From Methanosaeta sp. PtaU1.Bin112 (GTDB lineage: Archaea; Halobacteriota; Methanosarcinia; Methanotrichales; Methanotrichaceae): a stretch of 34,233 nt of DNA. Made by a program: the position numbers and the translations under genes. The DNA is taken from assembly GCA_002067705.1 (NCBI GenBank), contig MVRL01000163.1, positions 1-34,233 of the forward strand. The letters run 5' to 3'. Positions 1 to 34,233 of the stretch are shown piece by piece (position 1 is the first letter of the stretch; each line of letters begins with the position of its first letter). The notes below the pieces were generated by a model, which saw only the letters and a program-made list of their open reading frames with translations, searched no databases and was not told where the DNA came from.

Positions 1-25
1 GTAGTCCAAAAAAGAGTCGAACCGG

Positions 26-53
26 AAGGAGGATAGGTCGATACATCCTCCTT
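26..53. repeat. inverted repeat, possible hairpin terminator
   Basis: The 9-base arms AAGGAGGAT (26-34) and ATCCTCCTT (45-53) are perfectly complementary around a 10-base loop. The stretch lies beyond the 3' end of the minus-strand gene that stops at 145 and holds no gene. It could end a transcript entering from outside the window. It contains anti-Shine-Dalgarno-like sequence, so pairing with a ribosome binding site is also conceivable. No function can be proved from sequence. Confidence 0.5.
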
Positions 54-144
54 TATCGGAGTGCTTTCATGGTAAAAGATAGATTTGGATGCAGCTGATC
101 CTCAGCACATCCACGGTTCGTTGAACAGAATTGATCGTTAAGTC

Positions 145-381
145 TTACCATCCCCAGCTGTACCAGCGGTATGAAAACGGCCCGTAGAAGTTGGCATTCC
201 ACCATGGATCAAAGTAATTATAGTAATAGTAGGAAGGGCTGTACCAGTGATAGGTCACCGGATGCCACGATACAGGGTGATGCGCAAAATGTCCGTCGTG
301 ATGCGGTATAGCCGATGCAGTGCTCATGAAACAGAGCAGGCCGAGGGCCAGGATGGCCAATGCCAGTTTGATCTTTCTCAT
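145..381 (-). CDS. small secreted His/Tyr/Trp-rich protein
   Basis: This 78-residue protein starts with a clear signal peptide: Lys/Arg, a hydrophobic core, then an Ala-Ser-Ala type cleavage site near residue 24. The mature part of about 54 residues is almost entirely His, Tyr, Trp, Phe, Ser and Pro, with His clustered in its first half and Tyr/Trp in the second. An AGGAGG ribosome binding site sits 6 bases before the ATG, so the gene is very probably translated. No family is recognised. The composition suggests a surface or metal-binding peptide, but that is inference. It stands alone, with a TATA-like stretch upstream around 439-452. Confidence 0.7.
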   Translation of the reverse strand: MRKIKLALAILALGLLCFMSTASAIPHHDGHFAHHPVSWHPVTYHWYSPSYYYYNYFDPWWNANFYGPFSYRWYSWGW

Positions 382-438
382 TTTAATCCTCCTATTCAGT
401 TTCCTTCATTGGATACTATACTCTACACGTTTATCAGG

Positions 439-452
439 CTTTTTTTTATGTA
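439..452 (-). promoter_or_regulatory. TATA-like element for the His/aromatic-rich gene
   Basis: On the minus strand the sequence reads CATAAAAAAAAGCC. It would place transcription start near 420, giving a leader of about 40 bases that includes the AGGAGG site. This assignment rests on position and AT content only. Confidence 0.35.
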
Positions 453-847
453 GATCTCGGCTCGATGTCACATGAACATCCATCCGTAATGGTCCCACAT
501 GCAGATTAAAATTGCGGTTTTTCTTGGTAGCTTGTAGGTTTAAGCGACATCAAGAGGCTATTTTCCAGGTGCTGATAGATATTTTCAGCATATGCGAGAT
601 GATGGTCCGCGAAGTTTCAGGATGATGGATGCTTCGCGTCAGGCTTCCTAGAAACCGGGATGGTGAGATTGCCGTGCCAGGAACCGGGCAAGAACCAGAA
701 GGTAAGCTGCTATCTGAATTAGCTCTAGCCGGAATAGCGGAGGATGAAGAGCTTGCGCTCGCCGCCCAGCCAAATGATGCATCATTAATCCTCTGAGAAA
801 GAGAGAGCTCGACAAGAATAAATAAAACAGAAAAAAGAGATTTAATT
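453..847. other. long non-coding stretch with two small inverted repeats
   Basis: I see no convincing gene here. TGCTGA (570-575) pairs with TCAGCA (585-590), and CGCGAAG (608-614) pairs with CTTCGCG (632-638). The minus strand has an open frame of 72 codons at 648-866 that overlaps the end of the repeat-protein gene. It lacks a ribosome site and looks like chance. The two adjacent hairpins could belong to a small RNA, but there is no promoter I can assign. Confidence 0.3.
831..836 (-). terminator. oligo-T terminator after the tandem-repeat protein gene
   Basis: The minus strand carries a run of six T, followed by more T-rich sequence, within 20 bases after the stop codon at 848. This is the usual archaeal intrinsic terminator type, which needs no strong hairpin. 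Confidence 0.5.
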
Positions 848-1432
848 TTATTGTCCGTTCAGCCACATGTTGCTCCAGTAGTACCAGTTATCATCAATGC
901 GGGAGCTGGAGTAAATGCCATTGTACTTTCGAAGCTCTTTGTATGTATTGGCCAGCTCCAGTGCTGCTTGAGGATCATTGAACGCATAAGGATTGGCCAA
1001 TGCAGAATATACAGCGGCATCATCCAGAGCGCCTCTGATTCCTTGAGGCCCGTTCAACCACATATTAGCCCAGTAGGGCCAGTTATCTTCAACGCGAGAG
1101 CTGGAGTATATAGCGTTGTGCTTTTGAAGCTCTCTGTATGTATTTGCCCTCTCCAATGACGCTTGAGGATCATTGTATACATAGGGGTTCTGAAGCGCTT
1201 TGTATAGGTCTGTCCCGCTCAGGACGTTTTGAGGATTATCTGCCACATCCATACTCTGCATCGCTTTGTACAGGTCAGCTCTTTCCAGAGCAGTCTGAGG
1301 AGCGCTGCTCTTGTAAATGCTGCTGTAACTCTCGGCGGCTCCTGTACCGATCAAGCCAGCAATAAGTAAGGCGGAAATGCAAATCATGCAAATCCTAGCG
1401 GATAGAACTCCCGATATAGCCTTAGTTGTCAT
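848..1432 (-). CDS. secreted protein with tandem 47-residue aromatic repeats
   Basis: The 194-residue product has an N-terminal hydrophobic segment (about residues 12-32) ending at a Gly-Ala-Ala-Glu junction, consistent with export. Two nearly identical 47-residue units occupy residues 82-128 and 147-193, a period of 65 residues. Each begins NPY, contains NDPQA and ANTY, and ends with YSSSR, NW, YW and NMWLNG. A weaker, shorter relative (LERADLYKAMQ and DLYKALQ) lies before them. A GGGTGA ribosome site sits 7 bases before the ATG. I recognise no family. The Trp/Tyr/Asn-rich repeats suggest a surface or adhesive role, as inference. It has its own promoter region and is downstream of the aconitase/dehydrogenase cluster. 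Confidence 0.75.
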   Translation of the reverse strand: MTTKAISGVLSARICMICISALLIAGLIGTGAAESYSSIYKSSAPQTALERADLYKAMQSMDVADNPQNVLSGTDLYKALQNPYVYNDPQASLERANTYRELQKHNAIYSSSRVEDNWPYWANMWLNGPQGIRGALDDAAVYSALANPYAFNDPQAALELANTYKELRKYNGIYSSSRIDDNWYYWSNMWLNGQ

Positions 1433-1493
1433 TTTTTTTCACCCGTCCCCTATCATCTATCATATAACTTGATGCCAGCAATTACTCTATCAG

Positions 1494-1504
1494 GGATATA
1501 TGAA
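1494..1504 (-). promoter_or_regulatory. TATA-like element for the tandem-repeat protein
   Basis: The minus strand reads TTCATATATCC. Transcription would start near 1473, leaving a leader of about 40 bases that carries the GGGTGA ribosome site. A second candidate, AAGTTATATG at 1461-1470, would leave the ribosome site at or before the start, so I prefer the former. Confidence 0.4.
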
Positions 1505-1512
1505 GGTAAAGA

Positions 1513-1543
1513 TCATATGAACTCTTCAGGTATCTCATATGAA
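1513..1543. repeat. paired direct repeats upstream of a TATA box
   Basis: The 9-mer TCATATGAA occurs at 1513-1521 and again at 1535-1543, a period of 22 bases or about two helical turns. Each copy contains the palindrome CATATG. The pair lies about 10 bases upstream of the candidate TATA box of the gene starting at 1432, a typical activator position. Confidence 0.4.
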
Positions 1544-1575
1544 GGATACAATGCCTATTCCATGATTATACATCA

Positions 1576-2556
1576 TCACTGCTTTCGCATCAGGCAATTA
1601 GAAATTACTCGCGTCACATCCGCCGTATTGCTGCTCCCGCCCAGGTCCGGCGTCTTCGCTCCGCAGGACAGCGCCTTCTGCACCGCAGCCTCTATCCTGC
1701 CTGCCATCTCGGGCTCGCCCAGCCAGCGCATCATCATCGCCGCGCTGCGGATCGCGCCCACCGGGTTGGCGATGCCCTTTCCGGCAATATCCGGGGCGCT
1801 TCCGTGAATGGGCTCAAAGAGCGCATGATCGGTGCCGATGTTGGCGCTGGCACACAGGCCCAGACTGCCGATCACTCCTGCCGCCTCATCGCTCAGGATG
1901 TCCCCGAAGAGATTGGTGGTGACCAGCACATCAAACCTTCCTGGATTTGTCACCATATTGTAGGCGGCTGCATCCACCAGCATCTCCTCACAGGGCACGG
2001 CCCGCCTTGCCGCGACCTCCTGGCAGGTCTTCAGAAAGAGTCGGTCGCTCTTCAGCACATTGGCCTTATGGACAACAGTCAGCTTCCTGCGGCTTGCTGC
2101 CAGATCGCAGGCATTCTCTGCAATCCTCTCGCTGCCCCGGCGGGTTATGACCCGCACGGTATGCGCCTGCTCAGCATCCATCTCCTCCTGGCCCGAATAA
2201 AGCCCCTCCGTGTTCTCCCGCACAATGATAAAATCGAGTTTTTGCGACTGGAAAGGCCTGATGTTTGCATAAAGATCCAGCTCTTTTCTTATGCGGAGAA
2301 GGACGCTCTTGTAGTTGGGGTCGGGCGGGGTGGTGATCGCCCCAAAAAGAATACAATCGCACGCTTTAAGCGCAGCCAGATCCTCCTCGGACATGGCAAG
2401 GCCAGTCCTCTTCCAGCGGACCAGGCCAATTTCCACAAACACGGGCTCAAACTCAGCACCTGCGGCCCGCAGCACTGCCAGAGCGCTCTCTACCACCTCC
2501 GGGCCAATGCCATCACCTCCGACGACAGCTACCTTCTTAGCTCCTCTACCAGACAT
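1576..2556 (-). CDS. isocitrate/isopropylmalate-family dehydrogenase, probably homoisocitrate dehydrogenase (AksF) or LeuB
   Basis: This is an NAD(P)-dependent, metal-dependent oxidative decarboxylase of 3-isopropylmalate or homoisocitrate-type substrates. The 326-residue length is usual for archaeal members. The N-terminus has VVGGDGIGPEV. The substrate region has VRENTEGLYSG, and the C-terminal part has FGDILSDEAAG and EPIHGSAPDIAG, which contribute metal and cofactor contacts in the family. A GAGG ribosome site lies 7 bases before the ATG. The start overlaps the preceding unknown gene by 28 bases, which implies coupled translation. The partner aconitase small subunit carries a homoaconitase-type specificity loop, which favours a role in the 2-oxosuberate route to coenzyme B. 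Leucine synthesis cannot be excluded. Confidence 0.9.
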   Translation of the reverse strand: MSGRGAKKVAVVGGDGIGPEVVESALAVLRAAGAEFEPVFVEIGLVRWKRTGLAMSEEDLAALKACDCILFGAITTPPDPNYKSVLLRIRKELDLYANIRPFQSQKLDFIIVRENTEGLYSGQEEMDAEQAHTVRVITRRGSERIAENACDLAASRRKLTVVHKANVLKSDRLFLKTCQEVAARRAVPCEEMLVDAAAYNMVTNPGRFDVLVTTNLFGDILSDEAAGVIGSLGLCASANIGTDHALFEPIHGSAPDIAGKGIANPVGAIRSAAMMMRWLGEPEMAGRIEAAVQKALSCGAKTPDLGGSSNTADVTRVISNCLMRKQ

Positions 2557-3356
2557 CGTACCGCCTCTGCTATCTTTGCCGGACCCTCTCCCCAGTGAAC
2601 CGATATTCCCTGCTGGCCGTTCTTCTCGGTCAGGCCCTTCATCTCAGAGCGACAGCACCGGGTGATAAAAGGCCGCTGCGGCATCAGGATCCTCTCCGAG
2701 CTTTGCAGGGGACAGATATTGATAAACTCGAAATCCTTGCCGGGATTGTTGGCCAGAAAGATCTCCCTGGAAACCGTGCAACCCACAATCCTGGGATGCT
2801 CATGCACAATCCTGTCTGTATCCAAGGAGCGCCCCAGCCCTGAGGCCCGGCAGGGGTAGTAGACGGAGCTACTATCAAACCGGCGCAGATCCAGGATGCG
2901 GGGCACAAAGCTAACCGTCAGGTCCCCCAGGATGCCGCAGGCCGCCAGGCTGGCGAGAACATGGACCAGCCAGGGTGGATTAGGAGGCGAGACATCCAGA
3001 ACCTCGATAGAGAGAATGGCAGAAGGGTCCGGGTCCTTGACGAAGGTGATGTGCTCATCCGGACCGGAAAAGACCACAGTGTTCGCTTCACTCTTCTGGC
3101 AGACCTCGCCAGCCAGCTCTATAAGATGGGCTCTATTCCTGGTGTCCACAATATCAGGATAAAATAAGATCTCTTGACCGGAAGCGATCAATTCCAGCTC
3201 CGTCACCGCTCTCATGAATCCCGAGCCGCGACTCTTTACTTGATAAAGGGCTGGTCCCTCCCGGCTGATGAGATACTTTGTGGCAAAATAGACCGGATCG
3301 CCCCGCCGCTCCTGGTCCTTGATCCCTACAAACTTGTACTCATCCGGAAAGATCAT
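2529..3356 (-). CDS. conserved-looking protein of unknown function in the AksE/AksF-type cluster
   Basis: The 275-residue protein sits between the aconitase small subunit and the dehydrogenase. It overlaps the upstream gene by 4 bases and the downstream gene by 28, so the three are translated together. It has no signal peptide or membrane segment. It contains eight cysteines (86, 140, 169, 193, 215, 234, 235, 268), several in conserved-looking settings: [30 protein letters not shown] and [11 protein letters not shown] recall an unnamed gene in the same place in Methanosarcina genomes but cannot check it. The Cys-rich second half would suit a metal or Fe-S site. No function is assigned. Confidence 0.8.
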
Positions 3357-3832
3357 GCCAATCCTTTCTGCCGCCTTCGGTGCGCCACCAGTCCACCGTC
3401 TTTGAGAATCTCCATGAGAAAATCAGGCAGACGGGATCCCGGATAGATCTTATTTCCCACCTGCACCGTCCCTGCCGCCAGGTCCACGGTCACGCTATCG
3501 CCTTTTTCGCAGGAGACGTCGGCTTCAATCAGAGGCAGCCCTACATTGATGGCATTTCGATAGAAGATCCGGGCGAAGGACCGGGCGATAACCACAGCCA
3601 CACCTGCTCCCTTCAGCGCTCTGGGCGCCTGCTCGCGCGAGGATCCGCTGCCAAAGTTCCTGCCCGCTACAATCACGTCGCCTTTTTGCACCTGGGAGGC
3701 AAAGTTGCTGTCCAGGCCTTCCATGGCATGCTCCGCCCAGAGCCTCGCGTCCTTTGTGCGCAGGTACTTGCCGGGTATGATCACATCGGTATCCACATCA
3801 TCTCCATAGACCCAAGCTCGTCCCATTATCAT
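3353..3832 (-). CDS. hacB: homoaconitase / 3-isopropylmalate dehydratase small subunit (HacB/LeuD family)
   Basis: This is the swivel-domain small subunit of an aconitase-type hydro-lyase. It works with a separate Fe-S large subunit, which is not in the window. Diagnostic parts are [18 protein letters not shown] at the N-terminus, then YLRT, then [14 protein letters not shown] and [18 protein letters not shown]. In methanogens the YLRT loop is reported for homoaconitase, whereas leucine-pathway subunits carry other residues there, so a coenzyme B role is favoured. The chosen ATG at 3832 fits the family N-terminus and gives 159 residues. The frame is open back to an ATG at 3895, which would add 21 unusual residues. 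Neither start has a good ribosome site, so the start is uncertain. Confidence 0.85.
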
Positions 3833-4009
3833 GAATACTTGTATTGAGCCCTCCCCCATAATACTCTTTGCATCACTTTCGCCCCGCGCGGCCATTCTTT
3901 TTCTCTTGGCAATAAATTCAATGATCTGTGCGTGGCAATCTATAGGGCCATATTATTCGTGAATTTTTAGAGCATCATTTGTATCTTGCACATACATTTA
4001 TTCTCTTAA

Positions 4010-4033
4010 AAAATGATTTACTGAAATCATTTT
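4010..4033. repeat. perfect 10-base palindrome, probable operator
   Basis: AAAATGATTT (4010-4019) and AAATCATTTT (4024-4033) are perfect inverted copies around the 4-base centre ACTG. The element lies between the divergent hacB-type and isf transcription units, about 10 bases upstream of the likely TATA box of the latter. It could be a dimeric regulator site or a transcript hairpin. Confidence 0.6.
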
Positions 4034-4042
4034 GTTCAGAAA

Positions 4043-4055
4043 AGTATTTATTATT
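4043..4055 (+). promoter_or_regulatory. TATA box of the small gene/isf/afpA unit
   Basis: The stretch AGTATTTATTATT follows the A-rich AGAAA at 4039-4043, which resembles a TFB recognition element. It predicts transcription start near 4074-4078, just before the first candidate ATG at 4076. Confidence 0.5.
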
Positions 4056-4075
4056 ACACGTACTAATTGTCTGTT

Positions 4076-4300
4076 ATGGCAGGAGTATTCGCGCCCCTGG
4101 GATGGCCCCTGCAAAGGAGGCCCAGGATAGAGCGACAGGTTCTCTCCAGCAGCAGATTGGACAGCAAGGCCCTGGAGCTACAAACCGCCAAAGAGATCCT
4201 TAAAGAAGTCTTCGGCACAACTTCTGCCGAGGTTGAGGAGATGATCCGGCTGCGCCTGGCGGAGCGGGATGCTCTTCCAGAAAATCTGAAATATCTTTAG
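4076..4300 (+). pseudogene. small hypothetical gene, apparently frameshifted
   Basis: The reading frame ending at 4300 encodes ALELQTAKEILKEVFG, TTSAEVEEMIRLRLAER and a short tail, a plausible small helical soluble protein. The first part of that frame is Arg/Ser/Trp-rich and looks unlike real protein. In the neighbouring frame, the ATG at 4102 begins MAPAKEAQDRATGSLQQQ, which does look natural and would run smoothly into ALELQTAKE if one base were removed near 4160-4170. I therefore suspect a one-base insertion, programmed shifting or a sequencing error in an original protein of about 64 residues. A short form could also start at TTG 4157. The gene ends 15 bases before isf. Confidence 0.45.
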
Positions 4301-4315
4301 AGGCTATATGCATTC

Positions 4316-4918
4316 ATGATACTCGGCATATCCGGCAGTCCCAGGAATATGGCTACGGAGCATATCCTCGGCGAGACCCTCAAAATGCTGGAGGAGAGGG
4401 GCCTGCAGACGGAGCAATTCACAATTCGAGGCAGGCAGATCAGCCCTTGCAGACACTGTGATTATTGCCTCAAGAACAAGGAGTGCATAATCAAGGATGA
4501 TATGTATCAGCTCTACCCACTCATCAAGGAAGCGCAGGGTTTTGTTATCGCAACGCCTGTCTATAACGGCAGCCTAAGTGCCCAAACCAAGATCATAATA
4601 GACAGAACGCGGGCCACATTGGCTGCTGACCCCAAAACCCTGCGGATGAAGCCCGGCATGGCTATAGCCGTGGGAGGCGATCGCATGGGCGGCCAGGAGC
4701 TGGCCTTGCAGCAGATCCATGCATTTTTCATTCTCAATGGCATGATCCCGGTAAGCGGGGGATTTTTTGGTGCCAACCTGGGAGCAACATTCTGGTCTCG
4801 CGATACCCGAGAGGGTGCAATAGCTGATGAAGAAGGATTTCGGTCGCTGCGAAAGACCGTCCGGAGGTTCGCGGAGATGGTTGCGCATCTGGGAGACCTG
4901 AGCGCACAGGAAAAATAA
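4316..4918 (+). CDS. isf: iron-sulfur flavoprotein (Isf family, NADPH-dependent FMN reductase-like)
   Basis: This is a 200-residue flavodoxin-fold electron carrier. GISGSPR at residues 4-10 is the FMN phosphate loop. The compact cysteine motif C45-x2-C48-x2-C51-x5-C57 is the mark of Isf proteins, which bind a 4Fe-4S cluster next to FMN. ATPVYNGSLSA is the second flavin contact region. Isf of Methanosarcina and Archaeoglobus takes electrons from ferredoxin and has been linked to oxygen/peroxide defence. afpA follows after 28 bases, the same pairing as in Archaeoglobus. The start has only a weak ribosome site (GAGG, 12 bases away). Confidence 0.9.
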   Translation: MILGISGSPRNMATEHILGETLKMLEERGLQTEQFTIRGRQISPCRHCDYCLKNKECIIKDDMYQLYPLIKEAQGFVIATPVYNGSLSAQTKIIIDRTRATLAADPKTLRMKPGMAIAVGGDRMGGQELALQQIHAFFILNGMIPVSGGFFGANLGATFWSRDTREGAIADEEGFRSLRKTVRRFAEMVAHLGDLSAQEK

Positions 4919-4946
4919 ATATCATGAAAATAAGCAAGTGAGTCTT

Positions 4947-5519
4947 ATGGCAAAGGATGGCAGCAAGAGGAAGATTGCCTGGGGAATCACAGGCAGTGGC
5001 GATCGAATTGAAGAGACGGTGCAGGCTATGATAGAATTGCAGAAGCAGTACGATGACGTGGTGGACGTGCGCGTCTTTGTATCCAAAGCAGGCGAGCAGG
5101 TTATCAAATATTATAAGCTCTTCAATATTCTGGAGAAACATTTTGACAAGGTATGGGTGGAGATCAATGCCAACTCACCATTTCTGGCTGGCCAATTGCA
5201 GGTGAAACGCTACGAGTTTTTATTGCTCGCGCCCGCGACATCAAATACCGTAGCCAAGATCTCATTGGGCCTGGCAGACTCGCTCCTCTCCAATGCAGCC
5301 ATCATGTCTCAGAAGGCATTCGTCCCCACATACATCATGCCCTGCGATTACAAGCCCGGGATTTTAACCACCATTCTTCCTGACGGCAGCGAGATGCGGC
5401 TTCGCATTCGAAAAGAGGATGCTGAGCATGTAGATAGCCTGCGCAAAATGGATGATGTCTTTGTCATTGAGAATCCCTCTGAGATCGCAGGCATCTTCAA
5501 GAAGCATTTCTCAGCCTGA
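4947..5519 (+). CDS. afpA: archaeoflavoprotein AfpA (flavoprotein family)
   Basis: This is a 190-residue FMN protein of the flavoprotein/DfpA-like fold. Recognised parts are KIAWGITGSGDRIEETV at the N-terminus and the flavin-site region LLLAPATSNTVAKISLGLADS, shortened here to its core APATSNTVAK. IMPCDYKPG follows. In Archaeoglobus fulgidus AfpA accepts electrons from the adjacent Isf. The related DmrB of Methanosarcina reduces dihydromethanopterin, so that alternative should be kept in mind. The ATG at 4947 has an AAGTGAG ribosome site 4 bases upstream. A GTG at 4938 would add three residues. The last 9 bases overlap the end of the convergent small secreted gene. Confidence 0.88.
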   Translation: MAKDGSKRKIAWGITGSGDRIEETVQAMIELQKQYDDVVDVRVFVSKAGEQVIKYYKLFNILEKHFDKVWVEINANSPFLAGQLQVKRYEFLLLAPATSNTVAKISLGLADSLLSNAAIMSQKAFVPTYIMPCDYKPGILTTILPDGSEMRLRIRKEDAEHVDSLRKMDDVFVIENPSEIAGIFKKHFSA

Positions 5520-5840
5520 GATGCTGCTATTGAGCAATTTCAGGCAGACAATATCATAGCTATCGCCTGAATAAAATTTCTTTACCGTCGCGGTCTCATT
5601 TCCGCAGGTTATTGTCTCATTCATTCCCAAGACCATTGATGAAGATTGCCCAGGAGCCGCAGGAATCGATATCCATACCTCCTCCGCCAGGGAATCGATA
5701 TCTTCAACCTGCAATATGCAGCTTTCCAGAGTGTAGTTCTCATGCGTGGATAGGACTATTTCCTGAGAAAAGGCAGGACCGATCAGGGCAAATAATATGA
5801 TACACCCAGTGAACCCTAAAAGACCGATCGCCCTAATCAT
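5511..5840 (-). CDS. small secreted protein of unknown function
   Basis: The 109-residue product has a signal peptide (hydrophobic core GLLGFTGCIILFALIG, cleavage after FS near residue 25). Its mature region of about 84 residues has several N-x-S/T sites and two cysteines (in ESCILQ and TCGNET). Phrases such as YTLESCILQVEDID and VKKFYSGDSYDIVCLKL resemble parts of methanogen S-layer duplication domains, but this is only a visual likeness. ATG 5840 is chosen because AGAGGT lies 6 bases before it. The frame is also open to an ATG at 5855. It converges with afpA and diverges from cfbA. Confidence 0.65.
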   Translation of the reverse strand: MIRAIGLLGFTGCIILFALIGPAFSQEIVLSTHENYTLESCILQVEDIDSLAEEVWISIPAAPGQSSSMVLGMNETITCGNETATVKKFYSGDSYDIVCLKLLNSSISG

Positions 5841-5937
5841 GCAGATACCTCTCATCTCCGTGCAAATGCTTATGCTGGCCGCTTCAGCCTCGAAAGGATT
5901 TAGTACTTATGAATCTATCGTCCCTTAATACGCGACG

Positions 5938-5946
5938 TATAAAAAG
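5938..5946 (+). promoter_or_regulatory. candidate TATA box of the cfb genes
   Basis: GTATAAAAAG lies about 21 bases before the cfbA ATG at 5963, which would make the mRNA leaderless. A weaker candidate, GGATTTAGTA near 5897-5906, would instead leave a leader of about 35 bases containing GGTG. I cannot decide between them. Confidence 0.35.
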
Positions 5947-5962
5947 TAATACTGGTGTTTCC

Positions 5963-6355
5963 ATGAAAGATGTAGGATTGCTTATACTGGGGCATGGTTC
6001 CAGCCTGCCTTACAATAGAGAACTGGTGGAATCGCTTGCCCAGATGGTCAGTAAAACACACTCCGGGCCGGTCAGGACTGCTTATCTCAATATGAACAAG
6101 CCAGACATCCCGGAGGGACTCCTCAGCTTTGCAGGAACAAATGTATCAAAGATTGTGGCTCTGCCCCTCTTCCTGGCTCACGGGGTGCATACCCGCCAGG
6201 ATATTCCCCAGGAGATGGGTATTGATCCGCAGAAGCGCAGAGGCATTTTAAAGATTGGCGGCAAAGAGGTGGAGGTAATTTGCGCTGAGCCTCTGGGCGT
6301 GGACGAATGCATCGCAATACTGGCATACAAGCGGGCGACAGAGGCCCTAGAGTAG
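5963..6355 (+). CDS. cfbA: sirohydrochlorin nickelochelatase / cobaltochelatase CfbA (CbiX small type)
   Basis: The short archaeal class II chelatase inserts nickel into sirohydrochlorin for coenzyme F430, and can insert cobalt for B12. The 130-residue length is typical of the homodimeric CbiX-small form. ILGHGSS places the catalytic His at residue 11, and PLFLAHGVHTRQDIP places the second metal-binding histidines at 73 and 76. The ATG at 5963 matches the family start. An upstream in-frame ATG at 5909 would add 18 residues of unlikely sequence. cfbE follows with an overlap of 49 bases and then cfbD, confirming F430 as the pathway. Confidence 0.93.
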   Translation: MKDVGLLILGHGSSLPYNRELVESLAQMVSKTHSGPVRTAYLNMNKPDIPEGLLSFAGTNVSKIVALPLFLAHGVHTRQDIPQEMGIDPQKRRGILKIGGKEVEVICAEPLGVDECIAILAYKRATEALE

Positions 6356-7563
6356 CCGTACTGGATACCATCCACGGCGCGGCAATAATCGCTCGCCTGA
6401 TGGCCGAATCAGGCCTGCGGGCGGAAGCGTTCGAAGTATATCACAGCATTCCGAATCTATCGGACTTCGATATGGTTGCGGCCCCCGTTCACCTTCCACC
6501 CGGCAATCCCGCCCTATCTCAGGCCAGAAGAGCCCAGAAGAGAATCATCACTCACCACCAGGCGGTAGGTGAATTGCTGGCGGAGGAAGAAGGCTCATCG
6601 ATGGAGGTCTTCGAGATTACTGGGACGCACAGCAAGACCTCCACCGCGCTCTTGCTGGCCATGATCCTCTCCTGGCAGAAGAAGGTTCTCTCTCATACCA
6701 CTCGCGGCCTGGAGATCTGGGAGGAGGGCAAAGCCCGCCTTCTGGAAAAGGGACTCTCCATCACTCCTGGAAATGTAATCAGAGCTATGCAAGCTGCGCA
6801 GGCCAGTGAGGCAGAGGCTCTGGTCTGCGAGATCTCTCTGGGTGGCACGGGACTCGCCGACTATGGAATCATAACCAGCCTCTCTGGAGACTATCCTATC
6901 GCCGGTGCCACGAAATGGGCCAGCACCGCCAAACTGCAGATGCTCTCTCTCGCTAAAAGAGGCGCGAAGATCCTGGCCAATGCCGATGCTCGGCTATCGC
7001 CTGAAGTCTCATTTGCCAGAGGGGGACGCATATTTGCCAGGCCGGATGCTCTAATCTTCAGACGGGATGAGGTGCATCTTGATTTAGGCCAGGATCTTGA
7101 TTTCCAGGGCTATGAGACTGCCATTGCCGCGGCAGCGGCAGCCGCAGAGCAGGCAGGCATTCCAAAGGACACGATCGCTATGGCTCTGTCCGGCTTTGAC
7201 GGTTTTTCCGGGCGCATGAAGATCAAGCGTCTGCCCAATCAGACTATATATGACAGCTCTAACTCAGGTTTAAAGGTCAGAGATGTGCAAAGGGCGCTCG
7301 ACCGGGCGTCCGGCAGCAACCTGGTCGCGGTGATAGGGGAGGACAGCCAGACAGTATGCGAGGGCATGAACATCCCCGCTCTTTCAGACCTGCTCAGGCA
7401 GAGGAGGAGCGAGATTGCAAAGCTGATACTGGTCGGTGAAAGGCTCGTGCCCCTGGCTACAGAGCTGGGCGCGGCTTTTGCCAGTAATCTGCAGCAAGGG
7501 CTGGAAATAGCTCAAAAGGAGAGCCCGAAGAGGCTGCTTTCCTGCGTAAAATGCTTTAGGTGA
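6307..7563 (+). CDS. cfbE: coenzyme F430 synthetase CfbE (Mur ligase-like)
   Basis: CfbE uses ATP to form the gamma-lactam/cyclohexanone precursor steps that finish coenzyme F430 from 15,17(3)-seco-F430-17(3)-acid. The 418-residue product shows the Mur ligase P-loop [10 protein letters not shown] (about residues 103-112), a central GATKWAST region and a C-terminal ligase domain with [14 protein letters not shown] and [10 protein letters not shown]. The family normally begins near [11 protein letters not shown] (residue 16 here). No standard start codon lies just before that point, so ATG 6307, with a 49-base overlap into cfbA, is the best start available. The stop overlaps the start region of cfbD. 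Confidence 0.9.
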
Positions 7564-7568
7564 TACAA

Positions 7569-8693
7569 ATGGCAAGCGAAGTGCAAAAGGCAAGCGAAGT
7601 GCAGAACTTGATGATACTTCATCCCAGACCAAGCTCAATAGTTGCTGCACTATACACCCTGCGCGACCTCGGCGTCGAGGTGGTGATATTGCATGGCCCG
7701 AGCGGTTGTTGCTTCAAGCATGCCCGTCTCCTGGAAGAGGACGGGGTGAGGGTTCTCACCACCGCGCTGGATGAAGCGGGATTTGTATTCGGAGGGCAGC
7801 GGCCACTTACCGCTATTTTGAAGAAGGCGAGCGAATTGTTCCATCCCAAGCTCATGGCCATCTCAGGGACATGCAGCAGCATGATCATAGGCGACGATCT
7901 GCATCAGGCAGTCCAGGATGCTCAATTGGATATACCTGTACTGGAGGTGGAGGTTCACGCCGGCTACAGGGATAATACCAAAGGCGTCATCCTCACTTTA
8001 GAGGCGGCAAAAGAAAAGGGAATCATAGACGAAAAAGAGCTTGCCAGACAGAAGGGCTTGCTCGAAAAAGCCACCCTTGTGGAGAAGCTGCACGGAGCCG
8101 CGAGCAGCGAGTACCTGGCTCCGGAGCGGGGAGATCTCAAATATGAAGCAGCGTCCAGGCTTCTGGAGCTGATCCGGCAGGGAAAGAGAGGCCTGAACAT
8201 CCTCAATGCCAAGAAGGAGACTGGCTACATGTTCGCAGACATTACTGCTGCCGTAGCTGAGGTTGCCGGAGATCAGGTGGATACCCTGGCCAACCTGGAT
8301 GACCGGGTGGGTCTTCCCAAGGTGAGAATGGACGCAGCCAACATCGCCCGCGACCTCAAGCAAAGAGAGGTGAATTTCCAGATCATCGGCGGACTGGATG
8401 AGTATCCGGTGACGGGTGATGCAGTTCAGGAGATGATCGGAGACAAGCATTATGACTTTGCCGTGATCTCAGGAGTTCCTCATGCCCTGCCGATACCCGC
8501 TCTGAAGGGCATGGAGATATTCTCAATCACCAATGGGCCTCGCCAGGTCAAGCCTCTGCGCAATTTGGGCCACCAGCATGTCACAGTGGAGCTGGATCTT
8601 CATCCCAAGACCATGGGCGTGAAGAGCCTGGTAGAATCGGAGTTTGGAGCCACATTGCGGACGCTGAGCAAAAGCAAAGCTATGGAGTGCTAA
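7569..8693 (+). CDS. cfbD: Ni-sirohydrochlorin a,c-diamide reductive cyclase, catalytic subunit CfbD
   Basis: CfbD is the NifD-like component that, with the NifH-like CfbC, reduces and cyclises Ni-sirohydrochlorin a,c-diamide in F430 synthesis. The 374-residue product has nitrogenase-component-1 features: [14 protein letters not shown] and [14 protein letters not shown] hold the cysteines expected to bind the 4Fe-4S cluster. [15 protein letters not shown] and [13 protein letters not shown] follow. ATG 7569 has AGGTGAT 4 bases before it, overlapping the cfbE stop. GTG 7560 is less likely. Codons 2-13 contain a duplicated ASEVQ unit. The reductase partner cfbC and the amidase cfbB are not in the window. 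Confidence 0.92.
7572..7604 (+). repeat. 18-base tandem duplication at the 5' end of cfbD
   Basis: GGCAAGCGAAGTGCA occurs twice with an 18-base period directly after the start codon, so the protein begins with ASEVQK then ASEVQN. The unit keeps the frame and precedes the conserved domain, which starts at about residue 15. Confidence 0.7.
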
Positions 8694-8734
8694 AAATGAA
8701 AGCTCTGATGCCCGAAATGAACTCTAAATTTTAG

Positions 8735-8742
8735 TTTTTTTT
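8735..8742 (+). terminator. oligo-T terminator of the cfb genes
   Basis: A run of eight T lies 42 bases after the cfbD stop codon and just touches the stop codon of the convergent secE. T-runs of this length commonly end archaeal transcripts. Confidence 0.6.
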
Positions 8743-9031
8743 AGAAGGCTTTGGGCAGTTCTGTGAGCAGGGCATATATGACGAAGCCAAGGGTGCCGAT
8801 AATGCCTATGCCGGCCATCGAGACCTTGGCGATCATATTGAACTCCTCACGGCTGGGCTTTCGGGCCAGCCTCAAAACCCGCATATACTCATCCACATTT
8901 GTGGAAGGCATGGTGACGCCCAGATCGACGTCATCCAGATTCAGCTTATTTTTAATATCCAGTTTGTCCTTGAGATCGAGCTTCTGCCTGGCAGCGCTCT
9001 TCTTCTCAGTAACCTCAGTTCCCTCGCTCAT
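8741..9031 (-). CDS. secE: protein translocase subunit SecE / Sec61 gamma
   Basis: SecE clamps the SecY channel in the cytoplasmic membrane. The C-terminal half shows the family core: an amphipathic helix DEYMRVLRLARKPSREEF (about residues 47-64), then a single membrane span GIGIIGTLGFVIYALL. The 96-residue length is longer than the roughly 60 residues common in archaea. The extra N-terminus is a charged Lys/Asp/Leu stretch in which KLDLKDKLDIKNKLNLDD repeats every 6 residues. The gene stands alone and is not next to nusG. A TATA box 28 bases before the ATG suggests a leaderless transcript. Confidence 0.88.
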   Translation of the reverse strand: MSEGTEVTEKKSAARQKLDLKDKLDIKNKLNLDDVDLGVTMPSTNVDEYMRVLRLARKPSREEFNMIAKVSMAGIGIIGTLGFVIYALLTELPKAF

Positions 9032-9053
9032 TCAGCAGGGGAAAGGAATTAGT

Positions 9054-9065
9054 GCATAAAAAACC
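9054..9065 (-). promoter_or_regulatory. TATA box of secE
   Basis: The minus strand reads GGTTTTTTATGC, centred about 28 bases upstream of the secE ATG. That spacing puts the transcription start at or next to the start codon. Confidence 0.45.
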
Positions 9066-9074
9066 TTTCGATCG

Positions 9075-9887
9075 TCACTCTTTGCAGACGCATGGTCTTT
9101 CCGCTTCCACCTCCAGGCGCATCATCTGCACGTGGGCCTGGCCGTTCCTATCCAATGGATACCTCTCTAGATACCTTCCTGCGATCTCCTTTATGAACTG
9201 GCCTTGCAGATGGGCAGGCAGCCTCTGAGTGTAGGGCAGCCAGGTATTGCGGATGATTCCCTCCAGGCCAGCCTGACCCTGATGGATCATATCCTTGGCT
9301 TTAAGATCCACTCTTCGGGGGAGAAGGCAGGCCTCCTCCAGCCATGGCCTGTACTCCTCCGGCCCGTAGAAATGATAGGGAAAGGAAAAGCCTGAGAAGT
9401 ATTTATTCCACGGTGGGCTCATGATGATCTCGCCGGTCAGGTCTAAAATCCGGACGGCGTTTCCTCTTCCACCGCACTGCATGAGAAATTTGCCGCCGGG
9501 AGCCAGGCCCCTGCGGATGGATCTGAGAACAGGCAATTGGTCTTCTATCCAGTGCAGACAGGCAAAAGAGACGACCAAATCGAATTGCTCCAGGAAGTGA
9601 AGTCGAGACGCATCGCCCACCTGAAAGGAGAGATTGGACTGATCGACATGCCTGCTGACGGCAAAGCTGACCATCTCCGGAGAGAGGTCGATTCCCAGAA
9701 CGGATCCCCCTGGCACCAGGCCTGCCAGGTGGGCGGTGATCCTTCCGTCTCCGGATCCGATATCCAGGATACGTTCATCGCCCTTGAGCTTCAGTTCCGA
9801 GATGAGGGCCATGGCCCAGCTGTATTGGGCTGAGGAACTCTTTTCATAATCTTCCGGATTCCATTTGTGCGTTTCCGTTGCGTTCAT
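9075..9887 (-). CDS. class I SAM-dependent methyltransferase (trans-aconitate methyltransferase-like)
   Basis: The 270-residue protein has the SAM-binding motif ILDIGSGDGRIT (residues 40-51), then VLGIDLSPEMV for the acidic ribose contact, VGDASRL, and LVVSFACLHWIEDQ. This arrangement resembles the Tam/UbiE-like small-molecule methyltransferases. The substrate cannot be read from the sequence. The C-terminal third (EEYRPWLEEACLL and TWLPYTQRLP) resembles trans-aconitate 2-methyltransferase relatives. The gene lies 22 bases after the GerW-like gene on the same strand and probably shares its transcript. Confidence 0.85.
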   Translation of the reverse strand: MNATETHKWNPEDYEKSSSAQYSWAMALISELKLKGDERILDIGSGDGRITAHLAGLVPGGSVLGIDLSPEMVSFAVSRHVDQSNLSFQVGDASRLHFLEQFDLVVSFACLHWIEDQLPVLRSIRRGLAPGGKFLMQCGGRGNAVRILDLTGEIIMSPPWNKYFSGFSFPYHFYGPEEYRPWLEEACLLPRRVDLKAKDMIHQGQAGLEGIIRNTWLPYTQRLPAHLQGQFIKEIAGRYLERYPLDRNGQAHVQMMRLEVEAERPCVCKE

Positions 9888-9909
9888 GTATTTCCGCGGT
9901 TATTCTCCT

Positions 9910-10314
9910 TCAGGAGCTATCATCCTCTCCTTTGATCTGCACATGCGTCTCTTTCTTGCGGGTGAGGCCTTCCAGAAGCTTGGGAACGGAATCTGCAACG
10001 TGTTCTATCAAGGTGTGCTGGGCCTCCTTCAGCCGCTCTACCCGCACGCCGTTCTGGTCCATGATTATGACCGCTATGGGCTTCATGCCCAATGCCCCGC
10101 CGCCTCCGCCATTTGGACTATCGGCCTTTCCCGCTCCCGAGCCCGCACCAAAGCCCATCCCCACGCTCATCAGGGGAATGACTGTCTTTCCCTCCACGGT
10201 AACCGGATCGCCCACCGCATTCTTGGCGGATAGAGACTTTTGCATCTCTTCGGTTATGGTCTTCAGTATATCGGTCAGTTCCCGCGTCTTCTCACTGCCA
10301 GACAATGTTTTCAC
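9910..10314 (-). CDS. GerW (YtfJ) family protein
   Basis: The 134-residue protein matches the GerW/YtfJ family, first known from Bacillus spores but widespread in archaea, where its role is unknown. Typical parts are VGDPVTVEGKTVIPLMSVGMG, a Gly-rich centre containing GFGAGSGAG and GGGGG, then ALGMKPIAVIIMDQNGV. No signal peptide is visible. The start is a GTG at 10314 with GGTGGG just upstream. It follows panE by 28 bases and precedes the methyltransferase by 22, so the three are probably one operon. Confidence 0.82.
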   Translation of the reverse strand: MKTLSGSEKTRELTDILKTITEEMQKSLSAKNAVGDPVTVEGKTVIPLMSVGMGFGAGSGAGKADSPNGGGGGALGMKPIAVIIMDQNGVRVERLKEAQHTLIEHVADSVPKLLEGLTRKKETHVQIKGEDDSS

Positions 10315-10342
10315 ACTCCCACCAGTAATTGGCCTGTATAGG

Positions 10343-11323
10343 TCAAAAAGCTTTCTTTTTCTCCTTGAACTTTATGAGAGAGGTAAGAAGGTCGTTATAG
10401 GGCGTGATGATGCCGCAATCCCGGGCATAGGCAGAGATGGCCCCGTTCAAAGCATCGATCTCCGTTTGCCGTCCCAATTCGATGTCCTGCAACATGCTGG
10501 CGCGATGGCCGACGGTAGGCGGAAGCTGCTTATTCAGCAGATAATGATAATACTCATCTGCATCCCGGTAAGGAGCCTTCACTCCTTTTGCCTTCATCAC
10601 CAGAAAGATCTCCTCGATTATGATCCGGATGATGCCTCTCGTCTCTTCATTTTCGCCCAGATCTCCGTAGGCGACCTCCAACAATGCGCCCAGGGGATTC
10701 AGAGAACAGTTGTAGAGGACTTTGCCCCAGATGGCCGCCCAGATCTCGTCTTTGCTCACGATTCTGCAGGGAATGCCTGACAGGAGCAGATCATCCTTCA
10801 ATGCCGTCAGGAGCAGCTGGTTTACAGGTAGGAACGGCTCGCCCAGCAGGACATCATCGGCATTGACGGTAACATTCGCGTGGCCAGGCTCAAGGATCTC
10901 CGCTCCGAAGATGACCCGTGCCCCTACGGTGCGGCCTTGGCCTGCCAGACTGGCGATGGCCTCCCAGTTGTCCAGGCCGTTTTGCATTGAGACCATGATC
11001 CCATCATCTGATAGCAGCTCTTTCGCATCCGTTGCGGCTGCAATTGTATCCTTGGCCTTCACACAGAGGAGAATGATGGAGAACTTTTTCTGTCCCGCTG
11101 GGGAGAAGGCAATCCGGGTTGATTTCTGCATCTCTTCCGCCGGTATAAAGCGCTCACCCCAAATGCCGGAGACCTTCAGTCCGTTCTCGGAGAAAGCCCG
11201 AAAGTGCGCGCCTCTGCCAATATAGGCGACAGAGCGGCCCAGAGTCTGCAAAAATCCGCCCAACACGCTGCCTATGGCCCCTGCACCGTAGATTAGATAG
11301 TCGGGGCTTATGCCGGTTTTCAT
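10343..11323 (-). CDS. panE: 2-dehydropantoate 2-reductase (ketopantoate reductase, PanE/ApbA family)
   Basis: The enzyme reduces ketopantoate to pantoate with NADPH for coenzyme A synthesis. At the N-terminus DYLIYGAGAIGSVLGG is the Rossmann dinucleotide loop. VKAKDT, MQNGLDN and VGARVIFGAE are family markers around the active site. The C-terminal helical domain has WGKVLYNCSLNPLGALL with the catalytic Lys, and RASMLQDIELGRQTEIDALNG. The frame is open to 11428, but the family start and the TATA position favour ATG 11323, giving 326 residues. It diverges from the M6-related gene and shares an AT-rich promoter core with it. Other substrates are possible in this superfamily. Confidence 0.88.
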   Translation of the reverse strand: MKTGISPDYLIYGAGAIGSVLGGFLQTLGRSVAYIGRGAHFRAFSENGLKVSGIWGERFIPAEEMQKSTRIAFSPAGQKKFSIILLCVKAKDTIAAATDAKELLSDDGIMVSMQNGLDNWEAIASLAGQGRTVGARVIFGAEILEPGHANVTVNADDVLLGEPFLPVNQLLLTALKDDLLLSGIPCRIVSKDEIWAAIWGKVLYNCSLNPLGALLEVAYGDLGENEETRGIIRIIIEEIFLVMKAKGVKAPYRDADEYYHYLLNKQLPPTVGHRASMLQDIELGRQTEIDALNGAISAYARDCGIITPYNDLLTSLIKFKEKKKAF

Positions 11324-11369
11324 AAACGGCAAGTGGATTTGGTCCCATAAGAGGGTTTCGAAAAGCATA

Positions 11370-11386
11370 GATTTAAATATTTTTAG
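11370..11386. promoter_or_regulatory. shared, nearly palindromic TATA region between panE and the M6-prodomain gene
   Basis: The core TTTAAATATTTTTAG can be read as a TATA box on both strands. On the minus strand it lies about 50 bases before the panE ATG. On the plus strand it lies about 70 bases before the ATG at 11448. Both distances allow short leaders, so one site may drive both genes. Confidence 0.4.
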
Positions 11387-11447
11387 GGAGGGACCTAAGC
11401 GAAAAGAGGATCCGGCTAAAAAGACCACAGGTTCCGTCTTGAGTCAT

Positions 11448-11744
11448 ATGAGCGCAATATTCGGTGAGAAGCTGACCTTCTCGCAGGAGAAGGGACCAGA
11501 TGTCAAGCTGGTGGTCAACGGCGACGAATTTTATGCTCAATACGAGACGGAAGATGGCTACTCAGCTATCTATGACCGGGATCTTGGATTATTCTGCTAC
11601 GCTCTTCTAAAAGATGGAGCCTATTACTCCAGCAAAATCCCCATCAGCAATAGTCCCCCCCTTGATCTGGAAAAACATCTGCAGGAGGCAGGAAGCATTC
11701 GTCTGGCCAAAGCAGATCTGAGCGCCAAGAGAAAGGGATGGTAA
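11448..11744 (+). CDS. free-standing M6-protease N-terminal (prodomain-like) protein
   Basis: The 98-residue product aligns by eye along its whole length with the first about 85 residues of the protease encoded 80 bases downstream. Shared landmarks are the start MSAI-GE-L-F, then GDEFY, EDGYSAIYDRDLGL/DEGYSAIYDADLGL, and a final KHLQE/RHLRE. It has no catalytic domain and no signal peptide. ATG 11448 is chosen because its context (GAGCGCAATA) is the same as at the start of the paralogue. The frame is open upstream to 11310 but that part is unlike protein. It is either an inhibitor/chaperone-like separate prodomain or the remnant of a truncated protease. I cannot tell which. Confidence 0.65.
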   Translation: MSAIFGEKLTFSQEKGPDVKLVVNGDEFYAQYETEDGYSAIYDRDLGLFCYALLKDGAYYSSKIPISNSPPLDLEKHLQEAGSIRLAKADLSAKRKGW

Positions 11745-11756
11745 TCTTAATCAAAT

Positions 11757-11768
11757 CTAAATATTTAG
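11757..11768 (+). promoter_or_regulatory. TATA box of the M6 protease gene
   Basis: The perfect palindrome CTAAATATTTAG lies about 60 bases before the TTG start. Transcription starting near 11790 would leave a leader of about 35 bases that includes AGAGGTAGG at 11811-11819. Confidence 0.45.
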
Positions 11769-11824
11769 AGATGCAACACACTCATCTATTCCAGGACAAT
11801 CGGGAAGATGAGAGGTAGGTTGCA

Positions 11825-14053
11825 TTGAGCGCAATACTAGGGGAGTCGCTGCTCTTTCCCCAAAGAAACGGGCCGCAGATCAGGCTAAAGGTCTTCGGCG
11901 ATGAGTTTTACAGCTACCAGGAAAACGACGAAGGCTACTCGGCGATTTATGATGCTGATTTGGGTCTGTACGCCTATGCTCGTCTGCTGGGCGGAATGCT
12001 GATCTCAACCGGCGTTCCCCTGAGCGAGCTTGCTCCGGCCGGTGTAAAGAGACATCTCAGGGAATCGCAAGAAACAATAGCCGCCAAATTCGAGCAGAGG
12101 TTTGCCAGAAATTCCGCCAGCCGGGATGGAGCCGCTCGCGTTCTTGGCAGAAGCATGGGCCTGCTGGAAGGACGGAAAGTAAATCAGGGAAAGATACTGG
12201 GTCTGACTATTCTCGTCCAATTCTCAGATGTCAAGACATCCATAAATCCAGCGGATGTATCCGATATGCTCAATACGCCTGGTTATAATCGCTACGGAAA
12301 TTTTTGTTCGGTTAGAGACTATTTCCTCAAGATGTCCTCCGGAAAGCTGGACTACTCCAATGTGGTAATTGGCCCCATAACCCTAAGCCACGAGAAGCAG
12401 TATTACGTAGAGCATCCGCTGGTCGAGGAGACGCTGCGGGCGGCGGCGAAGAGCGGCATAGACCTGCAGCAGTTCGATAGCAAGAGAGAGGGCTATATCG
12501 ATGCCATAAACATTCTCTATGCCGGAAAATCGCTATACCAGGGAGATTACATCTGGCCGCACAACGGAATTATCAACATCATGCTGGGCAACATGAGGGC
12601 GTACTTCTATATGCTGACTGGCCTGGGAGACGACAGGACGGAGCTGTCCATAGGCACATTCTGCCACGAGAACTCCCATATGCTCTGCCGCCTGCCCGAT
12701 CTTTACGATTATGGCAAACGCGACGGCGACTTCCAAGGCAGCGCCGGACTTGGCAGCTATTGCCTGATGAGCTACGGAAACCATCTAGATGATGGAAAGA
12801 CGCCGGCACCGATATGCGCATACCTGAGGAACTTAGCCGGATGGTGCAGTAATATCGTGAACCTGAATGAGGCTGGAGAGTATCAGGCCAATCATGGAGA
12901 CTATGATACCGTATTGATCTACCGAACAGACAACGAGAATGAGTATTTCATTGTGGAGAACCGCACTGCTCTCGATCTGGATGAGCATCTCCCCTCCAGC
13001 GGCCTGGCAGTCTACCACTGCGATATCTTCGGCTCGAATGAGTGGCAAGGCGGAACGCCGTATCACCATTACCAGTGCGGACTGCTCCAGGCGGACGGCC
13101 ATCTGGACCTGGAGAAGAACAGAAATGAAGGCGACTCATCAGATCTCTTTGGCAGAATCGATGGCCTTGCCCTGTCTCATGACACCCTGCCCTCCTCTTG
13201 CCAGTGGGACCTCTCCGAATCGAAGCTGATCATATCCAACATCAGCGAACCTGGCCAGGTAATCAGCTTCCGAACGGGTCCGGTCAAATCCACCAGAGCG
13301 GCCCGGGGTGAAGCGGTCTCCGCCGCTCTGATCAATGATAACGACCCGCAGGGCGTCTCCAGCGTCATCACGCTCTCAGAGAAAGGAAAGATCAGTGCCC
13401 TACGAGTCTCTCTGGATATCACCCATACCTACATAGGAGATCTGAGGGTAGAACTCATAGCTCCATCAGGCGAGAGAGCTGTTCTGCATGATCGCAAGGG
13501 TGGAGGCAATGACAACCTGATCACGACCTTTGATAGCGAGAGCAAGCAGGAGCTGAAAGCCTTCCTGGGCCTGCCCTCCCGAGGAGACTGGACGCTATGG
13601 GTTGCCGATCTGGCCAAGATCGACACGGGAAAGCTGAATCGATGGTCCATTGAGCTGGACCTGGAAGCCTCTAGCGGCTCAGCAAGCTATGATGCCGCGC
13701 CCAATCTGGAGATACCCGATGGCGATCCGACAGGAATCAGCCATGCCATACTGGTAGAAAGGGAAGGCATGGTCCAGGAGATAAAGGTGAGCGTTGACAT
13801 CAGCCATAACTATGTGAGCGACCTGAGAGTGGAGCTATTCTCCCCCGGCGGAAAGAGAGCGGTGCTTCACAATGCTACAGGCAGCGGCAAACCGGATATC
13901 GTAAGGACGTTTGAGTCTAAGGATTCCCCCGATCTGGCTGGCTTCAAGGGCCAGCTCCTGATGGGCAACTGGATCATGAGGGTGACTGACCTGGAACAAA
14001 GAGATGTGGGAAGGCTGAATAAATGGGCAATGGAGCTCTCATTCCTGGAGTAG
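11825..14053 (+). CDS. M6-family (immune inhibitor A-like) metalloprotease with two C-terminal P-domains
   Basis: A zinc endopeptidase-type protein of 742 residues. Residues 1-85 form the N-terminal domain also found alone upstream. The catalytic domain starts near KILGLTILVQFSDV and carries H281-E-N-S-H285 followed by MLCRLPDLYDYG. HExxH supplies the catalytic Glu and two zinc ligands. The PDLYD segment is the M6 hallmark, here one residue further on than in the common HEFGHxLGLPDLYD form. Two proprotein-convertase-type P-domains follow at about residues 490-615 and 622-742; each has SxxLxVSLDITHTYIGDLRVEL-like strands and ends with a GDWTLWVxD-like strand. Translation starts at TTG, with a good GAGGTAGG site. 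No signal peptide or membrane anchor is visible, which is odd for this family. Confidence 0.88.
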   Translation: MSAILGESLLFPQRNGPQIRLKVFGDEFYSYQENDEGYSAIYDADLGLYAYARLLGGMLISTGVPLSELAPAGVKRHLRESQETIAAKFEQRFARNSASRDGAARVLGRSMGLLEGRKVNQGKILGLTILVQFSDVKTSINPADVSDMLNTPGYNRYGNFCSVRDYFLKMSSGKLDYSNVVIGPITLSHEKQYYVEHPLVEETLRAAAKSGIDLQQFDSKREGYIDAINILYAGKSLYQGDYIWPHNGIINIMLGNMRAYFYMLTGLGDDRTELSIGTFCHENSHMLCRLPDLYDYGKRDGDFQGSAGLGSYCLMSYGNHLDDGKTPAPICAYLRNLAGWCSNIVNLNEAGEYQANHGDYDTVLIYRTDNENEYFIVENRTALDLDEHLPSSGLAVYHCDIFGSNEWQGGTPYHHYQCGLLQADGHLDLEKNRNEGDSSDLFGRIDGLALSHDTLPSSCQWDLSESKLIISNISEPGQVISFRTGPVKSTRAARGEAVSAALINDNDPQGVSSVITLSEKGKISALRVSLDITHTYIGDLRVELIAPSGERAVLHDRKGGGNDNLITTFDSESKQELKAFLGLPSRGDWTLWVADLAKIDTGKLNRWSIELDLEASSGSASYDAAPNLEIPDGDPTGISHAILVEREGMVQEIKVSVDISHNYVSDLRVELFSPGGKRAVLHNATGSGKPDIVRTFESKDSPDLAGFKGQLLMGNWIMRVTDLEQRDVGRLNKWAMELSFLE

Positions 14054-14057
14054 ATTC

Positions 14058-14771
14058 ATGAAAATTCACTATCTTCAGCATGTGCCCTTCGAAGATCTAG
14101 CCAATATCGAGAGCTGGGCTAGGTCCCGCGGCCATGATCTCTCCCGAACGCTGCTTTTCTCGGATGAAAAACTGCCGGAGATGGCTCAATTCGACTGGCT
14201 GATAATCATGGGCGGTCCCATGAACATTTACGAAGAAGACAGATACCCCTGGCTCGTGAAGGAGAAGGAGTTCATCCGACGCGCCATCGCCAGCGACAAG
14301 ATGGTTCTGGGCATCTGCCTGGGCGCTCAGCTCATGGCGGATGTGATGGGCAGCGGCATTCGGAGAAACGAGTACAGGGAAATCGGATGGTTTGCTGTGA
14401 GCCTCACCGAAGAGGGGATGCGATCCCCCCTCTTCTCAGTCCTACCGGAGAGGTTTGTGGCCCTGCACTGGCATGGCGACACCTTCGGAATCCCTCCGGG
14501 AGCAGTGCGAACTGCAGAGAGCCGGGCCTGCGCAAATCAGGCTTTCATCAAGGGAAAGGCAATTGGGCTGCAGTTTCATCTGGAGTCTTGCCGAGACAGC
14601 ATCGATCGCCTGCTCGAAAACTGCGCCGATGAGCTGACCGATGGGCCGTTTGTGCAAAGCCGGGAGGAGCTGTCCGCTCATCCGGAGCGGCTCACTCAAA
14701 TCCGGGGTTTGATGGAAAAGCTTCTGGACCGGGTGGAAGAGGTGCTGGGACCCGCGCAGGGTGCATCCTGA
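14058..14771 (+). CDS. class I glutamine amidotransferase-like protein
   Basis: The 237-residue protein has the GATase1 fold. IIMGGPMNIYEED is the oxyanion-side loop, LGICLGAQLMAD carries the nucleophile Cys87, and GLQFHLES carries His174 and Glu176, completing the triad. It has no synthetase domain, so it either works with an unknown partner or hydrolyses a gamma-glutamyl substrate, as some GuaA-like stand-alone members do. It begins 4 bases after the protease stop codon and is surely co-transcribed with it. A link between the two activities is not obvious. Confidence 0.88.
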   Translation: MKIHYLQHVPFEDLANIESWARSRGHDLSRTLLFSDEKLPEMAQFDWLIIMGGPMNIYEEDRYPWLVKEKEFIRRAIASDKMVLGICLGAQLMADVMGSGIRRNEYREIGWFAVSLTEEGMRSPLFSVLPERFVALHWHGDTFGIPPGAVRTAESRACANQAFIKGKAIGLQFHLESCRDSIDRLLENCADELTDGPFVQSREELSAHPERLTQIRGLMEKLLDRVEEVLGPAQGAS

Positions 14772-14804
14772 GCTTCAGCCAGCAGTCCCGCAACTCTGGC
14801 GAGG

Positions 14805-16586
14805 TCAGGCGATGACTGTTCTGTTTTGTCCTGACCTCACTTTTTCAATCTCCTCTCTCAGTTCAGCGCTCATTTTGGCACCATCGAGCCTGCATCCTGC
14901 AATCATTGGGATTTCTATGAGATCATACTTCAATCCTACGAGATTGGCTCCACTCAGATCGACGTTCTGCAGCGCAGTCATGCTCAGGACTGCGTTCCTC
15001 AGGTCTGCTCCGGATAGGTTGACATCGCCCAGGAAGCAGGTATCGAATCTGGCATTCCTCAGGTCAGCGCCCCGCAGATCGACCTCGTTGAGAATCATCC
15101 AACTGAAGCTTGCCGACCTCAGCACTGCTCTTTGCATAACGGTTCCCCTTAAGTTCATGGACTGCATGTCGCATCCGGACAGGTCTGCTCCGGACAGGTC
15201 AGCCTCATCAAGATCCACCTTGATGATCTGAATTCCTGAAAGATCTGCCTCAGACATATTGGTGTTGCTGAGATCCGCGTTGTCTAATTTTGTGCCTCTG
15301 AGGCTGGACCCCTGCAATCTGGCCCTTGGAAGATATGCCCTGGTAAAGTCCGATTCGCTGAGGTCGCAGTGACTGAGGTTAGCTCCAAATAGCTCCGCTC
15401 TGGAGAACTGGCAACGCTTGAGTGTGCTTTCTGCCAGGTTTGCCCAATTGAGTCTCGATCCTACAAGGTTAGCTCCGCTAAGCTCAGTCTTTCTCAGAAC
15501 CGCAAGGCTGAGATCTGCGCTAAGGAGCCTTGCTCCCTGCAGACAGGCACCTGTTAAATTTGACCCGCTGAGCAAGGCACCGGTAAGATCAGCATGCTCC
15601 AGATTGGAGTAGGAAAGATCCGCATCCTCCAGATGCGCTCTGGCCAGATTTGAGCCGGTCAGTCTGGCTTCGGAGAGTCTGACGTTATGCATCAAGGCAT
15701 TTTCCAGATTAGTCCCTGTTAGATTCGTCCTGCAGAGATCGCCGCCCGCCAGAATGGAAGAGGTAAGGATCGATCCGAATAGGTCCGACTGGCTCAGGTT
15801 TGCTCCGGTCAGGTTGGCAAAACTTAATCTCGATTTGACCATCCGTGAGCTGGAGAGATCTGCCTCGGAACAGCGCGACTCAGATAAATCTGCTCCGCTG
15901 AGATCTGCATGGGATATGGTGGCATTGATCAAGCTCGCTCCCACCAGGCTGGCTCCGGTCATATTGGCGCCGATCAGCAGGGAATTGCGCAAGGTGGAAC
16001 GATCCATGAGCGCCTTTTTAAAGCTGGCTTGACTCAGGTTTGTGTCGCTCATTTTTACGCCCCCAATGCTGGCTCTATCCAGCTTAATGCGAATCATGGT
16101 TGAACTGTCTGCAAAAGACTGATCCATAAAGCAGTTAGAGAGGTCTGCATCGTTCAGATTTGACCTTGTTAAATAGCATCCCGCCAGGAATGCGCCGGTT
16201 AGGTTAGCTTGGGTAAGATTTGAGGCAAACATATTACAGACGGGCATATTGGCGCCCCTGAGGTCGGCCTCGGAGAGATCGGATCCATGAAGGTCAGCGC
16301 CCACCATAATTGCTCCGCTGAGGTTGGCCTTTGCGAAATTGGCATCAAAGAGGCTGGATTGGTTTAAATAGGATCTACTGAGGTTGCTATCGCGGAGATC
16401 TGATCCGTGCAAATCGGAATGATTCAGGTGGGCTGCCGACAGATCCTGGCCGCTCAAATTCCTATCGAGGGGGATAAAATGATCTTTGATTTCGAGGGGA
16501 TCATCTGCTATGGCGCAAGAAATAATGGCGAGAAGCGCAAATGCCAAACACAACCCAAAAACCGGTCGCTTCACGAAATAATTCAT
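14805..16586 (-). CDS. secreted pentapeptide-repeat protein
   Basis: The 593-residue protein has a signal peptide (hydrophobic core PVFGLCLAFALLAIISCAIA, cleavage near residue 27). About 530 residues of A(D/N)LSx pentapeptides follow, roughly 100 repeats, predicted to form a right-handed quadrilateral beta-helix outside the membrane. By my count about eighteen N-x-S/T sequons occur in it. The helix is collinear with that of the 872-residue protein upstream in the operon: shared landmarks include INATI-ADLSGAD-SESRC, RAHLED-DLS and SELFGANLS-CDL. Both end in a YDxI, LDGAK, LRSG-type tail. It has no ribosome site, but a TATA box about 30 bases upstream suggests an extra, nearly leaderless transcript. 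No function is assigned. Confidence 0.9.
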   Translation of the reverse strand: MNYFVKRPVFGLCLAFALLAIISCAIADDPLEIKDHFIPLDRNLSGQDLSAAHLNHSDLHGSDLRDSNLSRSYLNQSSLFDANFAKANLSGAIMVGADLHGSDLSEADLRGANMPVCNMFASNLTQANLTGAFLAGCYLTRSNLNDADLSNCFMDQSFADSSTMIRIKLDRASIGGVKMSDTNLSQASFKKALMDRSTLRNSLLIGANMTGASLVGASLINATISHADLSGADLSESRCSEADLSSSRMVKSRLSFANLTGANLSQSDLFGSILTSSILAGGDLCRTNLTGTNLENALMHNVRLSEARLTGSNLARAHLEDADLSYSNLEHADLTGALLSGSNLTGACLQGARLLSADLSLAVLRKTELSGANLVGSRLNWANLAESTLKRCQFSRAELFGANLSHCDLSESDFTRAYLPRARLQGSSLRGTKLDNADLSNTNMSEADLSGIQIIKVDLDEADLSGADLSGCDMQSMNLRGTVMQRAVLRSASFSWMILNEVDLRGADLRNARFDTCFLGDVNLSGADLRNAVLSMTALQNVDLSGANLVGLKYDLIEIPMIAGCRLDGAKMSAELREEIEKVRSGQNRTVIA

Positions 16587-16610
16587 GAAATAATATCTGC
16601 ATTACTACTA

Positions 16611-16621
16611 TTAATTTTTAA
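16611..16621 (-). promoter_or_regulatory. TATA box of the secreted pentapeptide-repeat gene
   Basis: TTAAAAATTAA on the minus strand is centred about 30 bases before the ATG at 16586, in the 93-base gap after the BMP gene. Its position and the absence of a ribosome site fit a nearly leaderless mRNA made inside the operon. Confidence 0.45.
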
Positions 16622-16679
16622 TCTGAGAAGATCCATGCCAAATGGACAATGAAAAAACCAGCAGTTAAAAAAGGAGTGG

Positions 16680-17753
16680 CTATGATTTGGGCAGATCGCC
16701 CACAACATTGGGTTCGAGATAATACATCTTATTCAGCTCTTTATCATCCATGCCCGGGAATATTTCCAGTTTTTTTTGCAGAATCTCCTCCTGTTTCTTG
16801 CCTACAAAAGATCTGACATCGTCGGGAACCATTTTGCCAAAAGGTGCCAGCATCACTCCACCCTCCGCCAGTCCGTACCCCCATTCTTGGCCGGGTTGAG
16901 AATTCCAGGTTCCGTTATGCACGGATTCTGCAATATCGGTCATAATGGGTCCCATGTCCCAGGTCGCGCCAGTCAGGCATACACGAGGAGAGAACCTGCC
17001 GGTTTCTGAGCCGGAGGATATGAAGTAAGTGCCCATCTCATCAGCGATCTGGCCAGTAGTATCGGAATTGGATGCATGGGTTATGATATCGCACCCCTTA
17101 TGTATAAGTGATAGGGCCACAGCCCGTTCTTTTCCCGGATCATACCAGTCTCCTATCCACTCCACATAAACCCGGGCATTGGGATTGGAAGATGCGACTC
17201 CCTTGGCAAATGCATTAAGGTAATTTATCACCAGGGATGTGGGAAGGGCTGCGGCAATAGCGATCTTATCTGTCTTGGTCATATTGCCTGCCACTATTCC
17301 TGCAAGATACATAGCCTCATACATTCTTTCGTAATAAAATCCTGCGTTAGCAGCCAGTTTTTCTGTCCCCCCGCCCCACATGAAGACGACATCCGGATAC
17401 TCAGGAGCCACTTCCTTGATTGCATTCATGAAGTCGTAGCTGTGACAGAATATCAGCTTGGAGCCATTTTCGGCACATTCTCTTAATATTCGGGGTGCAT
17501 TCGGGGCGTCAGCATTCTCTATCTCGGAAAGTTTCACATAAGGAAGTTCCTGGGCCATTTTGATTGCGCCCGCATGGCCTTCGTAAGCCCAGCCATAGGC
17601 ACCAATAGGGCCAGTTACGATCAGAGTCACATTTAGCTCGGATTTTTCCGAGGAGTTATCAACTGCCGCACTGCAATCTCCTGCAAAGCCAGCTAAGATA
17701 ATAGCACAAAGAATCATATTCCGCAATGTTGATGCATATCTGTTATTTTGCAT
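16680..17753 (-). CDS. BMP/PnrA-family periplasmic binding protein, orphan
   Basis: The protein resembles basic membrane protein/PnrA substrate-binding lipoproteins, which capture nucleosides for ABC import in bacteria. A signal segment (about residues 10-28) precedes the mature part of about 330 residues. Family parts are VTGPIGAYGWAYEGHAGA near the start, LIFCHSYDFMNAI, YERMYEAMYLAGIVAGNMT, and CDIITHASNSDTTGQIADE. ATG 17753 is chosen because GGGGTGAT lies 4 bases upstream. GTG 17762 and ATG 17759 are also in frame. No permease or ATPase gene is nearby. Its neighbours on both sides are pentapeptide-repeat proteins, so a sensing or scavenging role tied to them is more likely than ordinary import, as inference. 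Confidence 0.87.
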   Translation of the reverse strand: MQNNRYASTLRNMILCAIILAGFAGDCSAAVDNSSEKSELNVTLIVTGPIGAYGWAYEGHAGAIKMAQELPYVKLSEIENADAPNAPRILRECAENGSKLIFCHSYDFMNAIKEVAPEYPDVVFMWGGGTEKLAANAGFYYERMYEAMYLAGIVAGNMTKTDKIAIAAALPTSLVINYLNAFAKGVASSNPNARVYVEWIGDWYDPGKERAVALSLIHKGCDIITHASNSDTTGQIADEMGTYFISSGSETGRFSPRVCLTGATWDMGPIMTDIAESVHNGTWNSQPGQEWGYGLAEGGVMLAPFGKMVPDDVRSFVGKKQEEILQKKLEIFPGMDDKELNKMYYLEPNVVGDLPKS

Positions 17754-17780
17754 TATCATCACCCCTTGAGCAAAGTCCGG

Positions 17781-20399
17781 TCAGGTCGTATTTCCTGACC
17801 GCAATTTTTCCAAATCCATCTCCAAATCGGAGCTGATCTTGGCCCCATCCAGTTTCGACGCCGCAAAAAAACCAAGCGCTATGGAATCATACTTGATTCT
17901 CTGCAGATTTGCATCCGTAAAATCAGCGTTTTCGAAGGCAGATGTATCAAATACAGCATCACTCAGATCCGCGCCAGCAAAGTTGGTGTTATTCATATAG
18001 GTCTGCGCAAAACGGACCTTCCGGAGGTCGGCGCCGCTGAAATCTGCATCTAAAAAGTTCAGCAAAATTATGTTGGATCCCCTCAAGTTCGCCTTGCTCC
18101 AAACAGTATCCTTCAGGGTCATGCCATACAGGTACGATTCTGGGAGGTCCGCACCGGATAAGTCGGCCTCGTTTAGAAATACATTCAATATTCTCGCCCT
18201 GCTCATTTGGACTTTTCTCAGATTTGCGCCGGTAAGGTCGGCATAATCCAAAGATATATCCTTCAGAGTGCAACCGGATAGATTTGTTCTCACCAAATAT
18301 GCTCGGATAAAGTCCGAACCGGTCAAGTCGCAATTGCTGAGGTTGGCTCCAAAGAGTTCTGATCTGGTGAACTGACAATTTGTGAGGCTGCTGTCTGCCA
18401 GATCTGCCCAGTTCATTTTCGCACCAATCATGTTGGTGCGGATCAAAAATGCACCATTCATGATGGCCAGGCTAAGATCCGCACCCATAAGCCGGGCACC
18501 ATTAAGATTGGCGCTTGTCAGATTGCACCCGCTCAACAAGGCGCCGGTAAGATCGGCGTTTTCGAGATCGGAGCAGGATAGGTCGGAATCTTCCAGATGC
18601 GCTCTTGGTAGGCTGGCACCGGACAGATCGGCTCCAACAAGCCTGACTCGATGCATAAAGGCATTTTCGAGGTTCGAACCGCCGAGATTTGTTTTTGTGA
18701 AATCGGAACCATCCAGACTCGAAAATCCAAGATACGATCCCGAGAGGTTCGCCATGCTGAGGTTCGTATCGGTCAGGTTGGCAAAAGTCAAACGGGAATT
18801 GATTAACCGAGAGCCGACGAACTCTGCACCGTGACAACGGCTCTCCGAGATATCTGCCCCAGAGAGGTCTGCATTAGTGATGGTGGCATTGATAAGGTTT
18901 GACCCGACCAGGCTTGCTCCAGTCAGATTAGCCCCAGACAATAGGGAATTCTGAAAGGTTGCACGGTTCATGAATGCTTTTACAAAACTTGCATCAGTCA
19001 AATTTGCATAGCCAATTTTCACAGCCAACAGGCTGGCGCCATTAAGATTGGAACCAACCAGGGTTGAATTATCCGCCATAGTCTGATCCATATAGGAATC
19101 GGATAGATCCGCCCCAGTCAGATTTGAGGCTACCATGTAGCTGATAGGCAAATAGGCACTTCTGAGATCGGAATGGGAGAGATCAGAGCCGTGAAGATCA
19201 ACGCCCGGCATGAATGCGCCGCTGAGATTGGCTCCGATAAGCAAGGCATTGGAGATGACGGCCTGAACCAAAAAGGACCTGCTCAGGTTCGTTTTGCAGA
19301 GATTTGATCCTTGCAACTCGGAATGGTTCAAGTCCCTCCCGGACAAATCCAAACCGCTAAGGTTCCAATCGCTGAAATCGGCACGAGAGTGGAATGGCTG
19401 GTTGATTATCATGCTATCTGCAGGCAAGCTGGCGATGGGAATGCCAAAACGATTCAATTCATGGTAATCAAACTCGTAACGATTTAAGTTCTCTCTGATC
19501 ACAGGAATATTTTCTGCCGGCTCTCCCCCTAAGATGCGAAGAGCAAGCTTCGCCGCCTCGCTTCCCTGAGACGAGCCGGTGAGCACCTTTCCTCCAACAA
19601 CACCATATCCCATAAAAAAATCCCATAAAGCATAAATTGGAACAGAGCTTGCTTCATGGATGAGGCTTGTTGTATCCTCATAAGTCAATATCTTTCCATT
19701 CCGGTCTCGATTGAAGGTCATCTCCAAGATGAGGCTGTCTTCAGGCAGGGAAGAGACACGCTGCGCGAGCTCCTCTGCTGTGATGTTGTCAAGGTACTCA
19801 AAGGACACCTTGCCCACTAATTCCGGAATTGCTGCATCCATAATCTTTCGATTAGCCTGGCCGGTTGATGTATTATCATTTACAATGGCAATAAGCTTTG
19901 TATGGGGATGCAATTTGAGCATCAATGAAATGGTATCATTGATATCGAATACCTCCATTACGCCCGTAAAATCGTGTTTTCCTCGAAGCATCTCATCTTT
20001 AAAGCTGATAACACCGCAGAAGACGACAGGCGTTCCCGGAAAAATCTCATCGCGGTTATTGAGCAAGAATTGGAAGGCGTCGGTATCGGTAGAAATGATC
20101 ACATCAAAGTGACGGTCTTTATACTTTTTGAGATAAAATGCCTTCAAGTCAGCCAGACGGGTTGCATTTGGATCGATCCTTTTTGTGTCCATGAACTCAA
20201 CATCGATAACAGCCGAAGGCATATAAATTGCAAATTGATGCTTGATCTCGGAGATGATGCTATCATCCCATTTCATCCCAAGATTATAGGAGGCAAGAAT
20301 TAGAATATGTTTAGAGGTCTTTTCTTCAGCCGCGAAAGAGCCTGTAACCAGAAAAGCTATGAGAAGAAATATGAAAACGGATTTTATTAAAGCTTGCAT
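17781..20399 (-). CDS. ABC-substrate-binding-type sensor domain fused to a pentapeptide-repeat beta-helix
   Basis: The 872-residue protein begins with a signal peptide (to about residue 24). Residues 28-345 form a periplasmic-binding fold of the ABC_sub_bind kind (KHILILASYNLGMKWDD, DVIISTDTDAFQFLL, GTPVVFCGV, ALWDFFMGYGVVGGKVLTGS). They end with FDYHELNRFGI and the LPADSMIINQP linker that in other proteins leads into PAS or kinase domains. Here about 500 residues of pentapeptide repeats follow instead. No membrane anchor is seen after the signal peptide. AAGGAG lies 8 bases before the ATG and overlaps the stop codon of the preceding 71-residue gene. The helix is paralogous to that of the 593-residue protein. 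The role is unknown; ligand-dependent surface assembly is a guess. Confidence 0.9.
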   Translation of the reverse strand: MQALIKSVFIFLLIAFLVTGSFAAEEKTSKHILILASYNLGMKWDDSIISEIKHQFAIYMPSAVIDVEFMDTKRIDPNATRLADLKAFYLKKYKDRHFDVIISTDTDAFQFLLNNRDEIFPGTPVVFCGVISFKDEMLRGKHDFTGVMEVFDINDTISLMLKLHPHTKLIAIVNDNTSTGQANRKIMDAAIPELVGKVSFEYLDNITAEELAQRVSSLPEDSLILEMTFNRDRNGKILTYEDTTSLIHEASSVPIYALWDFFMGYGVVGGKVLTGSSQGSEAAKLALRILGGEPAENIPVIRENLNRYEFDYHELNRFGIPIASLPADSMIINQPFHSRADFSDWNLSGLDLSGRDLNHSELQGSNLCKTNLSRSFLVQAVISNALLIGANLSGAFMPGVDLHGSDLSHSDLRSAYLPISYMVASNLTGADLSDSYMDQTMADNSTLVGSNLNGASLLAVKIGYANLTDASFVKAFMNRATFQNSLLSGANLTGASLVGSNLINATITNADLSGADISESRCHGAEFVGSRLINSRLTFANLTDTNLSMANLSGSYLGFSSLDGSDFTKTNLGGSNLENAFMHRVRLVGADLSGASLPRAHLEDSDLSCSDLENADLTGALLSGCNLTSANLNGARLMGADLSLAIMNGAFLIRTNMIGAKMNWADLADSSLTNCQFTRSELFGANLSNCDLTGSDFIRAYLVRTNLSGCTLKDISLDYADLTGANLRKVQMSRARILNVFLNEADLSGADLPESYLYGMTLKDTVWSKANLRGSNIILLNFLDADFSGADLRKVRFAQTYMNNTNFAGADLSDAVFDTSAFENADFTDANLQRIKYDSIALGFFAASKLDGAKISSDLEMDLEKLRSGNTT

Positions 20400-20411
20400 A
20401 ATTTTATCTCC

Positions 20412-20627
20412 TTACGTATCTATATTTTTTGACCGGTTCATTGCAGAGACGCTACGGTTAAGATCCTTCACGCCCATTCGCGGATCCTCGTTCTGAGTGA
20501 TCAACTTCATGAGTGACGAGTTATCAGATGCTGTAGACGACAGAGCTGTAATGGATTGGGAGGCAATAATGATAAAGACCGTAATATACAAATTAATATT
20601 ATCATAAAAATGTGTCTTTTTTATCAT
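20412..20627 (-). CDS. short secreted leader protein at the head of the pentapeptide operon
   Basis: The 71-residue product has a hydrophobic segment LYITVFIIIASQSITALSS (residues 13-31) like a signal peptide, followed by 40 polar residues. GGAG lies 7 bases before the ATG, and a TATA box sits at the right distance upstream. Its TAA stop overlaps the ribosome site of the sensor/pentapeptide gene, indicating translational coupling. No family is recognised. It may be a real small exported protein, or the surviving N-terminus of a broken gene. Confidence 0.55.
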   Translation of the reverse strand: MIKKTHFYDNINLYITVFIIIASQSITALSSTASDNSSLMKLITQNEDPRMGVKDLNRSVSAMNRSKNIDT

Positions 20628-20666
20628 TGATTCTCTCCAGGAAACTATCCAACATTATTGTATTCC

Positions 20667-20680
20667 ATATACATATTTAG
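20667..20680 (-). promoter_or_regulatory. TATA box of the pentapeptide/BMP operon
   Basis: On the minus strand CTAAATATGTATATG is centred about 48 bases before the ATG at 20627. It predicts a start near 20649 and a leader of about 22 bases that includes the GGAG site. Confidence 0.5.
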
Positions 20681-20702
20681 CCGTGTTGCTCCGGCACAAT
20701 TA

Positions 20703-20712
20703 GCTATTTATG
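20703..20712 (+). promoter_or_regulatory. TATA box of the DNA polymerase gene
   Basis: GCTATTTATG is centred about 27 bases before the ATG at 20735, which places the transcription start at the start codon. No ribosome site is visible, so the message is probably leaderless. Confidence 0.5.
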
Positions 20713-20734
20713 CAGAAATCGCCATTTATAAACG

Positions 20735-23425
20735 ATGATCTTCCAGATCCTGGATGCTAACTACACCTATGATTCCGATAGGAGTCCGCTGGTGCAGCTC
20801 TTCGGCAGCACGCCCGAAGGGAGAAGCGTTACCTGTCGAGTGGCAGGATTTCGTCCCTATTTTTATGCCGGCGTAGATGAAAAGCTATCGGAAAGCGCCC
20901 GGGAAGAACTTTTAGCCCAGGGCCTGGATGTAGAGGTGGTGGAGCGCTTCCTGCCCATCGGCTATCAGACCACTGCTCAGAAGATGCTCAAGATCACCAC
21001 CCATGACCCAAAAGAGGTGAGAAGCCTCAGGGAAAAGACAAAGGAGATTGCCGGCATCAAAGCGGTCTATGAGACTGATATTCTCTTCAAGAACAGGTTT
21101 CTAATTGACTGCTCTCTGGGTGGCATGAGCTGGGTGGATGCGCCCATACCGGAGTGGACCGCGGGAACGCCCGCAGCCGTCGCTTCCCCGGTTGCGGTCG
21201 TGCCATTTGGGGCTTTGCATCCGGTCTCGCAAGAGGCCAATGCACCTCTGCGTTTTATGAGCTTTGATATAGAATGCCTTCCCGATCAGGGGGAGATGCC
21301 CAAGGCGGAAAAGTCGCCCGTGATTCTCATCAGCATGGCCTTCGAGCCGGAATACCAGGGCAACAGGGATCTGGTGCTGGTTGGAAAGAATATCGACTGC
21401 CCCCGCTCAGATACCAGATCCTGTCAGGATGAGAGCGATCTCCTCGCATCGTTTGCCTCAATTGTCCGTGAGTACAATCCGGATATCCTGGCCGGATATA
21501 ACTCCAATGAGTTCGATTTTCCCTATCTTCAGGAGAGGTATAAACAGAACCGGTTGGAGGCTCGGATGGGCAGGGACGGCAGCTCCTGGTACATAAGAAA
21601 GATCGTTAGCAGAACGGACGTATCCATTACCGGTCGAGTGGTGGTGGACCTCTTGCCCATCATCCGCTCCTCCTACAGCCTAAAGCAATACACCCTCAGA
21701 AATGCCGCTGCTGAGCTTCTCAATATGGAGAAGTACGATGTGGACCCCAAGGAGATCGAGGCCCTCTGGGCAGAGGGGGGAGATGGTCTGCGGCGCTTTG
21801 TCAGCTACTCACGTAGGGATGCCGTTCTCGCCTTGCGAATGCTCCTCGACCTGAGGCTTATGGACAAGTACATCGCCCTATCCCGGGCCAGCGGATCTCT
21901 TCTCCAGGACATCGTCAATGGCGGCCAGTCCGGAATGGTGGAGAGCCTGCTCATGCGCCGCTTCCGGGAGCGTGGCCGGGTGGTGCCGCCCAAGCCGGAT
22001 GCGGATATCTCTGAAGAACGCTACGAGGAGAACGAGGGCCTGAAAGGCGGGGCGGTCCTGGTGCCGGAGAAAGGGCTGGTGGAAGATGTGGTCATCCTGG
22101 ACTACAAGTCGCTTTATCCTACTATTATGATGGCCCATAATCTCTGCTACACCACCGTGCTCACCCAGGCTTCTGAGTCCGCGAGCGCCTCGGCAAGGGA
22201 GGCAGCGGAAGAGATCATAACCGCCCCCTCGGGCGGCAGGTTCGTATCCCCTCAGGTCTCGCCGGGAATAATGCCTGCGGTCTTGCGAGAGCTGCTCGAT
22301 GAGAGGACTGCGACCAAGAGACTGATGAAGAAGGCGGGGGAGGAAGAGCGGCGCTTTTTGGATGCCAAGCAGTATGCCATGAAGATACTGCTCAACAGCT
22401 TTTACGGCTACTCCGGGTATGCCCGCGCCCGGCTCTACAGCCTGGCTCTGGCCAATGCCGTCACCTCATTTGGCAGAGAGAACATCCTTCGCACCAAGAA
22501 GATCATCGATGATATTGGATCGGCCTATGTGATCGGGGGAGAGGTAGTCTTCAAGGACGCCCTGCCTTTTGGAAAGGCGGCAGAGAAATGCTATGACCTC
22601 TCGGTGGTCTATGGGGACACGGACAGCGTCTTTGTGCGCCTGCTGCCAGCGGGGCGGGCCGCCGGTCCAATCTCCCTGCGGGATGCCGAGCTGATCGGCA
22701 GAAAGATCGCCGAGACCGTCACCGCATCTCTTCCCGAGCCGATGGAGCTGGTCTTTGAGGCCTTCGCCAGGCGGGGCATATTCCTGGCCAAGAAGCGTTA
22801 CGCCCTCTGGGTCTTTGAGCCGATAGGCGACGGCTGGAAGGACAGAATCAAGGTAAGAGGCATGGAGACGGTGCGGCGAGACTGGTGCGGCCTGACCTCC
22901 AAAACGCTCAAGACCTGCCTGGAGCTGGTTCTCAAAGAGGGCAAGGTGGAGGAGGCGGTAGAACACGTCCGATCCGTGGTGCTCAGGCTGCAGAATCAGG
23001 ATCTTTCCCTGGATCCCAACCTGCTGGAAGACCTGATTTTGACGCGCCGCTACACCAAGAGCCCAGGCTCCTACAAGAACAAACAGCCACACATTCAGCT
23101 TGTGGAGAAGATCAGAGAGCGAGGCGGCACCGTTCCCGGTGTTGGTGACAGGGTACCTTTTGTCATCGTCCAGGGAAAGAGGGGCAGGAAGAGCAGAGAG
23201 CTGTTTGTGAACCGTGCGGAGGACCCTTCTTATGTCCGGGAGAAGAATATGCCTCTGGACACGGAGTACTATGTGGAAAAGCAGATCCTCCCCCCAGTGC
23301 TTCGCATCTTCGAGAGCTTTGGGGTAACCAAAGAGCGGCTCTGCTCAAAGAGAGGGCAGAGCAGCCTGTTCAGCTTCAGCGAGGCTCCCAAAGAGCAGAA
23401 GCAGAAGTCGCTCTTTGATTTTTAG
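20735..23425 (+). CDS. polB: family B DNA-directed DNA polymerase
   Basis: A replicative-type polymerase with proofreading, 896 residues. The exonuclease domain has FMSFDIECLP (Asp178, Glu180), then NSNEFDFPYL and YSRRDAVLAL. Polymerase motif A is DYKSLYPTIM (Asp456), motif B is KILLNSFYGYSGYA, and motif C is YGDTDSVF (residues 626-633, Asp628 and Asp630). All catalytic acids are present and no intein interrupts the motifs. The tail holds two PCNA-binding-like sequences: QSSLFSF (875-881) and QKSLFDF (890-896, the very end). The gene is alone on its strand. Its last 4 bases overlap the end of the convergent kinase gene. Confidence 0.96.
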   Translation: MIFQILDANYTYDSDRSPLVQLFGSTPEGRSVTCRVAGFRPYFYAGVDEKLSESAREELLAQGLDVEVVERFLPIGYQTTAQKMLKITTHDPKEVRSLREKTKEIAGIKAVYETDILFKNRFLIDCSLGGMSWVDAPIPEWTAGTPAAVASPVAVVPFGALHPVSQEANAPLRFMSFDIECLPDQGEMPKAEKSPVILISMAFEPEYQGNRDLVLVGKNIDCPRSDTRSCQDESDLLASFASIVREYNPDILAGYNSNEFDFPYLQERYKQNRLEARMGRDGSSWYIRKIVSRTDVSITGRVVVDLLPIIRSSYSLKQYTLRNAAAELLNMEKYDVDPKEIEALWAEGGDGLRRFVSYSRRDAVLALRMLLDLRLMDKYIALSRASGSLLQDIVNGGQSGMVESLLMRRFRERGRVVPPKPDADISEERYEENEGLKGGAVLVPEKGLVEDVVILDYKSLYPTIMMAHNLCYTTVLTQASESASASAREAAEEIITAPSGGRFVSPQVSPGIMPAVLRELLDERTATKRLMKKAGEEERRFLDAKQYAMKILLNSFYGYSGYARARLYSLALANAVTSFGRENILRTKKIIDDIGSAYVIGGEVVFKDALPFGKAAEKCYDLSVVYGDTDSVFVRLLPAGRAAGPISLRDAELIGRKIAETVTASLPEPMELVFEAFARRGIFLAKKRYALWVFEPIGDGWKDRIKVRGMETVRRDWCGLTSKTLKTCLELVLKEGKVEEAVEHVRSVVLRLQNQDLSLDPNLLEDLILTRRYTKSPGSYKNKQPHIQLVEKIRERGGTVPGVGDRVPFVIVQGKRGRKSRELFVNRAEDPSYVREKNMPLDTEYYVEKQILPPVLRIFESFGVTKERLCSKRGQSSLFSFSEAPKEQKQKSLFDF

Positions 23426-24579
23426 GGTAGGGTGAAGCACACGGAGCAACCTTCGCGTTCAACCGAATCGATCCACATTCTTCCGCCATGAACCTCAATG
23501 ATTCTGCGAGAGAGAGAAAGTCCTGCGTGGGAATTTTCTGCCTCATTACCCCGGTAAAATAAACTGAATATATCTTTCTGGGCTTTAGGATCTATGCCTG
23601 TCCCGTTATCTCTTACAAAGAAGACGACCTCGTCCTCTTTTTCCAGAGATCCGATCTCGATCTTTAGCGGCCTGACATTGCTTTTATACCGGATGCAATT
23701 CTCAATCAGAGTCACAAGGACATCAACAATCCTAGCTCGATCCACATTCACCATCGGAAGATCACTGGCAACGGTGACGACTGCTTTCCCGGCCCTGATC
23801 TTGTCGGCCGTCAGACTCAAGGCTTCTTCTACAATCTCTCTATAGGATACCTCTTCTCTCCTGCTGGATAGCTTGCCAATGCTGGAGAGATCTAAAGCTC
23901 TGACCAACAGAGATTCCATTCTCTCAACCGCATCACCTATCAGACCCAGATCGATCTCAATTCTCTGCCTGCCGCCGGAAGCGATATCTTTCTTGAGATA
24001 GACTAAAAATCCTTTGATTGTAACCAGAGGCAGAATGAGATCATGAGAGATGGCATAAACCAGCTGTTCGATCTCGTCATACCTCTCCTTCAGCTCTACG
24101 GTTCTCTCTTGAACCTTCTTCTCCAGATTGTTCTGGGCAGAGATAAGAGCCTCTTCTGATTTTTTGCGCTCGATGGCATAGCTGATAGAACGGCGAAGCA
24201 GTCGGTCGTCAACCTCTCCTTTCACCAGGAAGTCGCCAGCTCCCTCCCTGACCGCCCTCACCGCCATTTCTATATCGCATAGGCCGGTCAGAATCAAGAT
24301 GGGAATTTTTGGCTTATTTTTATGAATATTAATAAATGTATCCAATCCAAAGCTATCGGGCAGATTCAAGTCCAGGAGCACGGCATCCACATCATTTGTG
24401 CTCAAGAATTGCAGCCCGGAAGAGAGACTGTTCGCCATTGCTAAATCAAACGATATGGGCGACGATTCCTTTTCTTTATAGCGCGAAGAATCTTTCAAAT
24501 ACTCTTTGATAATCTTTGCATCAATCTCATTATCTTCAATTAAAAGGACTTTAATTATATTCGCATTCACGCATCTCAT
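23422..24579 (-). CDS. response regulator/histidine kinase hybrid, receiver domain first
   Basis: The 385-residue cytoplasmic protein has an N-terminal receiver domain (about 8-130) with Glu15/Asp16, phospho-acceptor Asp70 in LLDLNLP, Thr98 and Lys120. A coiled-coil (about 138-172) leads to a HisKA-like segment AISHDLILPLVTIKGF with His179. The ATPase domain follows, with N-box LIENCIRYK (Asn294), DNGTGID (324-330) and HAGLSLSRRIIEVHGG. It lacks any membrane or sensor domain, so it must receive its signal by phosphotransfer to Asp70 from another kinase. ATG 24579 has no clear ribosome site. GTG 24570 follows GAGATGA and may be the true start. Confidence 0.9.
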   Translation of the reverse strand: MRCVNANIIKVLLIEDNEIDAKIIKEYLKDSSRYKEKESSPISFDLAMANSLSSGLQFLSTNDVDAVLLDLNLPDSFGLDTFINIHKNKPKIPILILTGLCDIEMAVRAVREGAGDFLVKGEVDDRLLRRSISYAIERKKSEEALISAQNNLEKKVQERTVELKERYDEIEQLVYAISHDLILPLVTIKGFLVYLKKDIASGGRQRIEIDLGLIGDAVERMESLLVRALDLSSIGKLSSRREEVSYREIVEEALSLTADKIRAGKAVVTVASDLPMVNVDRARIVDVLVTLIENCIRYKSNVRPLKIEIGSLEKEDEVVFFVRDNGTGIDPKAQKDIFSLFYRGNEAENSHAGLSLSRRIIEVHGGRMWIDSVEREGCSVCFTLP

Positions 24580-24879
24580 CTCTACGGAGGTAACTGGCCA
24601 TGTCCATCCAGAATCACTTCATTAAATCCATTTTTTATCATTTGCTGATTTTGATCAAATGATGCATTCTTGACAATCAAGAGATTCTATGTAACTCTCA
24701 TTGCATTCTGAGATCTACTGTATATAGTTTTGCATATAAATTGCGGTCATGAATTATGTGATTGCATTTCGCGCATTACAATAACACGCTGTTAATAGTA
24801 TATATTAAAACTGTTTTATAAGTATATTCGTTTTTATATCACGTTAAGACAGACAACAAATGAAATTAAGCCAAAAAGA
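24580..24879. other. AT-rich intergenic region with TTGA/TCAA palindromes
   Basis: This gap between the divergent kinase and secreted-protein genes has no open frame of note. TTTGATCAAA (24650-24659) is a perfect palindrome. TCTTGA-CAA-TCAAGA (24668-24682) is a second inverted repeat with the same TTGA/TCAA half-sites. Several TATA-like stretches lie downstream (for example 24719-24741 and 24791-24806). Regulator binding between the two genes is plausible. Confidence 0.4.
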
Positions 24880-24889
24880 TTTATACATA
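24875..24889 (+). promoter_or_regulatory. BRE and TATA box of the secreted protein gene
   Basis: AAAAAGA directly followed by TTTATACATA is a close match to an archaeal TFB-recognition element plus TATA box. Transcription would start near 24908. GGAGGT at 24915-24920 then lies 6 bases before the TTG start. Confidence 0.6.
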
Positions 24890-24926
24890 GACAGGACAAA
24901 CTGGAATAAGTTTTGGAGGTATAGTC

Positions 24927-25493
24927 TTGAAGATATCCGCAGTTTTAGGAATGATATTCTTCCTGGCCGCAGTGTCCTTAGCATCTGCCGACACAGAGAA
25001 GATATCCGCAGGACCATTCGAGGTGTCATTTGATCTCAATACCACGGAAAACCATACAGTGGAAGCTCTCGGCCCGGCTGAGACCAATGAGAGCATAGGC
25101 TATACGGTGATGATAGACTTTGCCGGCAAGAGCACCGTTGGAATCTACATATCAAAGGCCAATGAGGTGGAAGATGCCTCACTCAATTCCTTGAAAGAAG
25201 TGCTTGCGAGCAAACTCACAGATGACCCTGATGCATCCGTGGAGATCGGCACCATTGACGGAAAGGATGGGGTAATCGGCTTTGGACTGCCCATTTACGA
25301 TGAGAACCTGTTAAAGATCGAGAACGAGACCAGCTTCGAGTATGTCTACTGGCTGGACAGCGAGAAATGTGAATGCGGTCCGGTCTATGTAGGCAAGACC
25401 CAGGTTCGAGTGGTCGGCCCCTGGATCTCGGAATGGGATGATGCCATTGCCATAAGCCTTCTGGACAGCCTGAAGATCACCGAGACCGCTTAA
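24927..25493 (+). CDS. secreted protein of unknown function
   Basis: The 188-residue product starts at a TTG preceded by a strong GGAGGT site. A signal peptide (hydrophobic core VLGMIFFLAAVSLASA) is cleaved near residue 22. The mature domain of about 165 residues has several N-x-T sites near its start (NTTENHT, ETNES). An alternating beta-strand pattern follows, and a paired-cysteine motif C-E-C (near residue 150) precedes GPVYVGKTQVRVVG. The region GTIDGKDGVIGFG looks like a small beta-sandwich hairpin. I do not recognise the family. It has its own promoter and terminator, so it is a single-gene unit. Confidence 0.75.
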   Translation: MKISAVLGMIFFLAAVSLASADTEKISAGPFEVSFDLNTTENHTVEALGPAETNESIGYTVMIDFAGKSTVGIYISKANEVEDASLNSLKEVLASKLTDDPDASVEIGTIDGKDGVIGFGLPIYDENLLKIENETSFEYVYWLDSEKCECGPVYVGKTQVRVVGPWISEWDDAIAISLLDSLKITETA

Positions 25494-25568
25494 GAGCTAA
25501 GAGCGGGAGTTGCTTTGGATTTAGCGCGTGTTTTGGCTATGCGGCCCGCAGGGATGGGCCGAAATCTC

Positions 25569-25574
25569 TTTTTT
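25569..25574 (+). terminator. oligo-T terminator of the secreted protein gene
   Basis: A run of six T followed by CCCC lies 75 bases after the stop codon, in the gap between convergent genes. Confidence 0.4.
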
Positions 25575-25644
25575 CCCCTGAAAATCTCTCGTTACGTATC
25601 GATTTTCATCTTCTGTGCATGAGTCAACGAATCATGAGGGTTTT

Positions 25645-25651
25645 AAAAAAA
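25645..25651 (-). terminator. oligo-T terminator of the gatCAB operon
   Basis: The minus strand has seven T within 15 bases after the gatB stop codon, the expected place and type for an archaeal intrinsic terminator. Confidence 0.55.
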
Positions 25652-25658
25652 GGTCCCT

Positions 25659-27074
25659 TCAGGCCTTCTCGACCTCTTCCATAACCCGCCTGTGAACCTC
25701 TCCGGCATCGGCTTTGCCGCGCGTCTTCTTCATCACCGCCCCCACGATGAAGTTCAGAGCCCTTTCGCTTCCCGCCCGGTAGTCGGCCACCGCGGCAGCG
25801 TTCTCGGTAACGGCTTCTCGCACCGCTTTTTGCACGACGCCGTCCTCTGCCTTGCCCAGGGACAGAGCTTTGATGATCTCTCTGGGATTGCGGCCCTTCT
25901 TATCCAGCAGAGCGCGGATGATCTGCACTGCTCCGTCCTCGGTGATGTTCTTGCCATCGAGCAGGGCGACGATCTCGATCATGTGCTCCTTCTCGAAGCT
26001 CTCGATCGTCAGATCCCGGTAATTCAGCTCGCCCTTGAGCACATCGGCAATCCAGACCGCGGCCAGTTTTGGCGAAGCCCGCCCGGCGACTGCCTCGTAG
26101 AAGTTGGCAACCTTGATCTCCGATGTGAGGGACTTGGCATGATCCTCAGTAAGGCCATACTGAGCCACGAACCGCTCCCTCTTCGCGTCCGGCAGCTCAG
26201 GCAGGGTCGCACGGATCTCCGGCACCCAGGAGGCGATGCGCAGGACTGCCAGATCTGCCTCAGGGAAGTAGCGATAATCGTGCGCTCCCACCTTGCTTCT
26301 GATGGAGACGGTTATGTTTCTGATCTCATCGAAATGGCGCGTCTCCTGGACCACCTTGATGCTCCTTCTCTGCAGGTTCCTCTGCCTGGTGATCTCATAA
26401 GAGAGGGCCTTTTCCACGCCCTTGAATCCGGAGATGTTCTTGACCTCTGTTCTGTCGCCGCCCTTCAGGGAGATGTTGGCATCGACGCGCATAGATCCTT
26501 CCAGAGACCCGTCGAAGACATCCAGATACTCGAGGATGCTCTTGAGCTTGTCCAGGAACGCCCGTGCCTCCTTTGGAGATGTCAGATCCGGCTCGGTCAC
26601 CACCTCAAGCAGAGGCATTCCGCAACGGTTGTAGTCCACCATGGTGTACTTTGCTTTGTCGATGGTTCCGGCATGCACGAGGCGACCCGGGTCCTCCTCC
26701 ATATGCGCCCGGTTGATGCGGATGCTCCGCTCGATGCCGTCGTCACCCAAAATCCTGATGTGGCCGCTAGTGGCCAGAGGAAAGTCATACTGGCTGATCT
26801 GAAATCCCTTGGGCAGGTCGGGATAGTAGTAGTTCTTCCGGTAGAAGAACGTCTCCTCCTCGATCTGGCAATTCAAAGCCAGCCCCACCTTGATGCCGTA
26901 CTCCACAGCCTTACGGTTGATCACAGGCAGAGAGCCGGGCAGCCCCAGGCAGACCGGGCAGGTATGGCTGTTGGGCGGAGAGTTCTGGTAGGCGGTCGAG
27001 CAGCCGCAGAACATCTTGGATTGCAGGCGGTTGAGCTGCACATGAATCTCCAGGCCGATGATGACATCTTCCAT
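25659..27074 (-). CDS. gatB: Asp/Glu-tRNA amidotransferase subunit B (GatB)
   Basis: GatB phosphorylates the acyl group on misacylated tRNA and accepts ammonia from GatA, giving Asn-tRNA in archaea. The 471-residue protein begins VIIGLEIHVQL. Zinc ligands are in MFCGCSTAYQN and HTCPVCLGLPGSLP. The kinase core is marked by YYPDLPKGFQISQYD, RAHMEEDPGRLVH, DYNRCGMPLLEVVTEPD and SMRVDANISL. The C-terminal YqeY-like tail runs from about residue 330 to the end. It starts directly after the gatA stop codon. Confidence 0.97.
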   Translation of the reverse strand: MEDVIIGLEIHVQLNRLQSKMFCGCSTAYQNSPPNSHTCPVCLGLPGSLPVINRKAVEYGIKVGLALNCQIEEETFFYRKNYYYPDLPKGFQISQYDFPLATSGHIRILGDDGIERSIRINRAHMEEDPGRLVHAGTIDKAKYTMVDYNRCGMPLLEVVTEPDLTSPKEARAFLDKLKSILEYLDVFDGSLEGSMRVDANISLKGGDRTEVKNISGFKGVEKALSYEITRQRNLQRRSIKVVQETRHFDEIRNITVSIRSKVGAHDYRYFPEADLAVLRIASWVPEIRATLPELPDAKRERFVAQYGLTEDHAKSLTSEIKVANFYEAVAGRASPKLAAVWIADVLKGELNYRDLTIESFEKEHMIEIVALLDGKNITEDGAVQIIRALLDKKGRNPREIIKALSLGKAEDGVVQKAVREAVTENAAAVADYRAGSERALNFIVGAVMKKTRGKADAGEVHRRVMEEVEKA

Positions 27075-28493
27075 CTAGATCACCCCCGGAACGGCCTCAT
27101 GGAAGGGCGTTGCCTCCTCAAAGGCTGCCGCAGTGCGAAGCACTGCCGCCTCACCGAAGTGCGGCCCCATGAGCTGCAAGCCAATAGGCAGCCGTCCAGC
27201 GAAACCGCAGGGAACTGATACCGCCGGGACGCCTGCCAGATTGATGGGAACAGTGAAGACATCGGCCATGTAGAGAGAGAGCGGATCGTTGATGCGCTCT
27301 CCGATCTTGAAGGCAGGAATTGGCATGGTGGGGCTGGCCAGAATATCGACCTCCTTGAAAGCACGCAGGAAATCCTCTTTGATCAGAGTTCTCACCTGGA
27401 GGGCTTTGAGATAGTATCGCCCGTAATATCCGGCTGAGAGAGCATATGTCCCCAAGATTATGCGCCTCTTGACCTCAGTGCCGAAACCCTGAGCGCGAAT
27501 GGCTGAGAAGGTGGTATGCCAATCTTTGTCCTCGCCTTCCCGGAGGCCGTAGCGAAGTCCGTCGAACCTGGCCAGATTGGAGGATGCTTCGCTCATGGCT
27601 ATGACATAGTATGCAGCCAGAGCATATCGGGTGTGGGGCAGGCTGACCTCCTGCCAGCTGGCGCCCAGTGACTGCAGAGTGTCAATTGCCTTCCAGACCG
27701 CTTTCTCCACATCATTATTCACGCCCTCTCCGAAATACTCCTTGGGAATGCCGATCTTCAGGCCAGCCACTCCATTTTGCAGGCTGGACAGATAGCTGCA
27801 AGTCTGTCCCTGAGCAGATGTGGAATCCCGCTCGTCGTGCCCGGCTATTACCTCCATGAGCAAAGCGGTATCCTCAACCGTATGGGTGAGAGGGCCGATC
27901 TGCTCCAGGGAGTTGGCATAGGCCACCAGACCATAGCGCGAGACCAGACCATAGGTGGGCTTGAGTCCCACTATGCCGCAGAATGATGCAGGACAGCGAA
28001 CCGATCCGCCAGTATCCGAGCCCAGAGCGCAGGGGGCTTCACCGCCAGCGACCACCGCCGCGCTTCCTCCGCTGGAGCCGCCCGGAACGCGAGTATGGTC
28101 CCAGGGATTTTTCGTCGGGCCGAAGCAGCTCGTCTCGGTAGACGTGCCCATGGCAAACTCGTCCATGTTGGTCTTGCCCATGACGATAGCTCCCTCCGCC
28201 TTGAGTCGCTCAATAACATGGGCATCATAAGGCGGGATATAGCCGCGCAATATCCGAGAGCTACAGTTGGTCTCAATTCCCTTGGTTGATATGCACTCTT
28301 TTATGGCGATGGGCACTCCAGCCATAAGCCCCTGGCCAGGCTTTTTGTCGAACTGCTTTGCCTGCTCCAGAGCGCTCTCCTTTGCCAGAGTGGTGAAGGC
28401 ATTGAGCTGACTCATCTCGATCTTCTCAAAGAGCCGGCAGAGATATTCCTCGCATGATTCGGCTGCGAGCTTAGCCCTTATTTCTGAGAGCAT
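27075..28493 (-). CDS. gatA: Asp/Glu-tRNA amidotransferase subunit A (GatA)
   Basis: GatA is the glutaminase subunit, releasing ammonia for GatB. The 472-residue protein has the amidase signature GGSSGGSAAVVAGG (138-151) and GSDTGGSVRCPASFCG. The catalytic triad is Lys65 in IAIKECIS, Ser140 and nucleophile Ser164; these have the same spacings as in characterised GatA. It lies between gatC (2-base gap) and gatB with no intergenic space, forming one operon. Confidence 0.97.
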   Translation of the reverse strand: MLSEIRAKLAAESCEEYLCRLFEKIEMSQLNAFTTLAKESALEQAKQFDKKPGQGLMAGVPIAIKECISTKGIETNCSSRILRGYIPPYDAHVIERLKAEGAIVMGKTNMDEFAMGTSTETSCFGPTKNPWDHTRVPGGSSGGSAAVVAGGEAPCALGSDTGGSVRCPASFCGIVGLKPTYGLVSRYGLVAYANSLEQIGPLTHTVEDTALLMEVIAGHDERDSTSAQGQTCSYLSSLQNGVAGLKIGIPKEYFGEGVNNDVEKAVWKAIDTLQSLGASWQEVSLPHTRYALAAYYVIAMSEASSNLARFDGLRYGLREGEDKDWHTTFSAIRAQGFGTEVKRRIILGTYALSAGYYGRYYLKALQVRTLIKEDFLRAFKEVDILASPTMPIPAFKIGERINDPLSLYMADVFTVPINLAGVPAVSVPCGFAGRLPIGLQLMGPHFGEAAVLRTAAAFEEATPFHEAVPGVI

Positions 28494-28495
28494 AA

Positions 28496-28777
28496 TTACA
28501 CAATCCTCGGGCTCTTGAAGTAGCCATTTTCCTTGCGCGGCGCATTCTCGAGCGCTTGCCCCTGGGATAAAGATCCATAGGCCGCATCCTCTCGAAAGAT
28601 ATTAGCCAGATCCACCACGCGGTAGGTGGGCTTTACTCCCTCTGTGTCTACCTCATCCAGCTGATGGAAGTAATCCAGAATGGTATTGAAATGCTCCACC
28701 AATCCATCTTTTTCTTCATCCTCGATCTTGATGCTGGCAAGCCAGCTGATGTGTTCTACATCTTCCCTGGTGATCAT
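28496..28777 (-). CDS. gatC: Asp/Glu-tRNA amidotransferase subunit C (GatC)
   Basis: GatC is the small belt that holds GatA and GatB together. The 93-residue product starts MITREDVEHISWLASI, the usual GatC beginning. FNTILDYFHQLDEVDTEGV and LRED-type FREDAAYGS follow. The frame is open to an ATG at 28813, but that start has no spaced ribosome site and adds residues not expected in the family. As first gene it follows the TATA box at 28851-28860. Confidence 0.93.
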   Translation of the reverse strand: MITREDVEHISWLASIKIEDEEKDGLVEHFNTILDYFHQLDEVDTEGVKPTYRVVDLANIFREDAAYGSLSQGQALENAPRKENGYFKSPRIV

Positions 28778-28850
28778 GTCATCCCACGCATTTATCCATC
28801 TGCATGCTCGCATCCTTTATTCAGTACAAGGGGCTAAGGATCATCTTATC

Positions 28851-28862
28851 AGATATAAAGGC
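28851..28862 (-). promoter_or_regulatory. TATA box of the gatCAB operon
   Basis: On the minus strand AAAAGAGCCTTTATATCT contains an A-rich BRE-like part followed by CTTTATATC. It predicts a start near 28830 and a leader of about 50 bases to the GatC ATG at 28777. Confidence 0.5.
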
Positions 28863-29009
28863 TCTTTTCGGCAAACATCAGGTCCATCTCGGATCGAGCG
28901 CCGGGTTTTTTTAGCCGGTGGGTATCTTTGGTATCGTGGTTTCCCATGCGTGCGAGCCGATCTGCTGAATGGATATGCAGCCCTGCAAAGCCAAAAGCCT
29001 TAATAATTC

Positions 29010-29027
29010 TCGCGAAAAAACACGCGA
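29010..29027. repeat. small inverted repeat upstream of the FAD oxidoreductase gene
   Basis: TCGCG (29010-29014) and CGCGA (29023-29027) flank an A-rich centre. The element lies about 95 bases before the next start codon, downstream of CCTTAATAAT, in the 340-base gap between divergent genes. It is short and could be chance. Confidence 0.3.
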
Positions 29028-29117
29028 AAGGATTCGGAAAATGATTGTCTTGGTGGGGTGCTCTTTAGAAGATGGAGAAAATACGGCTGATTCTTGGGTT
29101 CATATCTTAGGGGAATC

Positions 29118-30434
29118 ATGAAAAAAGATGTCATTGTGATTGGTTCAGGGATCAGTGGCTTATTGTCTGCTCTAGCGCTCTCTAGAGAGGGCAAAAAGGT
29201 AACGATTCTGGAGAAAGAGAGTTACATTGGTGGAGTCTGCCGCTCTTATGATGTCAAAGGCTATCGTGTGGATACCGGCCCACACATAATAACCAGGCTG
29301 GAAAACGGTCCGCTCAAGGAGCTGATGGACAGGTATTTCAAAACGGTCCCACAGTTTGTGCCATCAGGCAAATATTATGTGAAGATCGGCAGCGAAATAA
29401 AGCCATTCCCGTGGAGCATCAACTCCTGGCTGACCTTCGGATTGCTTCCAATGACAGATAGATTGCTCTTGATGAGAGCGCTCTTTAATATCATGTATCT
29501 AAAAAACTCTGGCAAGGATTTTTCCGATATCACGCTCTCCCAAATTCTTCCCAACAAAGTCTCCATGACGACGCGAAGGTTTCTGGATTGGCTCTGCTAC
29601 TTCATGGTGGGAACATCCATAGAAAATGCACCCATCTCACGATTCGTAGACAATAAAACCAACAATCCGAAATCCGTTCCATACATAGGGAAATTGTATG
29701 ACCTGTTCATAAAGGAAGGTGCAACAGACCAGGGATACCCCAAAGGCGGTCTTCAATCCATTGTGAACTCCATAGTAGAGTCATTTCCCAAAGATAGCGT
29801 TGAGATCAAGACCAATGCCGCCGTGAAGAAGATAGAATGTGACGAGAGCGTTCAAGGTGTGATTACCTCGGAAGAAAGCTTTGACTGCAATACAGTTGTC
29901 TATTCCGGGTTCTCATCCGATTTGCCCTACCTGATCGATGACCTGCCTGCAGAATATATTAAAAACATAGGGTCCATCAAAAGAGTCAATTCCCTCACCA
30001 TCTGGCTGGGGCTCACCCGCAAATTCTTCAACAACTACGGCTCGGAGATGTGGGTCGATTCCGATCCATATGCCTGGGTAATCCCGACCTCAAATTACGA
30101 CCCCTCGCTCGCACCCAAGGGATATCAACTGGTAGGTTTCGCATTCACCTTGCCGGGCATTTATGATGCATCGACGACCCGTGAGAAGGCATATCAAACA
30201 ATCGTCGACAACATGCCGGATATCGAAAAGCATATTGATATGATCCATTACCAGGAACTGATACCTGAAAAAGCATCATGGGGCATAAATTGCGGTTTTG
30301 GTGACATAAGAACACCAATAAAGAACCTGTACTGCGTGGGCACGGATACTACAAAAAGGAGCGCCGGAGTCAATCGATCTGCTTATTCGGTTATGGAGTT
30401 TTTGAAGATCATAAAGGCAGAGGGAAATCTATAG
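29118..30434 (+). CDS. FAD-dependent oxidoreductase (phytoene desaturase/protoporphyrinogen oxidase-like)
   Basis: The 438-residue flavoprotein opens with VIVIGSGISGLLSALALSR, the dinucleotide-binding loop, then ILEKESYIGGVCRSY and VDTGPHIIT, as in the carotenoid desaturase/amine oxidase superfamily. At the C-terminus NLYCVGTDTTKRSAGVNRSA is the second FAD-contact segment. The middle part holds the substrate domain, and no membrane anchor is evident. The substrate may be an isoprenoid chain, but this is only a family-level guess. ATG 29118 is chosen because GGGGAATC stands just upstream and the family begins a few residues before the GxGxxG. ATG 29094 would add 8 residues. It is a single-gene unit. 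Confidence 0.88.
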   Translation: MKKDVIVIGSGISGLLSALALSREGKKVTILEKESYIGGVCRSYDVKGYRVDTGPHIITRLENGPLKELMDRYFKTVPQFVPSGKYYVKIGSEIKPFPWSINSWLTFGLLPMTDRLLLMRALFNIMYLKNSGKDFSDITLSQILPNKVSMTTRRFLDWLCYFMVGTSIENAPISRFVDNKTNNPKSVPYIGKLYDLFIKEGATDQGYPKGGLQSIVNSIVESFPKDSVEIKTNAAVKKIECDESVQGVITSEESFDCNTVVYSGFSSDLPYLIDDLPAEYIKNIGSIKRVNSLTIWLGLTRKFFNNYGSEMWVDSDPYAWVIPTSNYDPSLAPKGYQLVGFAFTLPGIYDASTTREKAYQTIVDNMPDIEKHIDMIHYQELIPEKASWGINCGFGDIRTPIKNLYCVGTDTTKRSAGVNRSAYSVMEFLKIIKAEGNL

Positions 30435-30720
30435 TGATTTAACAAAACAGATTTGACATCATTGATACGACTCTCGCGACGAAAGTCGCAAGCATCCATG
30501 TTTTTCCAACCAACACCCTTCCTGCCGTTGATGATGCTCGGATTAGCGCGGAATTCGCCCCAGCTCACATTTTTCGCAGACATGATGAAGTATCCAGGCA
30601 AATTAGATGTGAATATGATGCAGTTTGTTCATATTCACGAAGATAAGCGGCAATCAAGCAATTCGAACTATCTCTGGCCTTTAACAGCAAAAATGAACAA
30701 TATGACCTGAACACAAAATC
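30435..30720. other. intergenic region with a 9-base inverted repeat
   Basis: Open frames on both strands here (up to 85 codons) lack ribosome sites and mirror each other, so I do not call genes. The perfect inverted repeat GTGAATATG (30609-30617) / CATATTCAC (30630-30638) has a 12-base spacer. It may be a hairpin after the oxidoreductase gene or a regulator site. Confidence 0.35.
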
Positions 30721-30754
30721 AGCAGTTCGTTCGACTTTAGCAGTTCGTTCGGCT
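30721..30754 (+). repeat. tandem 16-base direct repeats next to a TATA box, probable operator
   Basis: AGCAGTTCGTTCGACT (30721-30736) and AGCAGTTCGTTCGGCT (30739-30754) differ at one position and have an 18-base period. They end 6 bases before the TATA box of the regulator/ABC operon, so a protein bound there would touch the BRE. The HTH and AbrB-type products of the same operon are candidates. Confidence 0.6.
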
Positions 30755-30757
30755 CAG

Positions 30758-30769
30758 ATCTTAAATATC
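30758..30769 (+). promoter_or_regulatory. TATA box of the regulator/MacB-like operon
   Basis: ATCTTAAATATC lies directly after the tandem direct repeats. Transcription would begin near 30790, leaving a leader of about 40 bases with GGAGAT before the ATG at 30831. Confidence 0.5.
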
Positions 30770-30830
30770 GTTCCATGCAGGGGAAAGCCAGTCAATTACG
30801 CAAAGGACCTGATGAGAGGAGATCGAAAAC

Positions 30831-31145
30831 ATGAAAGCAATCAGAGAGTACTTGAAGCATAAGCCATGTTTACGGGGTCAGATCCTTGATCGAGGAGAAC
30901 TGAAGCGCGTGGCGCAGGCCTGTGGACTGAGTCCCCAGCAAGCCAGATCGCAGCTAAGAGAGCTAGGATTTATCTTGACCCGAAACAATCACGGTCTGAC
31001 GATCTGGAAAAAATTGGAAAGCGCCCCAGGAGACAAAATGGAAAGCATAAGCTTTTGTGATGACAATTACAAAAATGGATACCAACAGCAAGGTACGGCT
31101 CCCACAGGATATAAGATTCAAGCTGGATCTGAATTCCGGAGATAA
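30831..31145 (+). CDS. small helix-turn-helix-like protein
   Basis: The 104-residue product has a good GGAGAT ribosome site. Residues 10-58 (ILDRGELKRVAQACGLSPQQARSQLRELGFILTR) read as a winged or simple HTH DNA-binding unit, here quoted only by its ends RGELKRVAQ and ARSQLRELGF. The last 30 residues, overlapping the AbrB-type gene in another frame, look unstructured. It is the first gene of the ABC transporter operon and could regulate it through the adjacent direct repeats. The 86-base overlap with the next gene is unusually long. A frameshift that split an HTH-AbrB fusion is possible. Confidence 0.6.
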   Translation: MKAIREYLKHKPCLRGQILDRGELKRVAQACGLSPQQARSQLRELGFILTRNNHGLTIWKKLESAPGDKMESISFCDDNYKNGYQQQGTAPTGYKIQAGSEFRR

Positions 31146-31278
31146 GCTTGCCATCGACCAGCTAGGCGACGGCACCATAATAATAAAGAAGCCGCCAATC
31201 AGATTAGGACTAAAAGGTGACAGTCATTTCGAGAATTATCGAGCTGGAAGACATCCAAAAGAAATATCGCATCGGTGA
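31060..31278 (+). CDS. AbrB/SpoVT-type (swapped-hairpin) DNA-binding protein
   Basis: The 72-residue product carries SKVRLPQDIRFKLDLNSGDK followed by LAIDQLGDGTIIIKK, a typical AbrB/MazE-like swapped-hairpin DNA-binding domain. Such proteins act as transcription factors or antitoxins. No toxin gene is next to it, so a regulator is more likely. It overlaps the HTH gene by 86 bases and the ABC ATPase gene by 62. The last 20 residues (shadowing the ATPase start) are probably not conserved. GTG 31057 just before the ATG could also be used. Confidence 0.65.
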   Translation: MTITKMDTNSKVRLPQDIRFKLDLNSGDKLAIDQLGDGTIIIKKPPIRLGLKGDSHFENYRAGRHPKEISHR

Positions 31279-31906
31279 GAGCGAGTTTACCGTTCTCAAG
31301 GGCATCGATCTGCAGATAGAAGAGGGCGAGTTCATTGCCCTCATGGGGCCATCAGGCAGCGGAAAATCCACCCTAATGAACATTGTGGGCTGCCTGGACC
31401 GACCCTCTAGCGGCCGCTTCCTGCTCCTGGATCAGGACATCAGCCAGACTTCAGATGATGAGCTTGCTCGCATCAGAAGAGTGGAGCTGGGATTCATCTT
31501 CCAGACCTTCAATCTCATAGGTAGAATCAGCGTTCTGAAGAACGTTGAGGTTCCCATGATGCTCAGCGGCCTATCTCGAGAGAAACGCAGGGATCGGGCG
31601 CTAAGTCTCCTGGAATCGGTGGGCATCTCCCATCGCGCCAATTTCAGCCCGCTGAACATCTCCGGTGGAGAGAGACAGAGGGTGGCCATTGCCCGAGCCC
31701 TGGCTAATGATCCCAAGATAATCATCGCCGATGAGCCTACCGGAAACCTGGACCTGAAGAACAGCAACGAAGTTATGAAAATCCTGAGCAATTTGAACAG
31801 AGAGGGCAGAACCATAATTATGGTCACCCACAATCCCGAGATAACCGAGAACTGCAGTCGCGTCATCAGGCTTAGAGACGGACGCATTCTGGAGAACGCA
31901 TCATGA
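31217..31906 (+). CDS. ABC transporter ATP-binding protein, MacB/LolD-like
   Basis: A 229-residue ATPase of the MacB/LolD/FtsE group. Walker A is GPSGSGKST (44-52) and the Q-loop is FIFQTFNLIG. The signature is ISGGERQRVAIARAL (148-162), with Walker B IIIADEPTGNLD (168-179) and H-loop VTHNPE. GTG 31217 is the best start, giving IIELEDIQKKYRIG as expected near the N-terminus. It overlaps the AbrB-type gene by 62 bases and the next gene by 4. Together with the permease at 32830 it forms a type VII (mechanotransmission-type) ABC system, usually moving lipids, peptides or driving periplasmic work rather than import. Confidence 0.93.
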   Translation: MTVISRIIELEDIQKKYRIGESEFTVLKGIDLQIEEGEFIALMGPSGSGKSTLMNIVGCLDRPSSGRFLLLDQDISQTSDDELARIRRVELGFIFQTFNLIGRISVLKNVEVPMMLSGLSREKRRDRALSLLESVGISHRANFSPLNISGGERQRVAIARALANDPKIIIADEPTGNLDLKNSNEVMKILSNLNREGRTIIMVTHNPEITENCSRVIRLRDGRILENAS

Positions 31907-32817
31907 AGAATATAATTTTAAGTTTATTATTTGTCCTGCTCGCCGCAGGCCTGGCATCATCTTATGAGTACCACATGCCTGTGAATATTGAGGCCACACT
32001 GACTCCAGCTGTGCTCCTGCCAGGTGACGAGGCCATACTGGCCATACAGATGTCCAATGGAGCTGCCGCCTATGGAGCCGGCAAAGACGCAGGTGCAGGA
32101 AGCTCAGCCGCCGGCACCCTGCTATCGACGCCGATCAACAGAACCACTCTGAAGAGCACTGCGGATCTGTTGGTCCTGACGGAAGATAGCCGTGACCTGG
32201 GGATGATTGGACCCAATGATAAGATCACCGTCTATTATAAAGTCAAAGCTGCAAACAAAATCAGCAGCGGAACGCATCTGCTCGACTTTCGGGTTTCAGG
32301 CGGCTATGATATGACCACCATCAACCGGGAGATTCCACTCAAGGTTGATGATACGGCAGTAAGCATGGCCCGAGCTGAGACCGATGCTTCCAACTTCAAC
32401 CTCAATGTCGCAAATCCCAGAGAAAACACCCTCAACGCCGTAACCATTGTGCCTTCCGCCAAGGGGATAGTCTTCTCGCCGGATGAATACTACATCGGCA
32501 CCATGGACCCGGACGAGGTCTTCACCATAAGCTTTGGCATAAAATCAGAAGACGCTGCAAAGCCCTTGAAAGGGCCGATGAACATCAGCTTCATCGCCAA
32601 GTTCAAAAACGGCGATAACTGGCATACTTCCCAGCCATATGTCACCACATACACTCCGCCAAAGACTGCAGACAGCCAGAGTAGCTACCTTATCCCTGCA
32701 GGAGCTGCAGTGTTGATCTTGCTTGCCCTCGGAGGATATTACTATCGCCGGAGAAAGCAGAACGGCAAGAGCAACGGAGACAATAGCAGATCTCAAAAAG
32801 AGAGCCGAGCGTTTTAG
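31903..32817 (+). CDS. membrane-anchored extracellular protein of the MacB-like ABC operon
   Basis: The 304-residue protein has a signal peptide (about 1-19), an extracellular beta-rich region, then a C-terminal membrane span YLIPAGAAVLILLALGGYYY followed by RRRKQ, so it is anchored with its tail inside. The ectodomain reads like two Ig-like/COG1361-type S-layer-associated domains (VNIEATLTPAVLLPGDEAIL and FNLNVANPRENTLNAVTIV, cited by their ends). Its ATG overlaps the ATPase stop by 4 bases and it precedes the permease by 12. The position matches that of the MacA-type adaptor in bacteria, but the sequence is not MacA. It may be the archaeal substitute. Confidence 0.8.
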   Translation: MKNIILSLLFVLLAAGLASSYEYHMPVNIEATLTPAVLLPGDEAILAIQMSNGAAAYGAGKDAGAGSSAAGTLLSTPINRTTLKSTADLLVLTEDSRDLGMIGPNDKITVYYKVKAANKISSGTHLLDFRVSGGYDMTTINREIPLKVDDTAVSMARAETDASNFNLNVANPRENTLNAVTIVPSAKGIVFSPDEYYIGTMDPDEVFTISFGIKSEDAAKPLKGPMNISFIAKFKNGDNWHTSQPYVTTYTPPKTADSQSSYLIPAGAAVLILLALGGYYYRRRKQNGKSNGDNSRSQKESRAF

Positions 32818-32829
32818 GGACGGTGGCTG

Positions 32830-34059
32830 ATGAATCTTCCTGACATCCTGGAGTTTATAGCCGTCGGATTCAAAGCGGACCGCTTCAAGACACTCATGTC
32901 CTCCCTGGGAATAATCATTGGAGTCATGGCCATAGTGGTCATGCTCTCGGTTGGCGAGGGGCTCTATTCAGGAGTCTCCTCGCAATTCTCTTCCCTTGAT
33001 CTGGATATGATCCGCGTCATGCCGGGTAGTGCCCATTTCGGAGGGCCTGGGGCGGGCAATGCCAACAGAAACCCTGCTGAGCCTGCGAAGTTCACAGATA
33101 AGGACACCAAGGTACTGGAGAATGTTGTGGGCGTGAAAAACGTCGCTCCGCGAAGCTCTGCCAATGTGGTGGTCGCCTTCCGGAACACCAATGCCTCAGC
33201 CAGCCTCACCGGGGTGGACCCGGATAAAGAAGAAGACCTCAAGGAAGAGGTGGAGCAGGGGCGCTTTCTCACCGGCTCAGACTACAAGTCGATCGTGATC
33301 GGCTATGGAGTCTCAAACGACCTGTTCCGCATGAGAGTTACGCCGGGAAATAAGATTCGGCTCTACTACGAGGACCGCTACATGGACTTCAAGGTGGTGG
33401 GTGTAATGGAGAAGTCGGATGAGACCTCGTTTGGCGCCGGGCCCGGCAGCAGCGCAGACAATGTTATGTACGTCACCCACAAGGCCATGGAGGAGCTGAA
33501 GGGCGAGGACAATTACTACTATGGCAACTTCCAGGTGACCGTCTACGACCCGGAGCAGGTGGAGAGCATCATTGAGAAGATCAAGAACGACCTGAAAAGA
33601 TACCATAAGGATGAGGCATACGACGCAACCACTGCTCGCGATATGCTCTCTTCGCTGATGAGCGTGCTGTCCATGATCAAGTACGCTCTGGCTGGCATCG
33701 GAGCCATCTCCCTGCTTGTGGGGGGAATCGGCATCGCCAATGTGATGATGCTCACCGTGAAAGAGAGAATAAGGGAGATAGGCGTCATGAAGGCATTGGG
33801 CGCGACCACCAGGGATATCCGCATACAGTACCTGCTGGAGGCGGGAGTGCTGGGTGTGGTCTCCAGCATCATAGGAATTGCCCTGGGGGTGATGGTCTCC
33901 TATCTCATCGGGTCGCTGGCCTCATTGCCATCGGCCATAACCTATCAGTCTATCGTGCTCGGCGCGCTCTTCGGGGTGGTCACCACCACCATCGCCGGTG
34001 TCTATCCGGCCAACCGGGCCGCTAAGCTTGATCCCATTGAGGCCTTGCGGGCGGAATAA
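32830..34059 (+). CDS. ABC transporter permease, MacB/FtsX family
   Basis: The 409-residue permease has the four-span MacB layout. The first span is near residues 18-40 (SLGIIIGVMAIVVMLSVGEG). A large extracellular MacB-type domain (about 45-270) follows, with RVMPGS and VENV-like VLENVVGVKNVAPRSS. Three C-terminal spans are ALAGIGAISLLVGGIGIANV, VVSSIIGIALGVMVSYLIG and IVLGALFGVVTTTIAG. GGIGIANVMMLTVKERIREIG and VYPANRAAKLDPIEALR are hallmark MacB motifs. It closes the operon. Confidence 0.93.
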   Translation: MNLPDILEFIAVGFKADRFKTLMSSLGIIIGVMAIVVMLSVGEGLYSGVSSQFSSLDLDMIRVMPGSAHFGGPGAGNANRNPAEPAKFTDKDTKVLENVVGVKNVAPRSSANVVVAFRNTNASASLTGVDPDKEEDLKEEVEQGRFLTGSDYKSIVIGYGVSNDLFRMRVTPGNKIRLYYEDRYMDFKVVGVMEKSDETSFGAGPGSSADNVMYVTHKAMEELKGEDNYYYGNFQVTVYDPEQVESIIEKIKNDLKRYHKDEAYDATTARDMLSSLMSVLSMIKYALAGIGAISLLVGGIGIANVMMLTVKERIREIGVMKALGATTRDIRIQYLLEAGVLGVVSSIIGIALGVMVSYLIGSLASLPSAITYQSIVLGALFGVVTTTIAGVYPANRAAKLDPIEALRAE

Positions 34060-34195
34060 GGAAGTCCTTCCTGCCTCAGGCTAAATAAATTTTTGTCACT
34101 TGCGGCCTAAAAGAAGAACAAGTGCCAAGAGAAATGCTTGGAGAGACTCGGAGAAGAGCTAGTGCCATTTCAACTTGATTTTTCTTGGAAATAAG
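34060..34195. other. non-coding end of the window
   Basis: No gene is visible after the permease stop. A run of five T at 34090-34094 may help end the upstream operon. Confidence 0.3.
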
Positions 34196-34205
34196 CTTTA
34201 TATTA
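34196..34205 (+). promoter_or_regulatory. TATA box for a gene beyond the window
   Basis: CTTTATATTA preceded by GGAAATAAG looks like a TATA box with BRE-like sequence. Its start site would lie near 34227, so the served gene is outside the window. Confidence 0.45.
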
Positions 34206-34233
34206 TTAAACATACTCTTTATTCAGCAAAGGG

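Follow-up and report, generated by a model that had tools for sequence, protein, structure and literature searches.

Our analyses point to an exported, rod-scaffolded module for ligand capture or sensing at the cell surface or sheath of Methanothrix, a reading to which we give a probability of about 45%. It is encoded by a four-gene operon in contig MVRL01000163.1 of Methanosaeta sp. PtaU1.Bin112, analysed over its 34,233 nucleotides (the window). In this scenario, two long pentapeptide solenoids (P872 and P593, about 25 coils each) would act as stiff scaffolds, one of which bears at its N-terminus a periplasmic-binding-type sensor of putative histidine-kinase origin. A BMP protein with an aromatic-clamp pocket would serve as a second, soluble ligand binder. 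DOMX, the usual partner of the rods but broken in the window copy, probably docks on them. In sister loci it forms a single protein with a transglutaminase-like enzyme bearing Cys, His and Asp, by which the rods may be processed or fixed. The ligand would be bound outside the cell rather than for ABC transport, so that a solute could be concentrated, or reported to a receptor encoded elsewhere. We infer the contact between rods, BMP and DOMX, as well as the sheath location, the ligand class and the signal output.

The four open reading frames are those described in an earlier note on this DNA, with BMP between the two rods (Table 1). All lie on the minus strand, from 20627 down to 14805, with intergenic gaps of 12, 18 and 93 bp, in a genome of 3.44 Mb that is estimated to be 99% complete. 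P872, BMP and P593 each have one N-terminal hydrophobic segment and none further on, so that by hydropathy all are expected to be exported. BMP and P872 lack a lipobox; the weak one of P593 (IISC) is absent from most of its orthologues. For BMP and the two rods, dN/dS lies at 0.17-0.40, which reflects purifying selection and indicates that these proteins are maintained. At 11825-14053 in the window, adjoining an amidotransferase gene, is an exported-protease-like open reading frame with an HExxH motif and two P-domains, which is kept beside the operon in three relatives (L037, L038 and L040). A 508-aa open frame at 25692-27218, antisense to a GatB-type gene, has no Pfam match and is probably a by-product of coding on the opposite strand.

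Table 1. Features of the operon, with positions in the window
Feature	Positions	Strand	Basis
Presumed operon promoter region, shared with divergent polB	20628..20734	-	Largely conserved in pairwise alignment with L038
Truncated DOMX gene, 71 aa	20412..20627	-	Alignment to the intact 103-aa gene in L038; family comparison
P872, 872 aa: signal peptide, sensor domain, pentapeptide solenoid, helical C-terminal cap	17781..20399	-	ORF, Pfam, AlphaFold2
P872 sensor domain, aa ~25-340, PF04392-like, ending LPADSMIINQP	19380..20327	-	Pfam; homology to kinase sensors
P872 pentapeptide solenoid, aa ~345-835, ~25 coils	17895..19367	-	Repeat phase, structure model, PDB folds
P872 most conserved surface patch, aa 661-705, NWADL...CQFTRSELFGANLS...SDFIRAYLVR	18285..18419	-	Conservation over 80 rods
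BMP-type (PnrA-like) soluble binding protein, 360 aa	16680..17762	-	PF02608, nearest structures, pocket mapping
P593, 593 aa: signal peptide and pentapeptide solenoid, no sensor	14805..16586	-	Pfam, alignment, tree
P593 counterpart of the conserved surface patch, aa 378-421	15324..15455	-	P593/P872 alignment and conservation scan

Residues 87-302 of P872 match the ABC_sub_bind profile (PF04392; E 3e-8, 33.7 bits against a cut-off of 25.9). Outside Methanotrichaceae, homologues of this sensor end in LPxxSxxxN and continue into a transmembrane segment (22 of 22 proteins), and 11 of 12 searched with Pfam have PAS, GAF, HisKA or HATPase domains. In all eight sensor proteins sampled from Methanotrichaceae, LPxxSxxIN(Q/R)P leads straight into the rod. 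Thus, the rod occupies the place that the membrane helix and kinase hold in the relatives. PF04392-like histidine kinases (L182, L183 and L189) have homology over the full length of the sensor and the same LPxxSxxxN end, but carry a transmembrane helix and kinase at the junction where P872 has its pentapeptide rod. P872 has neither a kinase domain nor a hydrophobic segment after its signal peptide, and is not a sensor histidine kinase. Judged by its sequence, the P872 sensor is the sensor domain of a histidine kinase without the membrane and kinase half. Its predicted structure, from four sequences, is of low confidence, and no PDB sequence match was found for it.

Given that the sensor appears to derive from a kinase, signalling of the LuxP/LuxQ kind comes to mind, with loaded BMP and the sensor-rod engaging a separate membrane histidine kinase and the rod setting distance or geometry. 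In L044 a PAS hybrid histidine kinase is encoded 52 bp after BMP, in L035 another adjoins the sensor-rod, and stimulation of transmembrane receptors by binding proteins is known (PMC9602780). We nevertheless consider this arrangement unlikely, as the adjacent kinases are not conserved and a search of the window genome for a kinase with a homologous sensor, as a possible output, returned none. The kinase closest to the operon (window 23422-24579, minus strand) is a soluble receiver-plus-HATPase protein. It lies on the far side of polB, and the relatives read do not have it beside polB. Distant homologues of the sensor persist on true kinases in some Methanothrix (L135, L136 and L138), and the operon itself encodes no output component. 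The earlier observation that the genes come with no kinase, permease or ATPase is correct for the window operon, but as regards the kinase does not extend to L044 and L035.

The protein between the rods matches the PF02608 profile (E 2e-42, 145.6 bits against a cut-off of 24.1, residues 44-332) and, together with the PF04392 sensor, it bears out the proposal that the operon encodes two distinct proteins of ligand-binding type. Its nearest solved structures are AtzT (6pi5) and a Brucella basic membrane lipoprotein (3s99). AtzT holds guanine between Tyr45 and Trp194, with Ser97, Glu165, Asn218 and Asn220 (PMC6834077). BMP retains the aromatic clamp, with Trp58 and Trp206 at the positions of Tyr45 and Trp194, and Ser108 and Asn232 correspond to Ser97 and Asn220. 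However, Leu177 and Ala230 replace Glu165 and Asn218, and a purine ligand is therefore not established. BMP also differs from AtzT in its lack of a permease partner and in the position of its gene between rod genes. Compared with orthologues that are 70-83% identical, BMP differs at 4-5 of the 5 specificity positions (hypergeometric p 0.001-0.004) while keeping the same clamp, and it matches its closest orthologue (86%) at all five. The comparison suggests a working pocket with a changed ligand. In the proposed module, the ligand would be a small, probably flat heterocyclic solute.

Most PF02608 proteins are components of ABC transporters, and BMP could be an ordinary ABC substrate-binding protein with its permease encoded elsewhere, in which case its position between the rods would be historical. 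AtzT is thought to serve uptake, and two related genomes of another genus (L048 and L049) have BMP without an adjacent rod. BMP stays next to rods in many other loci, however, including those of a second arrangement (see below), and its lack of a lipobox also speaks against such a role. A PF02653 search found no BMP-type permease in the window genome. The only PF02653 pair sits in an operon of LivHM type, whose own binding proteins bear a lipobox-like LSGC, and a place for BMP in an ABC operon thus finds no support in this genome. As the genome, estimated to be 99% complete, yielded no matching permease, we regard ABC transport as very improbable. The window operon also has no permease or ATPase, the partners expected of a BMP/PnrA protein, and with no BMP-type permease found elsewhere in the genome either, we do not claim a BMP-type ABC transporter.

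The earlier note had proposed conservation of gene order as a check, which a lack of any relative with the genes together would have failed, and the order is indeed kept in relatives. The sensor-rod (or its truncated end), BMP and the rod occur together in six Methanothrix species (L034, L038, L041, L033, L013 and L037), and the sensor-rod/BMP pair occurs at four loci in three more (L039, L040, L035 and L036, the sensor of the last being beyond profile recognition). This amounts to ten loci in nine further species of the genus, several of which adjoin polB or amidotransferase, as in the window. Three genes separate the sensor-rod from BMP in L038; two of these are MscS-like, and the 355-aa protein encoded between the two has no Pfam match. 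Relatives of BMP with at least 57% identity were found in 11 of 25 congeners. The second arrangement, in L044-L047, comprises BMP, a Peripla_BP_6 protein (PF13458), DOMX-TGX and rods, so that a third type of binding protein accompanies rods and BMP there. The BMP genes without rods, the frequent occurrence of rods without BMP, and the lack of an intact DOMX in the operon count against the module. The proposed device is not simply the four genes of the window. Given that the gene set is kept in related species, it looks like a real, uncharacterised ligand-binding system of the cell surface.

Membership of PF00805 is defined by tandem A(N/D)LXX repeats that build a four-sided solenoid. Both rods score far over the Pfam cut-off (Pentapeptide profile, E 1.6e-108 for P593 and 2.9e-89 for P872), and the repeat phase, solenoid model and PDB fold matches agree with this. 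The central repeat position is 98% hydrophobic in the P872 solenoid, which AlphaFold2 modelled with pLDDT mostly of 85-95 and whose PDB fold matches are HetL, designed beta1 solenoids, Qnr and MfpA.

P593 and the P872 rod are 52% identical, and the main internal difference between them is one block of 20 residues, equivalent to one solenoid coil. This likeness exceeds generic repeat similarity, since a second sensor-rod in the same genome is only 43% identical to P593 and a tree of 80 rods recovers the P593 type (SH-like support 0.987) and the P872 type (0.947) as sister clades (joint support 1.0). Insertions in these proteins keep phase: in comparisons of 17 rods, 129 of 136 pairwise internal gaps are multiples of 5 and 76 are multiples of 20, although these comparisons are not independent of one another. 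On these grounds we rejected chance or generic similarity of repeats, and the paralogy of the two rods proposed earlier is confirmed. Both clades hold several species and one member of another genus, which argues that the duplication is old. The motifs that had been cited for it need some correction. P593 reads RAELFGANLS and VRSG where P872 has RSELFGANLS and LRSG. Moreover, the QFxRxELF...SDFxRAY patch, the most conserved surface patch by column across the 80 rods, and the LDGAK cap are family-wide, and so do not by themselves prove duplication. As to whether the sensor was lost or gained, its loss in the P593 line is the more parsimonious history on the rod tree.

The peptide of 71 residues at the head of the operon, described earlier as an exported peptide, is the truncated product of a gene of about 104 codons. 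The first gene in relatives encodes an exported protein of 103-104 aa (DOMX), from which 122 bp are deleted in the window copy as assembled; alignment to L038 places the junction at ~20460/20461, with the frame shifting after MGVKDL. The DOMX consensus is DLAFFLxTHxFDAxPxxxxVxVxxDGxxYxLxPNGxxPGL. Neither Pfam nor NCBIfam has a match to the family, and fold comparison with the PDB gave nothing significant; an AlphaFold2 model from two sequences predicts two helices followed by three strands (pLDDT 76). In an even sample of the phylum, all 11 Methanotrichaceae genomes had DOMX and none of the 284 others did; a closer sample includes a few Methanotrichaceae members, partly incomplete, without it. 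A same-strand DOMX gene lies within 1.5 kb of 15 of the 21 sensor-rods with intact flanks and of 24 of the 35 sensor-less rods, the first of these figures being the least biased because the loci were partly chosen by DOMX. With about six DOMX genes per genome, we estimate chance adjacency at a few percent at most. DOMX is the most regular neighbour of Methanotrichaceae rods. Besides the broken copy, the window genome carries five DOMX genes, of which three adjoin rods; in several orphan groups DOMX stands by itself. Stand-alone copies (L153:9015-9317, L119 and L120) adjoin exported proteins of about 800 aa, with a right-handed beta-helix in L119, which suggests that DOMX may partner other solenoids too.

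A related exported protein of about 225 aa, DOMX-TGX, joins an N-terminal DOMX to a C-terminal Cys-His-Asp domain (L002:8445-9119, L123, L125, L143-L151 and others). A rod adjoins 18 of the 20 DOMX-TGX genes with intact flanks. The C-terminal domain lacks a Pfam match, and the family alignment retains Cys in 18, His in 19 and Asp in 20 of 20 sequences, Cys being replaced by Arg in two copies (L045:11114 and L150). Searches for a transglutaminase profile in Pfam (E<=10) and for any PDB sequence (E<=1) gave no match; we thus rejected TGX as a proven transglutaminase, the resemblance being one of motif. Rods, DOMX and the transglutaminase-like partner are a family-wide set, which BMP joined only in some Methanothrix.

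This family-wide set also bears on a structural role. Methanothrix cells inhabit tubular sheaths divided by plugs (PMC11576556), and the rods could be sheath, plug or envelope parts, with the binding-type domains as ligand-independent caps or adhesion modules. It fits that the rods are multicopy and exported, that their partners are lineage-specific and that DOMX-TGX, with its Cys-His-Asp domain, accompanies them. We hold this to be possible but doubtful, since it would leave unexplained the retained clamp of BMP, the fast change of its specificity residues and the presence of three binding-protein families beside rods; the sheath paper, moreover, does not mention pentapeptide proteins (PMC11576556).

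Every fold in the proposed ligand-binding module except DOMX belongs to known families. The rods share the right-handed quadrilateral solenoid of HetL, NP275/276, Qnr and MfpA (PF00805) by profile and predicted fold. The solved proteins have ~180-240 residues, whereas the rods are far longer, are exported, have their own C-terminal cap and, in one case, carry a sensor. Gyrase binding of the Qnr/MfpA type would not be expected of rods outside the cell. The nearest analogy may be the Pseudomonas ped cluster (PedD, PedA1, PedG and PedS2), in which a predicted extracellular pentapeptide protein is encoded near binding-type proteins and a histidine kinase (PMC12997753). That cluster is tied to PQQ alcohol oxidation, however, and no sensor-rod fusion or DOMX is reported for it. 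In the literature searched, outside which lie most subscription journals, we found no description of the sensor-to-rod junction, the BMP/rod unit or the DOMX partnership, and no link of a pentapeptide protein to Methanothrix or Methanosaeta.

Methanothrix is a major acetate-to-methane archaeon, and to our knowledge solute uptake and sensing by its sheathed filaments are poorly described. The module offers a concrete, testable unit: its sensor junction is defined, its BMP pocket can be screened for ligands, its rods share a conserved surface, and its DOMX family was found in our samples only in Methanotrichaceae. It points, in addition, to a way in which a kinase sensor may evolve, a scaffold rod taking the place of the membrane half, of which we found no description in the literature searched. 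We suggest, more speculatively, that Methanotrichaceae may have evolved a lineage-specific extracellular machine for sensing or capture in which a kinase sensor was moved from the membrane onto exported beta-solenoid rods and combined with soluble binding proteins, DOMX adaptors and a rod-modifying Cys-His-Asp enzyme. If true, such a machine would allow ligands to be handled at a remove from the membrane, such as across the sheath.
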